Assembly: GCA_024707205.1 (NCBI GenBank)
Contig: JANQAD010000001.1
Location: forward strand, 2,259,979 to 2,323,978
DNA from: Demequina sp.
Lineage (GTDB): Bacteria > Actinomycetota > Actinomycetes > Actinomycetales > Demequinaceae
Reading direction: 5' to 3'
Length of the DNA: 64,000 bases
The position numbers and the translations under genes were made by a program. The notes under the pieces are model-generated. The model made no database searches and was not told the DNA's origin. It saw nothing but the letters and a program-made list of their open reading frames with translations. Positions 1 through 64,000 of the stretch are shown one piece after another. Each line of letters opens with the position of its first letter. The first letter of the stretch is position 1.

Positions 1-626
1 ACGCAACCTGGGAGGAAGCCACGCGCACCCTCGAAGAGGTGGCAACAGCGTCGGGCCTTGACCTGGTTCCCGACCCCGGCGGCGCGGCCTTCTACGGCCC
101 CAAGATCTCCGTCCAGGCCAAGGACGCGATCGGGCGCACGTGGCAGCTGTCCACCATCCAACTGGACTTCTTCGAGCCCGAGCTGTTCGAGCTCGAGTAC
201 ATGGCGTCTGACGGCACCCGGCAGCGCCCGGTCATGATCCACCGCGCGCTGTTCGGGTCGATCGAGCGATTCTTCGGTGTGCTGCTTGAGCACTACGCGG
301 GGGCGTTCCCCGTGTGGCTCGCACCGGTGCAGGCGAAGCTCATCCCGGTCGCCGAGCCGTTCAACGACTACCTCGAGGACGTTGCGCAGCAGCTGCGTAC
401 CGCCGGGGTGCGCGTGGAGGTCGACGTCACGGACGAGCGCTTCCCCAAGAAGATCCGCAATGCGTCAAAGGAGAAAGTGCCGTTCGTGCTGATCGCGGGC
501 GGCGAGGACGCCGACGCCGGCGCGGTGTCGTTCCGCTTCCGCGACGGCTCCCAGGACAACGCGATCCCCGTTCCGGACGCCGTGAAGCGCATCGTCGAGG
601 CGATTCGCACCAAGGCGCAGGTCTAG
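1..626 (+). CDS. thrS: Threonyl-tRNA synthetase, C-terminal part (5' end outside window)
   Basis: Charges tRNA-Thr with threonine in the cytoplasm. The reading frame is already open at base 3, so only about the last 207 codons are present. The visible part holds the end of the class II catalytic core ([19 protein letters not shown], then the motif 3 segment [13 protein letters not shown]) followed by the anticodon-binding domain beginning near [15 protein letters not shown] and ending at a TAG. The following HIT gene starts 3 bases after the stop, and thrS-HIT-pgsA is standard actinobacterial order, so the genes are probably co-transcribed. Confidence 0.95.
47..57 (+). repeat. Over-represented 11-mer AGCGTCGGGCC (first of 12 exact copies)
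   Basis: Exact copies on the plus strand begin at 47, 7629, 12623, 16246, 22491, 23935, 55670 and 59515; copies on the minus strand (seen as GGCCCGACGCT) begin at 2609, 4810, 18401 and 22807. Seven further sites match the first ten bases (plus: 5134, 29728, 52635, 61885; minus, seen as GCCCGACGCT: 27461, 47645, 63954). Four sites extend to GCCACAGCGTCGGGC (2609, 4810, 27461 and 29728). Copies fall in several reading frames (coding ASG, RRA or PDA) and between genes, so protein conservation does not explain them. Function unknown. Confidence 0.6.
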
Positions 627-629
627 CGC

Positions 630-1178
630 GTGACCGACATCGTCGATTCCGAGTGGATGGGGGGCAATCCAGACGGCTTCGAGCGTCTGTGGACGCCGCA
701 TCGGATGGCATACGTGCGCAACGCCTCGGATCGTCCGCCCATGGAGGGCGAACACGAGTGCCCGCTGTGCAAAAAGCCAGGCGATGACGACCGCGAGCAC
801 CTCGTGGTGCACCGCGGGGAGTCCTGCTACGTGGTGCTCAACCTGTACCCGTACAACCCGGGGCACCTCATGGTGTGCCCGTACCGCCACATCGGCTGGT
901 ACACGGAGGCCACGGACACGGAACGCGATGAGATGGGCGAGCTGACCCAGAAGGCGATGCGCGTGCTCCAGTCCGTGAGCGGGACAAAGGGCTTCAACAT
1001 CGGCATGAATCAGGGCGTCACCGGGGGTGCCGGGATCTCCGAGCACCTCCACCAGCACGTGGTTCCGCGCTGGATCGGCGACTCGAACTTCCTGCCCATC
1101 ATCGCGAAGACCAAGGCGCTCCCTGAGCTCCTCGACGATACGTGGCAGCGCGTGAGCGGCGCCTGGAAAGTGAGCTGA
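630..1178 (+). CDS. HIT-family nucleotide phosphorylase/hydrolase (Ap4A phosphorylase-like)
   Basis: A 182-residue protein starting at GTG, 3 bases after thrS. The histidine-triad motif HLHQHVV lies at residues 139-145 and marks the catalytic site of nucleotide hydrolases/transferases. A CPLC pair at residues 44-47 suggests the zinc site found in the mycobacterial orthologue encoded next to thrS, which is known as a diadenosine tetraphosphate phosphorylase. Position between thrS and pgsA matches that orthologue, so the same activity is inferred. Length and motif are complete. Confidence 0.85.
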   Translation: MTDIVDSEWMGGNPDGFERLWTPHRMAYVRNASDRPPMEGEHECPLCKKPGDDDREHLVVHRGESCYVVLNLYPYNPGHLMVCPYRHIGWYTEATDTERDEMGELTQKAMRVLQSVSGTKGFNIGMNQGVTGGAGISEHLHQHVVPRWIGDSNFLPIIAKTKALPELLDDTWQRVSGAWKVS

Positions 1179-1179
1179 C

Positions 1180-1835
1180 GTGCTCGGCTGGCTGCGCCCG
1201 GTCATGGGCGCCATCTGGAAGGCGCCAGCGCGTGGGCTCCTGAAGCTTGGCGTGCACCCCAACGTCATGACGCTCGTCGGCACCGCAGGCGTGGTCTTCG
1301 GCGCGCTGTTCTTCTTTCCCAAGGGGGCATCTGGCTGTTCTGGGGAGTCATGGTGGTCACGCTGTTCGTGGTCACCGACATGCTCGATGGCACCATGGCT
1401 CGCCTCGGCGACAAGTCGTCCCGACTCGGTGCCTTCCTCGACTCCACCTTGGACCGGGTCGCGGACGCCGCCATCTATGGCGCGCTCGTGTGGAGCTTTG
1501 TCGACGTCTCGCGGGTAACCTCGGCCGCCGCCCTCGTGTGTTTGATCCTTGGCTTCTTGGTCCCATATTCGCGCGCTAAGGCGGAGTCGATCGGCGTTGA
1601 GGCTAAGGGCGGGTTCGCGCAGCGTTCCGATCGCCTTGTGCTTGGGCTGACCGCGACCGGCCTCGTGGGCCTTGGGCTGCCCGTCGGGGTGCTGACGTGG
1701 ACGCTGTGGCTCCTGTCGCTTCTCGCGGCGCTCACGTTTGCTCAGCGCATCTACTCGGTGGTCAAGGCCGCACGGCGCGATCCCGACTGGAACAAGGACC
1801 TCGACATTCGCGTGGAGCACGAGCCGCATTCATGA
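1180..1835 (+). CDS. pgsA: Phosphatidylinositol phosphate synthase (CDP-alcohol phosphotransferase), frameshifted in this sequence
   Basis: Membrane enzyme joining CDP-diacylglycerol to inositol phosphate, the first step of PI and PIM lipids. The CDP-alcohol phosphotransferase signature is visible as DMLDGTMARLG followed by GAFLDSTLD (from about 1377). The N-terminal 45 residues are in one frame and the rest in another: the G5 run at about 1321-1325 needs one more G to read FFFPKGGIWLFWGVMVV. Restored length is about 218 residues, normal for the family. Choice of inositol phosphate over glycerol phosphate rests on the neighbours (PIM acyltransferase and pimA). The end overlaps the next gene by ATGA. 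Probably a consensus error rather than a pseudogene. Confidence 0.85.
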
Positions 1836-2757
1836 ATTCCTTGCTCGTGGCGATGCGCGTGTCGCGCTACCTGCCGCGCACCGTGGTGAGGGCCGGAGCG
1901 TGGGCTGGCTCCAACGTCGGCTGGCTGCGCAATGGCCGCGACCGCAAGCGGCTCGAGGACAACCTGCACCGCGTTACGGGCCTCACCGGTCGTGGCCTGT
2001 CGCGGCTGTCCCGCAAGGGAATGATCAGCGCTGGGCGGTACTACTCGGAAGTGCTCGAGCTGCCGCGAATCACGGAGCGCCAAGCCGACGCGAGGGTCCA
2101 GATCAAGAACCCGGAACCGACGATCTCCCACATTCACGACTCGGGCGGCGTGGTGGTTGTGCTGTGCCACTCAGGCAACTGGGATCTCCTCGGGTATGTG
2201 TGCACTCGAGCCATCGCGCCCGTGACGTCCGTCGCCGAGGTCCTCAAGCCTCGCGAACTGTTCGACACGTTCGTGGAGATGCGCGCGCGCGTGGGCATCC
2301 GCATCTACGGCAGCGAGGGCTCCACGACCTTCAAGAACCTCCTCCGCGAGTCTCGCGACGGCGTGGAGCGCATCTTCGCTCTCGTCGCGGATCGCGACAT
2401 GAGCGGCTCGGGGCTCGAGGTGGAGATGTGGGGGCAGCGCGTCAAGGTAGCGCCAGGGCGGCCGCCCTCGCGCGGGCCGCACAGATCCCGCTCGTCCCCG
2501 TCTATGTGCACTATGAGCGCATCTCCGGCGCTCGCCGCCGCGCCGCGCGCTTTCGCTGGGGGCTGGCGATGTCGTTTGGCCCCACCATTTGGCCGGCGGA
2601 CTTTGAGGGGCCCGACGCTGTGGCTGAGATGACTCAAGCGTGGGCGGCGTTTCTGGCTGGGCAGATCGCCGAACACCCTGAGGATTGGCACATGCTGCAG
2701 CGCTTTGGTTGGGTCGAGGACGTTGCGAAGGCGCGCGCTGTTGGGAAGACGCCATGA
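1832..2757 (+). CDS. Phosphatidylinositol mannoside acyltransferase (LPLAT family), frameshifted
   Basis: Acylates mannosylated phosphatidylinositol at the inner face of the membrane. The HX4D acyltransferase motif is CHSGNWDLLG (His113, Asp118), as in the HtrB/PatA group. The frame changes near 2456: one base must be added (GGGCGG to GGGCCGG) to read VAPGPAALARAAQIPLVPVYV, the expected family segment. Restored length is about 308 residues. It overlaps pgsA by four bases and pimA by four bases, so translation is likely coupled across the lipid operon. Confidence 0.85.
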
Positions 2758-3902
2758 GGATCGGCATCGTCTGCCCGTACTCCCTTGACCGCCCAGGCGG
2801 GGTGCAGCTTCACGTCCTCGACCTCGCGGAGGCGCTCATCGCCCGCGGTCACCACGTATCGGTGCTCGCTCCCGCGGGCGAGGACACGGACGTCCCTCCC
2901 TATGTGTTCTCCGCGGGGCGCTCGGTCCCGATCCGCTACAACGGCGCCACCGCGCGCGTGACGTTCGGCATGTGGTCCGCGGCGCGCGTGCGGCTGTGGC
3001 TCGGAGAGGGCGAATTCGACGTCGTCCACCTCCACGAGCCCGGCGCCGCGTCGCTCAGCCTGATTGCGATGTGGGCGCGCGTTGGGCCAACGGTCGCGAC
3101 CTTCCACTCCTCGCACGAGGAGTCGCGCATCATGCGCCTCGCGAAGCCCTGGATCAAGCCCGGCTACGAGGAGCTCGACGCGCGCATCGCGGTGTCGCCG
3201 TCGGCGGCCAACACCATCCGCGAGCACCTGCGCGTAGAGGCCACCCACATCATCCCCAACGGCGTGGACACCACCGCATTCGTCAACGCGGTGCCGCTCT
3301 CGCGCTGGCGCGGGACGGCGGAGGCGCCGACCATCGGCATCCTCGGCAGGATGGATGAGCCGCGCAAGGGACTCGACGACTTCCTCGCGATGATCCCCCT
3401 GGTAAGGACCGAGTTCCCGCACGCCCGATTCCTCGTGGCCGGACGCTTCAGCGACCGCGTGGCCGCTCGCGCGGCCAGGGCGGGGGCTGAGGTCGTCGGC
3501 GAGCTCGACGAGCAGCAGAAGGCGAGCTTCATGAGCTCGATGGACGTGTACTGCGCCCCCAACCTCGGGGGAGAGTCGTTCGGCATCGTGCTCGTGGAGG
3601 CCATGGCCTCCGGCGCGGCCGTCGTCGCGAGCGACCTGACGGCGTTCAAGGACGTGGCCACCGCGAAAGGCGGGGGATACGCGGCGGCCCTGCACCGCGT
3701 CGGCGATGCTGAGGACCTTGCGCGCGCGGTCACCGAGCTGCTCGCGGATCCGGAGGCTCGCACCGCCCTCGCGATCAAGGGGCGCAAGGTCGCCGCCGCC
3801 TTCGACTGGTCCAACGTCGCGCCCCGTGTCGAGGCCACCTATCGCGACGCGATTAGGATGGATGCCGAGTTCCATCCCCACCCACCCAAGGAAGAGTCAT
3901 GA
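2754..3902 (+). CDS. pimA: Phosphatidylinositol mannosyltransferase, GT4 family
   Basis: Adds the first mannose from GDP-mannose to phosphatidylinositol. The 382-residue protein has the GT-B layout: a glycine-rich N-terminal loop ([14 protein letters not shown]) and the C-terminal donor-binding motif [14 protein letters not shown] (E-x7-E). Start ATG 2754 overlaps the acyltransferase stop. Genes for PI phosphate synthase and a PIM acyltransferase directly upstream support this assignment over other GT4 enzymes. The gene ends in an ATGA overlap with pdxS. Confidence 0.88.
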
Positions 3903-4807
3903 GCAGCGACGTCACCCCTCAGCCCGCGCAGGTCGGCACTGATCTGGTCAAGCGGGGCATGGCCGAGATGCTCAAGGGTGGCGTCATCATGGACGTCGTC
4001 ACGCCCGAGCAGGCCCGCATCGCCGAGGACGCGGGCGCGGTTGCCGTCATGGCGCTCGAGCGCGTCCCCGCGGACATTCGCGCGCAGGGCGGAGTGGCCC
4101 GCATGAGCGACCCCGACCTGGTCCAGGGCATCATCGACACGGTCTCGATCCCCGTCATGGCGAAGGCGCGCATCGGCCACTTCGTCGAGGCGCAGGTGCT
4201 GCAGAGCCTCGGCGTTGACTACGTGGACGAGTCCGAGGTGCTCACGCCCGCCGACTACACCAACCACATCGACAAGTGGCAGTTCACGGTGCCGTTCGTG
4301 TGCGGCGCGACGAACCTTGGCGAGGCGCTGCGCCGCATCTCCGAGGGCGCGGCCATGATCCGTTCCAAGGGCGAGGCCGGCACCGGTGACGTCTCGAACG
4401 CGACCACGCACATGCGTCAGATCCGCGCGCAGATTGCGGCCCTCACCGCGCTGCCGAAGGACGAACTGTACGTTGCCGCGAAGGAGCTGCAGGCTCCGCT
4501 TCAGCTGGTGCAGGAGATCGCGGAGACCGGCAAGCTTCCCGTTGTGCTCTTCACGGCCGGCGGCATTGCCACGCCAGCGGACGCGGCGATGATGATGCAG
4601 CTTGGCGCCGAGGGCGTGTTCGTCGGCTCAGGAATCTTCAAGTCGGGGAACCCCGCGCAGCGCGCCGCCGCGATCGTCAAGGCGACCACGTTCTTTGACG
4701 ACCCCGCCGTGATCGCGGACGTCTCGCGCGGCCTTGGCGAGGCCATGGTGGGCATCAACGTCGACGACGTTCCGGAGCCTCACCGCCTCGCCGAACGCGG
4801 CTGGTAG
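3899..4807 (+). CDS. pdxS: Pyridoxal 5'-phosphate synthase, synthase subunit
   Basis: Builds PLP from ribose 5-phosphate, glyceraldehyde 3-phosphate and ammonia supplied by PdxT. The 302-residue sequence carries hallmark segments: [17 protein letters not shown] near the N-terminus, [16 protein letters not shown] with a conserved lysine, [11 protein letters not shown] and the phosphate-binding [11 protein letters not shown] near the C-terminus. Length is typical. It overlaps pimA by four bases. The partner pdxT lies just downstream, separated only by a NUDIX gene. Confidence 0.97.
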
Positions 4808-4820
4808 CAGGCCCGACGCT

Positions 4821-5324
4821 GTGGCCGGCTCCCGTATCGAGCGGCACGGGGCGCGGGTGCTGCTCTTGGACGGCGAGGGGCGGCTGCTGCTCGTGCGCGG
4901 TCACGATCCTCATGACGCGGAGCGCTCGTTCTGGTTCACGCCCGGCGGCGGGCTTGAGGAGGCTGAGAGTTTCCTCGAGGCAGCGGTGCGCGAGCTTGCG
5001 GAGGAGACAGGCTACGTGCTCGAGCCGCACGAGCTCGTCGGCCCCGTGTGGCGTCGCACGGCCGTCTTCGACTTCGCGAGCAGGCCGTATACCCAGCACG
5101 AGGAGATCTTCGTTGGCCTGCTCGCTGATGCCGAGCGTCGGGCGCGTGCGGAGGCGAGCCTCACGGAAGACGAGCACGAGGCGCTCGACGAGTTTGCGTG
5201 GCTGACCCAGGCCCAAGTGGCAAACGAGGCGCGCGAGGTGTTCCCCGAAGTGTTGCGAGAATCGTGGGACTGGTTCGTCGCATGGGACGGCGTGACGAGG
5301 GAGTTGGGAGTGAATCCGGAATGA
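4821..5324 (+). CDS. NUDIX hydrolase
   Basis: A 167-residue protein with a NUDIX box (GGGLEEAESFLEAAVRELAEET), hydrolysing a nucleoside diphosphate linked to some other group; the substrate cannot be told. I chose GTG 4821 (VAGSRIERHGARVLL) because upstream codons in this frame overlap pdxS. One copy of the 11-mer motif ends just before this start. The stop overlaps the pdxT start by ATGA. A NUDIX gene near pimA/pdxS is also found in mycobacteria. Confidence 0.85.
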   Translation: MAGSRIERHGARVLLLDGEGRLLLVRGHDPHDAERSFWFTPGGGLEEAESFLEAAVRELAEETGYVLEPHELVGPVWRRTAVFDFASRPYTQHEEIFVGLLADAERRARAEASLTEDEHEALDEFAWLTQAQVANEAREVFPEVLRESWDWFVAWDGVTRELGVNPE

Positions 5325-5920
5325 CGCGCATCGGCGTGCTGGCGCTCCAGGGAGACGTGCGGGAGCACGTATTCGCCCTGGAACGAGTGGGAGTTGAGGC
5401 TTCGCGCGTGCGTCGCCTCGGCGAACTCGACGAGGTGGACGGGCTCATCATCCCCGGCGGCGAGTCCACGACCATCGACAAGCTGCTGCGCGCCTTCGAC
5501 CTGTTTGAGCCGCTGCGGACGCGCATTGCGGACGGGCTGCCGGTGCTGGGCTCGTGCGCGGGAATGATCATGCTCGCCACGGACATCATCGGCGGTATCC
5601 ACGACCAGCAGACCCTCGCGGCGATCCCGATGACGGTTCGTCGCAACGCATTCGGGCGTCAGGTGGACTCGGCGGAAGTGGAGCTCACGTGGGAGCCGGA
5701 CGGATCGCGCATGCATGCCACGTTCATCCGCGCGCCGTGGGTGGAGGCGTGGGACGACTCCGTGGAGGTGCTCGCCACCGTGACAAGCCAGGACGGCTCG
5801 GCGCATCCCGTGGCCGTGCGTCACCGCAACGCGATCGCCACGAGCTTCCACCCCGAGATTCACGCGCCGGGCGCCACGCCGGACGACCGGGTGCATCGGC
5901 TGCTGGCGTCGCTCGCCTGA
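5321..5920 (+). CDS. pdxT: Pyridoxal 5'-phosphate synthase, glutaminase subunit
   Basis: Releases ammonia from glutamine for PdxS. The 199-residue class I-like glutaminase has the nucleophile elbow LGSCAGMIML, the GGESTTIDKL segment and the catalytic His-Glu pair in SFHPEIH near the C-terminus. Start ATG 5321 overlaps the NUDIX stop. A strong palindrome (5931-5998) begins 11 bases after the stop. Confidence 0.96.
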   Translation: MTRIGVLALQGDVREHVFALERVGVEASRVRRLGELDEVDGLIIPGGESTTIDKLLRAFDLFEPLRTRIADGLPVLGSCAGMIMLATDIIGGIHDQQTLAAIPMTVRRNAFGRQVDSAEVELTWEPDGSRMHATFIRAPWVEAWDDSVEVLATVTSQDGSAHPVAVRHRNAIATSFHPEIHAPGATPDDRVHRLLASLA

Positions 5921-5930
5921 CGCCCCCACC

Positions 5931-5998
5931 CCTCGGTTGAGGTAGGTGGGGGGCGAAAAACGGTGCAAGAACAACCGCCACCTACCTCAACCGAGAGG
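5931..5998. repeat. Dispersed palindrome, copy 1 (GGTTGAGGTAG family)
   Basis: Arms CCTCGGTTGAGGTAGGTGG (5931-5949) and CCACCTACCTCAACCGAG pair almost perfectly around a roughly 30-base loop. It shares GGTTGAGGTAG and CTACCTCAACC arms with copies at 21368, 21461, 22571 and 63061. Its loop matches copies 2 and 3 better when read on the minus strand. It could act as a terminator for pdxT, but there is no T tract and the conserved arm sequence points to a repeat family. Confidence 0.85.
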
Positions 5999-6007
5999 GG
6001 CCGAGGC

Positions 6008-6037
6008 CTTGATTCTTAACAATCAAGCGCGTAACCT
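6008..6037 (+). promoter_or_regulatory. Candidate operator and -10 element of the SatD-like gene
   Basis: Inverted repeat CTTGATT-CTTAAC-AATCAAG (6008-6027) is followed by TAACCT (6032-6037), only 6 bases before the ATG at 6044. The AT-rich palindrome stands out in GC-rich DNA. I infer an operator bound by the downstream HTH protein and a leaderless transcript. Confidence 0.45.
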
Positions 6038-6043
6038 TGATCC

Positions 6044-6646
6044 ATGTTCGTGGTGACCGCAGACCAGCGGGCCAGCACTCGCGACGGCGACCGCGTGGAC
6101 GCCCTCATGCAGCGGCTGACGCCGTGGCTCTCGCATCACGTCGATGCCATCGAACTGCCGCTTGAGCGCACCGTTGGCGACGAGGTTCAGACGGTACTCA
6201 GTACGGCCGACGCTGCGCTCGACCTTGGTCTGTTGCTGATCAGGTGGGGCGGTTGGTCCGTTGGCATAGGCGCGGGCCCAGACGAGCTCCTAGCCGAAAG
6301 CGCGCGCGAGAGCTCCGGCCCCGCGTTCGTGGCCGCCCGCAAGGCGGTGGAGCGCGCCAAGGTGAAGTCCGAGCCGGTGCCCTTGATCGTCGACGGAACC
6401 CACGCGGGCGCCTCCGAGGCGGCCACGGCGGTGGTCCAGCTGCTCGCGGCCATCGTGCAGCGCCGGTCGCACGCCGGCTGGGAGGTCGCGGACCTCCTCG
6501 CTCGCGGCCGTACCCAGCGCGAGGCAGCCGAGCGCCTGGAGATCTCCGAACAGGCCGTGAGCCAGCGCGTCGCCTCTGCGATGATCAACGAGGAGCGCAG
6601 GGCGCGCCCCGTTGCCGCTCGCCTCATCGACGCGGCGGGCAGGTAG
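6044..6646 (+). CDS. SatD-like protein with C-terminal helix-turn-helix
   Basis: A 200-residue protein resembling the SatD family, whose role is not settled. The N-terminal half (VVTADQRASTRDGDRVDAL, then ERTVGDEVQTVL) matches the family pattern; the C-terminus carries a clear helix-turn-helix (RTQREAAERLEISEQAVSQR), so it may bind DNA, perhaps the palindrome at 6008-6027 in its own promoter. The small membrane-protein gene starts 2 bases after its stop, a pairing seen in other actinobacteria. The family call is from motif memory and is moderate. Confidence 0.65.
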   Translation: MFVVTADQRASTRDGDRVDALMQRLTPWLSHHVDAIELPLERTVGDEVQTVLSTADAALDLGLLLIRWGGWSVGIGAGPDELLAESARESSGPAFVAARKAVERAKVKSEPVPLIVDGTHAGASEAATAVVQLLAAIVQRRSHAGWEVADLLARGRTQREAAERLEISEQAVSQRVASAMINEERRARPVAARLIDAAGR

Positions 6647-6648
6647 CC

Positions 6649-7020
6649 ATGTGGGCCGTGGTCGCGCTCGTCGGCATCGCCGCTCTCGCGTTGTCCGCGT
6701 TCCTGGGATGGATGTTGGTCAAGGGGATCTTCAGCCACATCAGCCCCGCGCCCACTCCAGGCGTGCTTCGTGGGGGAGCGTGGATCGGCATCCTCGAGCG
6801 GGTGCTCATCACGGGCGGCATCATCGTGGGCTTGCCCGAGGTCATCGCCGTGGTCATCGCCGTGAAGGGCCTTGGCCGCTATCCCGAACTGCGGGAGACG
6901 GACACCGAGCTGCGCGGCGGCGTGGCCGAGAGATTCATCATCGGCACGCTCACGAGCTTCCTGGTCGCGGCCGCGGTCGGCGTGGGCGCGCGGGCGCTCA
7001 TCCTCGCGATCGCCGCCTGA
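6649..7020 (+). CDS. Small membrane protein, partner of the SatD-like gene
   Basis: A 123-residue protein with three to four predicted membrane segments: residues 3-25 (VVALVGIAALALSAFLGWML), a central stretch after ILERVLITGGIIVGLPEVIAVVI, and the C-terminal TSFLVAAAVGVGARALILAIA. Function unknown. The start ATG 6649 lies 2 bases after the SatD-like stop, indicating an operon. Confidence 0.7.
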   Translation: MWAVVALVGIAALALSAFLGWMLVKGIFSHISPAPTPGVLRGGAWIGILERVLITGGIIVGLPEVIAVVIAVKGLGRYPELRETDTELRGGVAERFIIGTLTSFLVAAAVGVGARALILAIAA

Positions 7021-7057
7021 CCCGTACTCGGCACCGCCGGTCGGGCACGATGGGCCC

Positions 7058-7654
7058 ATGAAGATCTACGCGGACGCGGGCCCAAGGCGAACCCGTCAAC
7101 TCATCTGGGACCTGATCGCGCTGGCCCTGATCGCCCTGTGGATTTGGATCGGCGTCAAGGTCCATGACGCGATCGCTCAACTGGGAGTTGTTGGGGACAA
7201 GATGGCCGGCGTCGGCACGTCGCTCAATGGCGACCTCACGTCGATGGCGGACAAGCTCGGCTCCGTGCCGGTGATCGGCGGCGGCATCCGCGCGCCCTTC
7301 GAATCGGCAGCCGACGCCGCGAACTCCATCACCGAGGCGGGCGAATGGCAGCGGGAGACAGTTGATCACCTTGCTCTCATCGCGTCGATAGCCCTGGTAA
7401 TCGCCCCCATCGTCGCAATACTGGCGCTGTGGCTCATCCCCAGGCTCCTGTGGGTGCGTCGCGCCTATCTCACCGCCGCGGTCGCGGCGGCGCCCGGCGG
7501 GGAAGACCTCCTCGCGCTGCGCGCACTCGTGACTCGCCCGATGGCCGAGCTGCTCACCGTGCACCCGGATCCCGCGAATGCCTGGCGAGCCGGAGACCGA
7601 GCCGCCATTTCCGCGCTTGCTGGGGCACAGCGTCGGGCCGTGGGACTGAACTGA
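7058..7654 (+). CDS. Membrane protein of unknown function
   Basis: A 198-residue protein with two hydrophobic segments (about residues 14-34 and 108-130) separated by a roughly 75-residue region that is probably extracytoplasmic (GDKMAGVGTSLNGDLTSMADKLGSVPVIGG). The C-terminal tail is cytoplasmic-looking and basic. No enzyme motif is seen. ATG 7058 was preferred to the longer upstream frame, which overlaps the preceding gene. It lies 37 bases after that gene and 45 before yebC. Confidence 0.7.
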   Translation: MKIYADAGPRRTRQLIWDLIALALIALWIWIGVKVHDAIAQLGVVGDKMAGVGTSLNGDLTSMADKLGSVPVIGGGIRAPFESAADAANSITEAGEWQRETVDHLALIASIALVIAPIVAILALWLIPRLLWVRRAYLTAAVAAAPGGEDLLALRALVTRPMAELLTVHPDPANAWRAGDRAAISALAGAQRRAVGLN

Positions 7655-7664
7655 CGCCGGGGCC

Positions 7665-7670
7665 TAGAAT
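7665..7670 (+). promoter_or_regulatory. Candidate -10 element of yebC (TAGAAT)
   Basis: TAGAAT stands 29 bases before the GTG of yebC, with AAGGAGC as ribosome binding site in between. No convincing -35 is visible. Confidence 0.4.
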
Positions 7671-7699
7671 GTTCGGCAGTCAAGAAACCAAGGAGCATC

Positions 7700-8455
7700 G
7701 TGTCCGGGCATTCCAAGTGGGCCACCACCAAGCACAAGAAGGCTGTGGTTGACGCCAAGCGCGCCAAGCTGTTCGCCAAGCTCATCAAGAACATCGAGGT
7801 TGCCGCACGCACCGGTGGGGGAGACCTGGCAGGAAACCCGACGCTGTTCGACGCGGTGCAGAAGGCCAAGAAGTCTTCGGTTCCCAACGACAACATCGAC
7901 CGCGCGGTCAAGCGCGGCAGCGGGCTCGAAGGCGGCGGCGCCAACTACGAGACCATCATGTACGAGGGCTACGGGCCCAACGGCGTCGCTGTGCTCATCG
8001 AGTGCCTCACCGACAATCGCAACCGCGCCGCGAGCGAGGTTCGCATCGGCCTGACCCGCAACGGCGGCTCCCTCGCCGATCCCGGATCCGTGAGCTACCT
8101 CTTCAGCCGCAAGGGCCAGGTCATCGTGGACAAGGCGAGCGGCGTCACCGAGGACGACCTCATGGAGGCCGCTCTCGACGCCGGCGCCGAAGAGATCAAC
8201 GACCTCGGCGACTACTTCGAGATCATCTCCGAGGCCACGGACTTCGTGGCCGTGCGCACGGCGCTGCAGAGCGCCGGCATCGACTACGAGCAGGCAGAGG
8301 CCACCTTCCTTCCCTCGGTGAAGATCGAGGTGGACGTAGACGGCGCCCGCAAGGTGCTCCGCCTCATCGACGCGCTCGAGGACAGCGACGACGTGCAGAA
8401 CGTGTGGGCCAACTTCGACGCCTCAGACGAGGTGCTCGAGGCCGCCGAAGCGTAA
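7700..8455 (+). CDS. yebC: YebC/PmpR-family protein (TACO1-like)
   Basis: A 251-residue member of a family described as transcriptional regulators and, more recently, as translation factors. The N-terminal [20 protein letters not shown] and the segments [12 protein letters not shown]-like ([17 protein letters not shown]) and [14 protein letters not shown] are diagnostic. Start GTG 7700 has AAGGAGC upstream. It stands next to ruvC as in many bacteria. Confidence 0.96.
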
Positions 8456-8458
8456 AGC

Positions 8459-9010
8459 GTGCGCATCCTCGGCGTCGACCCGGGCCTCACGAGGTGCGGG
8501 CTTGGGGTCGTTGACGTCGAGGGCCGACGGGTCACTCTCGTGAACGTGAGCGTTACCACGACCCCCGCGGGCGCCGAGGTCCCCGCTCGCCTCGCGTCCA
8601 TCTCCGACGCTCTCGAGGCGCTGCTCGCGGAGCACGCGCCCGACGCCGTGGCCATGGAACGCGTCTTCGCCCAGCACAACGTGCGCACCGTCATGGGCAC
8701 CGCGCAGGCGTCCGGAGTGGTGATGCTCGCCGCCGAGCGCGCAGGACTGCCGCTCAACCTCTACACGCCGAGCGAGGTCAAGGCCGCGGTCACGGGAGAC
8801 GGCCGCGCGGCCAAGGCCCAAGTCGGTTTCATGGTCGCCCGCATCCTTGGGCTCGCCGAGCCGCCAAAGCCGGCCGACGCTGCCGACGCCCTCGCGATCG
8901 CGATCACTCATGGCTGGCGCGGCAGGGCACCCGGGGTCACGACCGCGGCTCAGGGGCGCTGGGTGGCGGCAGAGCGCGAGGCGCGCGAGGCGGCGAGTCG
9001 CCGCCGCTAA
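8459..9010 (+). CDS. ruvC: Holliday junction resolvase RuvC
   Basis: Cuts Holliday junctions during recombination, acting with RuvAB. The 183-residue protein has the acidic catalytic residues in expected places: [10 protein letters not shown] (Asp7), [10 protein letters not shown] (Glu) and the C-terminal [10 protein letters not shown]. It begins at GTG, 3 bases after the yebC stop, so it is probably transcribed with yebC. Confidence 0.96.
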
Positions 9011-9033
9011 GTCGCACCAACGCTCTACGGTAT

Positions 9034-9049
9034 TCGTACATACGTTCGA
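9034..9049 (+). promoter_or_regulatory. Candidate LexA (SOS) box before ruvA
   Basis: TCGTACATACGTTCGA matches the actinobacterial/Bacillus-type LexA consensus TCGAAC-N4-GTTCGA at 11 of 12 defined positions. It lies 11 bases before the TTG start of ruvA, a known SOS-regulated gene. Confidence 0.65.
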
Positions 9050-9060
9050 AAGGGCGCCCC

Positions 9061-9645
9061 TTGATCTCACAGCTCACCGGCACGGCCGCGCACGTTGGCG
9101 CCACCTCGGCGGTAGTGGACGTGAACGGCGTCGGCATGCTCGTCCAGTGCACTCCCGCAACGCTCGCGGGGATTCGGCACGGCCAGCAGGTGACCCTGCA
9201 CACGCAGCTCATCGTTCGCGAGGACTCGCTCACGCTGTTCGGGTTCGGAAGCGCTCGCGAGCGCGACGCCTTCGAGACGCTCCAGTCCGTGCAGGGCGTG
9301 GGGCCAAAGCTGGCCCTTGCCATGCTCGCGGTTCACCCTCCGGAACAGCTGGCCGCGGCCGTGGCGGCGGGGGACAGGGCCGCACTTGAGCGCGTCCCCG
9401 GTGTGGGAGCCAAGGTCGCGGCGCGACTGCTGCTCGAGCTCGGCGGCAAACTCGTGCTCGATTCGCCCGCAGCGCCGGCCGGAGACGCGCGCGGCCAGGT
9501 GGTCGACGCGCTCGTGAGCCTGGGCTGGAACACGAAGGCGGCGGCGACGGCCGTTGACGCCGTGGCCGACGGCCCGGTCGCCGAGCCCGACGTTCCCGCC
9601 ACACTGAGGGCCGCGCTGCAGAGGCTCGGAGGGCAGCGCTCGTGA
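9061..9645 (+). CDS. ruvA: Holliday junction branch migration protein RuvA
   Basis: Binds the four-way junction and loads the RuvB motor. The 194-residue protein has an N-terminal OB domain (ISQLTGTAAHVGATSAVVDV), tandem helix-hairpin-helix motifs (LQSVQGVGPKLALAML and LERVPGVGAKVAARLLLELG) and the C-terminal RuvB-contact domain (VVDALVSLGWNTKAAATAV). The start is TTG 9061, following AAAGG. A LexA-type box lies immediately upstream. Confidence 0.95.
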   Translation: MISQLTGTAAHVGATSAVVDVNGVGMLVQCTPATLAGIRHGQQVTLHTQLIVREDSLTLFGFGSARERDAFETLQSVQGVGPKLALAMLAVHPPEQLAAAVAAGDRAALERVPGVGAKVAARLLLELGGKLVLDSPAAPAGDARGQVVDALVSLGWNTKAAATAVDAVADGPVAEPDVPATLRAALQRLGGQRS

Positions 9646-9657
9646 GCGACGTCGCGG

Positions 9658-10694
9658 GTGAGGGGCTGGGAGGGTGTGGACCGCCTGGTTGCCGGCGACG
9701 CCGACGCCCTGGAACGGTCAACGGAGGCCGCTCTTCGCCCAACGAGCCTCGATGAGTTCGTGGGCCAGGAGGCCGTCCGTTCGCAGCTCTCCCTGGTGCT
9801 CACAGCTGCGGCCGCGCGCGGCTCGGCCGCCGACCACGTGCTGCTGTCCGGCCCGCCTGGGCTCGGAAAGACGACCCTGGCGATGATCGTCGCCGGCGAG
9901 CTCGGCGCCGCCCTGAGAATAACGTCGGGCCCCGCCATCCAGCACGCGGGAGACCTCGCCGCGATCCTGTCCTCGCTCGAAGCCGGAGACGTGCTCTTCA
10001 TCGACGAGATGCATCGCCTGGCACGACCAGTGGAGGAGATGCTCTACCTCGCCATGGAGGACTTCCGGGTGGACGTGGTGGTGGGCAAAGGCCCCGGTGC
10101 CACCTCGATTCCGCTGACCCTTCCCGGCTTCACGGTCGTGGGCGCGACCACGCGTGCTGGCCTGCTGCCCGCACCCCTTCGCGATCGGTTCGGCTTCACG
10201 GCGCACCTCGACTTCTACTCGCCGCAAGAGCTGCTTCGCATCGTGGACAGGTCCGCGGGCAAGCTCGGCTTCACGGTGACGGCCGACGCCGCGGCCGAGA
10301 TCGCGTCGCGGTCCCGCGGGACGCCGCGCATCGCCAACCGCCTGCTTCGGCGCGTCCGTGACTATGCGGAGGTGCACGGCGACGGCGACGGGACGCTCGC
10401 ATCGGCGCGGGCGGCGCTCGAGATGTACGAGGTGGACGAGCGCGGGCTCGACCGCCTGGACCGGGCGGTGCTCGGCGCGCTGTGCACGCGATTCGCAGGG
10501 GGCCCGTTGGCCTCTCGACTCTTGCCGTTGCGGTTGGCGAGGAGGCGGAGACCGTGGAGTCCGTAGTGGAGCCCTTCCTGGTGAGGGAGGGGCTGGTCAC
10601 CCGCACCGCTCGCGGCCGGGTCGCCACCGCGGAGGCGTTCGCGCACCTCGGCGTCGCCCCCAAGAAGGACGGATCCTCGCGCCTGTTCGACTGA
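9658..10694 (+). CDS. ruvB: Holliday junction helicase RuvB, frameshifted near the 3' end
   Basis: AAA+ motor that drives branch migration. Visible are GPPGLGKTT (Walker A), LFIDEMHRL (Walker B) and [17 protein letters not shown] (sensor 1 and arginine finger). The winged-helix C-terminus continues in another frame after AGGGGGCCCG near 10498: adding one base gives [21 protein letters not shown], the family sequence. Restored length is about 345 residues. The start is uncertain: GTG 9658 and GTG 9676 are both in frame, and the GTG at 9642 overlapping the ruvA stop is in a different frame. Confidence 0.9.
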
Positions 10695-10792
10695 TCGCTG
10701 CGCACGAACGGTCACGGGTTGGTCACAGTCACGCGATTCACGCGATATTCCGGTGGCATCGCGCGTTGAAATCCTGCTGGAGCGCGGTGCCC

Positions 10793-10798
10793 TAGAAT
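10793..10798 (+). promoter_or_regulatory. Candidate -10 element of secD (TAGAAT)
   Basis: TAGAAT lies 43 bases before the secD GTG. A TTGAAA upstream is too far away (21 bases) to be a good -35. Confidence 0.35.
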
Positions 10799-10841
10799 CG
10801 TCGGGGCCCTCGTGGGCGTTTGAGCGTAAAGGAAAAGCTGA

Positions 10842-12683
10842 GTGTCAACTATCGTCAAGGGTGCAAAGCGCGCACTCATCTGGCTGGGCGTGATCATCGT
10901 CCTGCTGTACTCGATCCTCACGCTCGGCGTCGTCACCAACAAGACGTCCTTCACGCCGGGCCTTGGGCTCGACCTCGCCGGTGGCACGACCCTGATCCTC
11001 AAGGCCTCGCCGACGAACGGCGCGACCATCGACAGTGGGGATCTCAACCAGGCGGTAGAGGTGATCCGCCGTCGCATCGACGCGACCGGCGTCGCGGAGG
11101 CGGAGATCACGACCCAGGGCTCGGACACGATCGTCATTGCGATCCCCGGCCACCCCTCCGACCACACGATCGACCTCATCAAGCAGAGCGCGCAGCTGCA
11201 GTTCCGTCCGGTGCTTCTCGTTGGAGACCCGGGCCCGGTCACGGACACGAGCGCCACGCCTACGCCTACGCCGACCGCGTCGGACGACGCCACTGCCAGC
11301 CCCGAGCCCAGCGCGTCCGCGACGACCGACGCGTCCATCACCGATCCCTCGGCGAGTGCCACTCCCGACGCGACAGTGTCGCCGGATACCACCGCGTCGG
11401 CCGATCCCAGCGTGAGCCCGTCCCCGAACCCCAGCCCCGTGCCAGGAGAGACCGACCCGTCGTCGTATGACTGGCTCACCGACTCTCTTCTCGCCGAGTA
11501 CAAGGCGCTCGACTGCACCGATAAGGCGAACTGGGCTGGCAGGGATCTGGGGCCGACGGACGCGGGCCACGTCGCGTGTGCGAACGACCCCCTTCCCACC
11601 GGACCGCAGAAGCTGGCCATGGGGCCTGTGGAGCTCGACGGTTCGGACGTCAAGACCGCGTCATCCGGCCCCGAGTACAGCTCCGCGGGCACGCTCACCG
11701 GCGGATACCAGGTCATGCTCGAGTTCAACTCGGCCGGTGCCGCGAAGTTCGCCGACGTCACGCAGCGGCTCTACGGCTTCTACCAGGCCGACGAGACCGA
11801 CGTCCGCGCCCAGTTCGCGATCCTGCTCGACGGTCTCGTCATCTCGCACCCGCGGGTCATGTCCCACATCACGGGCGGCACGGCCACGATCAGCGGATCC
11901 TTCACGCAGACGGAGGCCGCGGAACTGGCCAACCAGTTGAAGTTCGGCGCCATTCCGCTCGACCTCACGCTGCAGTCGAACGACACGGTCAGCCCGTCGC
12001 TCGGCACCCAGCAGCTCGAGAAGGGCCTCATCGCGGGCGCTATCGGCCTCCTGCTCGTGGTGATCTACTCGCTGTTCCAGTACCGGGCGCTAGGCATTGT
12101 CACCGTTGGCTCGCTGCTGATCGCGGGAGTGATCACCTACGGCGTGATCGCCCTGCTGTCCTGGGGGATCGGGTACCGCCTGTCTCTCGCCGGAGTCGCG
12201 GGATTGATCATCGCCATCGGTATCACCGCAGACTCGTTCATCGTCTACTTCGAACGCGTGAAGGACGAGTTGCGCGAGGGCCGGTCTCTGCAGGCGTCCA
12301 TCGACCACGCCTGGCGGCGCGCGCGGCGCACCATCCTTGCGTCTGACGCGGTGAGCTTCCTCGCGGCCGTCGTCCTCTACGTTCTGGCCATCGGCTCGGT
12401 GCGCGGCTTCGCCTTCACCTTGGGCCTCACCACGCTCGTCGACGTGATCGTCGTGATCCTGTTCACGCACCCCGTCCTGGTGCTGCTGAGCCGCACCAAG
12501 TTCTTCGGCGAGGGTCACCGGTTCTCGGGACTCGACCCGCGGCAGCTGGGCAAAGCCGCCATGTACAAGGGGCGCGGCCGCGTGGCCAACGCACCAGTGA
12601 CGCCGAGCGCAGAAGGCGGGGAAGCGTCGGGCCTTACCCTTGCCGAACGCAAGGCCGCCGCCGCGAAGGGAGAGGGCAAGTGA
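10842..12683 (+). CDS. secD: Protein translocase subunit SecD
   Basis: Membrane component that uses the proton gradient to help SecYEG export proteins. The 613-residue protein has an N-terminal membrane segment, LGLDLAGGTTLILKA, the periplasmic-type P1 domain, and five C-terminal segments with the signature RLSLAGVAGLIIAIGITADSF-like stretch and ERVKDELREG. A Ser/Thr/Pro/Asp-rich linker of about 70 residues (roughly 140-210) interrupts P1, as in several high-GC actinobacteria. secF overlaps by four bases. The usual yajC is absent between ruvB and secD. Confidence 0.95.
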   Translation: MSTIVKGAKRALIWLGVIIVLLYSILTLGVVTNKTSFTPGLGLDLAGGTTLILKASPTNGATIDSGDLNQAVEVIRRRIDATGVAEAEITTQGSDTIVIAIPGHPSDHTIDLIKQSAQLQFRPVLLVGDPGPVTDTSATPTPTPTASDDATASPEPSASATTDASITDPSASATPDATVSPDTTASADPSVSPSPNPSPVPGETDPSSYDWLTDSLLAEYKALDCTDKANWAGRDLGPTDAGHVACANDPLPTGPQKLAMGPVELDGSDVKTASSGPEYSSAGTLTGGYQVMLEFNSAGAAKFADVTQRLYGFYQADETDVRAQFAILLDGLVISHPRVMSHITGGTATISGSFTQTEAAELANQLKFGAIPLDLTLQSNDTVSPSLGTQQLEKGLIAGAIGLLLVVIYSLFQYRALGIVTVGSLLIAGVITYGVIALLSWGIGYRLSLAGVAGLIIAIGITADSFIVYFERVKDELREGRSLQASIDHAWRRARRTILASDAVSFLAAVVLYVLAIGSVRGFAFTLGLTTLVDVIVVILFTHPVLVLLSRTKFFGEGHRFSGLDPRQLGKAAMYKGRGRVANAPVTPSAEGGEASGLTLAERKAAAAKGEGK

Positions 12684-13765
12684 AGCTAAGCCTTGCCGAA
12701 TGGGGCAACCAACTGCACTCGGGAGAGCGCACCTACGCGATCGTTCCCAAGCGCCGCATGTGGCTCACCATCTCCGCGGTCGCGCTGCTGCTGTGCATCG
12801 CCGTTATCGTCATCAAGGGCCTGAACTTCGGCGTCGACTTCACGGGCGGCAACGTCTACCAGGTATCTGAGGTGGAGAACCCCGACCCGCAGCTCGCCGA
12901 GGACGTGGTGGCGCAGTACGCGCCAGACCTGGAGCCCCGGATCTCGATCCTCGGTGAGAACGACGTTCGCGTGCAGATCGGCGTTGTCGAGCTCTCGGTG
13001 TCGCGCGACATCGCGGCGGGCCTCGCAGACGCGTACGGCGTGCCGGCCGACAACGTCAGCGAGTCGCAGATTGGGCCCACCTTCGGCGCCGAAGTGGGCA
13101 AGAAGGCGCTGCAGTCTCTTGTCGTCTTCCTGATTCTGGTCGCGCTCATCATGACGGTGTACTTCCGCGCGTGGCGCATGGCCATCGCGGGCATCATCGC
13201 GCTCGTCCACGACCTCGTGTTCACGGTGGGCATCTACGCGATCATCGGCTTCGAGGTGACGCCGGCGTCGGTCATCGGCTTCCTGACGATCCTCGGGTAC
13301 TCGCTTTACGACACGGTGGTGGTGTTCGACAAGGTTCGCGAGAACACCGACAACCTCACGTCCCAGCACCGGTACACGTATGACGAGCTTGCGAACCTCG
13401 CGCTCAACCAGACGCTCGTGCGCTCCATCAACACGTCGATCGTGGCTCTGCTGCCCGTGGCGGCGATCCTCTTCATCGGCGCGTTCGTGCTCGGCGCCGG
13501 CACGCTCAAGGACATCTCGCTCGCGCTGTTCGTGGGTATGGCCGTTGGCACGTACTCGTCGATCTTCGTCGCCACCCCGCTTGAGGTGACGCTCAGGGAT
13601 CGCGAGGAGCGCATTCAGAAGCACACCAAGGAGGTGCTCGACATGCGCGCCTCCGGCAAGTCCGACGTTGTGGTTGACGAGGACGGTCGGGTGCGGGTGG
13701 GTGCGCTCACGCCGGGCGAGCACCGTGGGCAGGCGGCGCAACCTAAGCGCAAGGGCCGCAAGTAG
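12680..13765 (+). CDS. secF: Protein translocase subunit SecF
   Basis: Partner of SecD. The 361-residue protein shows an N-terminal membrane segment, GLNFGVDFTGGNVYQV, and C-terminal membrane helices with LGYSLYDTVVVFDKVREN, the SecF signature. ATG overlap with secD (GTGA) indicates coupled translation. The C-terminal tail is charged and cytoplasmic. Confidence 0.96.
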   Translation: MKLSLAEWGNQLHSGERTYAIVPKRRMWLTISAVALLLCIAVIVIKGLNFGVDFTGGNVYQVSEVENPDPQLAEDVVAQYAPDLEPRISILGENDVRVQIGVVELSVSRDIAAGLADAYGVPADNVSESQIGPTFGAEVGKKALQSLVVFLILVALIMTVYFRAWRMAIAGIIALVHDLVFTVGIYAIIGFEVTPASVIGFLTILGYSLYDTVVVFDKVRENTDNLTSQHRYTYDELANLALNQTLVRSINTSIVALLPVAAILFIGAFVLGAGTLKDISLALFVGMAVGTYSSIFVATPLEVTLRDREERIQKHTKEVLDMRASGKSDVVVDEDGRVRVGALTPGEHRGQAAQPKRKGRK

Positions 13766-13768
13766 ACT
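13763..13768 (+). promoter_or_regulatory. Candidate -10 element of relA (TAGACT)
   Basis: TAGACT overlaps the secF stop codon and lies 28 bases before the relA ATG, with TTGGAGG as ribosome binding site in between. Confidence 0.35.
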
Positions 13769-13796
13769 GGTGTTTCCTTGAGGCTTGGAGGATGCG

Positions 13797-16045
13797 ATGA
13801 CTGACACGCGTCCTGCAGCCTCGTCCGGGCGTTCGTTCCTGCGCCGGCCGCAGCGAGAGCACACCGCCATCGACGGCGTGCTCGACACGTACCACCGGAT
13901 GTACCCCAAGTCGAAGACCGCTCTCATCGAGCAGGCCTACGCGGTGGCCAACGTGGCCCACGAGGGCCAGCTCCGCAAGAGCGGCGAGCCCTACATCACG
14001 CACCCCATCGCGGTGGCGCAGATCATCGCGGACCTCGGACTACCGGACTCCGTCATCGCCGCGGCGCTGCTTCACGACGTGGTCGAGGACACCGAATACC
14101 CGCTCGAGCGCATCGAGGCGGAGTTCGGCGAAGAGGTCGCGATGATCGTCGACGGCGTCACGAAGCTCGACAAGGTCAAGTACGGCGACGCGGCGCAGGC
14201 GGAGACCGTGCGCAAGATGGTCGTCGCGATGGCCAAGGACATCCGCGTGCTGCTGCTCAAGCTGTGCGACCGCCTCCACAACGCGCGCACCTGGGAGTAC
14301 GTGGCGCCAGAGAGCGCGCGCCGCAAGGCGCAAGAGACCCTCGAGATCTACGCGCCGCTCGCGCACCGCATGGGCCTCAACGCGATCAAGTGGGAGCTCG
14401 AGGACCTGTCCTTCAAGACGCTCTACCCCAAGATCTACCAGGAGATCGTCGACGTCGTCACCGATCGCGCTCCCGAGCGCGAGAAGTATCTCGCAGAGGT
14501 CCGCTCGGAGATCGACAAGGACCTCAAGGCCATGAAGATCAAGGCCGAGATCACCGGCGGCCCAAGCACTACTACTCGGTGTATCAGAAGATGATCGTTC
14601 GCGGCCGCGACCTCAACGACATCTACGACCTCGTTGGCGTGCGGATCCTCGTGGAATCTGTTCGCGACTGCTACGCGGTCCTTGGCGCCATGCATGCGCG
14701 CTACCAGCCGGTTCCCGGCCGGTTCAAGGACTACATCGCGATGCCCAAGTTCAACCTCTACCAGTCGCTTCACACCACGGTCATAGGCCCGACGGGGAAG
14801 CCCGTTGAGCTGCAGATTCGCACCTTTGAGATGCACCGGCGGGCGGAATACGGCCTTGCCGCGCACTGGCGCTACAAGGACTCGGTGCGCACGGGCACGG
14901 GCGTGAGCGCGGGGGAGAACCCCTCCGACATGGGCTGGCTGCGGCAGATCGCCGACTGGCAGCAGGAGACCGCGGACCCGAGCGAGTTCCTCGACTCCTT
15001 GCGCGGCGAGATCTCGCGCTCAGAGGTGTACGTCTTCACGCCGCGCGGAAAGCTCCTCTCGCTCCCGCAGGGCGCGACCCCAGTCGACTTCGCGTATGCC
15101 GTTCACACCGAGGTGGGCCACAAGACCATCGGCGCGCGCGTCAACGGCCGACTCGTGTCGCTCGACTCGCGCCTCGAGAACGGCGACACCGTAGAGGTGC
15201 TGACGAGCTCCGACGAGAACGCGCACCCCAAGCGCGACTGGCTCGAGTTCGTGCAGTCCACAAGGGCGCGCAACAAGATCCGCCAGTGGTTCACGCGCGA
15301 GCGGCGCGAGGAGTCCATTGAGACGGGCCGCGACATGCTTGCTCGCGCCATCCGCCGCCAGCATCTGCCGATGCAGCGCCTCCTGTCGAAGTCCACTCTG
15401 CTCGCTCTCGCCAAGGAGATGCACTACGAGGACGTCGACGGCCTTTACGCCGCAATCGGCGAGCACAAGGAGCAGGCGTCCGACGTCGTCGCGCGCATGA
15501 CGGAGGCCGTCGGCGGCGATGAGGGCGCCGACGAGGACGTCACCGAGATCACCAGGCCCGGAATCCCGCAGCGGGCGCGGCGCGGAGACCCCGGTGTGTC
15601 CGTTCACGGTCTCACCGACGTGGTCGTCAAGCTCGCGAAGTGCTGCACCCCCGTCCCCGGCGACCCTATCCAGGGTTTCGTGACCCGCGGTTCCGGGGTA
15701 TCCGTCCACCGTGCGGACTGCGAGAACCTCGCTCGCCTCAAGGACCAGTCTGAGCGCTTCATCGACGTCCAATGGACGGGACAGTCGGAGACGACGTTCC
15801 TGGTGCAGATCGAGGTCGAGGCGCTGGACCGCAACCGCCTGCTGAGCGACGTCACCAAGGTGCTCTCCGACCACCACGTGAACATCCTGTCCGCACAGGT
15901 GGCGACCACCAAGGACCGTGTGGCACGCTCGAGCTTCTCCTTCGAGATGGCCGATCCCTCGCACCTGGGCGCGGTGCTCGCGGCCGTGCGGCGCATCGAC
16001 GGCGTCTACGACGCGCATCGCGTCACCGGCGGCAAGCACTACTAG
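13797..16045 (+). CDS. relA: Bifunctional (p)ppGpp synthetase/hydrolase, frameshifted
   Basis: Makes and degrades the stringent-response alarmone. Order of domains: HD hydrolase ([10 protein letters not shown], His93-Asp94; [12 protein letters not shown]), synthetase ([29 protein letters not shown]), TGS ([21 protein letters not shown]), and C-terminal ACT ([19 protein letters not shown]). The frame breaks near 14560: ACCGGCGGCCC must become ACCGGCCGGCCC to read [12 protein letters not shown]. Restored length is about 749 residues. ATG 13797 was chosen for its TTGGAGG ribosome binding site. The gene converges with the minus-strand neighbour, the two stops sharing bases. Confidence 0.92.
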
Positions 16046-16569
16046 GCGAACCCCTCCACGAGCGACCGCACTCTGCGGCGACCGGCGGTGCGCACGTCGA
16101 ACTCGTCAATCATCGCCAGCAGGCCGTCCACCGAGGTCGCCTTCGCGCGCAGGGCCGACGCTGTGGCCAGCAGAGCGGTAGAGGTCTCGCAGTGCCATAG
16201 CGAGTCCAGGCAAGCCCTGGTGACGCTCACAACGTGAGGCGAGCCAGCGTCGGGCCGGCCGAGCAGGCTCCCGGCGTGGAGCCGCAGAGGAGGGCTGCCT
16301 GGTGACGGCAGGATCCGGTGCGCGCCGCGCTTGGCGACGAGGTCAAGGACCGCTGGAGCGTTCGCGTGCCCGTAGAGCCACAGTGCGGCGAGGCCGGTGA
16401 GCCATGCGTTGTGCGGGATCAGAGGCAGGAGCCGACGAGCGCGCAGCGCGCGCGTTGAGGCGATGTCGGCGGGGAGTCCCCACGGGCCCAAGACGTCATG
16501 AATCAGGCCGTCGCGCTCGAGCCTGGCGAAAGCCACGGGCCCGATGCGGTCGCGATCGACGAAGAGCAT
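16042..16569 (-). CDS. AbiEi-antitoxin-like protein
   Basis: A 175-residue protein on the minus strand, starting at ATG 16569 ([14 protein letters not shown]). It resembles the middle domain of type IV AbiEi-like proteins common in Micrococcales: [13 protein letters not shown], then [15 protein letters not shown] and [19 protein letters not shown]. No endonuclease domain and no AbiEii-type nucleotidyltransferase toxin partner is nearby, so an antitoxin role is unproven. One copy of the AGCGTCGGGCC 11-mer lies within it. The longer upstream frame has no coding look. Confidence 0.6.
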
Positions 16570-16630
16570 GGTGCCCAGTATGGGCAGGCTGCTCGAGGAT
16601 CGTGGTGCGGCTGTGGACAGCCGGGCCGCG

Positions 16631-18073
16631 CTAGCTGCCTGCGATCTGCTTGAGCCACGCCTTGCGCGCGTCGAGGGCCTCCTTGAGGTCCTTCTTCTCC
16701 TTGGCGCTCGTCGCAGACGCGAGCTTGGCCTCGAGGTCCGCGATCGCGGCGTGCAACTGGGCCGCCGCCCCTGAAACGCGGGCCTCGAGCTCGGGGCTGC
16801 GCGCCTTCCACGCGGAGTCCTCTGCGTCGCGAACGGCCCGCTCAACGGCGCCGAGGCGCCTCGAGAGCCCCGTGGCTTCGGCCCGCGGGAGGCGTCCAGC
16901 GGCCTCGAACGCGTCCTGCGCGGCGCGCAGCGCGGCCTTGGCGGCGGCGAGGTCCTCGATGGGCAGGGCGCCCTCCGCGCTCTTCACCGCGGACTCGGCG
17001 GCCTCGATATTCGGAGCGAGGGCCGCCTCTTCGGCGTCGGCCTGGGTGCGTCGCGCCTCGAAGAATGCGTCTTGTGCCGTCTGGAACCGCTTCCACAGCG
17101 CGTCGTCGACGCTGCGGCGGCCGCGGCCCGCGGTGCGCCACTGAGCCATGAGGTCGCGGAACTCGCGGGCACCCTTCTCGAAGTCGCCGCTGGTCAGGAG
17201 CGCCTCGGCGCGGGCCACGAGAGCCTCCTTGCGGTCGGCGACGGCGCTGTTCGCGCCGTCGACCTCGGCAAAGTGGTGCTTCCTGGCCTTCTCGAAGGTC
17301 GTGCGCGCGTGGGTGAAGCGCTTCCAGAGTTCCCGCTCGGCGTCCTTGGGGATGCGGGCGCCGTCTCGCTGCGCCTCCTTCCAGGAGTCCAGCAGGGAGC
17401 GGAGTTCGGCGGTGTCGTTCTTCCAGTGGATGGACGCGGCGGGGGCCGCCGCGATCTCCTCGGCGCGAGTCACGATCTGCCCGCGGCGCTCGAGGGCCTC
17501 TGCACGAGCCTTCGCGCGCTCGGCCGACAGAGCCTCGCGGGCCGCCACAGCGTCGGCCTCCACGGGTGCGAACTCGGTGCGCAGCGCGGCGAGGTCACCG
17601 ACCACCTTGGGCTCCGCCAGAGCGCTCTTGATCGACCCGAGGGTGTCGTCGATGTCCTTGATGCTCAGCTCCGCCGCCGTGAGGCGCGCCGCGAAGCGCT
17701 CAACGGATGCCTTGAGCTCGAAGTACGCGCGCACGTATGGCGCGAGCGGCTCATCGCCCTGGGCTGGGCCCACCTCGTGCGTCTCGGCGCCGTCCGTGAC
17801 GCTGACCACGTCATCGGCCACGGAGCCGAAGGCCGCGGCTGCCTGCCGCTCCTCATCGCTGACATCCGCGACTACGGGCACCTTCACGGGGTGCGAGGCG
17901 TGGGCGGCGACAATGGCTGGGCTCGGGGCCTTGAACGCGCCAGGCTTTGGCACGGGCCGCGGCTTGGGGGAAGGGGTCGGCTTCGCCTCAGCGGTGGGCT
18001 CAGCGGCCGCCTCGGGGGCGGTCTCGATTGGCTCTTGCGAGCTCATGGTCACCTCATTGTTGATGACGGACAT
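16631..18073 (-). CDS. DUF349-containing coiled-coil protein
   Basis: A protein of about 480 residues with a Pro/Ala/Glu-rich N-terminus (EAAAEPTAEAKPTPSPKPRP) followed by DUF349 repeats, seen as ELWKRFTHARTTFEKARKHH and ALWKRFQTAQDAFFEARRTQ, and a charged helical C-terminus ending in KAWLKQIAGS. Function unknown; the family is conserved beside hisS/relA in actinobacteria. Two starts are possible: ATG 18073 (behind GAGAGGTGATC) and ATG 18046 (behind GAGGTGACC). It is divergent from hisS. Confidence 0.8.
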   Translation of the reverse strand: MSVINNEVTMSSQEPIETAPEAAAEPTAEAKPTPSPKPRPVPKPGAFKAPSPAIVAAHASHPVKVPVVADVSDEERQAAAAFGSVADDVVSVTDGAETHEVGPAQGDEPLAPYVRAYFELKASVERFAARLTAAELSIKDIDDTLGSIKSALAEPKVVGDLAALRTEFAPVEADAVAAREALSAERAKARAEALERRGQIVTRAEEIAAAPAASIHWKNDTAELRSLLDSWKEAQRDGARIPKDAERELWKRFTHARTTFEKARKHHFAEVDGANSAVADRKEALVARAEALLTSGDFEKGAREFRDLMAQWRTAGRGRRSVDDALWKRFQTAQDAFFEARRTQADAEEAALAPNIEAAESAVKSAEGALPIEDLAAAKAALRAAQDAFEAAGRLPRAEATGLSRRLGAVERAVRDAEDSAWKARSPELEARVSGAAAQLHAAIADLEAKLASATSAKEKKDLKEALDARKAWLKQIAGS

Positions 18074-18186
18074 GGCTGGATCACCTCTCGCCGAGGCGGG
18101 TACCAGCCGGGACAACGCCCCAACAATACCCAGCCAGCGCATACGGGTGCCTCTCCGGCCCTGTGCGTGATGGAACAATGGGCGCC

Positions 18187-19518
18187 ATGGCGCGTGTGGC
18201 ACCCTTGTCCGGCTTCCCCGAGTGGACCCCTTCCGAGCGGGTCGTTGAGGCCTCCATCATCGCTAGCCTGCGCGAGGTATTCGCCCTCCACGGCTTCGCC
18301 GAGATCGAGACGCGCGCCGTGGAGCCCGTGTCCCGCCTCGCCGGTGACTCTGACGCCGCCAAGGAGATCTATGCGATCTCTCGGCTTTCCGCCGAGGACA
18401 GGCCCGACGCTCGGCTTGGCCTTCACTTTGACCTCACCGTGCCCTTTGCCAGGTATGTCGAGGAGTTTCAGTCGCAGCTCGCCTTCCCGTTCCGGCGCTA
18501 CCAGATTCAGAAGGTGTGGCGCGGCGAGCGCCCGCAGGAGGGCCGCTACCGCGAGTTCTACCAGGCGGACATCGACATCGTGGGCCGCGACGTGCTGCCC
18601 TCCCACCTCGAGGCCGAGGTGGCGATCGTCATGGCGCGCGCGCTTGCGGCCCTGCCGATTCCGCGGGCGACGATGCACATCAACAACCGCAGGCTCGTCG
18701 AGGGCTTCTACCGTTCCGTTGGAATTGAGGACGTGCCAGGGGCGCTGCGGTCGGTGGACAAGCTCGACAAGATCGGCTCCGATGGGGTGCGCGCGGAGCT
18801 GACCGCGAAGGGCGTCAGCGACACCGCCGCGGATGGCGTCCTCGAACTCGCGAAGATCCACTCCCGCGACACGTCGTTCGTCAACGCGATCGAGGACCTG
18901 TGGGAGACCACGTTCACCACAGGCGACGGTGACGCGGAGAAGCTGTTCGCGGACGGCATTGCCGAGCTTGCAGCACTCGTCAGTGCGGTGAACGCCGCCG
19001 TGCCGGGAACGGCGGTCGCGGACCTGCGCATCGCTCGCGGTCTCGACTACTACACGGGAGCGGTGTACGAGACCGTGCTCGAGGGCCACGAGGACTTGGG
19101 CTCCATCTGCTCCGGCGGCCGCTACGACTCACTTGTGGCCGGGGGAGGCTTCCCCGGCGTCGGCATGTCGATCGGAGTGTCCCGCTTGGTAAGCCGCGTG
19201 CTGGGGGCCGGGCTTGCGAGCGCGAGCCGCGCCGTGCCGTCGGCCGTGCTGGTAGCCGTGACGGACGAGGACTCAAGGGCAGCGTCGGACCAAATTGCCG
19301 ACGCGCTGCGCGAGCGCGGCATCCCATGCGAGGTGGCGCCCGCCGCCGCGAAGTTCGGGAAGCAGATTCAGCACGCGGAGCGGCGCGGCATTCCGTTCGT
19401 GTGGTTCCCCGATGCGGGGGAGGTCAAGGACATTCGCTCGGGTGCCCAGGTACCTGCGGACCCGCGCAATTGGGAACCGCCGGCCGAGGATCGCTGGCCG
19501 CGCACGGTCCGCTCCTAA
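18187..19518 (+). CDS. hisS: Histidyl-tRNA synthetase
   Basis: Charges tRNA-His. The 443-residue class II enzyme shows motif 2 (RYQIQKVWRGERPQEGRYREF), the histidine A motifs (ARGLDYYTGAVYET) and motif 3 (GGFPGVGMSIGVSRL). The C-terminal anticodon domain begins near VLVAVTDEDS. ATG 18187 is chosen; ATG 18178 is in frame and also possible. The gene sits between DUF349 and aspS, the usual actinobacterial context. Confidence 0.95.
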   Translation: MARVAPLSGFPEWTPSERVVEASIIASLREVFALHGFAEIETRAVEPVSRLAGDSDAAKEIYAISRLSAEDRPDARLGLHFDLTVPFARYVEEFQSQLAFPFRRYQIQKVWRGERPQEGRYREFYQADIDIVGRDVLPSHLEAEVAIVMARALAALPIPRATMHINNRRLVEGFYRSVGIEDVPGALRSVDKLDKIGSDGVRAELTAKGVSDTAADGVLELAKIHSRDTSFVNAIEDLWETTFTTGDGDAEKLFADGIAELAALVSAVNAAVPGTAVADLRIARGLDYYTGAVYETVLEGHEDLGSICSGGRYDSLVAGGGFPGVGMSIGVSRLVSRVLGAGLASASRAVPSAVLVAVTDEDSRAASDQIADALRERGIPCEVAPAAAKFGKQIQHAERRGIPFVWFPDAGEVKDIRSGAQVPADPRNWEPPAEDRWPRTVRS

Positions 19519-19531
19519 AATCGCGCGCGGC

Positions 19532-19537
19532 TAGACT
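19532..19537 (+). promoter_or_regulatory. Candidate -10 element of aspS (TAGACT)
   Basis: TAGACT in the hisS-aspS gap, 36 bases before the chosen aspS start. No clear -35. Confidence 0.35.
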
Positions 19538-19573
19538 TGCCCCTAATCTCCCCGCTTGTCTGAAAGGCTTTTC

Positions 19574-21346
19574 GTGCTCCGCACCCATCTCGCAGGTTCC
19601 CTTCGCGCCGCCGACGCTGGCGCCACCGTCACGCTCGCCGGCTGGGTTGGCCGTCGCCGCGATCACGGCGGCGTGGCGTTCATCGATCTGCGCGACGCCT
19701 CGGGATTCGCCCAGGTGGTGCTGCATGAGGAGATCGCGCACGAGCTGCGCACGGAGTACGTGGTCCAGGTGACCGGTGAGGTGCGGCTGCGTCCTGAGGG
19801 TTCCGCGAACCCCAACCTGGCCTCGGGCGAGATCGAGGTCGTGGGCACCCGCGTCGAGATCCTCAACACGTCCGCGCCCACGCCGTTCCCCATCGACGAG
19901 CACGTCAACGTGGGTGAGGAGGCGCGCCTCAAGTACCGCTACCTGGACCTTCGCCGACCCGCGCAGCGTTCGGCGATGGTGCTGCGGTCCCGCGCGAACG
20001 CCGCCGCGCGTCGAGTCCTCGAGCGCCACGACTTCCTCGAGATCGAGACGCCTACGCTGACGCGCTCCACGCCGGAGGGCGCCAGGGACTTCCTGGTGCC
20101 CGCGCGCCTGTCTCCCGGCTCCTGGTACGCGCTGCCGCAGTCCCCGCAGCTGTTCAAGCAGCTGCTCATGGTGGCGGGCATGGAGCGCTACTACCAGATC
20201 GCCCGCTGCTACCGCGATGAGGACTTCCGCGCGGACCGCCAGCCCGAGTTCACGCAGCTCGACATCGAGATGTCGTTCGTGGACCAGGACGACGTCATCG
20301 CGCTCGGCGAGGAGCTCGTGCGTGAGCTGTGGTCGCTCATCGGCGTTGAGGTGGCGCTGCCGATCCCGCGCATCACGTTCGCCGACGCGATGAACCGCTT
20401 CGGCTCCGACAAGCCCGACCTGCGGTTTGGGCTCGAGCTCACGGAGCTCACCTCGTACTTCGCCTCCACGCCGTTCCGGGTCTTCCAGGCGCCGTATGTG
20501 GGCGCCGTGGTCATGCCCGGCGGTGCGTCGCAGCCGCGCAAGACGCTCGACGGCTGGCAGGACTGGGCCAAGCAGCGCGGCGCGCGCGGGCTCGCGTATG
20601 TGCTGGTTGGTGAGGACGGCACGCTCGGCGGCCCCGTCGCCAAGAACCTGTGCGACGCCGAACTCGCGGGCCTCGCGGAGGCCACCGGGGCGTCGGCCGG
20701 CGACTGCATCTTCTTCGCGGCGGGGGAGCGAGAGGCCTCGCAGTCGCTGCTGGGCGCCGCGCGCGGCGAGATTGCGCGGCGTGTGGGGCTCGTTGACGAC
20801 AGCCGGTTCGAGTTCGTGTGGGTCGTTGACGCGCCGCTGTTCAAGCCCGTCAAGTCCGACGACGACGACGTGGCGCTCGGCCACTCCGCGTGGACCGCGG
20901 TGCACCACGCGTTCACATCGCCAAAGCCGGAGTTCCTTGACACGTTCGACACGGACCCCGGCTCGGCGAACGCCTACGCGTACGACATCGTCTGCAACGG
21001 CAACGAGATCGGCGGCGGCTCCATCCGTATTCACCGCCGCGACGTCCAGGAGCGGGTCTTCAAGGTCATGGGCATCGGGCCCGAGGAGGCGCAGGAGAAG
21101 TTCGGCTTCCTGCTCGATGCGTTCCAGTACGGCGCCCCGCCGCACGGCGGCATCGCGCTCGGCTGGGACCGGGTCGTCGCGCTGCTCGCGGGCACGCCGT
21201 CGATCCGCGACGTGATCGCGTTCCCCAAGTCCGGCGGTGGCTACGACGCGCTCACTGACGCGCCCGCGCCCATCACGCCCGAGCAGCGTGCGGAGGCGGG
21301 CGTGGACTTCGTGCCTGAGGCCGAGCCTGCGCCGGCGGAGTCCTAG
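19574..21346 (+). CDS. aspS: Aspartyl-tRNA synthetase
   Basis: Charges tRNA-Asp. The 590-residue bacterial-type enzyme has the N-terminal OB domain ([21 protein letters not shown]), motif 2 ([20 protein letters not shown]), the bacterial GAD insertion, and motif 3 ([16 protein letters not shown]). GTG 19574 ([12 protein letters not shown]) matches usual family N-termini and follows GAAAGG; a TTG at 19556 would add six residues. Confidence 0.95.
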
Positions 21347-21367
21347 GCCCACACCGATCCCATCCTC

Positions 21368-21423
21368 GGTTGAGGTAGATGGCGGGTGTTTTCGGTGCCC
21401 TGATCACCCGGGATCTACCTCAA
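21368..21423. repeat. Dispersed palindrome, copy 2
   Basis: GGTTGAGGTAGAT and ATCTACCTCAA arms enclose a GC-rich interior that contains a second pairing, GGCGGGTG against CACCCGGG. It is nearly identical to copy 3, which lies 38 bases further on. It starts 21 bases after the aspS stop. Confidence 0.85.
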
Positions 21424-21460
21424 TGTGCAGCGGCGTTGGTGCCCTGCCCGCCAACCCGTT

Positions 21461-21518
21461 GGTTGAGGTAGGTGGCGGGTGTTTTCGGCGCCTGGATCAC
21501 CCGGGATCTACCTCAACC
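21461..21518. repeat. Dispersed palindrome, copy 3
   Basis: GGTTGAGGTAGGT and ATCTACCTCAACC arms; interior GTTTTCGGCGCCTGGATCA differs from copy 2 at only a few bases. Its right arm, read on the minus strand as GGTTGAGG, supplies the TGA stop of the DUF559-like gene. Confidence 0.85.
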
Positions 21519-22460
21519 GTCGGTGGGGGGCTCGTCCGACTTGAGGTCCCTGAGCCGCGCATCCCGCACGCGTTCGTACATGTTCCGGCACCAGGCCGCC
21601 CTCTCGAACACGGCGAAGAAGTCCAATCGCAGTGTCGCGATGCCTTCGGTCGAGAGCTCGGCGTCGCGCTCAATATCCGCCACACGGTCCTTGACCTCTC
21701 CGTGAAATGTGGCGCTATCCAGCTCAATGTCCAGACGTGCATGCGGGTCATAGATGTCCATGACGCGGTCCTTGTCGCACGCCGTGACTGGTTCATTCCA
21801 ACGCAGCTCCGGATACTGTGCCTCTGGGAACACCACCGTCTTGGCCCGGTGCTCAAGGAAGCTGGTGACCCCGCCAATGAGCACCTGGAGCAGTTCCAGC
21901 AAGTCTTGCTTCCGTCGCACCCTGCCAGTGGCCGCCACCGCTGCGGCCACGTCCGCGCTCGACACGTGCTTGCGGCCTATCGCTCGCACAACTAGGCCCA
22001 CGGCCGTGTCGCCGCGGGTCTCGTTCCACGCGTGCACCACGGCATGTGCGAGCGGTACGACTGGAATTCCGCGCACACGCATGGGAGCAGGACCATTTCT
22101 GGGTCGGTATGGGCGCAGCCACCGGGGAGTTGAGCGGTGGAGCGGATTGCGGAGCATCACCATCGTGACGCGCGGTGCGTCCTCCACCACGCCCCACACC
22201 CACAGTGCGGCAACGCCGGTGAGTGCCCCTCCGGCAGTATCGATCCACAGTGCCGCGGCGCGCAGGCGCGCCTCGGAGTCGTGGGCGAAGTTGCGGTGCA
22301 CGACGACCTGCGGGAGCAGCCGTTGCAGCGAGCCATTGCGCATGCATTTCTTGACAGCGTGCGCCGAGAAAGCCGACTCGGCGTCCTTTCGCCGGACAGG
22401 CAACCCCGTCGCGAGTAGTTGGCGCGCCAGGTCCCGGTGTCGTCGACTGCGCTTGCTCAC
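21513..22460 (-). CDS. AbiEi-like/DUF559 (Vsr-like endonuclease fold) protein
   Basis: A protein of about 315 residues. The N-terminal half looks like AbiEi (RDLARQLLATGLPVRRKDAE; GALTGVAALWVWG). The C-terminal part has the DUF559 layout related to very-short-patch endonucleases: DIYDPHARLDIELDSATFHG, then DIERDAELSTEGIATLRLDF, offering acidic residues for a PD-(D/E)xK-like site. I chose GTG 22460 (VSKRSRRHRDLAR); longer upstream frame looks non-coding. Palindromes lie at both ends (copies 2 and 3 downstream, copy 4 upstream). Biological role is unknown; nuclease activity is inferred from fold only. Confidence 0.65.
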   Translation of the reverse strand: MSKRSRRHRDLARQLLATGLPVRRKDAESAFSAHAVKKCMRNGSLQRLLPQVVVHRNFAHDSEARLRAAALWIDTAGGALTGVAALWVWGVVEDAPRVTMVMLRNPLHRSTPRWLRPYRPRNGPAPMRVRGIPVVPLAHAVVHAWNETRGDTAVGLVVRAIGRKHVSSADVAAAVAATGRVRRKQDLLELLQVLIGGVTSFLEHRAKTVVFPEAQYPELRWNEPVTACDKDRVMDIYDPHARLDIELDSATFHGEVKDRVADIERDAELSTEGIATLRLDFFAVFERAAWCRNMYERVRDARLRDLKSDEPPTDG

Positions 22461-22570
22461 GGGAACTGAAGGTAGGGAAGTGGCGCGCGGAGCGTCGGGC
22501 CGGGGTGTGTGGTCTGTGGAGAACGCGCCGCAGCCACCGACCTGGGGACGCGGATCACGCCTCACTCTTG

Positions 22571-22627
22571 GTTGAGGTAGATCCCAGGCGTTCCGGGCGG
22601 CAGAATCGCCCCGCATCTACCTCAACG
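22571..22627. repeat. Dispersed palindrome, copy 4
   Basis: GGTTGAGGTAGAT (22571) and CATCTACCTCAAC arms with a divergent interior (GGCGTTCCGGGCGGCAGAA). It lies between the DUF559-like gene and rarA, 22 bases before the rarA start. Confidence 0.8.
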
Positions 22628-22638
22628 CAGGGGCCCGT

Positions 22639-22644
22639 AGGCTG
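22639..22644 (+). promoter_or_regulatory. Candidate -10 element of rarA (TAGGCT), leaderless type
   Basis: TAGGCT is followed by the GTG start after only 5 bases, and no ribosome binding site is visible, so a leaderless transcript is likely. Confidence 0.4.
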
Positions 22645-22649
22645 GCACC

Positions 22650-23975
22650 GTGGACCTCTTCGACGCGCAGGCGACCTCCGCCACCGGCGTGCCGGAGATC
22701 GCGGCCAACGCCCCGCTCGCGGTGCGCATGCGCCCCCGTTCGCTCGCAGAGGTCGTGGGTCAGGAGCACCTGCTCGCGGAAGGCTCGCCGCTCGTCCGCC
22801 TCATCGGGCCCGACGCTGCCGCGGCTTCGATCATCCTCTGGGGTCCTCCCGGCACGGGAAAGACGACACTCGCGTACCTCGTCGCTGGCAACCGCCGCTT
22901 CGTGGAACTCAGCGCCGTCACGGCGGGCATCAAGGATGTGCGCGCGGTCATCGATGACTCCAAGCGCCGCGTGGCGATGGGGGAGCGGGAGACCGTCCTG
23001 TTCATCGACGAGATCCACCGCTTCACGCGAACCCAGCAGGATGCGCTGCTGCCGGCCGTGGAGAACCGCTGGGTCACCCTGATCGGCGCCACCACGGAGA
23101 ACCCAAGCTTCTCGGTTGTTGGCCCGCTACTCAGCCGCAGCCTCCTGCTCACCCTCAAGCCGCTTGCCGCAGATGCGGTGAAGTCCCTGGTAGACCGCGC
23201 TATAGAAGATGAGCGCGGCCTTGCGGGCGCCGTCGAGGTGGAGCCTGAAGCGCGGGAGCACATCGTCCGCGTTGCCGGCGCCGACGCACGCAAGGCACTC
23301 ACGCTCCTCGAGGCCATCGGGGACGCCGCGGGCCCGGGCGGCACCGTCACCACGGAGCTCGCCGAGCGCGCGATGGACGCCGCCCTCGTCGCCTACGACA
23401 AGTCCGGCGACCAGCATTACGACGTCATCAGCGCGTTCATCAAGTCGGTGCGCGGTTCCGACGTCGATGCGAGTCTCCACTACCTGGCACGCATGGTGGT
23501 CGCGGGGGAGGACCCGCGCTTCATCGCAAGGCGCCTCGTCGTCCTCGCCGCGGAGGACGTGGGCCTCGCGGACCCGCAGGGCCTGGTCGTGGCGCAGGCC
23601 GCAGCCGACGCCGTGAGCTTCATCGGCATGCCGGAGGGCCGCATCGTGCTCGCGGAGGCCACCGCCTACCTCGCCCTCGCTCCCAAGTCCAACCGCAGCT
23701 ACCTCGCGATCGATCGAGCCATCGCGGACGTTCGCGCCGGCCGCGCAGGCACTGTTCCGGAGCACCTCAGGGACGCGCACTACGCGGGCGCAGGGCGGCT
23801 TGGCCACGGCAAGGGCTATCAGTACGCCCACGACGCGGACCACGGCGTCGCCGCCCAGCAGTACCTCCCCGACTCAGTCGCGGAAGCCACCTACTACGAA
23901 CCCACGGACCATGGCTTCGAGCGAACCCTGGGAGAGCGTCGGGCCCAAATACGCAAGCTGCTGGGCCGCGACTAG
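22650..23975 (+). CDS. rarA: Replication-associated recombination protein A (RarA/MgsA AAA+ ATPase)
   Basis: Acts at stalled replication forks. The 441-residue protein shows RPRSLAEVVGQEHLL, Walker A WGPPGTGKTTLAYL, Walker B LFIDEIHRFTRTQQD, the sensor region LIGATTENPSFSV, and the C-terminal tetramerisation part with DQHYDVISAFIKSVRGSD and YLARMVVAGEDPRFIARRL. Start is GTG 22650. Often a neighbour of rpsD-alaS in actinobacteria, as here. Confidence 0.95.
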   Translation: MDLFDAQATSATGVPEIAANAPLAVRMRPRSLAEVVGQEHLLAEGSPLVRLIGPDAAAASIILWGPPGTGKTTLAYLVAGNRRFVELSAVTAGIKDVRAVIDDSKRRVAMGERETVLFIDEIHRFTRTQQDALLPAVENRWVTLIGATTENPSFSVVGPLLSRSLLLTLKPLAADAVKSLVDRAIEDERGLAGAVEVEPEAREHIVRVAGADARKALTLLEAIGDAAGPGGTVTTELAERAMDAALVAYDKSGDQHYDVISAFIKSVRGSDVDASLHYLARMVVAGEDPRFIARRLVVLAAEDVGLADPQGLVVAQAAADAVSFIGMPEGRIVLAEATAYLALAPKSNRSYLAIDRAIADVRAGRAGTVPEHLRDAHYAGAGRLGHGKGYQYAHDADHGVAAQQYLPDSVAEATYYEPTDHGFERTLGERRAQIRKLLGRD

Positions 23976-24016
23976 CCGGCCCGACGGCCGTGCTGGCTTC
24001 CGTACGGGCGCTTTGC

Positions 24017-24022
24017 TACACT
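24017..24022 (+). promoter_or_regulatory. Candidate -10 element of rpsD (TACACT)
   Basis: TACACT lies about 100 bases before the rpsD start. The roughly 95-base leader (to 24123) has no hairpin I can match to a known S4-binding leader. Confidence 0.25.
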
Positions 24023-24123
24023 TGATGAGCCCTCGCGGGCGGTTGGCTGCTGCTCCCGCGACAACACACAGATCTTTTGGCATACGGACACGCATGCGCG
24101 CGTCCACCACGATTAAGGACATC

Positions 24124-24749
24124 ATGACCTCAGTACAGAAGGCTCGCCGCCAGGTTCGCCTGTCGCGCAGCCTCGGCATCGCCCTGACGCCCAAGGCCGT
24201 CAAGCACTTCGAGAAGCGCCCTTACCCCCGGGTGAGCACGGCCGCACCGCGCGCCGCAAGGAAAGTGACTACGCCGTTCGTCTGCGCGAGAAGCAGCGCC
24301 TGCGCGCACAGTACGGCCTGCGCGAGAAGCAGATGACCTCTACCTACGCGGAGGCCAAGAAGGAGTCCGGCCTGACCGGTGAGGCGTTCGTCGAGCTGCT
24401 GGAGATGCGCCTGGACGCGCTCGTGCTGCGCGCCGGCTTCGCCCGCACCATCCTGCAGGCCCGCCAGACGGTGCTGCACCGCCACATCCTCGTTGACGGC
24501 AAGATCGTGGACCGCCCGTCGTTCCGCGTGACCCCCGGCCAGACGATTCAGATCAAGCCCAAGGCCGTGACCCTCGAGCCCTACATGGCCGCCGCCGCCG
24601 GCGCGCACCGTGATGTGCTGCCCGAGGTTCCCGACTACCTCGACGTGACGCTCGAGAAGCTCACCGCCAAGCTGGTGCGCCGCCCCAAGCGCGCCGAGGT
24701 GCCCGTCACGTGTGACGTGCAGCTCGTCGTCGAGTACTACGCACGCTAG
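24124..24749 (+). CDS. rpsD: 30S ribosomal protein S4, frameshifted
   Basis: Small-subunit assembly protein. The N-terminus reads MTSVQKARRQVRLSRSLGIA with KHFEKRPYP; the frame breaks at the C5 run near 24226-24231. Restoring one C gives RPYPPGEHGRTARRKESDYA, the family sequence, followed by RLREKQRLRAQYGLREKQ and the S4 RNA-binding domain (LDALVLRAGFARTILQARQ). Restored length is about 208 residues. An essential gene, so the break is very probably a sequencing or assembly error. Confidence 0.93.
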
Positions 24750-24773
24750 TAGGGTTTACTAGCCACAAGCTAT

Positions 24774-24812
24774 CGCCGCCGAACCCAGGCTCACGCTTAG
24801 GGTTCGGCGGCG
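24774..24812 (+). terminator. Hairpin between rpsD and alaS
   Basis: A perfect 13-base stem, CGCCGCCGAACCC with GGGTTCGGCGGCG, around a 13-base loop. No T tract follows (TCGCTGTATC), so it is either a GC-hairpin terminator or an RNA element ahead of alaS, whose AGGAGG ribosome binding site begins 11 bases later. Confidence 0.6.
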
Positions 24813-24837
24813 TCGCTGTATCAGGAGGAGATGAACA

Positions 24838-27509
24838 ATGCGTACGGCCGACATCCGTCAGCGCTGGCTGGACTACTTCGAGTCCAACGGTCACGCCGTC
24901 GTGCCTTCGGCATCGCTCATCTCACCGGACCCGAGCCTGCTGTTCACAGTTGCCGGCATGGTGCCGTTCATCCCGTACATGACGGGCGAGCAGCAGCCGC
25001 CGTGGCCGCGCGCCACGAGCGTGCAGAAGTGCATCCGCACGCCTGACATCGAAGAGGTCGGCAAGACCACGCGCCACGGCACGTTCTTCCAGATGAACGG
25101 CAACTTCTCGTTCGGCGACTACTTCAAAGAGGGCGCGATCACGTACGCGTGGGACCTCGTCACGGGCTCGGAGGCCGACGGCAAGTACGGCTTCAACGCG
25201 GATGACGTCTGGGTGACGGTGTACGAGGACGACGACGAGGCGGCCACGCTGTGGCGCGAGATCGCGGGCCTGCCAGACGAGCGCATTCAGCGCCGCGGCA
25301 TGAAGGACAACTTCTGGTCCACGGGCCAGCCCGGCCCCGCGGGACCGTGCAGCGAGATCTACATCGACCGCGGCAAGGAGTTCGGCCTTGATGGCGGCCC
25401 CGTGGTGGACGAGGACCGCTACATCGAGATCTGGAACCTCGTCTTCATGCAGTTCCAGCGCGGCGCGGGCGAGAAGGAGAATTTCCCGATCCTCGGCGAG
25501 CTGCGTCAGAAGAACATCGACACCGGCCTGGGCCTTGAGCGCGTCGCGTACCTCAAGCAGGGCGTCGCGAACATGTACGAGATTGACGAGGTCATCCCCG
25601 TCATCCGCAAGGCGGAGGAGTTGAGCGGCCGCACCTACGGCGGCAACCTCGGTGTCAACAGTCACACCGACGACGTCTGGATGCGCGTGGTCGCCGACCA
25701 CGTCCGCTCGAGCCTCATGCTCATCGGCGACGGCGTGGTGCCCGGCAACGAGGGCCGCGGCTACGTGCTGCGCCGACTGTTCCGCCGCAGCCTCCGGGCC
25801 ATGCGCCTGCTTGGCGTCGACGACGCCGTGATGCCGGAACTCCTCACCACGAGCCGCGATGCCATGAGCCCGTCGTATCCCGAGCTGGCGGCGGACTTCG
25901 AGCGCATCAGCGCGATCGCGTACACCGAAGAGGACGCGTTCCGCCGCACGCTCGCGAACGGCACGGTCATCCTCGACACCGCCGTCGCCAACGCCAAGAA
26001 GCATGGCGCCAAGACGCTCCCCGGCAGCGACGTCTTCCAGCTCCACGACACCTACGGCTTCCCGTACGACCTCACGCTCGAAATGGCCGCGGAACAAGGC
26101 CTCAGCATTGATGAGGCGGGTTTCCGCTCGCTCATGCAGGAGCAGAAGGACCGCGCGCGGGCCGACGCCAAGGCCAAGAAGGGCGGGCACGCGGACACCG
26201 CGATCTACCAGGACCTGCTCGAGACGGGCGCGACTCACTTCCGCGGCTACGACGAGCTCCAGGCGGGCGCCGAGGTGGTCGCGATCATCAAGGACGGCGT
26301 GACGGTTCCCGTGGCGAGCGCGGGGGAGACCGTGGAGGTCGTGCTGAACGAGACCCCGTTCTACGCGGAGTCCGGCGGCCAGGACGCGGACACGGGCACC
26401 ATTCGCGGTCAGCACGCCACGCTCAACGTCATCGACGTCCAGAAGCCCGTTAAGGACCTCATCGTCCACACCGTGATGGTGGAGGAGGGCGAGATCGCGC
26501 AGGGCGACAAGGTCTCCGCAGAGGTGGACCCCGTGAATCGCCGCGACGCGAGCCGCGCGCACTCGGCCACGCACCTCATCCACGCCGCGATCCACGAGAC
26601 GCTCGGGAAGACCGCGAACCAGGCGGGCTCGTACAACAAGCCCGGCTACATGCGCCTCGACTTCTCCTGGACGCAGCCCGTGAGCGTGGACGCGCGCGCG
26701 GACATCGAGGGCATCGCGAACCGCGCGATCCGCGAGAACCTACCCGTCCAGACCACGATCATGGGGCTCGACGAGGCCAAGGCGCTTGGCGCGATGGCGC
26801 TGTTCGGCGAGAAGTACGGCGATCGCGTGCGCGTGGTCGAGATCGGCGGCCCCTTCAGCCGCGAGCTATGCGCGGGCACCCACGTGGGCGCCTCGAGCGA
26901 GATCGGGCTGCTGAGCGTCACCGGCGAGGGTTCCGTAGGCTCCGGAGCGCGCCGCATCGAGGCTCTCGTGGGGGCCGACGCGTTCAAGCACCTCGCGGCC
27001 GAGCGCGCCATCGTCAGCGAGCTCAGCTCGAGCCTCAAGACCCAGCCGCACGACCTCGTTGGGCGCATCGAGTCCCTCGTGAGCCGCCTCGCGGCCACGG
27101 AGAAGAAGCTTGCCGCGTTCGAGCAGCAGGCCGCGCTGCGCGCCGGCGAGACCCTCGCCGCCGGCGCCACCAGCCTCAACGGCGTGAGGGCCGTGGTCGC
27201 CGTGGCGGACGGCGCCACTGGTGACACGCTGCGCACCTCGCGCTGGACGTCCGCGCGCGCCTCGGCGATGCGGAGCCGGTGGTTGTGGCGCTCTTCAACG
27301 CGTCCGACCGTCCAAGCGTGGTTGTCGCGACCAACGCTGCGGCCCGCGACAAGGGCTTCTCCGCCGGCGATCTCGTCAAGGCGGCGAGCCAGGTCCTCGG
27401 CGGCGGTGGCGGTGGCAAGCCGGATGTCGCACAGGGAGGCGGCGCGGACGTCGCCAAGGTGCCCGACGCTGTGGCGGCTATCGAGCGCACCATCCAGGGG
27501 CGTGGCTAA
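24838..27509 (+). CDS. alaS: Alanyl-tRNA synthetase, frameshifted near the 3' end
   Basis: Charges tRNA-Ala and edits mischarged product. Seen in order: class II core ([38 protein letters not shown]), the editing site [15 protein letters not shown] and [13 protein letters not shown], and the C-Ala domain. The frame breaks near 27236: ACCTCGCGCTGG needs one more C to read [19 protein letters not shown], after which [20 protein letters not shown] and the glycine-rich [17 protein letters not shown] follow. Restored length is about 890 residues. AGGAGG at 24823 is the ribosome binding site. Confidence 0.94.
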
Positions 27510-27515
27510 CGAGGC

Positions 27516-27982
27516 ATGGATAGGGAGTTCGGCTTGGCGTCGACGTCGGATCCGTGCGGATCGGCGTCGCGGCAAGTGACCCCGAGGGCATCATGGCGTT
27601 CCCCGTCGAAACCGTGCCTGCAGGGGAAGGCGACGCTGCGCGCGTAGCCGCCATAGCGTCGGACCGGCAGGCGACCGCGATCTTCGTGGGCCTGCCCAAG
27701 ACGCTCAAGGGAGCGGATGGCGCGAGCGCGGCGATGGCCGAGGAGTTTGCGAGGAGACTTGCGGAACTCACCAGCGCCGACGTTCGTTTGATCGATGAGC
27801 GTTTCTCGAGCGTCACGGCTTCGCGCGCCCTCACGGGTGCGGGGAGGTCGGCCAAGAAGCAGCGCCAGGTCATTGACCAGGCGGCCGCGGTGGTGATCCT
27901 CGAGAGCGCACTAGACGTAGACAGACGAGGGAATCTGGGTATTGTGACCAAGGGGATTCCGCACGAGGGAAACGATGACTGA
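27516..27982 (+). CDS. ruvX: RuvX/YqgF-family nuclease (16S rRNA 5'-end processing, Holliday-resolvase fold), frameshifted
   Basis: RNase H-fold protein of about 155 residues. Motifs: LGVDVGSVRIGVAASDP with the first catalytic Asp, FVGLPKTLKG, and VRLIDERFSSVTASRAL. The ATG at 27516 and the body are in different frames; adding one G to the GGG at about 27523-27525 gives MDRGVRLGVDVGSVRIG, the usual start. Without repair only GTG 27554 could start, losing the first catalytic residue. It lies between alaS and mltG, as is normal, and overlaps mltG by 8 bases. Confidence 0.88.
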
Positions 27983-29091
27983 CCTCTTTGAGGCTGAGAC
28001 CGCCACGACCACGACGCTCGACTTGCGTCGGTTGCAGCGCAACAAGCGCCGCGCAACCCGCCGCAAGTGGACCCTCGTGGTCTCTGCTGTCGCCATCGTG
28101 ATCTTCGCTCTCGGCGCGTCCGTCGCCTACAACTTCGTCGGCACGTTCGAGGGTTCGAGCAACGAGATCGCCGACTACGACGGCACGGGGCAGGGCACGC
28201 TCCAGGTGGTCGTGCAATCGGGAGACACGGGATCAGACATCGCCACGACGCTCGTCGACTCCGGCGTGGTCGCGTCGCGGGCGGCGTTCCTCCAGGAGTG
28301 GAACTCCAACCCTGACTCCCAGTCGGTGGTTCCCGGCTACTACTGGATGCACCGTGAGATGAAGGCCGAGTACGCGCTGCAGTCTCTGCTGGACCCAAGC
28401 AACCGCGACGTCCGCAACCTGACGATCCCTGAGGGGCTCACCAAGGCGCAGACCTACGAGAAGATCGCCTCGATCACCGCGACGTCGGTCGATGCGGTCG
28501 AGGCCGCGGCCAAGGACACGGACGCGCTGGGCCTTCCCGCGATCGCGAAGGGCGATCTCGAGGGGCTGGCTGGCGCCCGCGACGTATGAATTCGACCCTG
28601 ATGTGACGCCTGCCATCGTCCTCAAGCGGATGGTCGCTCAGACCATCCAGAGGCTCGACGACGCTGGCGTCGAGGAAGGGAACCGCGAGAAGGTGCTGAA
28701 CATCGCATCGCTCGTGGAGCGCGAGGCGAAGCTCGACGAGGACCGTCCCAAGGTCGCGTCCGTCATCTACAACCGCCTCAAGCAGGACATGATGCTCCAG
28801 CTCGATGCGACGCTCAAGTACCACCTCAAGGACGCGGGCGCAACGCTCACCGCCGACCAGCTCAAGTCCGATGACCCGTACAACACGTACACCCACGCCG
28901 GGCTCCCGCCGGGCCCCATCGCGAGCCCCGGCGTCGAGTCCATCGACGCCGCAGTCAACCCGGCGAAGACCAAGTACATCTTCTACGTGACGGTCAACCT
29001 CGACACCGGCAAGACCAAGTACGCGGAGGACTACCCCACCTTCTTGAAGTACAAGAAGGAGTACCAGAAGTGGGCCAAGGCGAACGGCTGA
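27975..29091 (+). CDS. mltG: Endolytic murein transglycosylase MltG, frameshifted
   Basis: Membrane-anchored enzyme that cuts nascent glycan strands. The N-terminal cytoplasmic tail is followed by one membrane segment (LVVSAVAIVIFALGASVAYNF), a LysM-like region, and the YceG catalytic domain with SLVEREAKLDEDRPKVASV and HAGLPPGPIASPGV. The frame breaks near 28561, where one G too many is present in GAGGGGCTGG; removing it gives GDLEGWLAPATYEFD. Restored length is about 371 residues. It is followed by aroE after 7 bases. Confidence 0.92.
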
Positions 29092-29098
29092 GCGGTTC

Positions 29099-29929
29099 GT
29101 GATTGAGTCACGCCGCGCGGCCGTCCTCGGCCACCCGATCGCCCATTCGCTGTCGCCGGTGCTGCACCGCGCCGCGTACAAGGCGCTCGGCATCCCGTGG
29201 CACTACGACGCGGTAGACGTTGAGGCAGGATCCCTCGAGGCCTTCATCTCGCAGATGGGACCGGAGTGGGCGGGGCTGTCGCTCACGATGCCGCTCAAGG
29301 TTGAGGCCGTGCCCCTTATGGACTTCATGGAGCCCATGGCGAAGATCGTGGGCGCGGTCAACACCGTGCTCGTGCAGCGCTTCGCCGACCAGCGCCACCT
29401 CGTTGGCGCCAACACGGACGTTCACGGAATCGTGGCCGCACTGCGCGACTCCGGCGTTTCCTCGGCGGCCACCGGCGTGATCATCGGCGGGGGCGCGACC
29501 GCGACCTCCGCGATGGCCGCTCTCGGCCAGCTCGGCGTCACGGCGCCGGTGGTCGCCGTCCGGGATCGCGCGCGCGCCGGCGCCCTCATGCGTGCCGCCA
29601 CCAAGATGGGTGTCACCGTGCGGTTCGCGGACCTTGCGGAGGCGCCCGCCCTCCTCGCCGCGACGGACGTGGCCGTCTCCACCATCCCGGCCGACGCCGG
29701 GGCCGCCATTGGCGCCCAGCTCGCCACAGCGTCGGGCACCTTGCTTGACGTTGTCTACTCGCCGCTCGTGACGCCCCTTGGCGCCGCGTGGGGGGCCGCC
29801 GGGGGGAACCGTGTTGGGGGAGAGCAGATGCTGCTCCACCAGGCGGCGGAGCAAGTGCGCCTCATGACGGGCCGCGAAGCGCCGATAGAGGACATGCGGA
29901 CGGCGATGCGGGCCGTGTTGAATACCTAA
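29099..29929 (+). CDS. aroE: Shikimate dehydrogenase
   Basis: Reduces 3-dehydroshikimate to shikimate with NADPH. The 276-residue protein has the N-terminal substrate site (GHPIAHSLSPVLHRAAYKAL; LSLTMPLKVEAVPLMD with catalytic Lys), NTDVHGIVAAL with the paired Asp, and a GGGATATSAMAAL nucleotide loop. Start is GTG 29099. The aro genes resume at aroC 13 kb later, the pilus locus lying in between. Confidence 0.93.
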   Translation: MIESRRAAVLGHPIAHSLSPVLHRAAYKALGIPWHYDAVDVEAGSLEAFISQMGPEWAGLSLTMPLKVEAVPLMDFMEPMAKIVGAVNTVLVQRFADQRHLVGANTDVHGIVAALRDSGVSSAATGVIIGGGATATSAMAALGQLGVTAPVVAVRDRARAGALMRAATKMGVTVRFADLAEAPALLAATDVAVSTIPADAGAAIGAQLATASGTLLDVVYSPLVTPLGAAWGAAGGNRVGGEQMLLHQAAEQVRLMTGREAPIEDMRTAMRAVLNT

Positions 29930-29947
29930 CACCGAGGTGTTTCCCGG

Positions 29948-30013
29948 CTCAGCCCGCTGATACCGTCCCATCCGTACCGAATTGGTGCGTTTCGGGTTTG
30001 CGGGCTGAGGGAG
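29948..30013 (+). promoter_or_regulatory. Inverted-repeat leader of pilB
   Basis: CTCAGCCCGC (29948-29957) pairs perfectly with GCGGGCTGAG (30000-30009), and the right arm runs into GGGAG (30009-30013), the likely ribosome binding site of pilB, with start GTG at 30019. In the transcript this pairing could hide the ribosome binding site, so translation control of the pilus operon is a reasonable inference. It matches no riboswitch I know. Confidence 0.4.
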
Positions 30014-30018
30014 TCTCC

Positions 30019-31692
30019 GTGAAGCAACTGGGTTCCATCCTCCTGGAGAGCGGTGCGCTCACCGAGGACCAGTTGATGGATGCCATCGACGAGCAACAGA
30101 GTCGTGGGCAGACGCTCGGCCGCACCCTCGTGGAGCTCGGGATCATCAGCGAGACTCAGCTTGTTCGCGCTCTCGCCAGCCAAGTGGGGATGGAGTTCGT
30201 CGAGCTCGGCGAGTACCCCGTTGACCGCGCCGCGATCGCCTTGGTTCCCGGCGCCGTGTGCCGCCGCCACAACGCCATTCCGGTGAGCATGACCGACGGA
30301 GTGCTCCGGATCGCGATGTCCAACCCTGGCAACGTGGTCGCCGTTGACGACTTCCGCACGCTGACCCGCATGCCGGTCGAGCCCGTTGTGGCGACCTATG
30401 ACGACGTGGTGCAGGCGATCGACCGCTACTGCCGCGCCGACACCGAGCTCGAGGGCCTGCAGGAGGAGATGGAGCAGGACCAGGCGGGGGCCGCCGACCT
30501 CGAGTCGCTCGACTTCGGCTCAGCGGCCGAGGATGACGCGCCGATCGTGCGCTTCGTCAACCTGCTCATCACGCAGGCCGTGCAGGACCGTGCTTCCGAT
30601 ATTCACATCGAGCCGACCGAGGCCGACCTCACGGTGCGGTACCGCATCGACGGCGTGCTCCACGAGATGCAGCGCGCCCCCAAGGCCATCGCCGCCGGCG
30701 TGACGTCTCGCCTCAAGATCATGTCGGACATCGACATCGCCGAGCGTCGCAAGCCGCAGGATGGTCGCCTCTCGGTGAACCACCAGGGCCGCAAGATCGA
30801 CCTTCGCGTGGCGACCCTGCCCACGGTGTGGGGCGAGAAGGTCGTCATGCGTATCCTCGACAACTCGACGGCAACGCTGGACCTCGCCGACCTTGGTCTG
30901 CGCGAGAACAACTACGCCGCGTACTCCGAGTCCTTCACCAAGCCCTACGGCATGATCCTCGTGACCGGGCCCACGGGTTCCGGGAAGTCGACCACGCTGT
31001 ACGCGACGCTCAACCAGGTGGCGCGCCCTGAGATCAACGTGATCACGGTCGAGGACCCCGTGGAGTACCGCCTTCCGGGCATCAACCAGGTGCAGGTGAA
31101 CCCCAAGGCCGGCCTCACGTTCGCGTCCGCGCTGCGCTCGATTCTGCGTTCCGACCCCGACGTAGTGCTCCTCGGTGAGATCCGCGACCACGAGACCGCG
31201 CAGATCGCCATCGAGGCGGCCCTCACCGGCCACCTCGTGCTCTCGACGCTCCACACGAACGACGCCCCCTCGGCGATGACACGCCTCACCGAGATGGGGA
31301 TTGAGCCGTTCCTCGTGGGTTCCGCGGTTGACTGCGTGGTGGCCCAGCGCCTCGCGCGCCGCCTGTGCCAGCACTGCTCCGAGGAGCAGGAGGTCACCCC
31401 GGATCAGCTGCCCAAGGCGCTGAACTTCCCCGCGGACCAAACCGTGCCGACGCTGCGCAAGGCCGTTGGGTGCCAGCGCTGCTCGAACACGGGCTACCGC
31501 GGCCGTGTGGCGCTGCACGAGATCATGCAGGTGGACGAGTCGATCGAGCGCCTCACGGTGGGTCACGCTTCGACCGCCGAGATCCTCCGCGCGGCGCAGG
31601 CGAACGGCATGGAGACGCTGCTCCAGGACGGCTGGGCAAAGGTCCAGGACGGCGTCACGTCGCTCGAAGAGCTCTTCAGGGTGGTGAAGTGA
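30019..31692 (+). CDS. pilB: Type IV pilus assembly ATPase PilB
   Basis: Cytoplasmic hexameric motor for pilus extension. The 557-residue protein has an N-terminal MshEN-type domain (LGSILLESGALTEDQLMDAI), the second N-domain (SDIHIEPTEADLTVRYRIDG), Walker A GPTGSGKSTTLYA, Asp box, Walker B LLGEIRDHETAQIAIEAALTG and a zinc site CQHC ... CQRC. GTG 30019 is chosen because it follows GGGAG and matches family N-termini; the frame is open further upstream without coding character. First gene of the pilus block. Confidence 0.94.
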   Translation: MKQLGSILLESGALTEDQLMDAIDEQQSRGQTLGRTLVELGIISETQLVRALASQVGMEFVELGEYPVDRAAIALVPGAVCRRHNAIPVSMTDGVLRIAMSNPGNVVAVDDFRTLTRMPVEPVVATYDDVVQAIDRYCRADTELEGLQEEMEQDQAGAADLESLDFGSAAEDDAPIVRFVNLLITQAVQDRASDIHIEPTEADLTVRYRIDGVLHEMQRAPKAIAAGVTSRLKIMSDIDIAERRKPQDGRLSVNHQGRKIDLRVATLPTVWGEKVVMRILDNSTATLDLADLGLRENNYAAYSESFTKPYGMILVTGPTGSGKSTTLYATLNQVARPEINVITVEDPVEYRLPGINQVQVNPKAGLTFASALRSILRSDPDVVLLGEIRDHETAQIAIEAALTGHLVLSTLHTNDAPSAMTRLTEMGIEPFLVGSAVDCVVAQRLARRLCQHCSEEQEVTPDQLPKALNFPADQTVPTLRKAVGCQRCSNTGYRGRVALHEIMQVDESIERLTVGHASTAEILRAAQANGMETLLQDGWAKVQDGVTSLEELFRVVK

Positions 31693-31771
31693 CGATGCAC
31701 GCCTTCAGCACCTCCATCCTCGCGCCGATACACGAGGCGTCCCACGTCGATGCCAAGGGAGGGCCGCGCCC

Positions 31772-33109
31772 ATGACCTTCAGTTCCGAACCGTTCGCCGG
31801 TGCCCCCGGCGTGGTCCAGCAGCCGCTGCAGCCTGCGCCGCAGGTCGCGGGCCAGTGGGCCCCCGCCGCGCCCGAGCAGCCCGTTGCCGAAGCGCCGGCG
31901 CCCGCTCAGGCGGCGCCAGCCCCAGCGTCGGCCGCTCCCGCTCAGCCCGCCGCTCCTGCTCAGCCTGCCGCGCCCGCCCGCGCCACCGCGCCCGGCTCGC
32001 GCATCGGCATGAGCCAAGAGCGCCACGACGACGACATCGACATCAACACGGCGCTCCGTCAGATGATCGCGCTCGGCGCCTCCGACCTTCACCTCACGGC
32101 AGGTTCGCCACCCATGGTGCGCCTCGACGGCCAGCTGGCTGGCCTGTCCGACTACGAGCGGCTCAAGCCGGACGGTCTGCAGCGCTCGCTGTACACGATT
32201 CTCACGCAAGCGCAGCGGGAGAAGTTCGAAGAGGACCTCGAGCTCGACTTCTCGCACGCCCTAGTTGGCGAGTCTCGCTTCCGCGTGAACATGTACCGCC
32301 AGCGCGACGCCGTTGGTGCCGTCTTCCGCCAGATCCCGTACGAGATCAAGCCGCTCGAGGACCTCGGCATCCCGGCTGCGGTCTCTGGCTTCGCACAGTT
32401 GCCTCGTGGACTCGTGCTCGTCACCGGCCCCACCGGCTCCGGAAAGTCCACCACGCTCGCATCGCTCATCGACCTCGCCAACCGCTCGCGCGCCGCGCAC
32501 ATCGTCACGGTAGAGGACCCCATCGAGTTCCTGCACCGCCACAAGCGCTGCCTGGTCAACCAGCGCGAGGTGGGCACGGACACGCACTCGTTCGGCAACG
32601 CGCTGCGTCACGTACTGCGCCAGGACCCGGACATCATCCTCATCGGTGAGCTCCGCGACCTCGAGACCATCTCCGTTGCGCTCACCGCCGCGGAGACCGG
32701 CCACCTCGTGTTCGCGACACTGCACACGCAGGACGCGGCGCAGACCATCGACCGCATCATCGACGTCTTCCCCGCAGAGCAACAGGGCCAGGTGCGCACG
32801 CAGCTGGGCACCGCAATCCAGGGTGTTGTCTGCCAGGCGCTGCTTCGCCGCGCCGACGGGCCTGGACGTGCGGTGGCCGTGGAGGTCATGCTCGCGACGC
32901 CCGCCATCCGCAACCTCATCCGCGATGGCAAGACCCACCAGATCTACACCGCGCTGCAGGCCGGCGCGTCGATGGGCATGCAATCCATGGACCAGCACCT
33001 TGCGGAACTCGTCAAGTCCGGTGTCGTCGGCTACGACTCGGCCCGCGAAGTGTGCCGCTCCGTCGAAGAGTTCAACCGGCTCTGTGGCCGCATCGGATCG
33101 GTGGCGTAG
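31772..33109 (+). CDS. pilT: Type IV pilus retraction ATPase PilT
   Basis: Drives pilus depolymerisation, used for twitching and DNA import in other bacteria. The 445-residue protein has a Pro/Ala/Gln-rich N-terminal extension of about 75 residues, then LRQMIALGASDLHLTAGSPP, Walker A GPTGSGKSTTLA, Walker B LIGELRDLETISVALTAAETG and the PilT-specific AIRNLIRDGKTHQI near the C-terminus, which separates it from PilB. The extension is unusual; plain PilT is about 350 residues. It precedes pilC by 2 bases. Confidence 0.93.
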   Translation: MTFSSEPFAGAPGVVQQPLQPAPQVAGQWAPAAPEQPVAEAPAPAQAAPAPASAAPAQPAAPAQPAAPARATAPGSRIGMSQERHDDDIDINTALRQMIALGASDLHLTAGSPPMVRLDGQLAGLSDYERLKPDGLQRSLYTILTQAQREKFEEDLELDFSHALVGESRFRVNMYRQRDAVGAVFRQIPYEIKPLEDLGIPAAVSGFAQLPRGLVLVTGPTGSGKSTTLASLIDLANRSRAAHIVTVEDPIEFLHRHKRCLVNQREVGTDTHSFGNALRHVLRQDPDIILIGELRDLETISVALTAAETGHLVFATLHTQDAAQTIDRIIDVFPAEQQGQVRTQLGTAIQGVVCQALLRRADGPGRAVAVEVMLATPAIRNLIRDGKTHQIYTALQAGASMGMQSMDQHLAELVKSGVVGYDSAREVCRSVEEFNRLCGRIGSVA

Positions 33110-33111
33110 TC

Positions 33112-34342
33112 ATGGCAACTGCAACCAAGACGTTTAACTTCATCGCTCGCGACGCGAGCGGCAACACCGTCAAGGACGTCATGACGGGCTCTTCGGAGCA
33201 GGCCGTCGCGTCGCGCCTGCGCGAGCGCGGGCTTACCCCAGTCTCCGTAACCGCGCCGCCCAACTCCGGTCTCAACATGGAGATCAAGATTCCGGGCATG
33301 AGCGACAAGATCGGCCTCAAAGATGTGGCGATCATGTCCCGCCAGTTGGCGACAATGATCAACTCCGGGTTGTCGTTGCTGCGTGCGCTCATGATCCTCG
33401 TGGAGCAGACCGAGAACAAGGCGCTCGCCGCGGTGCTCACGGACGTCCGCTCTGGAGGTGGAGACGGGCCGTTCGTTCTCCTCGGCGCTCGCCAAGCACC
33501 CCAAGGTGTTCCCTCCCATCATGATCAACATGGTCAAGGCCGGCGAGATTGGCGGCTTCCTTGACCGGGCGCTGATCTCGCTCGCGGAGAACTTTGAGAA
33601 GGAAGTGGCGCTGCGGGGCAAGATCAAGTCCGCGATGGCGTATCCCATCGTCGTGTTCGTGATCGCGATCGTCGCCGCCACGGCCATGCTCCTGTTCATC
33701 ATTCCAGTGTTCGGCAACATGTTTTCAACACTGGGCGGTTCGCTGCCAGCTCCCACGCGCTTCCTGATGGCGCTCTCAGACTTCCTCAAGATCGCGATCG
33801 TTCCCATCATCCTGCTGCTCATCGTGTTCGCATGGTGGTGGGCGCGCCACAAGAACGACCGCAAGGTGCGCGAGTTCCTCGACCCCATCAAGTTGAAGAT
33901 GCCCGTGTTCGGCAACCTCAACAAGAAGATCGCCCTCTCGCGCTTCTCGCGCAACCTGAGCGCCATGCTCGGCGCGGGCGTACCGATCCTGCAGGCCCTT
34001 GACATCGTTGGCGAGGCCAGCGGCAACACCGTGGTGGAGGAGGCGACCAAAGAGGTCATGGACGCGGTCCGCAAGGGCCGCTCAATCACGGCGCCCCTGC
34101 AGTCGAGCCCCGTGTTCCCGCCCATGATGGCGCAGATGATGGCCGTTGGTGAGGACACCGGTGCGCTCGACGACATGCTGTCCAAAATCGCCGACTTCTA
34201 CGACCAAGAAGTCGAGTCAACCACCGACCAGCTCACCAGCCTCATCGAGCCGCTCATGATCCTCTTCGTCGGAATCATGGTCGGCGGAATGGTCATCACG
34301 ATGTACCTGCCCATGTTCTCGATCTACAACCAGATCGGGTAG
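33112..34342 (+). CDS. pilC: Type IV pilus inner-membrane platform protein PilC, frameshifted
   Basis: Membrane platform on which PilB and PilT act. Two T2SSF domains are seen (LKDVAIMSRQLATMINSGLSL; LSRFSRNLSAMLGAGVPILQ) with three membrane segments, and the C-terminal EPLMILFVGIMVGGMVITMYLPMF. The frame changes near 33450: CGCTCTGGAG has one base too many; removing it gives VLTDVRLEVETGRSFSSAL. Restored length is about 409 residues, normal for PilC. Confidence 0.92.
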
Positions 34343-34534
34343 CACGGGCTCCTTCATAACTCCATAGGCAGACACAAGTTTCACTTCGGTGAGAGCTCCA
34401 CCGCCCAGGTGGCGGGGGAGCAGCAGCAGAAGTGTGGTGAGCCCCGCCGGGGCGAGCCGAACTCCGCCCTCTAGCGGCGGTTAACAAGGCGACACCCGTC
34501 GCCGGAATCAGAAACAAGACAAAGGAGAACGAGC
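34343..34534 (+). promoter_or_regulatory. Structured 192-base leader of pilA, no gene
   Basis: The space between pilC and pilA holds several short hairpins: CACTTCGGTG, GCCCCGCCGGGGC, and GGCGAC-ACCC-GTCGCC at the 3' end, followed by AAAGGAG before the ATG. It probably contains the promoter of the major pilin gene and a long 5' UTR. I compared it by eye with the c-di-GMP-I, cobalamin and ydaO consensus and found no match. Confidence 0.4.
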
Positions 34535-34945
34535 ATGATCGCTCGCATTCACAAGTCCCTCGAGAAGAAGGACAAGGGCTTCACCCTTATCGAGCTTCTC
34601 GTCGTCATCATCATCATCGGCATCCTTGCCGCGATCGCCATCCCGGTGTTCCTCAACCAGCGCAAGAAGGCTGTTGACGCCGGCATCAAGTCCGACCTTC
34701 GTTCGATCGCGAACGAGCTCGAGTCCTACTACGTGGACAACCAGGCGTACCCCGCCTCGATCACCACGTCGGGCTCCACGATCACGGTTGGCACGGGCGG
34801 CGGCACGGTGACGAAGTCGAACGTCAACACCACCTACACCTACACCCCCGCCACCGATCGGTACACCGTGAAGGGGCAGAACTCCGGGCAGGGTACGGGC
34901 AAGACCTACGTCTACGACTCGGCCAACGGCGGTCTCGCCGACTAA
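34535..34945 (+). CDS. pilA: Major type IV pilin (prepilin)
   Basis: Structural subunit of the pilus. A 136-residue prepilin: a 14-residue positively charged leader ending in Gly, the class III signal GFTLIELLVVIIIIGILAAI with Glu at +5, then a hydrophilic domain rich in Thr/Ser/Gly and free of cysteine, so there is no disulfide loop. The mature form is about 121 residues, small as in Gram-positive pilins. AAAGGAG precedes the start. A strong hairpin follows, which would let pilA be expressed above its neighbours. Confidence 0.93.
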   Translation: MIARIHKSLEKKDKGFTLIELLVVIIIIGILAAIAIPVFLNQRKKAVDAGIKSDLRSIANELESYYVDNQAYPASITTSGSTITVGTGGGTVTKSNVNTTYTYTPATDRYTVKGQNSGQGTGKTYVYDSANGGLAD

Positions 34946-34969
34946 GTTCGGCGCCGACCACCGAGGTCA

Positions 34970-35008
34970 GTGGGTGGGGGCGGGTCTTCGGGCCCGCCTC
35001 CACCCCAC
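34970..35008 (+). terminator. Terminator-like hairpin after pilA
   Basis: GTGGGTGGGGGCGGG pairs with CCCGCCTCCACCCCAC around TCTTCGGG, followed by a T-rich stretch (ATTTCCTTTATT). Good match to an intrinsic terminator or attenuator separating pilA from the minor pilins. Confidence 0.7.
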
Positions 35009-35042
35009 AGCATTTCCTTTATTGAGGGAGAGGGGAGCAAGC

Positions 35043-37025
35043 ATGGACCAGGCGACCAACGCGTCGAACGGTGTCATCCGGTCGCGCGACGAGGGCTTCA
35101 CCCTTGTCGAGGTCATCATGGCTCTCGTCCTCCTCGGCATGATCGCGATGGCGTCATTGGGGGTGTTCCTCAAAGGCATGAGCACCATCACCCATGTGCA
35201 GCGCCAGCAAGCAGCAGTGGCTGTCGCCAACTCCGCCATGGACGTGGCGCGTTCCGTTTCGCCTGGTGCGGTCAACGCAGCCGGCACCATCGGTGTGGTC
35301 AAGGGGCGCTCGGCGTCCGCCGTTAACACGGTGTGGACCGATGCGACCACCAAGAACGCCTCCGACACCGTCGACATGACCGCTGCCTCGGACCCGACCA
35401 CAGGCCTTACCGCTGCTGACCAGTGGGTTCCGGTTCGCACCACGCAGCGTGTCGACAACGTGACCTACACCGTAGATACGCTGGTGGGAACGTGTTACCG
35501 CCTCCGCGCCGCGTCTTCCGTGAGCCAGGACTGCGTGCGATTCGACACCCCGCCTTCAGGAACCACATACGCGCAGATGTACCGCATCCGCGTGGTAGTC
35601 CGCTGGGACGAGAGTTCCAATGGTTCAAAGCCCCAGACGTATCGGATGTCCACACTGATTGATCCCACGGCCGACGCCACGTGGAACACGGTCCTCCTGC
35701 CATACGCGTACGACGACGAGTTCACGGTCGCCGCTCGCTCTGGTACGACGTACCACGCGGTCGTGGCGAACGACGCAGTCGACTACGACGAGTCGGGCAC
35801 CACGAGTGCGATCAGGAATCTCTCCGGGGTGAGCCCAAGCAGTGGTGGCTTCACCGTTGCCGCCAGCAGCGCATCGGGCCAGGTGGGCGGCGTGCTGTTC
35901 ACCGCGCCCACCTCCGGCACCGTCTCCGGCACCGTCACGTTCACCTACAAGGTAGAGGGCACGAGCGGCGAGCGCTCGGCAGATCCCGCCACAGTGACCG
36001 TCCACGTGGTGCCGCAACCCGTTGTGGACAACCTCACCGTGGCCGCAGGCAGCACCACCAACATCAACTCGCTGCTCACCGCGAACGACATTGGCGTCAC
36101 CAACATCACCCCCGCCACGCGCAAGACCCAGGTGGTGGTCGCGAACTCCACATCGGTCGATCTCTTCACCACCGAGGACGTGACCGACGCGATGAAGGAC
36201 GCTCGTACCGCGGACACGGCCGCACTCGCGGCCAAGGGCATCACCACCGACGGGAGTGGAAACATTAGCTTCGCGGCGCCGACCACCGCCGGAAATTCGA
36301 CGACGTTCTACTACTACCTCGTTGACGATCCGATCGGCACGGGGATCCGCTACCCCAACACCACGCCGGTTGCGGTCACGCTCACCACGGAGACCACCCC
36401 AAGCGCCAAGGACCTGGAGTACTCCTACCAGGTCACAAGCGCGAGCACGGCGAACCCGATTCCGTGGGCCACGGACAATGTCAGCCCGGCGGGCACCAAG
36501 ATCAAGGTCATCTCGTTCGCCGGGCCGGGGACGTCGCCCCTAAACCTGGCGGTCGGTGCCACGGGATCGACCTTGACGTTCACCACCACGAGCACGACGG
36601 CGATCGGCCACTACACGATCCAGTACCAAACGGTCTCCGCTAGCGGGCTGACGTCGGCCACCAAGACGATTACGGTGCACGTGCTGCCTACCGGGATTAA
36701 GGATCCGCAGACGACCTCGAAGACGCGCAGCGGCAATGCCGTCACTTACGTGGTCAACCCCAACCCCTCGGGCACCGCCAACGACTTCTTGCCCGCAACG
36801 GGTGTGCGTCTAGGCACCGTGTCGGTGACGAGCGGCCCATGCACCATCACCACCCAGCCGACGACCACGGACCCCTTCAAGTTCGTTGCCAACTTCGGCT
36901 CAGGATCGAGCTCAAGCACGGCATGCACGCTTAACTACACGGTGGTCAGCACGGGCACCGGCACGTACCTCACGCCGGCGGTGGAGTCCGGAGTGTTCAC
37001 ATGGGCGGTGACCCGCGGATCATGA
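35043..37025 (+). CDS. Large pilin-like protein with Ig-like repeats
   Basis: A 660-residue protein with a class III signal (DEGFTLVEVIMALVLLGM, Glu at +5), so it should be cut by PilD and join the pilus. The rest is exported, Thr/Ser/Val-rich, and appears to hold several beta-sandwich repeats: strand endings ATVTVHVVPQ and TKTITVHVLPT recur. That is far larger than a normal pilin and fits a tip or adhesive subunit. ATG 35043 follows GAGGGAGAGGGGAG. It ends in an ATGA overlap with the next pilin gene. Confidence 0.75.
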   Translation: MDQATNASNGVIRSRDEGFTLVEVIMALVLLGMIAMASLGVFLKGMSTITHVQRQQAAVAVANSAMDVARSVSPGAVNAAGTIGVVKGRSASAVNTVWTDATTKNASDTVDMTAASDPTTGLTAADQWVPVRTTQRVDNVTYTVDTLVGTCYRLRAASSVSQDCVRFDTPPSGTTYAQMYRIRVVVRWDESSNGSKPQTYRMSTLIDPTADATWNTVLLPYAYDDEFTVAARSGTTYHAVVANDAVDYDESGTTSAIRNLSGVSPSSGGFTVAASSASGQVGGVLFTAPTSGTVSGTVTFTYKVEGTSGERSADPATVTVHVVPQPVVDNLTVAAGSTTNINSLLTANDIGVTNITPATRKTQVVVANSTSVDLFTTEDVTDAMKDARTADTAALAAKGITTDGSGNISFAAPTTAGNSTTFYYYLVDDPIGTGIRYPNTTPVAVTLTTETTPSAKDLEYSYQVTSASTANPIPWATDNVSPAGTKIKVISFAGPGTSPLNLAVGATGSTLTFTTTSTTAIGHYTIQYQTVSASGLTSATKTITVHVLPTGIKDPQTTSKTRSGNAVTYVVNPNPSGTANDFLPATGVRLGTVSVTSGPCTITTQPTTTDPFKFVANFGSGSSSSTACTLNYTVVSTGTGTYLTPAVESGVFTWAVTRGS

Positions 37026-37696
37026 GAATCCTTGGCACACTCCTTGCTCGCGTGCGAGCTGCGCGGCGCGACGGTGAAAGCGGCGTGAGCATCACCGAGC
37101 TCGTCATCTCGATGGCGATCTTCTCGATGGTCATCGTGGTCTTCCTTGCCGCGGTGTCCTCCATGGCCAGGTCAACGGTGCGCAGCGAGGCCACCTCGGA
37201 CTCCGCCTCTCAGATGCGCGCCGTGTTCGCGCGCTTCGACAAGGAAGTCCGCTACGCAAGTGACATCAACACGCCAGGGACCGCCAACGGAAACATCTAC
37301 ATCGAGTACCTGGTTCCCGCCAGCGCCAAGGATGGCGAAGCGATGTGTGTGCAGTGGCGCTACCTGACGGTGGACAAGAAGCTCCAGCGCCGTACGTGGT
37401 CTCCCGGCGACGCGTCGACGGTAACGAGCTGGGTCACCCTGGTCACCAAGTTGCGCAATGATCTCTCGCTGACCGCGGAGCAGCCGTTCACGCTTCACCG
37501 CGCGGGCACCGTTTCCGGCAAGGTGTATCTGCACCAGACGCTGGACATCTTCCTCGACGCGGGGCTCTCGGGTAGCGGCGACGCTCGCGGCAGCCAGCTT
37601 GATACGACCTTCGTCGCGCAGAACTCATCAACGGCGTCGGTCACCAATCCGGGGCTTGTAAAGGTATGCCTGGTAGGGAGCGTGCAGCGACCATGA
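37022..37696 (+). CDS. Minor pilin, PilW/PilJ-like
   Basis: A 224-residue protein with leader ending DGESG and signal VSITELVISMAIFSMVIVVF (Glu at +5). The C-terminal domain is polar with one cysteine near CVQWRYL. It is linked to both neighbours by ATGA overlaps, so the three minor pilins are translationally coupled. Exact homology to PilW is inferred from order and shape, not from a clear motif. Confidence 0.75.
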   Translation: MRILGTLLARVRAARRDGESGVSITELVISMAIFSMVIVVFLAAVSSMARSTVRSEATSDSASQMRAVFARFDKEVRYASDINTPGTANGNIYIEYLVPASAKDGEAMCVQWRYLTVDKKLQRRTWSPGDASTVTSWVTLVTKLRNDLSLTAEQPFTLHRAGTVSGKVYLHQTLDIFLDAGLSGSGDARGSQLDTTFVAQNSSTASVTNPGLVKVCLVGSVQRP

Positions 37697-39303
37697 CAAA
37701 GATTCGTTATCTCCTGGATCGGCGGTTCTCGCGTCGCGGCGACGACGCAGGCGTGGCCTTCCTCTCCGTCATCATGCTCTTGATGGTGCTCACATTCTTC
37801 GCCGTCGTCGTACTGGGTGTGGTGCTTTCGCAAATCACCCCAACCCTGTACACCAACAAGAGCAGCCGCACGCTCGTGGCGGCACAGTCCGGGATTGACG
37901 CAACCATCGGGCAGTTCCGGAACGCGACCACCAAGGACTCCACCGGCGCCTGGATGGGCGACATCCACAAGTTGCCGTGCACGGTTGTCGGTACGGTCGA
38001 CGGCACCGGCGGCGCGGCTCACTACTCCGCCACGATTCAGTACTTTGTTGACGATCCTGAGGGTGAGGATGGCGCGTGGCGCACAACCAATGCACTTGAG
38101 TGCTTCGTGGGCAGCGGTGCCAACGGTGGCCTTCGCGCGGTACCGCATTTTGCGATCATCACGTCAGAAGGCTTTGATGACACGGCGAAGGTGGTCGTTG
38201 ACCGGGCGGATCGTGTCATGGAGGCCACGTACACGTTCCAGCTCACGACCCGCAAACTCAGCGGCGGCATGATCCTCGATACGGACAGCGCGTACTGCCT
38301 GGTGGCAACGTCAGCCTCTGTCGGCGCGAACATCCTCTACAAGTCGATGACGAGTTCCGATTGCGTGGAGCAGACAGACCTGAACTCCTGGAGCTGGCGC
38401 GACGACTACATGATGCACCTGACCGCGAACGACCGTGACGGGAAGATCCCGCTATGTTGGTCCGGCCGGAACACCACGTCAAACACTCCCGTGGCAATGA
38501 CCCTCAAGGAGTGCTACACCGGGTCGACGGACCCCGATGGGCAGCGCCTCTCGTGGACGGGCTCGTACACCTGGCGTGGGCAACTTGCAGACAACTCGGA
38601 CTACGCGGAGTCGTACGTTGTCAACCAAGACAGTCACATTGACGCCAACGACAAGCTGTCCGTAGCCAAGACGGTGACTTACGCCTCGCTCCAGCCGCTG
38701 CCAGCAGTGGGTAAGGGTGCGGCATCGTATGAGACCAACCAGGTGGTCAATCAGAACCAGTTCGGTCGCTGCCTCGACGTCACCAACCAGGTGATCACGT
38801 ACTCGTACGAGATCACGTACCCGTGTAAGCAGGACCCAACGGGCAAGGGGCGCTTCGACTGGAACCACAAGTGGTACTACAGCGAGCCTGCCGAGGGCGC
38901 CGAGTCCGTGGTGACCACGATCACGGTCAACAACGGCTCCACGTACTGCCTGCTCACCACAGACACCGGCGGACTCTCCGGCAGCCCGAATCCCAGTGGC
39001 TATAGCGCCTACAAATTCCCCAAGTTCGGTTCCGACTGCAGCAACGCCAACGCCAAATGGACTCGGTACGGATACTCCACCGACCCGCTGAAGTCGTACA
39101 CGATTCAGGACCGAAACGGCAAATGTCTCTCCGCGAGTGACGTCAAGATCAAGGAAGACACGTCGGGCGCCAAGAACTGGACGGCCGTCATCGTGGCGAC
39201 ATGTGATGGCGCCGACGAGAAGCAGAAGTGGAACGTGCCAGACACGCCGGTCGGCGCCTCCATCGGTGACTACGAGGAAGTCACCGGACGGACCGGCGGA
39301 TGA
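37693..39303 (+). CDS. PilX/GspK-like minor pilin with ricin-type lectin-like C-terminus
   Basis: A 536-residue protein. The N-terminus (DDAGVAFLSVIMLLMVLTFF) resembles a pilin helix but lacks Glu at +5, as in GspK/PilX proteins that cap the tip. From about residue 200 the sequence shows lectin-like repeats: YCLVATSA ... GQRLSW, GRCLDVTNQ ... FDWNHKW, YCLLTTDTGG ... NAKWTRYG, GKCLSASDV ... EKQKWNV, i.e. Q-x-W-like endings after GxCL starts, typical of beta-trefoil ricin B folds. I infer a carbohydrate-binding pilus tip. ATGA overlaps with both neighbours. Confidence 0.7.
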   Translation: MTKIRYLLDRRFSRRGDDAGVAFLSVIMLLMVLTFFAVVVLGVVLSQITPTLYTNKSSRTLVAAQSGIDATIGQFRNATTKDSTGAWMGDIHKLPCTVVGTVDGTGGAAHYSATIQYFVDDPEGEDGAWRTTNALECFVGSGANGGLRAVPHFAIITSEGFDDTAKVVVDRADRVMEATYTFQLTTRKLSGGMILDTDSAYCLVATSASVGANILYKSMTSSDCVEQTDLNSWSWRDDYMMHLTANDRDGKIPLCWSGRNTTSNTPVAMTLKECYTGSTDPDGQRLSWTGSYTWRGQLADNSDYAESYVVNQDSHIDANDKLSVAKTVTYASLQPLPAVGKGAASYETNQVVNQNQFGRCLDVTNQVITYSYEITYPCKQDPTGKGRFDWNHKWYYSEPAEGAESVVTTITVNNGSTYCLLTTDTGGLSGSPNPSGYSAYKFPKFGSDCSNANAKWTRYGYSTDPLKSYTIQDRNGKCLSASDVKIKEDTSGAKNWTAVIVATCDGADEKQKWNVPDTPVGASIGDYEEVTGRTGG

Positions 39304-40112
39304 CCCTCGAGGGTGTGGGAGAGCTGGGTGCGTCATCATGGCTGGTAGTCGTCCTTGTCGCCTTGCTGGGCCTGGTGATCGGCTCGTTCCTGAATGTGGT
39401 GGCATGGCGTGTCCCCAACGGTCAGTCAGTCGTGCGTCCGCCAAGCGCGTGCCCGCAGTGCGGTCACGCCATTCGCGGACGAGACAACATCCCGGTGATC
39501 TCGTGGTTGCTCTTGCGCGGCAGGTGCAGGGATTGTGGCGCGCCGATCTCGATTCAGTACCCGATCGTCGAAGCCGTTACGGCGCTCCTCTTCGTGCTCG
39601 TGGCGTTGAAGTTTGGTCTGGGGATCGAATTCGTGGCCTACGCGTACCTGGCGGCACTTGCGGTGGTGCTCACCGTGATCGATCTCAGTGTTCATCGCCT
39701 GCCGGACGCGATCGTGTTGCCCGCCTACCCGTTGCTCTTGGTGCTCTTCGCAGCGGAATGCCTGGTAACAGGGGAGTGGTGGCCACTGGCCACGGCCGCG
39801 ATCGGTGGCGCGATTCTGTTCGCCTTCTACTTTGCGGCGGCCATCGTGTATCCGGGCGGAATGGGCTTTGGGGACGTGAAGCTTGCCGGCGTGATCGGCA
39901 TGGCGCTTGGATGGTTGGGTTGGGGGCCGCTCGTGGTGGGCGGATTCTCAGCCTTCCTGATTGGTGGTGTGGTGGGGATCATTCTCATCGCCGCGCGCAA
40001 GTCCGGACGCAAGAGCGGATTGCCCTTCGGCCCGTTCATGTTCGCTGGGGCACTCGTAGGAATAGCCGTTGGTGCCCAAATCTGGGACGCCTACTTGGGG
40101 GTGTGGACGTGA
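39300..40112 (+). CDS. pilD: Prepilin peptidase / N-methyltransferase PilD
   Basis: Membrane aspartic peptidase that cleaves the Gly-Phe bond of prepilins and methylates the new N-terminus. The 270-residue protein has the cytoplasmic zinc motif CPQC ... CRDC, catalytic Asp in VLTVIDLSVHRLPD and GMGFGDVKLAG, and about eight membrane helices. The full methylase domain is present. It starts by overlapping the lectin-like gene. Confidence 0.95.
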   Translation: MTLEGVGELGASSWLVVVLVALLGLVIGSFLNVVAWRVPNGQSVVRPPSACPQCGHAIRGRDNIPVISWLLLRGRCRDCGAPISIQYPIVEAVTALLFVLVALKFGLGIEFVAYAYLAALAVVLTVIDLSVHRLPDAIVLPAYPLLLVLFAAECLVTGEWWPLATAAIGGAILFAFYFAAAIVYPGGMGFGDVKLAGVIGMALGWLGWGPLVVGGFSAFLIGGVVGIILIAARKSGRKSGLPFGPFMFAGALVGIAVGAQIWDAYLGVWT

Positions 40113-40197
40113 CGCCTTACTCAAGTTCGTCAGTCGGTATGTCGATGTTCGGCGTAGTTGAAACGCGTGGCATGGCCATCGCGGAAGGAAGGTAGTC

Positions 40198-41253
40198 GTG
40201 GCTAAGAAACTAGCGATCGGACTCGACATCGGTGCCACGGCGCTGCGCGCTGCGGAGGTCGAAGTTGACGCGCGCGGCAACGTGGAGCTGCATCGATACG
40301 CTGAGTTCCCATTGGCGCTCAACGCGGTGCGTGACGGTGAAGTCATGGACGCCGCCGCGGTGGTGCAGGGACTGCGGACCCTCTGGGCTCAAGCCGGATT
40401 CTCGTCCAAGGACGTCATCGTCGGTGTGGGAAATCAGCGTGTGGCGGTTCGTCCACTGGTGATGCCACAGATGCCTATGGACCAGCTAACGGCGGCACTG
40501 CCGTTCCAGGTCCAGGACCTCCTGCCGATGCCGGTGGAGGAGGCACTGCTCGGGTACTACCCAACGGCATCGGTAGCCGCCTCTGACGGCTCTCCCGCCT
40601 TCGACGGGATGCTCGTTGCCGCCGCGCGCGAGACGGTTCTCACCAACCTGCAGGCCGTCGAGGCTGCGGGCCTCAACCCGGTGGTTGTAGATCTTTCAGG
40701 ATTTGCGCTGTTGCGGATCATGGCTCGGGGTGCGCTCAGCGGTGGCACGGTCGCCTTTGTCGACATCGGCTCGCGCGTAACCACGGTGGTGGTGGCAACC
40801 GACGGGATGCCCAAGTTTGTCCGAACTCTTGCCTCGGGCGCCCAGGACCTCACTGATTCGTTTGCGCGTGCCACGGGCACGCCAATGGAGCACGCTGAGC
40901 CGCTGTTGCGCCAGCGCGGCCTTGCGGTCACGGACACCCCGGAGTTCCAGGGGGCCAACGGACCATTCCAAGGTGCGGTGCGGTCGCTTGTGGACGGAGT
41001 CCGGAATTCGATCGCTTTCTACGCATCCACGGCGCCAACGGCGCCCGTGACCACAGTGGTCCTCTCTGGTGGAGGAGCATTCGTGCCAGGACTTGGCCAG
41101 GCCATCGCGTCAACCACCCGCTTGCGCACGGTTCTCGGCAACCCGCTCGAGGGCGTGTCCGTCAGCAAGCAGCTCAAGGCCGCAGAGACGCTCCGCGGAC
41201 GTGAGGCATCTCTCGCGATGACCATCGGACTCGGAATGGCGGTGGCGGCATGA
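40198..41253 (+). CDS. pilM: Type IV pilus assembly protein PilM
   Basis: Cytoplasmic actin-like protein that couples PilN to the motors. The 351-residue sequence has GLDIGATALRAAEVEV (phosphate 1), AFVDIGSRVTTVVVA (phosphate 2) and VVLSGGGAFVPGLGQAI (adenosine site). GTG 40198 follows GGAAGGAAGG. An 85-base gap after pilD contains no gene. It overlaps pilN by four bases. Confidence 0.92.
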   Translation: MAKKLAIGLDIGATALRAAEVEVDARGNVELHRYAEFPLALNAVRDGEVMDAAAVVQGLRTLWAQAGFSSKDVIVGVGNQRVAVRPLVMPQMPMDQLTAALPFQVQDLLPMPVEEALLGYYPTASVAASDGSPAFDGMLVAAARETVLTNLQAVEAAGLNPVVVDLSGFALLRIMARGALSGGTVAFVDIGSRVTTVVVATDGMPKFVRTLASGAQDLTDSFARATGTPMEHAEPLLRQRGLAVTDTPEFQGANGPFQGAVRSLVDGVRNSIAFYASTAPTAPVTTVVLSGGGAFVPGLGQAIASTTRLRTVLGNPLEGVSVSKQLKAAETLRGREASLAMTIGLGMAVAA

Positions 41254-42029
41254 GCACCGAGACACCCGTAGCGGCGGAAGAGAAGGCATCCTTCCTCAAG
41301 CGTCCCGTAGGTAGCGGCGCAAAGAAGAAGTCCGACGGCGCGCCGAAGGTCGGCAAGTTCGGTATCCCGCCACGGCCGCAGGTCAACTTGATGCCCCCAG
41401 AGATCATCGAGGGACGTCACGTAGGCGTGCTCAAGAAGAGGCTTCTTTGGGGCATCATCGCGCTGGTCGTGCTCTGCGCTCTCGTCTACGCGGCGGCCTA
41501 CTACACACGCATGCAAGCAGAAGCGCGCCACGACGACTCGCTCGCCGCCGCGGACCAGCTGATGCTCGAAAAGAAGAAGTACTCGCCCGTGACCCAGGTG
41601 CTGAAGTCGATCTCGGATACCGAGGACGCCCGCACATTTGCCCTGAGCACAGAGGTCAACTGGAGCAACTTGATCTACGCGATCCAGGCGGTGCTGCCGG
41701 ACGGTGTGGTCATCGAGTCCGTCACCGTGACTGCGATTCAGCCCGGTGAAGACCTCGCGGCGGGATCGGACGACCTCACGCGAGCGGGCGTGGGCGTGAT
41801 CAGTTTCACGGCGGAGTCGGAGACTCTGCCCGACGCCTCGGCCTGGATCGACGCGCTGAACTCGGTGCCTGGCCTTGCCGACACGAACCTCCAGAGCTCC
41901 ACACTTGAGGATGCCGACGGCACGGAGACCTACAAGGTCGCCACGACCGTTCAGGTGACAGAGGACGCTCTGGCTAACCGCACCTTCGCCGACCAGGCAA
42001 CCGACACCGACTCCGGGGACGAGGGCTGA
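41250..42029 (+). CDS. pilN: PilN-like inner-membrane alignment protein
   Basis: A 259-residue bitopic protein. The N-terminal cytoplasmic part contains PQVNLMPPEII, the PilM-binding INLLP-type motif, followed by a membrane segment (GIIALVVLCALVYAAAYYT), a coiled-coil stretch and a ferredoxin-like periplasmic-type domain. It lies between pilM and pilO, which fixes the assignment. Confidence 0.88.
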   Translation: MSTETPVAAEEKASFLKRPVGSGAKKKSDGAPKVGKFGIPPRPQVNLMPPEIIEGRHVGVLKKRLLWGIIALVVLCALVYAAAYYTRMQAEARHDDSLAAADQLMLEKKKYSPVTQVLKSISDTEDARTFALSTEVNWSNLIYAIQAVLPDGVVIESVTVTAIQPGEDLAAGSDDLTRAGVGVISFTAESETLPDASAWIDALNSVPGLADTNLQSSTLEDADGTETYKVATTVQVTEDALANRTFADQATDTDSGDEG

Positions 42030-42032
42030 CCC

Positions 42033-42785
42033 ATGAACAAGAACCAAAACGCCCGTTCGCTGGTCCTCTTGACCATCCTCGGAGCCGTCGTCATTATTGC
42101 GATCGCGTGGTTCCTGCTGATCTCTCCTGTGCTCAGCGGTGCTGCCGAGGCGAGCGAAGCAGCGGTCCAGCAGGAATCGCAAAACGAGAACACTCAGATT
42201 CAGGTCAACAAGCTCAAGGCGCAGTTCGCGAGCATCGATGACTACCAGACGCAGCTTGAGGCGTTGCAGGTGCAGATCCCAACCACTCAGGACTACGCGG
42301 ACCTGCAGCGGCAGTTCTCCGCCATCGCGGCGGCCCATGACGTTGTCATCACGAGCCTCTCGTTCGGCAGCGCTCAACCGATCGAGCAGTCGAACGTCAC
42401 CGACGAGTCCGCCGGTGAGACCACGGACCCCACCACGGACGACGCTGCCACGGATGATTCGGCTACCGATGGATCTACGGACACTTCTGGTACGGCGACC
42501 GATGCGTCGAAGAACATCGCCCGCCTCTACGGAATCCCGGTGACCGTGGCGATGACGGGCTCGTACGACGATCTCATGGCTGCGCTCAACGAGATGCAGA
42601 CCGGTGAGATCCGCCTCATCCTCATCACCGATGTGTCCCTCACGCAGTCCGACGAGGCTGACGCAGCCGGAGGCGACACGAGTGCAGTGTTCGGCGGCCA
42701 GACCTTCGTGCTGACCGGTTCAACACCCGAGGAGGCGGCCCCAGACGCGTCGGGCACCAGCCCCTCGCCTTCACCCGCGCCGTAA
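42033..42785 (+). CDS. pilO: PilO-like inner-membrane alignment protein
   Basis: A 250-residue bitopic protein: membrane segment LVLLTILGAVVIIAIAWFLL, coiled coil (AAVQQESQNENTQIQVNKLK), then a ferredoxin-like domain interrupted by a Thr/Asp/Ser-rich insert (about residues 130-165). It heterodimerises with PilN in known systems. It is 3 bases after pilN and is the last pilus gene. A hairpin follows. Confidence 0.85.
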   Translation: MNKNQNARSLVLLTILGAVVIIAIAWFLLISPVLSGAAEASEAAVQQESQNENTQIQVNKLKAQFASIDDYQTQLEALQVQIPTTQDYADLQRQFSAIAAAHDVVITSLSFGSAQPIEQSNVTDESAGETTDPTTDDAATDDSATDGSTDTSGTATDASKNIARLYGIPVTVAMTGSYDDLMAALNEMQTGEIRLILITDVSLTQSDEADAAGGDTSAVFGGQTFVLTGSTPEEAAPDASGTSPSPSPAP

Positions 42786-42798
42786 GCAAAGACACCAA

Positions 42799-42823
42799 CG
42801 CCCGCCGCCCCGTGCGGCGGGCG
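42799..42823 (+). terminator. Hairpin at the end of the pilus locus
   Basis: CGCCCGCCGC pairs with GCGGCGGGCG over 10 bases around CCCGT. No T tract, but its place between pilO and aroC suggests a transcription end. Confidence 0.55.
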
Positions 42824-42842
42824 CTGGCGTATATCTGAAAGA

Positions 42843-44039
42843 ATGTCGATCATGCTTCGATGGCTCACGGCAGGCGAATCCCACGGTCCAGCTCTTGTTG
42901 GGACGCTCGAAGGCCTCCCGGCTGGCGTCCCGATCACGTCCGATGCTGTGCGCGAGGCACTCGCACGCCGCCGCCTTGGCTATGGGCGCGGTGCACGCAT
43001 GTCCTTTGAACAGGATGAAGTCACGTTCCTCGGCGGAGTCCGCCATGGGCTCACGCAGGGTGGCCCCATCGCGATCATGGTGGGCAACACCGAGTGGCCG
43101 AAGTGGGAGACCGTGATGTCGGCGGACCCGGTGGATCCGGCTGAGCTCACCGGAGCCAGGGGAGCGCCGTTGACTCGACCGCGGCCCGGTCACGCGGACC
43201 TCGTGGGCATGACGAAGTACGGCTTCGAAGACGCCAGGCCCGTGCTGGAGCGCGCGTCGGCCCGTGAGACCGCGGCGCGCGTAGCGCTGGGGGCGGTGGC
43301 CGAGGCCTTCCTCAAGGAGGCCGCAGGCATAGAGCTGGTGGCACACACCGTGCAGGTCGGTGCAATCGCCGTGCCTGACGATGCGCCGTTGCCGCCCGCG
43401 ACCGCGACCAAGCAGCTCGACGACGATCCCATCCGCTGCTTCCACCCGGAAACCTCGGCCGCGATGGTCGCAGAAATAGACCAGTGCCAGAAGGACGGCG
43501 ACACGCTGGGTGGCGTCGTTGAGGTGGTCGCATATGGCCTGCCCGTGGGCCTTGGGAGTCACGTTCATTGGGATCGCAGGCTCGATTCCCGGGTCGCGGG
43601 CGCGCTCATGGGGATCCAGGCGATCAAGGGCGTCGAGGTGGGCGACGGCCTGCGCACGGCGGCACGCCGTGGCTCGCAGGCGCACGACGAGATCGAATAC
43701 CAGGATGGTCACGTAACGCGCCGCACCAATCGTGCCGGCGGCATCGAGGGCGGCATGACCAACGGCGAGCCGCTGCGGGTGCGCGCCGCCATGAAGCCCA
43801 TATCCACCGTGCCCCGCGCGCTTGACACCATCGACACCGCCACGGGCGAGGCCGCCAAGGCCATCCACCAGCGCTCGGACGTGTGCGCGGTGGCGCCCGC
43901 CGCGGTGGTTGCGCAGGCGATGGTGGCGCTCACGCTCGCGGACGCTTTGCTGGAGAAGTTCGGCGGCGATTCGCTTGCAGAGGTGCAGCGCAATATCGCC
44001 GCCTACGCGGACGCTGTCCCGGACCACCTGCGGCAATGA
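42843..44039 (+). CDS. aroC: Chorismate synthase
   Basis: Last step of the shikimate pathway; FMN-dependent. The 398-residue protein shows [34 protein letters not shown]-like [16 protein letters not shown], and [16 protein letters not shown], all family signatures, plus [17 protein letters not shown] near the C-terminus. ATG 42843 and ATG 42852 are both possible starts. It overlaps aroK by four bases. Confidence 0.95.
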
Positions 44040-44554
44040 CAGGTCCTCGCGTAGTCCTGATCGGCCCGCCCGGCTCGGGAAAGTCGTCGGTGGCCAGAGC
44101 GCTCGCTCGAGCGCTCGGTGTGGGACGCCGCGACACAGACGCGGATGTTGAGCATGCCGCCGGGAAGCCGATATCGGACATCTTTGTCGATGACGGCGAG
44201 GCCGCGTTCAGGGCGATGGAGCGCGAAGCCGTCGCTAGAGCCATGGTGGAGCACGAGGGCGTCTTGGCGCTCGGTGGCGGAGCTATCTTGGACGAGGGCA
44301 CCCAGCAACTGCTCGTGGACTATGTCGCCGATGGCGGGCGCGTGGTGTTCCTCGACGTCTCCCTCAATGCCGTCGCTCCGCGGGTTGGCCTCAACGCCGC
44401 ACGGCCGTTGCTGGTGGGCAATCCACGCAGGCAGTGGTCGGAGCTCATGGAGGTTCGCAGGCCAATTTACGAGGGACTTTCAACGGATACGGTGAACACC
44501 GATCACATTCGCGCCGATCGCGTGGCGCATGAGCTCATGGACAAGGGGATCTGA
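44036..44554 (+). CDS. aroK: Shikimate kinase
   Basis: Phosphorylates shikimate. The 172-residue protein has a P-loop [14 protein letters not shown], the shikimate-binding [18 protein letters not shown], and [10 protein letters not shown]; the lid arginine is in [13 protein letters not shown] overlap upstream, TGATG overlap with aroB downstream. Confidence 0.95.
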
Positions 44555-45642
44555 TGACCCAGGTAGTTCGCGTCAACACGGCGGCGCCATATGACGTCAC
44601 GATTGGCAGCGACCTGACCCAGTCAATTGCCGACTCTCTCCCCAGCACCGCGACCAAGGTGCTGCTGATCCACTCGGAAGTTCTCGCGGCGCGCGCGGGA
44701 GCACTCAAGGCGGCCATTGAAGGCACCGGGCGCTCGGTGATCTCCGCCGTCGTGCCCGACGCCGAGGCGGGCAAGACGGCATCGGTCGCCTCGTTCTGTT
44801 GGCAGGTCCTCGGCAAGACGGACTTCACCCGTTCCGACCTTGTGGTTGGCGTGGGTGGGGGAGCGGTGACCGACCTCGCCGGATTCGTTGCAGCTACCTG
44901 GCTGCGCGGTGTGGCCGTGGTCCAGGTGCCCACGAGCCTCAACGGCATGGTCGACGCCGCGATCGGTGGCAAGACCGGCATCAACACCGAAGAGGGCAAG
45001 AATCTCGTGGGGGCCTTCCACGAGCCCGCGGCGGTGTGGTGCGACCTCGATGCGCTTCTCACCTTGCCGCAGAACCAACTGGTCGCGGGTCTCGCCGAGG
45101 TGGTCAAGGGCGGCTTCATTCGCGACACCGAGATACTTGACATTGCGGAGGCGAACCTCGAGTCCCTCGCTGGCGGCGCCACGGAAGACAATCTCGACGT
45201 GCTCGCGGAACTGGTCCGCCGCAAGGCTCAGGTCAAGGCCGATGTGGTTGCGGCGGACCTTAAGGAGTCATTTGAGCGCGAGATCCTTAACTACGGCCAC
45301 ACGTTTGGACACGCGATCGAATACACCGAGCGGTACCAGTGGCGTCACGGCGCCGCGGTCTCGGTGGGCATGATGTACGCCGCCGAACTCGCACACCTAG
45401 TGGGGAAACTGGCGGAGGAGGACGTGGACCGTCATCGTCGCATCCTTGACGGCCTGGGGTTGCCAACCACCTACCCGGAGGGCCGGTGGGATGCGCTGAT
45501 GACCGCGATGCGCCGCGACAAGAAGAGTCGTGGAGACACGCTTCGGTTCGTCATCCTGCAAGGAATCGGAACACCGGTTCGTCTAGAAGGCCCCGATCCG
45601 GCACTCCTGACCGCGGCATACGACGAGATCAGCTATCCCTGA
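44554..45642 (+). CDS. aroB: 3-dehydroquinate synthase
   Basis: Converts DAHP to 3-dehydroquinate, NAD and zinc dependent. The 362-residue protein shows VVGVGGGAVTDLAGFVA, PTSLNGMVDAAIGGKTGIN, GLAEVVKGGFI, and the metal ligands in NYGHTFGHAIEY and RHGAAVSVGMMYA. The last 10 bases overlap the minus-strand gene that follows. Confidence 0.95.
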   Translation: MTQVVRVNTAAPYDVTIGSDLTQSIADSLPSTATKVLLIHSEVLAARAGALKAAIEGTGRSVISAVVPDAEAGKTASVASFCWQVLGKTDFTRSDLVVGVGGGAVTDLAGFVAATWLRGVAVVQVPTSLNGMVDAAIGGKTGINTEEGKNLVGAFHEPAAVWCDLDALLTLPQNQLVAGLAEVVKGGFIRDTEILDIAEANLESLAGGATEDNLDVLAELVRRKAQVKADVVAADLKESFEREILNYGHTFGHAIEYTERYQWRHGAAVSVGMMYAAELAHLVGKLAEEDVDRHRRILDGLGLPTTYPEGRWDALMTAMRRDKKSRGDTLRFVILQGIGTPVRLEGPDPALLTAAYDEISYP

Positions 45643-47309
45643 TGAACCCACGCAGCGGCATCCTCGAAGGTCGTGAAGAGCTCCTTCTGGAAGCCGTAGC
45701 GCTCGATGAGCGGCCAGTCCTTGGGCCCCACGGCAATGCCCTTCCCGTAGTCGCCACCGTGGGGCACGATCGCGACGTGCCCGGCCGTCTCGAACTGGAT
45801 CTTGTTGCGCTCTAGGCACGGCAGGATGTCCGCGGCGAACGTGGCCGGGATGTCCGGATTGGCGAGGACGAACGCCCCCGTCACGGATTCGGCCCGCGAA
45901 CCCTCCTCAAGGGTATCGATGCGCAGCCAGTCCGCTCCGAGGCTCATGGCGCTTGCTGCAATCAGGGTGCACACGAGGCCAACGCGAGCGCGGCCTTGGG
46001 ACAACCACATCAGCACGGCGAACAGCAATCCCACGATTCCCGCGACACCAAGCCCTGGGCGGTCGTCAAGCGACAGCACGTCGAGGAATGGCACAAGCCC
46101 TGGAACCGCGAATGGGATCCACACGGCGTCGATCGCCACTCGGGGCAACACGAGCAGCCCATACCCAAGCACCGCGACTATGGAGCCGATGAGCGCGGCA
46201 TTCGTGAGCCGCGCGCTCGCGCGCACCCACAGGGCCGTGGCTCCGAGCACCGCGATCGGGACAACGAAGGGATCCAGGTAGCGTCCGAAGATTGGAGTGT
46301 CGAAGCGCGTCGCGTAGTCGGAGGAGCCCGCGAGAACCCATACAAAGAACACGGCTTGTGCGAGCACCATTGAGCCCAGCCACCACCAAGCAGAGGCGAC
46401 GCCGGGGACGCCGTCCCGCCTAACCGCAGCCCGCGCCCTACTGATGCAGGCGAGCAGCCCCAGAACCGTCAGGAGAGCCCACGACACCACCTGGACAAAA
46501 GCCTGGCCTAGAACAACCTCACCGATGCGAAGCAGGCTGAGGTGGCCAACAAGGTCCTCCACGCGCGTGTCATCGGCAAATACCTGGCCGCCGATGGCTG
46601 ACTGCGCCCACAGGCTGACGAGGCTCAGGATCGCGGCGGGAGCAATGGTGAGTACAGCGGCGGCCCACTTGCTGCGCCCGAGTACGGCACGTGCCACCAG
46701 CCACGCGATTGTCACTGCCACCAGGGGCAGCGCCCGCGCGTGCACGGCTGCCGCAAGCCCGGCGACGGTGCCCAGAAGAACATGGTCGATCGTTCGGCCG
46801 CGCTGCGCGAGCCGCAGGGCGAGCAGCGTCGCGACCAGGATCAGGAGCGTCAGTGGGTTCTCGGCGAGGACGTAGTTCGACATGAGCGCCCGCGCTGGAA
46901 CGAGCGTCACGAGCGCGCCGATCGCAAGGCTCACGTTTGGCCCGGCTCCGAATCGCCGGGCGAGGAGAGTTGCCGGCCAGATGGCAAGCGCGCCCAGCGC
47001 CGCGCTGATGAACGCGGCGATTTGGTAGATCGTTACGGGCTCGATGGGTAGCCACCACAGAGGCGCGAGGACAGCCGAGTAGCCCACCGCATAGCTAGAA
47101 CCGCACAGCGACCAGTCGGCCGAGTGCCCTGCGATGACGTTGGCGTTCGCGAGGTAGCCAATCTCATCGAAGACGTACATGGGACCCACGGAACGCGCGG
47201 CGATCAGGAGGTGGACGACGACGACGATCGCGACGATCGCAAGGGGTATGTACTTGCGCAGCGAGCCTTGCAATTGGTCCGAAGCGGACTGCTCGCTGGT
47301 GATCTCCAC
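45633..47309 (-). CDS. Polytopic membrane protein, GT-C glycosyltransferase-like
   Basis: A 558-residue protein with a dozen or so membrane segments. Early in the sequence a loop holds an Asp-Glu pair (YVFDEIGYLANANVIAG) after the first helix, as in GT-C enzymes that use polyprenyl-phosphate sugars. It shares the loop pattern and LAPLWW with the protein at 48455-50212, so the two are probably related. The C-terminal soluble tail of about 110 residues has no motif I recognise. Start GTG 47309 lies 6 bases after a TAGCCT -10, so it is leaderless. Acceptor and donor unknown. Confidence 0.65.
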   Translation of the reverse strand: MEITSEQSASDQLQGSLRKYIPLAIVAIVVVVHLLIAARSVGPMYVFDEIGYLANANVIAGHSADWSLCGSSYAVGYSAVLAPLWWLPIEPVTIYQIAAFISAALGALAIWPATLLARRFGAGPNVSLAIGALVTLVPARALMSNYVLAENPLTLLILVATLLALRLAQRGRTIDHVLLGTVAGLAAAVHARALPLVAVTIAWLVARAVLGRSKWAAAVLTIAPAAILSLVSLWAQSAIGGQVFADDTRVEDLVGHLSLLRIGEVVLGQAFVQVVSWALLTVLGLLACISRARAAVRRDGVPGVASAWWWLGSMVLAQAVFFVWVLAGSSDYATRFDTPIFGRYLDPFVVPIAVLGATALWVRASARLTNAALIGSIVAVLGYGLLVLPRVAIDAVWIPFAVPGLVPFLDVLSLDDRPGLGVAGIVGLLFAVLMWLSQGRARVGLVCTLIAASAMSLGADWLRIDTLEEGSRAESVTGAFVLANPDIPATFAADILPCLERNKIQFETAGHVAIVPHGGDYGKGIAVGPKDWPLIERYGFQKELFTTFEDAAAWVHQG

Positions 47310-47315
47310 GCTCGC

Positions 47316-47362
47316 AGGCTACCGGGTCGCTACCCGCTCTCGAGGATGCCGCTCGCTAGAGT
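47316..47362. promoter_or_regulatory. Divergent leaderless promoters of the GT-C gene and aroQ
   Basis: Minus strand: TAGCCT (47321-47316), 6 bases before GTG 47309. Plus strand: TAGAGT (47357-47362), 7 bases before ATG 47370. Neither start has a ribosome binding site, which supports leaderless transcripts. Confidence 0.45.
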
Positions 47363-47369
47363 TGCGCTC

Positions 47370-47813
47370 ATGACCACCGTCCTCGTTCTCAACGGGCCCA
47401 ACCTGGGCCGCCTCGGCACGCGCGAGCCCGAGAAGTACGGCTCAACCACCCACGACGAACTCGTGGCGCTTGTCGCCGAGTGGGGAGCCAGCGTCGGGCT
47501 GGAAACCGTGGTGAGGCAGAGCGACAGTGAAGCCGACCTTGTCCACTGGCTGCACGAGGCCGTGGATGCAGGGTGGCACGTGGTGCTGAACCCGGCCGCG
47601 TTCACTCACTACTCGTACGCACTGCGTGACGCGTGCGCTCTGCTGCCCGACGCTGGGCTCACCCTGGTGGAGGTTCACCTCACCAATCCCTCGGCGAGGG
47701 AAGAATTCCGCCACACGTCGGTGATCTCCGGGGTAGCGTCGGGGACCATTGCAGGTTTTGGGGTGGACTCCTACCGACTGGCGCTCGAGGCCATAGCCGC
47801 GCACGTCGGCTAG
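47370..47813 (+). CDS. aroQ: 3-dehydroquinate dehydratase, type II
   Basis: Third step of the shikimate pathway. The 147-residue protein has [20 protein letters not shown] with the catalytic Tyr, [33 protein letters not shown] and [19 protein letters not shown] with the catalytic His. It stands apart from aroCKB, between the GT-C gene and efp. Confidence 0.95.
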
Positions 47814-47816
47814 AAT
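47811..47816 (+). promoter_or_regulatory. Candidate -10 element of efp (TAGAAT), leaderless type
   Basis: TAGAAT overlaps the aroQ stop and is 8 bases before the efp GTG, with no ribosome binding site between. Confidence 0.45.
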
Positions 47817-47824
47817 TTCCCCTC

Positions 47825-48388
47825 GTGGCTACCTCAAACGACATCAAGAACGGCTCAGTACTGAACCTCGACGGCAACCTGTGGTCCGTCATCGAGTTCC
47901 AGCACGTGAAGCCCGGCAAGGGCGGCGCGTTCGTGCGCACCAAGCTGAAGAACGTGCTGACCGGCAAGGTCGTGGACAAGACCTTCAACGCGGGAACCAA
48001 GGTGGACTTCGAGACGGTGGACCGCCGCTCGATGCAGTACCTGTACAACGACGGCTCGTCGTTCGTGTTCATGGACCCCGACACGTTCGACCAGGTCAAC
48101 GTGAGCCCCGCCGTGATGGGAGACGCCACCGACTGGCTGCTCGAGAACGAGACGGCCGTCATCGGCTCCAACAACGGCAACCCGATCTTCCTCGAAGTGC
48201 CGGCATCCGTTGTGCTCGAGGTGACCTACACCGAGCCCGGACTGCAGGGCGACCGCTCCAGCGGCGGCACCAAGCCCGCGACGCTTGAGACCGGCCGCGA
48301 GATCCAAGTGCCGCTGTTTCTGGAGGCCGGCGTGAAGGTCAAGGTCAACACCGAGACCGGCGACTATCTGGGTCGCGTCAACGACTAG
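47825..48388 (+). CDS. efp: Translation elongation factor P
   Basis: Relieves ribosome stalling at polyproline. The 187-residue protein has three beta-barrel domains; the tip loop of domain I reads KPGKGGAF, with the Lys that is modified in some bacteria, and the C-terminal signature region contains [20 protein letters not shown]. No modification gene (epmA, earP) is in the window. Confidence 0.95.
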
Positions 48389-48441
48389 GTCCCTTCACCA
48401 CGCCTGGGCGCGCCTCTAGATACTGCTCGTGCTCCGTCCCG

Positions 48442-48447
48442 TAGCCT
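48442..48447 (+). promoter_or_regulatory. Candidate -10 element (TAGCCT), leaderless type
   Basis: TAGCCT lies 7 bases before the ATG at 48455; no ribosome binding site is visible. Confidence 0.4.
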
Positions 48448-48454
48448 CATCGCC

Positions 48455-50212
48455 ATGACATCTGCGGTCTCAGTGAGCGACTCAGCCGTTCGGCTCGCGC
48501 TCGCGCGGCGCAAGGACTATCAGTGGCGACCTCCCGCATGGCTGGCAATGGTGGCCGTTCTTGGCGCGGCTGCGACGTACTTTGTCGTAGCCCGCAGCGC
48601 CACGTATCCGTTGATCCCGCTCGACGAGATGGTGATGATGGCGGACTCGCGGATCATCGCGGGCGACGGTGGGGCATGGGCAATGACCGGCGGTGGCTTC
48701 ATGCCAGGGCTCGCAGTGCTCCTGGCACCCCTCTGGTGGATCACCTCGGACCAAGTGGTGGTGTACCAGGCGGGGATCTGGATCACGGTTGTCGTCGCAC
48801 TCCTGACGATCTGGCCATTGTCCGTGCTGGCGCGCAGGGTGGGAGCCACGCGCGAGGCGGGGGTCATCATCGCGAGTGTGATCATGATCGCGCCCGCCCG
48901 CATCCTCGTCACCAACTTCCTGATCTCCGAGACGCTAATGACGTTGGCGACGGCGCTTGTCGCGGCGGCGGGTATTCGCCTATACCGAACACGCCAGACG
49001 CGCGATGCTGTGCTCTTGGGGCTCGCAACCGGTATGGCTGTGGTGGCGCACGGTCGCGGAGTTGCGATCGCTCTGGCGGTGGGGATCTGGTGCCTGATGC
49101 TGTTGCGGGTGTGCGCGCGGCCCGCACTGATCGCGGGCTTGACCGCTGTGCTCAGTTCCCTCGGGGCATTCGCTCTCTACTTCGCGGTTTCGCCAGCTTC
49201 ACCTGGTAGCGACGGTCGAATCTCGGGGAGTATCGACAACCTGACCGCGACCTCCGTCGGCGAATTGTTCGCATCCTTGCTGGGCCAGCTCTGGTATGCC
49301 TCCCTCGCCTGGCCTCTCGTGCTGTTGCTCGGTTCGGGGCTGGTCGCGCGCCACGCTCGTCGCAAGCCCGATATGGCCCTGGTCCTGCTAATGGCCGTGC
49401 TCGCTGTCGCCCTTTCCACGACACAACTCACCCATCCCACTGACATCTCTCGCATCGATCCGTGGTTCTACGGGCGCTACAACGACCACGTCTGGACGCT
49501 GCTCGCGACCATCGGGCTCGCATTGGCCGTGCGCTGGGTGTGGCCCAAGGTCTTGGCGATCGTTGTCGGTGTCGCGGGCGTGCTCGCTGCGCTCATGTTC
49601 TTCGTGACCGTGCCGAACATCCCCAACGGTGACGGGTGGCAGAGCCTCCACGTCTTTGGCGTCGCCCCGTGGTTGAGCCTTGAGCAACTTCACAAAGGTC
49701 AAGCCCAGCCCTGGGCCCTGATCTGCATGTTGGGCTTCGCCCTCACCCTGGCATTGGCACTCGTCGCGCTGGTGCGGGCGTGGATCGTGCCTGTACTCGC
49801 GGTTGGTTGGCTTGCGCTTTCACTCACCTACGATGCCAACGTTCTTGACGTCCAGAACGGCACCAGAGATCCCGATGCACATCGGTGGGGATTCGTTGCA
49901 CTTCCGGAGGGTGTAAGCATAGGAGTCGACGCGTCCACTGGGGACCTGCGCAATCTGGTGATCTTCGTGTCCGGCGATCGCGGTCTCGTAGGCGTGGATG
50001 TGGAAGAAGGCCGACCCGACGTTGACGTTGTCTACACCTGGTCCACCGAGACCACTCCTGCCCAGGATGGTGCGCGAGTATTCGGCCCGTCGACCGGTAG
50101 CGAGATTCTCGCTTGGGTGTACCCGGGCGCACTCTATGACGAACTGGACTCGCAGGGCCTGCTCCTTCCGGCTGGGGAGACCGAGCCGGACAAAGACCAC
50201 GGGGGGTCTTGA
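48455..50212 (+). CDS. Polytopic membrane protein, GT-C glycosyltransferase-like
   Basis: A 585-residue protein with about twelve membrane helices. After the first helix comes YPLIPLDEMVMMADSRIIAG with an Asp-Glu pair, then GLAVLLAPLWWITSDQVVVY, patterns shared with the minus-strand protein at 45633-47309. The C-terminal 110 residues form a soluble domain. A role in cell-surface polysaccharide or glycolipid synthesis is likely given the neighbouring acyltransferase, but not shown. It converges with that gene, with 7 bases between stops. Confidence 0.65.
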   Translation: MTSAVSVSDSAVRLALARRKDYQWRPPAWLAMVAVLGAAATYFVVARSATYPLIPLDEMVMMADSRIIAGDGGAWAMTGGGFMPGLAVLLAPLWWITSDQVVVYQAGIWITVVVALLTIWPLSVLARRVGATREAGVIIASVIMIAPARILVTNFLISETLMTLATALVAAAGIRLYRTRQTRDAVLLGLATGMAVVAHGRGVAIALAVGIWCLMLLRVCARPALIAGLTAVLSSLGAFALYFAVSPASPGSDGRISGSIDNLTATSVGELFASLLGQLWYASLAWPLVLLLGSGLVARHARRKPDMALVLLMAVLAVALSTTQLTHPTDISRIDPWFYGRYNDHVWTLLATIGLALAVRWVWPKVLAIVVGVAGVLAALMFFVTVPNIPNGDGWQSLHVFGVAPWLSLEQLHKGQAQPWALICMLGFALTLALALVALVRAWIVPVLAVGWLALSLTYDANVLDVQNGTRDPDAHRWGFVALPEGVSIGVDASTGDLRNLVIFVSGDRGLVGVDVEEGRPDVDVVYTWSTETTPAQDGARVFGPSTGSEILAWVYPGALYDELDSQGLLLPAGETEPDKDHGGS

Positions 50213-50219
50213 GGCGGCG

Positions 50220-52292
50220 CTACTCTGGCTCGTTCAGCAGTGCCAGGACGCTTTGCTCGAAGACCGGAGCAAGTTCAGTCGATAAGGTGTTCGTGATGTG
50301 GTCGCGGTCTCGATAGAGGAACACGTCGCCGAGGATGACTCCGCACGATGTAGGCGAACACAGGTAGTCGGTCATGTCTATCCACGTCCACCCGCTGTTA
50401 TCAGCGACGGTTCGGAATATGTCCGTGCGAGGCGAGTCGACCCCGTACGCGCGCGAGGTGGTGCACCTGCTGATGTAGTTGACGTCGGTAGCCGCACACT
50501 CAGCCGGGACGAACGCATGCGATGGCGTATCCGCCACCCAGGCCACGGTTAGTCCCGCCAGATCGCGCCGCAGACCTTCCATCGCCGACTCTAGTTCACC
50601 TTGTTCCACGTGACGTTCGTCCCGATGCCTCCAGGTGGATGCGGACACGATGACGAGGTCCGGAGACAGGGACTTCATGTAGGTGAGAGCTGCGGGTTGC
50701 CAGGTGTCACAGCCTGCGCCGTATTGGAAGCCCACTCCACCGTACGGCGGGCAACTGTTGGCGGTAACCACTGCTACGCGATAGCGTCCTTGCTCGATTC
50801 CCGGGCTGAGGGCACCGAGCCACTGCAGCGCATGCGAGTCGCCGAAGAGTGCCACCAGCGGACCGTTGGTGCCGTAGATGCAGTCGGCGGGACCCATTGC
50901 ACCACCGACCGGGTTCACGTTGCAACCGTCTTGATCTGCAAGTGGCAGGTCCTGACTGGCTGTAGCGAGCGTCGGCCGCAAGTTCAACGGCACTTCCGTC
51001 GCGAACGCTTGGCCATGGGTCCCAGGAGGAACGGGCCTATACGGCGCGGCCCGCAGTTGCGTCGAAGCCGTGCCTGCGCTGGCGTGGACACCGACGGCGA
51101 CTATGACCGCGAGCGAGCCGAGCAGGATCACTCCGCATATCGCAAGTGTCCTGGTCGCCGCAGCGCGTGTCGCCACGGGCAGACGTCGAAGAGGCGTCTC
51201 AACGAAGCGATATGAGAGCCAAGAACACAGCAGGGTAAGGACCACGATGGTTGGAGAAGCAAGCGAGCGGGTCGCAGACGCGGTGCCGACTACGACGATC
51301 AAAATAGGCCAGTGCCAGAGGTAGATGCTGTAAGAGCGGTCGCCGATCCACTGGAGTGGCTGCCATGCGGCAAGCCGTCCGGCGGGCCGCACGATGCCGA
51401 CGGCCAGAACGAGGACCGACGCCGCGACGGGAGCCACCGTCACAAGAGAAGGCCAAGTAGATGTACCGCTAAGGAGGATGACCGTCGCGGCTAGGACACA
51501 CCATCCCAGCGAGGTGAGCGCTGTTCCGCCGCGACGCAGCGCCGGGACGCGGAGCAACCGTTGCCCCACCATGGCAAGAAGTAAGCCGGCACCGAGCTCC
51601 CACGCGCGCGTCAGCGGATTGAAGAACGGGCCAACGCCCAGGGTGGTTGCACCGTAGACCGCGAGGTCGAGCGAAACCACTATTCCCGCTGTCACCAACA
51701 AGACTGCAAGCCTGCGGTTGCGCGAGCGCAGCAACACGAGAGTCAGCAGAACAGGGGCGACCACGTAGAACTGCTCCTCGATTCCGAGCGACCAATACTG
51801 CGTGTACGGCGACTGATATCCGTCCATGAGATAGCCCTGGTCGGACACGCCGAACCATAGGTTCGACACCCCGAGCACGCTGGCGATGCCGTCGCGCGTG
51901 TACGTAGGCGTTGTGGCACGCGGCCCCCACAACAACAGATCGAGCCGGCTCGCGGTGAGCGATACCGCGATGATCGTCACGGTCGCCACGAGCGCCGACA
52001 CGGGAACGATGCGACGCGCGCGTCGGGCGAAGAACGCCCGAAACTGAATCCCGCCCCCGAGCCACTCCCGGTACAGATGCCCGCCCACAAGGTAGCCAGA
52101 GACCACGAAGAACACATCCACGCCGATGAACCCTCCGCGAAACAGCTCGGGAGCCACGTGGAAGAGCAGTACCGCAACCACGGCGAAAGCGCGCAGGGCC
52201 TGAATGTCGACGCGACGCGGGGTGTCCGCCTTGGGGCGTTGTGCGGGTGCGGTTGGCTTGGCGCCCGCGCTCTTGACGTCTGGGGCGCTCAC
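50220..52292 (-). CDS. OafA/YrhL-type acyltransferase with C-terminal SGNH domain
   Basis: A membrane O-acyltransferase of about 690 residues for surface sugars. Residues 25-370 form the acyltransferase-3 domain: DIQALRAFAVVAVLLFHV, GGFIGVDVFFVVSGYLV, YTQYWSLGIEEQFYVVAP and SYSIYLWHWPILIVV. The extracytoplasmic SGNH hydrolase-like domain has VALFGDSHALQWLGAL and ends with the DRDHIT catalytic His block. GTG 52292 (VSAPDVKSAG) is my start; GTG 52349 would add 19 residues. Cell-wall or exopolysaccharide acylation is inferred. Confidence 0.85.
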   Translation of the reverse strand: MSAPDVKSAGAKPTAPAQRPKADTPRRVDIQALRAFAVVAVLLFHVAPELFRGGFIGVDVFFVVSGYLVGGHLYREWLGGGIQFRAFFARRARRIVPVSALVATVTIIAVSLTASRLDLLLWGPRATTPTYTRDGIASVLGVSNLWFGVSDQGYLMDGYQSPYTQYWSLGIEEQFYVVAPVLLTLVLLRSRNRRLAVLLVTAGIVVSLDLAVYGATTLGVGPFFNPLTRAWELGAGLLLAMVGQRLLRVPALRRGGTALTSLGWCVLAATVILLSGTSTWPSLVTVAPVAASVLVLAVGIVRPAGRLAAWQPLQWIGDRSYSIYLWHWPILIVVVGTASATRSLASPTIVVLTLLCSWLSYRFVETPLRRLPVATRAAATRTLAICGVILLGSLAVIVAVGVHASAGTASTQLRAAPYRPVPPGTHGQAFATEVPLNLRPTLATASQDLPLADQDGCNVNPVGGAMGPADCIYGTNGPLVALFGDSHALQWLGALSPGIEQGRYRVAVVTANSCPPYGGVGFQYGAGCDTWQPAALTYMKSLSPDLVIVSASTWRHRDERHVEQGELESAMEGLRRDLAGLTVAWVADTPSHAFVPAECAATDVNYISRCTTSRAYGVDSPRTDIFRTVADNSGWTWIDMTDYLCSPTSCGVILGDVFLYRDRDHITNTLSTELAPVFEQSVLALLNEPE

Positions 52293-52672
52293 GAGGGGGA
52301 TTATTCCGCCATGAGATGCCTCCGAGCCATCGTTTGCGGCCAATCTCACGCGTTGCTTTCTGGCGCCGTTGTGTCTCGTGGACGAACGGGCCTAGGCGCG
52401 CGAGCACCCGCTCAGGGTCCCTTTCGAGTCAGGTCGCCGCGCCGAGAACGTCCATTGCTGTGCTGGGAGACGAACTCGTTGGCACCGGAAGCGAGGCGCC
52501 GTGGCCCGACGCCATCACTGCCGGCCCGGTCGAGTTGGTCGACGTTGCGGAGCGGAATCGCATTGTGAGGGCCGGGTTGTGGCTCCGTCGCCAGTAGCAG
52601 TGGCCCAGACCGGGCGAGAGCACTAGGGCGAGTGAGCGTCGGGCAGCCTGTCACCAACTACGCTTGAGGGCT
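52293..52672. other. Intergenic stretch of about 380 bases
   Basis: Between the acyltransferase start and nusB. It contains the 10-base version of the AGCGTCGGGCC motif (52635) and TACGCT (52659-52664), a possible -10 for nusB 8 bases before its ATG. A plus-strand frame ending at 52597 reads SIAVLGDELVGTGSE, faintly like a GDSL-hydrolase start, but has no complete domain; it may be a gene remnant. Confidence 0.4.
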
Positions 52673-53095
52673 ATGGCCGCCCGCACCAAAGCCCGCAAGC
52701 GCGCTCTCGACATCCTCTTCGAGTCGGATCAGCGCGGCGAGAACGTCCTCGACGTGCTGAACACGCGCCTCGCCAACTCGGGGCGCGAGACGCCGCTGCC
52801 GGAGTACTCCGCGCAGATCGTGCGCGGGGTCGCCGAGCGTTGGCTCGAGATCAACACGCTGATCCAGGACGCGTCCCCCGAATGGACGCTGCAGCGCATG
52901 CCCGCGGTGGACCGCGCGATCCTGCGTGTTGGAGCGTGGGAGGTTCTGGCCAGCCGCGAGGTCGCTACCGCGGTCGCCATCGACGAGGCAGTTGAGCTGG
53001 CGCGGGACCTGTCAACGGACGACTCGCCGTCCTTCATCAACGGCATCCTCGGCACCATCGCCCGCGACGCCCCGGCGCTGCCGTCGGGGGAGTAG
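52673..53095 (+). CDS. nusB: Transcription antitermination factor NusB
   Basis: Part of the rRNA antitermination complex with NusE. The 140-residue all-helical protein has RTKARKRALDILFESDQRG, VRGVAERWLEINTLIQ, MPAVDRAILRVGAWEVL and the C-terminal SPSFINGILGTIARD. ATG 52673 is chosen over an upstream start six bases into the gap. In most actinobacteria nusB follows efp directly; here the GT-C and acyltransferase genes intervene. Confidence 0.95.
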   Translation: MAARTKARKRALDILFESDQRGENVLDVLNTRLANSGRETPLPEYSAQIVRGVAERWLEINTLIQDASPEWTLQRMPAVDRAILRVGAWEVLASREVATAVAIDEAVELARDLSTDDSPSFINGILGTIARDAPALPSGE

Positions 53096-53117
53096 GCCGG
53101 CGCGCACTGCGGGCAGG

Positions 53118-53153
53118 TTATCCACAACCCCTGGTTTCTGAATACGTTCAGAA
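53118..53153 (+). promoter_or_regulatory. Palindromic operator candidate of the toxin-antitoxin pair, with a DnaA-box sequence
   Basis: TTCTGAA-TACG-TTCAGAA (53136-53153) is an AT-rich palindrome 13 bases before the antitoxin ATG, placed as an autoregulatory operator would be. TTATCCACA (53118-53126), a perfect DnaA-box sequence, lies just upstream; a single copy is not evidence for an origin. Confidence 0.5.
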
Positions 53154-53166
53154 GTAGGATTGGTGC

Positions 53167-53616
53167 ATGTCCACTGCGATGCGCAAGACCGTGCAGTCCT
53201 CCGATTTGAGCCGCCACTCCGCGGAAGTGTTCGCGGCGGCGGACAGGCATGCCGTCAGGATCACGCGACGTGACGGTGAACCTCTTCTGCTCATGTCGGA
53301 AGGCGAGGACCGGGCGCGACAAGAGCTTGTGGCCATTGCGGGCACCTTGCTCGCGGCCGCTACAGACGGCACAGGCAACGCCACGGAGCGGATCGTGGCC
53401 GCCTATCCGTGGATGCTGGCGCTAAACGAGGCGGAGCGCGCAACCTGCGCACAGGAACTCCTGATTGCTGCGCGCGCGTCGTTTGCGACTGGGCAGCCGC
53501 GCCTCGCGCTTTCCACGCTTGAGTCGTGGCGTGAGACCGCCTGCGCGATTGCGGAAGGCCTTGACCGCTTGCCCGTGGAGTGGCTCGACGAGCCAGTCAT
53601 CGTTCCCGCGCCCTAA
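53167..53616 (+). CDS. Type II antitoxin, Phd/YefM-like
   Basis: A 149-residue protein. The first 45 residues (QSSDLSRHSAEVFAAADRHA followed by VRITRRDGEPLLLM) match the Phd/YefM DNA-binding fold. The rest, a helical region rich in Ala and Leu, would bind the toxin. It is followed after 3 bases by a RelE-like gene and preceded by a palindrome, the usual arrangement of an autoregulated module. Confidence 0.75.
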   Translation: MSTAMRKTVQSSDLSRHSAEVFAAADRHAVRITRRDGEPLLLMSEGEDRARQELVAIAGTLLAAATDGTGNATERIVAAYPWMLALNEAERATCAQELLIAARASFATGQPRLALSTLESWRETACAIAEGLDRLPVEWLDEPVIVPAP

Positions 53617-53619
53617 GCC

Positions 53620-53961
53620 ATGGCGCGGGGGGACAGAGTGGAGCGCCCGCTCCGCAAGGCGGAGTTCGAATTACGGTTTGCCACCAAGAGGGCGGAACAG
53701 GGCTGGACGGATCTCCTTGCCACCCAACGCAACGCGATCGTGGGTGCGTGGGACTTCCTGACCACAACGCCGCTCGCGGAGACTCCGCAGAACTACCGCC
53801 TGAAGGGGCGCCTTGCCTACGTTGTCAGCAACGGCGTGCAATGCGAACGCTGGCAACTCAAGCCCACCGCTCAAGGCGATGCACGCATCTGGTTCTACGT
53901 CATTGAGCGAACGGTGTACCTGGAAGCGGTGCACACGCGCCATCCGAATGCAACGAAGTAG
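53620..53961 (+). CDS. Type II toxin, RelE-like
   Basis: A 113-residue basic protein whose C-terminal half has the RelE/ParE strand pattern: NYRLKGRLAYVVSNG, CERWQLKPTAQGDARIWFYV and LEAVHTRHPNATK. It probably cleaves mRNA on the ribosome, inferred from fold only. Placed directly after the antitoxin and before the pyrimidine operon. Confidence 0.75.
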   Translation: MARGDRVERPLRKAEFELRFATKRAEQGWTDLLATQRNAIVGAWDFLTTTPLAETPQNYRLKGRLAYVVSNGVQCERWQLKPTAQGDARIWFYVIERTVYLEAVHTRHPNATK

Positions 53962-53972
53962 CGGCAGTCCGG

Positions 53973-55553
<1,581 letters not shown>

Positions 55554-55557
<4 letters not shown>

Positions 55558-56849
55558 GCCGCCCCATCGTGCTCAAGGGGGTCTCGCTGCTCGGTGAGGC
55601 CACCGCAGACCTCGTTATCAGGGACGGCGTGATCGTCGACAACGGCGACGCAGAGGCGATAGTCGTGGAAGCGTCGGGCCTTATCGCCCTACCCGGCCTC
55701 GTGGACCTCCACACGCACCTGCGCGAGCCCGGCCGCGAGGACGCGGAGACCATCGAGTCCGGCTCGCGTTCCGCGGCGCGGGGCGGCTTCACCGCCGTCC
55801 ACGCGATGGCCAACACCACCCCCGTTGCGGATACGGCCGGCGTAGTGGAGCAGGTGTGGTCCCGCGGCCGCGAGGTTGGCCTGGTGGACGTCTACCCGGT
55901 GGGCGCGGTGACTGTGGGCTTGGGCGGCACCCAGCTCAGCGAGATGGGCGCGATGGCGATGTCCCGCGCCCGCGTCAGAGTGTTCAGCGACGACGGCAAG
56001 TGCGTGCACGACCCCGTGATCATGCGCCGCGCCCTCGAATACGCCAAGACCTTCGACGGCGTCATTGCCCAGCATGCCCAGGACCCCCGCCTCACGGACG
56101 GGGCGCAGATGCACGAGGGGATAGTGAGCGCGGAGCTCGGGCTCGCGGGCTGGCCCGCGGTCGCCGAGGAGTCGATCATCGCCCGCGACGTGCTGCTGGC
56201 GGGCCATGTGGGCTCGCGGCTGCACGTGTGCCACGTCTCGACCGCAGGCTCCGTAGAGATCATCCGCTGGGCCAAGAGCCGCGGCATCGACGTGACCGCC
56301 GAGGTCATGCCGCACCACCTGCTCCTCACCGACGAGTCCGCGCGCGGCTACGACCCCCGATTCAAGGTCAACCCGCCGCTGCGCACGCAGGAGGACGTGG
56401 ACGCGGTGCGCGCGGGACTCGCCGACGGCACCATCGACATCGTCGCCACCGACCACGCCCCGCACCCGGACGAGGACAAGGACTGCGAGTGGGGCGCGGC
56501 CGCCATGGGCATGATCGGCCTCGAGACGGCCCTGCCCATCGTGCAGAAGACCATGGTGGACACGGGCCTCATGAGCTGGGGCCAGGTCGCCTTCCGAATG
56601 GCCCACCTGCCCGCGAAGATCGGGCGCGTCAGCGACCAGCACCCCGGCACCATCAACGTGGGGGACCCGGCGAACATCACGCTGGTGGACCCCTCCGCGC
56701 CATGGACCGTGGACCCCACGAAGACCGCGAGCCGCAGCAACAACTCGCCCTTCGGCGGCATCGAGCTCCCCGGACGCGCGGTGGCAACCTTCCTGCGCGG
56801 CGCGCCCACATACTTGGATGACCGATTCGAAGGGCTGTTTGATGACTGA
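55554..56849 (+). CDS. pyrC: Dihydroorotase
   Basis: Cyclises carbamoyl aspartate. The 431-residue class I enzyme has [20 protein letters not shown] (metal-binding His), [19 protein letters not shown] and [13 protein letters not shown] (catalytic Asp). The predicted carboxylated-lysine position is replaced by a CVHD segment in [12 protein letters not shown], as in many type I enzymes that lack it. Overlaps carA by 8 bases. Confidence 0.94.
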
Positions 56850-57965
56850 CGCCATCTTGGTGCTGGAGGACGGCACCACGTTCGAGGGCCAGGCCTACGG
56901 CGCCACCGGCCAGACCCTCGGCGAGATCGTCTTCAACACGGGAATGACCGGATACCAGGAGACTCTCACCGATCCCAGCTATCACAAGCAGATCGTGGTG
57001 ATGACGGCGCCGCACATCGGCAACACGGGCATGAACGACGAAGACCCCGAGTCTCGCCGCATCTGGGTGGCCGGTTACGTTGTCCGCGATCCTGCCCGAC
57101 GGCCCAGCAACTGGCGCTCTCGGCGCTCGCTTGACGAGGTGCTGGCCAAGGAGGGCGTCGTGGGGCTGAGCGGCATCGACACGCGCCAGCTCACGCGCAT
57201 TCTGCGGTCCAGTGGCGTCATGAAGGCCGGGATCTTCTCCGGCGAGGCGCTGGCTCCCGTGCCCGAGCTCCTGGAGCGGGTGAAGTCCGGCGAGGACATG
57301 AAGGGCGCATCACTCGCTCGCGAGGTTTCCGTGCCGGACGAGTACACGGTGGAGCCCCCGGAGGGTGTTGCCGTTCGTCGCAATGTGGTGGCCGTGGACC
57401 TTGGCATCAAGGCGATGACTCCCGAGCTGATGGCGCAGCGTGGCATGCGGGTCACGGTGGTGCCCGCGACGATCACCGCGGAGGAGATCCTCGCGAAGAA
57501 GCCTGACGGCGTGTTCTTCAGCAATGGTCCCGGCGACCCCGGCGCGGACGATGCGTCCGTGGAGACGCTCCAGGGCGTGCTCCGGGCGGGCGTGCCGTTC
57601 TTCGGCATCTGCTACGGCAACCAGATCCTGGGCCGCGCGCTCGGGTATGGCACCTACAAGCTTCAGTTCGGGCACCGCGGCATCAACCAGCCCGTGGTGG
57701 ACCGCACCACGGGCAAGGTGGAAATCACCGCCCACAACCACGGGTTCGCCGTCGACGCCCCACTGGAGGGAGCGTCGGACAGCCCGGCCGGCTTCGGCAA
57801 GGTGCGCGTGAGCCACGTCAATCTCAACGACGACGTGGTGGAGGGCCTCGAGTGCCTCGACATCCCCGCGTTCTCCGTTCAGTACCACCCCGAGGCCGCC
57901 GCCGGTCCCCACGATGCCGGGTACCTCTTTGACCGCTTCGACGAACTCATGGAGACAACGAACTA

Positions 57966-57966
<1 letters not shown>
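56842..57966 (+). CDS. carA: Carbamoyl-phosphate synthase, small (glutaminase) chain
   Basis: Provides ammonia to CarB. The 374-residue protein has the N-terminal [17 protein letters not shown] domain and a class I glutaminase: nucleophile in [16 protein letters not shown], and [10 protein letters not shown] with the His-Glu pair. ATG 56842 was chosen over an upstream in-frame start because it follows the pyrC pattern. Ends in a one-base overlap with carB. Confidence 0.95.
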
Positions 57967-61298
<3,332 letters not shown>

Positions 61299-61313
61299 CC
61301 CAGGGGAGGGACC

Positions 61314-62165
61314 ATGCAATTCGGTGAGCGGCTTGATGGCGCCATGCGCGCCTGGGGCCCGCTGTGCGTTGGCATAGACCCGCACCCCGATCTGCTCGCG
61401 CGCTGGGGCCTCCCGGACACCGCGGAATCCCTCCTCGCGTTCGGCGATACGGTGATCGAGGCGAGCGCTCGCTCCGCGGCCGCCGTCAAGCCGAACGCCG
61501 CGTTCTTCGAACGGCACGGCGCCCGCGGCATCGCCGCGCTCGAGCAGGTGCTCGCGAACGCGCGCGAGCAGGGGCTCATCACCATCCTCGACGCCAAGCG
61601 TGGCGACATCGGCTCCACCATGGAGGCCTATGCCGACGCCTACCTGCGCCCCGGCGCACCGCTTGAGGCCGACGCTGTCACCCTTTCGCCGTATCTCGGC
61701 TTCGGCTCTCTCGCGCCCGCGCTCGAACTGGCGGAGCGCAACGGCAAGGGCGTCTTCGTGCTTGCGCTCACCTCCAACAGGGAGGGCGCGTCCGTGCAGC
61801 ACGCCGTTGGCGAAGACGGGCCCGTCGCACGTGCCGTGGCGGAAGCCGCCGCGGAACTGAACCGTGGAGCCCAACCCATGGGCAGCGTCGGGCTGGTGGT
61901 TGGCGCGACCGTTGGCGACGCCGCCGCCGAACTTGGAATAGACCTCGCCGCGGTCAATGGACCGCTGCTTGCCCCTGGGGTTGGCGCCCAGGGGGCCACA
62001 CCCGCCGATGTGGCGAAGGTGTTCGGAAGCGCGACGAGCCGAGTGCTCGTCAGCCAGTCGCGAGGGGTGCTTCAGGCGGGCCCCTTCGTCGAGAAGCTCC
62101 GCGGAGCAATCCAGGCGGCCGCAGGGGCCGCCGCATACATCCTCGCGCCAGCTGACGAGGAATAG
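61314..62165 (+). CDS. pyrF: Orotidine 5'-phosphate decarboxylase
   Basis: Last step of UMP synthesis. The 283-residue protein belongs to the actinobacterial/long type: CVGIDPHPDLLARWGL, KPNAAFFERHGARG, and catalytic LDAKRGDIGSTMEAY (Asp-x-Lys-x4-Asp), with C-terminal VNGPLLAPGVGAQGATP. pyrD is not beside it. GGGGAGGG lies upstream of the ATG. Confidence 0.95.
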   Translation: MQFGERLDGAMRAWGPLCVGIDPHPDLLARWGLPDTAESLLAFGDTVIEASARSAAAVKPNAAFFERHGARGIAALEQVLANAREQGLITILDAKRGDIGSTMEAYADAYLRPGAPLEADAVTLSPYLGFGSLAPALELAERNGKGVFVLALTSNREGASVQHAVGEDGPVARAVAEAAAELNRGAQPMGSVGLVVGATVGDAAAELGIDLAAVNGPLLAPGVGAQGATPADVAKVFGSATSRVLVSQSRGVLQAGPFVEKLRGAIQAAAGAAAYILAPADEE

Positions 62166-62179
62166 GGGAAGGGAACACC

Positions 62180-62494
62180 ATGGCAACTCCGGAGCTCTCC
62201 GACGAGCAGCGTGCCGCCGCATTGGTCAAGGCCACGGCTGTGCGCAGCGCCCGACGTGTGTTCAAGGAGCAGCTTGCGGCGGGAGACTTCTCGCTCGCCG
62301 CAGCGATCGATCGCGCAAAGGGCGACGAGGCCCTCGCCGGGATTCGCGTGCACGACCTCGTGCAGTGCCTGCCCGGCATCGGCCCCAAGCGGGCCACTCA
62401 GATCATGGATGAGATCGGCATCTCGCACGTTCGCCGCATTCGCGGGCTCGGCCAGCACCAGGTGGCCGCGCTCATCGAGCGCGAGCGCAGGTGA
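62180..62494 (+). CDS. mihF: Actinobacterial integration host factor, mIHF
   Basis: Nucleoid-associated DNA-binding protein found only in Actinobacteria. The 104-residue protein has the helix-two-turn-helix region [20 protein letters not shown] and [20 protein letters not shown] at the C-terminus. Gene order pyrF-mihF-gmk-rpoZ-coaBC is the standard one, which confirms it. Confidence 0.95.
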
Positions 62495-62504
62495 TTCGAG
62501 GCAG

Positions 62505-63059
62505 ATGAGCAGACTTACGGTCCTTGCCGGGCCAACGGCCGTGGGCAAGGGCACGGTGGTTCGCGCCCTCCGCGAGCGCGAGCCCGACATCTGGATCTCG
62601 GTCTCGGCGACCACGCGGCCGCCGCGACCCGGCGAGATCGAGGGGGTTCACTACTTCTTCGTGACCCCTGAGCGGTTCGATGAGATGGTCGCCGGGGGAG
62701 AGCTGCTCGAATGGGCGGTTGTTCACGGCGTGCATCGCTACGGAACCCCGCGGAGGGCCGTCGAGGAGCACCTCGAAAGCGGGGTCCCGGTGCTGCTCGA
62801 GATAGACCTGCAGGGCGCTCGCCAAGTGCGGGAGACCATGCCGGACGCGCTCTTCGTCTTCCTCGCGCCGCCGTCGTGGGAGGAGCTCGTGTCGCGGCTC
62901 GTTGGCCGCGGCACCGAGGGCCCCGAGGAGCGCGAGCGCCGCCTGGCGACTGCGCGCCTCGAGCTCGCGGCCGAGAGCGAGTTCGACGAGGTCATCGTCA
63001 ACGACACGGTCGAGGCCGCGGCGGAGGCGCTGGAGCGGCTCATCGACGCGACCCGCTAG
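62505..63059 (+). CDS. gmk: Guanylate kinase
   Basis: Converts GMP to GDP. The 184-residue protein shows P-loop [18 protein letters not shown], the GMP-binding [15 protein letters not shown] and [20 protein letters not shown] 62505 is preceded by GAGGCAG. A palindrome (copy 5) starts 1 base after the stop. Confidence 0.95.
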
Positions 63060-63060
63060 G

Positions 63061-63118
63061 GGTTGAGGTAGATGCGGGGTGAATCTGAAGACGTTTTCGA
63101 CCGCTACCTACCTCAACC
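63061..63118. repeat. Dispersed palindrome, copy 5
   Basis: GGTTGAGGTAGAT and CTACCTACCTCAACC arms with interior GAATCTGAAGACGTTTTCGA, unlike the interiors of copies 2-4. It lies between gmk and rpoZ, both on the plus strand. Confidence 0.82.
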
Positions 63119-63162
63119 CAGAGGGTGAGGCGTGGCGACTAGGGGCATGCGCCCGCGCACGG

Positions 63163-63168
63163 TAGACT
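63163..63168 (+). promoter_or_regulatory. Candidate -10 element of rpoZ (TAGACT)
   Basis: TAGACT lies 34 bases before the rpoZ GTG, downstream of palindrome copy 5, so rpoZ-coaBC may be transcribed separately from gmk. Confidence 0.4.
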
Positions 63169-63202
63169 AGAGCGGTTAGAAATCCAAGCATCGGAGTTGA
63201 AC

Positions 63203-63469
63203 GTGGCCGGAACTGTCGCCGCCCCTGAGGGCATCACCAACCCTCCCATTGACGAGCTGCTCGCCAAGGTGGACTCGAAGTACGCCCTCGTGGTCTACAG
63301 CTCCAAGCGCGCTCGCCAGATCAACGCGTACTACGAGGCGCTCTCCGAGGGCCACTTCGAGAACGTCGGCCCGCTCGTCGAGGCCGACTCCACGGACAAG
63401 CCGCTCTCCGTTGCGCTGCGCGAGATCAACCAGGGCGGACTGCTCGAGCTGGGTCGCACCGAGGAATAA
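63203..63469 (+). CDS. rpoZ: RNA polymerase omega subunit
   Basis: An 88-residue protein assisting RNA polymerase assembly. [34 protein letters not shown] and [18 protein letters not shown] match the actinobacterial family. GTG 63203 is preferred because GGAG (63192-63195) lies 7 bases before it; TTG 63197 is also in frame. Confidence 0.94.
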
Positions 63470-63471
63470 GC

Positions 63472-64000
63472 ATGCGCGTGCTGCTGGGTGTGACCGGCGG
63501 CATTGCCGCGTACAAGGTGGCGCTCGTGCTGCGCCGCCTCAAAGAGGACGGCCACGACGTTCGCGTCGTCCCCACCGCCTCCTCGCTGAACTTCGTTGGC
63601 CGCGCCACGTGGGAGGCGCTCAGCGGCCACCCCGCGCCCACCGACACCTTTGACGACGTGTCGTCGGTGCAGCACGTCCGCCTTGGCCAGAGCGCTGACA
63701 TCGTGCTCGTCGCGCCCGCGACCGCGAACTTCCTCGCCGCGTATGCGCGCGGAGAGGCCAAGGACCTGCTCGGCAACTCGCTGCTCGCGACGCACGCCCC
63801 CGTGCTCGTCGCCCCCGCGATGCACACCGAGATGTGGGAGCACCCCGCCACCCAGGCCAACGTCGCCACGCTCAGGGCGAGGGGCGTGCACGTGCTGGAC
63901 CCCGCCGTCGGGCGGCTTACCGGCGCAGACAGCGGTCCTGGCCGCCTTCCTGAGCCCGACGCTCTCGTGGCCGCCCTGTACGCGGTCGCCGAGGGCGCGG
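63472..64000 (+). CDS. coaBC: CoaBC (phosphopantothenoylcysteine decarboxylase/synthetase), N-terminal part
   Basis: Coenzyme A synthesis. The frame starts at ATG 63472 and is open to the end of the window (about 176 codons). It shows the flavin-binding GVTGGIAAYKVALVLRRL, VRLGQSADIVLVAPATANF and APAMHTEMWEHPAT of the CoaC domain. The CoaB synthetase part is beyond the window. It lies 2 bases after rpoZ. Confidence 0.95.
   Translation, partial: MRVLLGVTGGIAAYKVALVLRRLKEDGHDVRVVPTASSLNFVGRATWEALSGHPAPTDTFDDVSSVQHVRLGQSADIVLVAPATANFLAAYARGEAKDLLGNSLLATHAPVLVAPAMHTEMWEHPATQANVATLRARGVHVLDPAVGRLTGADSGPGRLPEPDALVAALYAVAEGA

Follow-up and report, generated by a model that had tools for sequence, protein, structure and literature searches.

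Excerpts of two reports (PMC2817692, PMC3116915) describe RAYTs as single-copy, co-evolving genes that lie between two REPs in inverted orientation, frequently at the stop codon itself, and describe REPs as occurring in inverted doublets. In an excerpt of another report, the AbiEi proteins of type IV toxin–antitoxin (TA) systems are said to autoregulate by binding inverted repeats (PMC7319586). Here, we describe a Demequina gene whose product is predicted to join an AbiEi fold to a Vsr/EDxHD nuclease fold, and which lies between inverted copies of a repeat of its own. Genes of this family in Demequina and in related bacteria of soil and sea frequently lie between such repeats, and the association between the nuclease genes and their repeats is real and gene-specific.

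Results

The AbiEi-Vsr gene and its palindromes

The window is the whole 64,000-bp stretch of Demequina DNA that was analyzed. The features relevant to this work are as follows.

19556..21346, plus strand: aspS, left neighbor (class II D/K/N tRNA synthetase with GAD domain)
21370..21423, no strand: palindrome copy, distal downstream of the AbiEi-Vsr gene, 54 bp
21463..21516, no strand: palindrome copy, proximal downstream, holding the gene's stop codon (TCA on the plus strand at 21513-21515)
21513..22460, minus strand: AbiEi-Vsr (DUF559/REase_MTES_1575-like) gene, 315 aa from GTG 22460
22572..22625, no strand: palindrome copy upstream of the AbiEi-Vsr gene, between the gene and rarA, 54 bp
22650..23975, plus strand: rarA/mgsA-type AAA ATPase, right neighbor
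5937..5990, no strand: solo copy of the same palindrome (family A), dispersed, between co-oriented predicted genes
63063..63116, no strand: family A solo copy, dispersed, 4 bp past a predicted gene end

Three copies of the palindrome, which has the architecture TTGAGGTAG-N36-CTACCTCAA (54 bp), bracket the minus-strand gene at 21513-22460. An earlier note on this DNA had placed two of them downstream and one upstream, and its coordinates hold, as does its claim that the gene's stop codon lies within a palindrome: the TGA (21515-21513) falls within GGTTGAGG of the middle copy. The arm-and-spacer pattern was matched 6 times over both strands of the window (4 distinct places), against 0.00 matches expected from 100 dinucleotide shuffles. 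An alternative, longer ORF would begin at ATG 22616, inside the upstream palindrome. Because homologs are mostly about 305 aa long, which argues against the longer ORF, GTG 22460 is our preferred predicted start.

The predicted structure of the window protein (AlphaFold, with 25 aligned family members; pLDDT 94.3) has two parts. For residues 6-195 the structural match is an AbiEi antitoxin, 6y8q_A (rmsd 5.8 across 182 residues, Z 12.1; Foldseek E 2.7e-5), a module that combines a winged helix with a nucleotidyltransferase-like fold. Residues 198-304 resemble NGO0050 (Z 13.1, 92 residues), the homing endonuclease I-Bth0305I (Z 12.4, 96 residues), and Vsr (1cw0; Z 10.2, 100 residues); TnsA is a weak structural match (Z 6.8). 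The L017 and L041 proteins were dropped, and the alignment used 25 of 34 usable proteins, of which the 24 others are 27-33% identical to the window protein, and its ten invariant columns include D235, E246, D248, H253, D262, R265, and G273. Modeling thus presents the protein as an N-terminal AbiEi-antitoxin fold followed by a C-terminal Vsr/EDxHD nuclease fold with invariant catalytic-type residues. The DUF559/Vsr label given previously was right for the family: five of the seven members scanned pass the Pfam DUF559 cut-off (20.6 bits) and none of the seven passes that of REase_MTES_1575 (38.2 bits), the window protein itself falling below both (REase_MTES_1575, sub-threshold E 0.0068).

These folds bear on whether the gene belongs to a system for phage defense or self/non-self discrimination, with the genomic repeats as the mark of self. 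PADLOC AbiEi profiles match the N-terminal half in 4 of 5 scanned proteins, among them the window protein (E 1.7e-5) but not L031, and Vsr-like REase domains are present in conflict proteins according to an excerpt of PMC3710099. However, the immediate neighbors of the window gene are aspS and rarA, neither an AbiEii nucleotidyltransferase toxin gene nor a methylase, and we regard this explanation as very improbable.

Private repeats beside other family members

Each of 44 Demequina genomes was found to hold 1 to 7 members of the family. The genome of the window holds 7, an eighth search row (E 0.019) not being a gene, and identity to the window gene does not exceed 35% in any of the six paralogs. 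Own repeats flank L012, L015, and L017 on both sides, L014 has a palindrome on one side only, and no repeats were found at L013 and L016. At least four of the seven own-genome members thus have a private repeat, and all four families are dispersed. Unlike other paralogs, L013 sits at the conserved valS-clpX site yet is without a detectable repeat. Several family members, including L016, have one internal stop, which suggests decay of some paralogs.

To compare the 500-bp flanks of each gene, a first set of 36 loci was used, consisting of the 7 own loci and the best locus from 29 of the 43 other Demequina genomes searched. Random pairing of loci was discarded as a control because orthologous loci match each other, and 216 same-locus controls (maximum 20.0) were used instead. 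A flank repeat scoring above all controls was found at 25 of the 36 loci (3/7 own, 22/29 others), in inverted orientation in all 25; some weaker passes (L022, L036, and L048) reflect short or C-rich matches. The test was failed by 11 loci. The window locus scored 16.0, below the control maximum, because the test boundary cut the proximal palindrome. The earlier note had envisaged the same palindrome at other DUF559 genes. Bracketing of such genes stood, with 25/36 above controls, but each gene has its own repeat, and the idea of one palindrome beside all DUF559 genes was rejected.

A second set, from named genomes, comprised 61 loci, of which 60 were tested with 300 controls; its Demequina part overlaps the first set. 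Scores above the 99% control level (19.0) were obtained for 11/22 Demequina and 18/38 other loci, and scores above the control maximum (22.0) for 9/22 and 13/38, respectively. The repeats were inverted in 11/11 Demequina loci and 13/18 others, where some direct scores come from symmetric palindromes. Rows for L018 (not a gene), L019 (a duplicate of L011), and L161 (without left flank) were dropped. At L164, a Dehalococcoidia DUF559 locus (3244-3441), long direct repeats occur on both sides and are probably unrelated.

Palindromes of 45-72 bp are concentrated beside the gene in the 38 non-Demequina loci, at 1.99/kb (38 in 19,059 bp) versus 0.106/kb elsewhere (19 in 180,058 bp). They occur on both sides in 10/38 loci, on one side in 17/38, and on neither in 11/38, and similar brackets were found in Geodermatophilaceae. 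Where a downstream palindrome is present, it begins 1-26 bp before the gene end and touches the stop codon in 14 of 18 non-Demequina loci. A stop codon within a palindrome is consequently a recurrent trait of family loci, beyond the window gene, and some family members are without a detectable repeat.

Co-variation of protein and repeat was assessed for 24 of the 36 loci. Repeat similarity was correlated with protein identity (Spearman 0.222; a value this high arose in 2 of 2000 permutations). The 6 pairs with a repeat score of at least 20 all have proteins at least 58% identical, and none of 257 pairs under 50% identity reaches that score, while 13 of the 19 pairs whose proteins share at least 50% identity score below 20. 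As judged from sequence comparison, similar repeats appear to need similar proteins, and similar proteins often have different repeats. Shared genome ancestry contributes to the correlation.

Dispersal of the repeats

In the genome of the window (one contig, 2.54 Mb), family A has exactly ten copies, with 18/18 arm bases intact in all, and no imperfect copies with 1-3 arm mismatches were found in the whole genome. Among nine distinct copies, the arms are 100% identical and the 36-bp interior 57.7%. At up to 2 mismatches, family A was found in none of 58 relatives (36 of the same genus, 22 of the same order). Two identical copies (L001, L002) lie in an 83-bp tandem duplication that includes flank (G000:C1:610553-610689), and one copy (L223 2030-2083) lies inside a predicted gene (L223 1803-3596), where 54 bp would be a possible in-frame length. 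When the flanks of the ten copies were searched by eye for target-site duplications, palindromic extension alone was visible, and no precise empty site or target-site duplication was found for any dispersed copy. A plasmid search with the window locus gave zero matches, and a first contig scan with the window protein retrieved no relatives.

The L012, L015, and L017 families also have further copies in this genome (11, 6, and 8 places examined, respectively), and 6 of the 8 places of the L017 family (family D) are inverted pairs. For 16 other genomes, 28 candidates per genome were scored, and the match counts, which include both strands and related families, range from 3 to 71, with 6 or more in 13 genomes and under 6 in 3. 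Among the matches listed, a repeat is nearly confined to the genome that carries its gene or a close relative of that gene, apart from one row each in G004 and G027 that matches another family. With one repeat as the only query, G036 had 50 matches, G008 had 54, and G009 had 1. G009 was dropped as a close relative of G036 for empty-site comparison, since the 96% match spans 392 bp only. Six units of the L039 family in G036 are overlapping palindromes, and of the 11 neighbor pairs less than 3 kb apart in that genome, 8 are (+,-), including the gene's own, 2 are (+,+), and 1 is (-,+). Family A is symmetric, so the orientation of its two tandem pairs cannot be judged.

Dispersal in Blastococcus is slight: the counts of places for the L132 repeat are 4 (G066), 3 (G067), and 2 (G068), with no match in G069, and the two places in G068, 1 kb apart, are probably the gene's own flanks.

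Some repeat pairs stand around other genes. Of six long pairs, the four that were read (L226 and L230 were left out) have other genes inside. The (+,-) pairs at L225, L227, L228, and L229 (G021, G036, G004) bracket single non-nuclease genes, namely, two for GNAT acetyltransferases, one for a DUF4349 protein, and one lipoprotein-like, three being identified by Pfam. DUF559 remnants between repeat pairs 0.7-2.4 kb apart were considered and set aside, as tblastn gave no match at E 1e-4 in 40 fetched stretches.

The gene context of 35 own-genome places was determined with a home-made gene finder, after two short BLAST places (1667683, 112119) were dropped. Twelve places lie between convergent genes, 16 between co-oriented genes, 2 between divergent genes, and 5 inside predicted genes. 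By hand count, a predicted 3' end is at most 30 bp away for 21 of the 30 intergenic places.

Site geometry and folding

The geometry of the repeats was studied in 28 hand-picked units. Fourteen contain a direct match scoring at least 8.5, with the cores spaced 41-42 bp apart in 10 of the 14; the remaining four are the palindromes C, L031, and L152, plus L020 (22 bp). Eleven of the 28 units are full-length palindromes, including L117, which also has a weaker 41-bp direct match, and 7 are mixed or unclear. As a control, 3000 random 66-mers were drawn from such loci; 107 had 41-42 as their best offset, and among the 222 with a score of at least 8.5 the figure was 19. The repeat is accordingly best described from its sequence as a putative bipartite site, either a palindrome of about 54-62 bp or two direct cores 41-42 bp apart, and we infer two predicted protein-bound cores about four helical turns apart. 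A GTAG motif is found in family A and a few others and is missing from some of the listed units.

Folding is strong in the 11 full palindromes (z -5.6 to -10.5). In contrast, most direct-core units fold no better than shuffles (z -0.6 to +1.7; D, L040, L028, L034, L043, L045, L026, L121, L110, and the weaker L024), L027 being the exception (z -3.1). The hairpin is not the feature shared by the repeats, because direct-core units mostly fold no better than shuffles. This matters for the idea that the repeats act as terminator hairpins, or as other RNA structures close to 3' ends, with an incidental link to the gene. The strong folding of the full palindromes and the 21/30 intergenic places near a predicted 3' end favor such an explanation, but it does not account for the direct-core units, for repeats that also lie 5' of the gene, or for repeats that are gene-specific and co-vary with the protein. 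We consider it extremely improbable.

Inversion and exchange at the valS/clpX site

In 19 Demequina loci (L105-L123), the gene lies between convergent valS and clpX (L108 shows the clpX side only), and the same site holds the gene in 17 of 39 non-Demequina loci, all from Geodermatophilaceae. That two families of Actinomycetota share this site points to an old gene-repeat association. Gene orientation is mixed, at 11/8 in Demequina and 10/7 in the Geodermatophilaceae loci. For the 19 loci, the flank tree implies 6 orientation changes, 3 of which are forced by well-supported branches (shuffled mean 6.4), and the gene tree implies 3, of which 1 is forced. Across 36 rows, the gene tree implies 5 changes (4 forced by supported branches) and the ClpX tree 10 (6 forced). 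The view that all orientation differences are inversions was corrected. Orientation clusters on the 19-row gene tree (3 changes), and therefore exchange between species contributes.

For example, L106 and L107 are 95.8% identical in the clpX-side flanks and 65.7% identical in their genes, with opposite gene orientation, different repeats, and the break at the repeats; in the control pair L107/L108, the flanks are 96.2% and the genes 96.5% identical. The left and right repeats also resemble each other within a locus, with a mean match of 32.1 (16 loci) versus 12.2 between species (240 comparisons), and the own right repeat is the best partner of the left in 10 of 16 loci; L108, L111, and L118 were left out of this comparison of 16 of the 19 loci. 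Alignments and trees indicate that cassettes at valS/clpX have undergone inversion as well as exchange between species. Both could result from RecA action on the repeats or flanks, and the nuclease would not be required. A flavin oxidoreductase gene and a divergent TetR regulator gene adjoin the AbiEi-Vsr gene in three loci (L107 3975-5755, L111 1115-2889, L112 2849-4655) and are inside the repeats in L107, where they were identified by Pfam, and L112.

The aspS-rarA junction was compared in 29 of the 42 relatives with a match, by way of their RarA loci. In 4 of the 29, aspS is at most 1.5 kb from rarA (intergenic lengths 125, 125, 284, and 266 bp), and none of these four has an AbiEi-Vsr gene at the junction. 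One gene-less junction, L185 in G021 (D. pelophila; G021 carries a gene found in that species with a 100% match), holds a solo palindrome with the family A core GGTAGATC...GATCTACC and spacing. In the fetched sequence, 1.06 Mb counting overlapping loci, nothing else outside family A matches this pattern.

Several of these observations could be explained by a selfish homing-type gene, with the EDxHD nuclease cutting unoccupied sites, the repeat-gene-repeat cassette being copied in, and the scattered repeats being old footprints or targets. The C-terminal fold is closest to NGO0050 and I-Bth0305I, cassettes are replaced with breakpoints at repeats, and the solo palindrome of D. pelophila stands where a gene is lacking. 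However, the own genome has no near-identical second copy, only six paralogs of at most 35% identity, and the presence of the gene at valS/clpX in Demequina and in 17/39 other loci (Geodermatophilaceae) suggests long residence. We consider this explanation decidedly unlikely.

Another explanation is a domesticated regulator or chromosome organizer, in which the protein would bind dispersed sites kept by host selection and the nuclease would be vestigial or repair-related. This is in line with the autoregulation of AbiEi proteins reported in the excerpt of PMC7319586 and with the perfect arms of all family A copies, none of which is decayed. In addition, 30 of the 35 own-genome places are intergenic, and for the 16 of these between co-oriented genes an operator is possible. 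However, only 2 of the 35 places are between divergent genes, and 12 are at convergent junctions, where no operator would be expected; family A is restricted to its species (0/58 relatives at up to 2 mismatches); cassettes are exchanged between species; and the catalytic-type residues are invariant in 25 proteins. On balance, a domesticated role appears unlikely.

Discussion

We lean, at slightly better than even confidence, toward a REPIN/RAYT-like partnership driven by an AbiEi-Vsr nuclease acting on double-stranded bipartite sites, in which binding, cutting, and copying are inferred. The AbiEi-Vsr protein would recognize its own bipartite site of about 58 bp as double-stranded DNA, by contacts with two cores that share a face of the helix. 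These sites bracket the gene in inverted orientation, frequently with one across the stop codon, and other copies are spread between genes, mostly shortly after 3' ends. The nuclease may nick or cut at the repeat, and repair of the break may then copy the repeat, and occasionally the whole cassette, to new places. Alternatively, host selection, and not spreading, might account for the persistence of repeat copies.

The RAYT/REP-like arrangement with a different enzyme that the earlier note had suggested draws support from bracketing, dispersal, and co-variation, with binding, cutting, and mobilization as its putative steps. The same note had named a contrary outcome, in which DUF559 genes at other places would be free of palindromes and the palindromes unconnected with such genes; what was found instead is bracketing at 25/36 loci, dispersal in the own genome, and repeat relatedness that follows protein relatedness. 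A broader proposal is that the AbiEi-Vsr "repeatase" represents a new class of DNA mobilization, one that spreads, homogenizes, and inverts the bipartite double-stranded sites belonging to it throughout Actinomycetota, and that it evolved separately from the HUH-based REPIN/RAYT system and works on another DNA substrate. This we hold tentatively, at a little short of an even chance.

If the partnership is true, the solo AbiEi/DUF559-type genes of these Actinomycetota gain a partner and a testable role, and the REPIN/RAYT way of life, with one enzyme gene and private repeats, arose at least twice with unrelated enzymes. Why enzyme-repeat pairs persist would also become testable, with a plain double-stranded bipartite motif that is directly assayable. 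No prior description of a DUF559-repeat partnership was found by title or abstract start in the open-access literature, and the AbiEi-Vsr enzyme-and-repeat partnership looks undescribed.

As in insertion sequences with MITEs, inverted terminal repeats surround a nuclease gene, and there are short inverted doublets and pairs around other genes; in contrast, the own genome has no near-identical second enzyme gene, no target-site duplication was seen by eye, and the AbiEi-Vsr enzyme is unlike known transposases (TnsA weakly, Z 6.8). AbiE type IV TA systems share the AbiEi fold, present here in the N-terminal two thirds of the protein, and AbiEi binds inverted repeats (PMC7319586, excerpt), whereas the present family has a fused nuclease, no adjoining AbiEii partner gene, and dispersed sites. 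EDxHD homing endonucleases and Vsr have the same catalytic domain fold (I-Bth0305I, Vsr 1cw0) and conserved acidic and His residues, whereas the AbiEi-Vsr gene is free-standing between host genes with its own inverted repeats.

The REPIN/RAYT system is similar in several respects. The gene lies between two inverted copies of its own repeat, which is often at the stop codon; the repeats are dispersed between genes and form inverted doublets (family D, 6/8; L039 family, 8/11); and each repeat family has one distinct gene, with co-divergence. An REP driven by a RAYT was rejected: a profile search for the Y1 transposase (PF01797) at E <= 0.001 gave no match in 44 Demequina genomes, including the own genome, while the control search had matches in 5 of 14 genomes. 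The two systems differ in that an AbiEi and Vsr/EDxHD nuclease takes the place of the HUH Y1 transposase of RAYTs, many AbiEi-Vsr sites are direct bipartite cores without a marked hairpin, and the GTAG tag is not universal.
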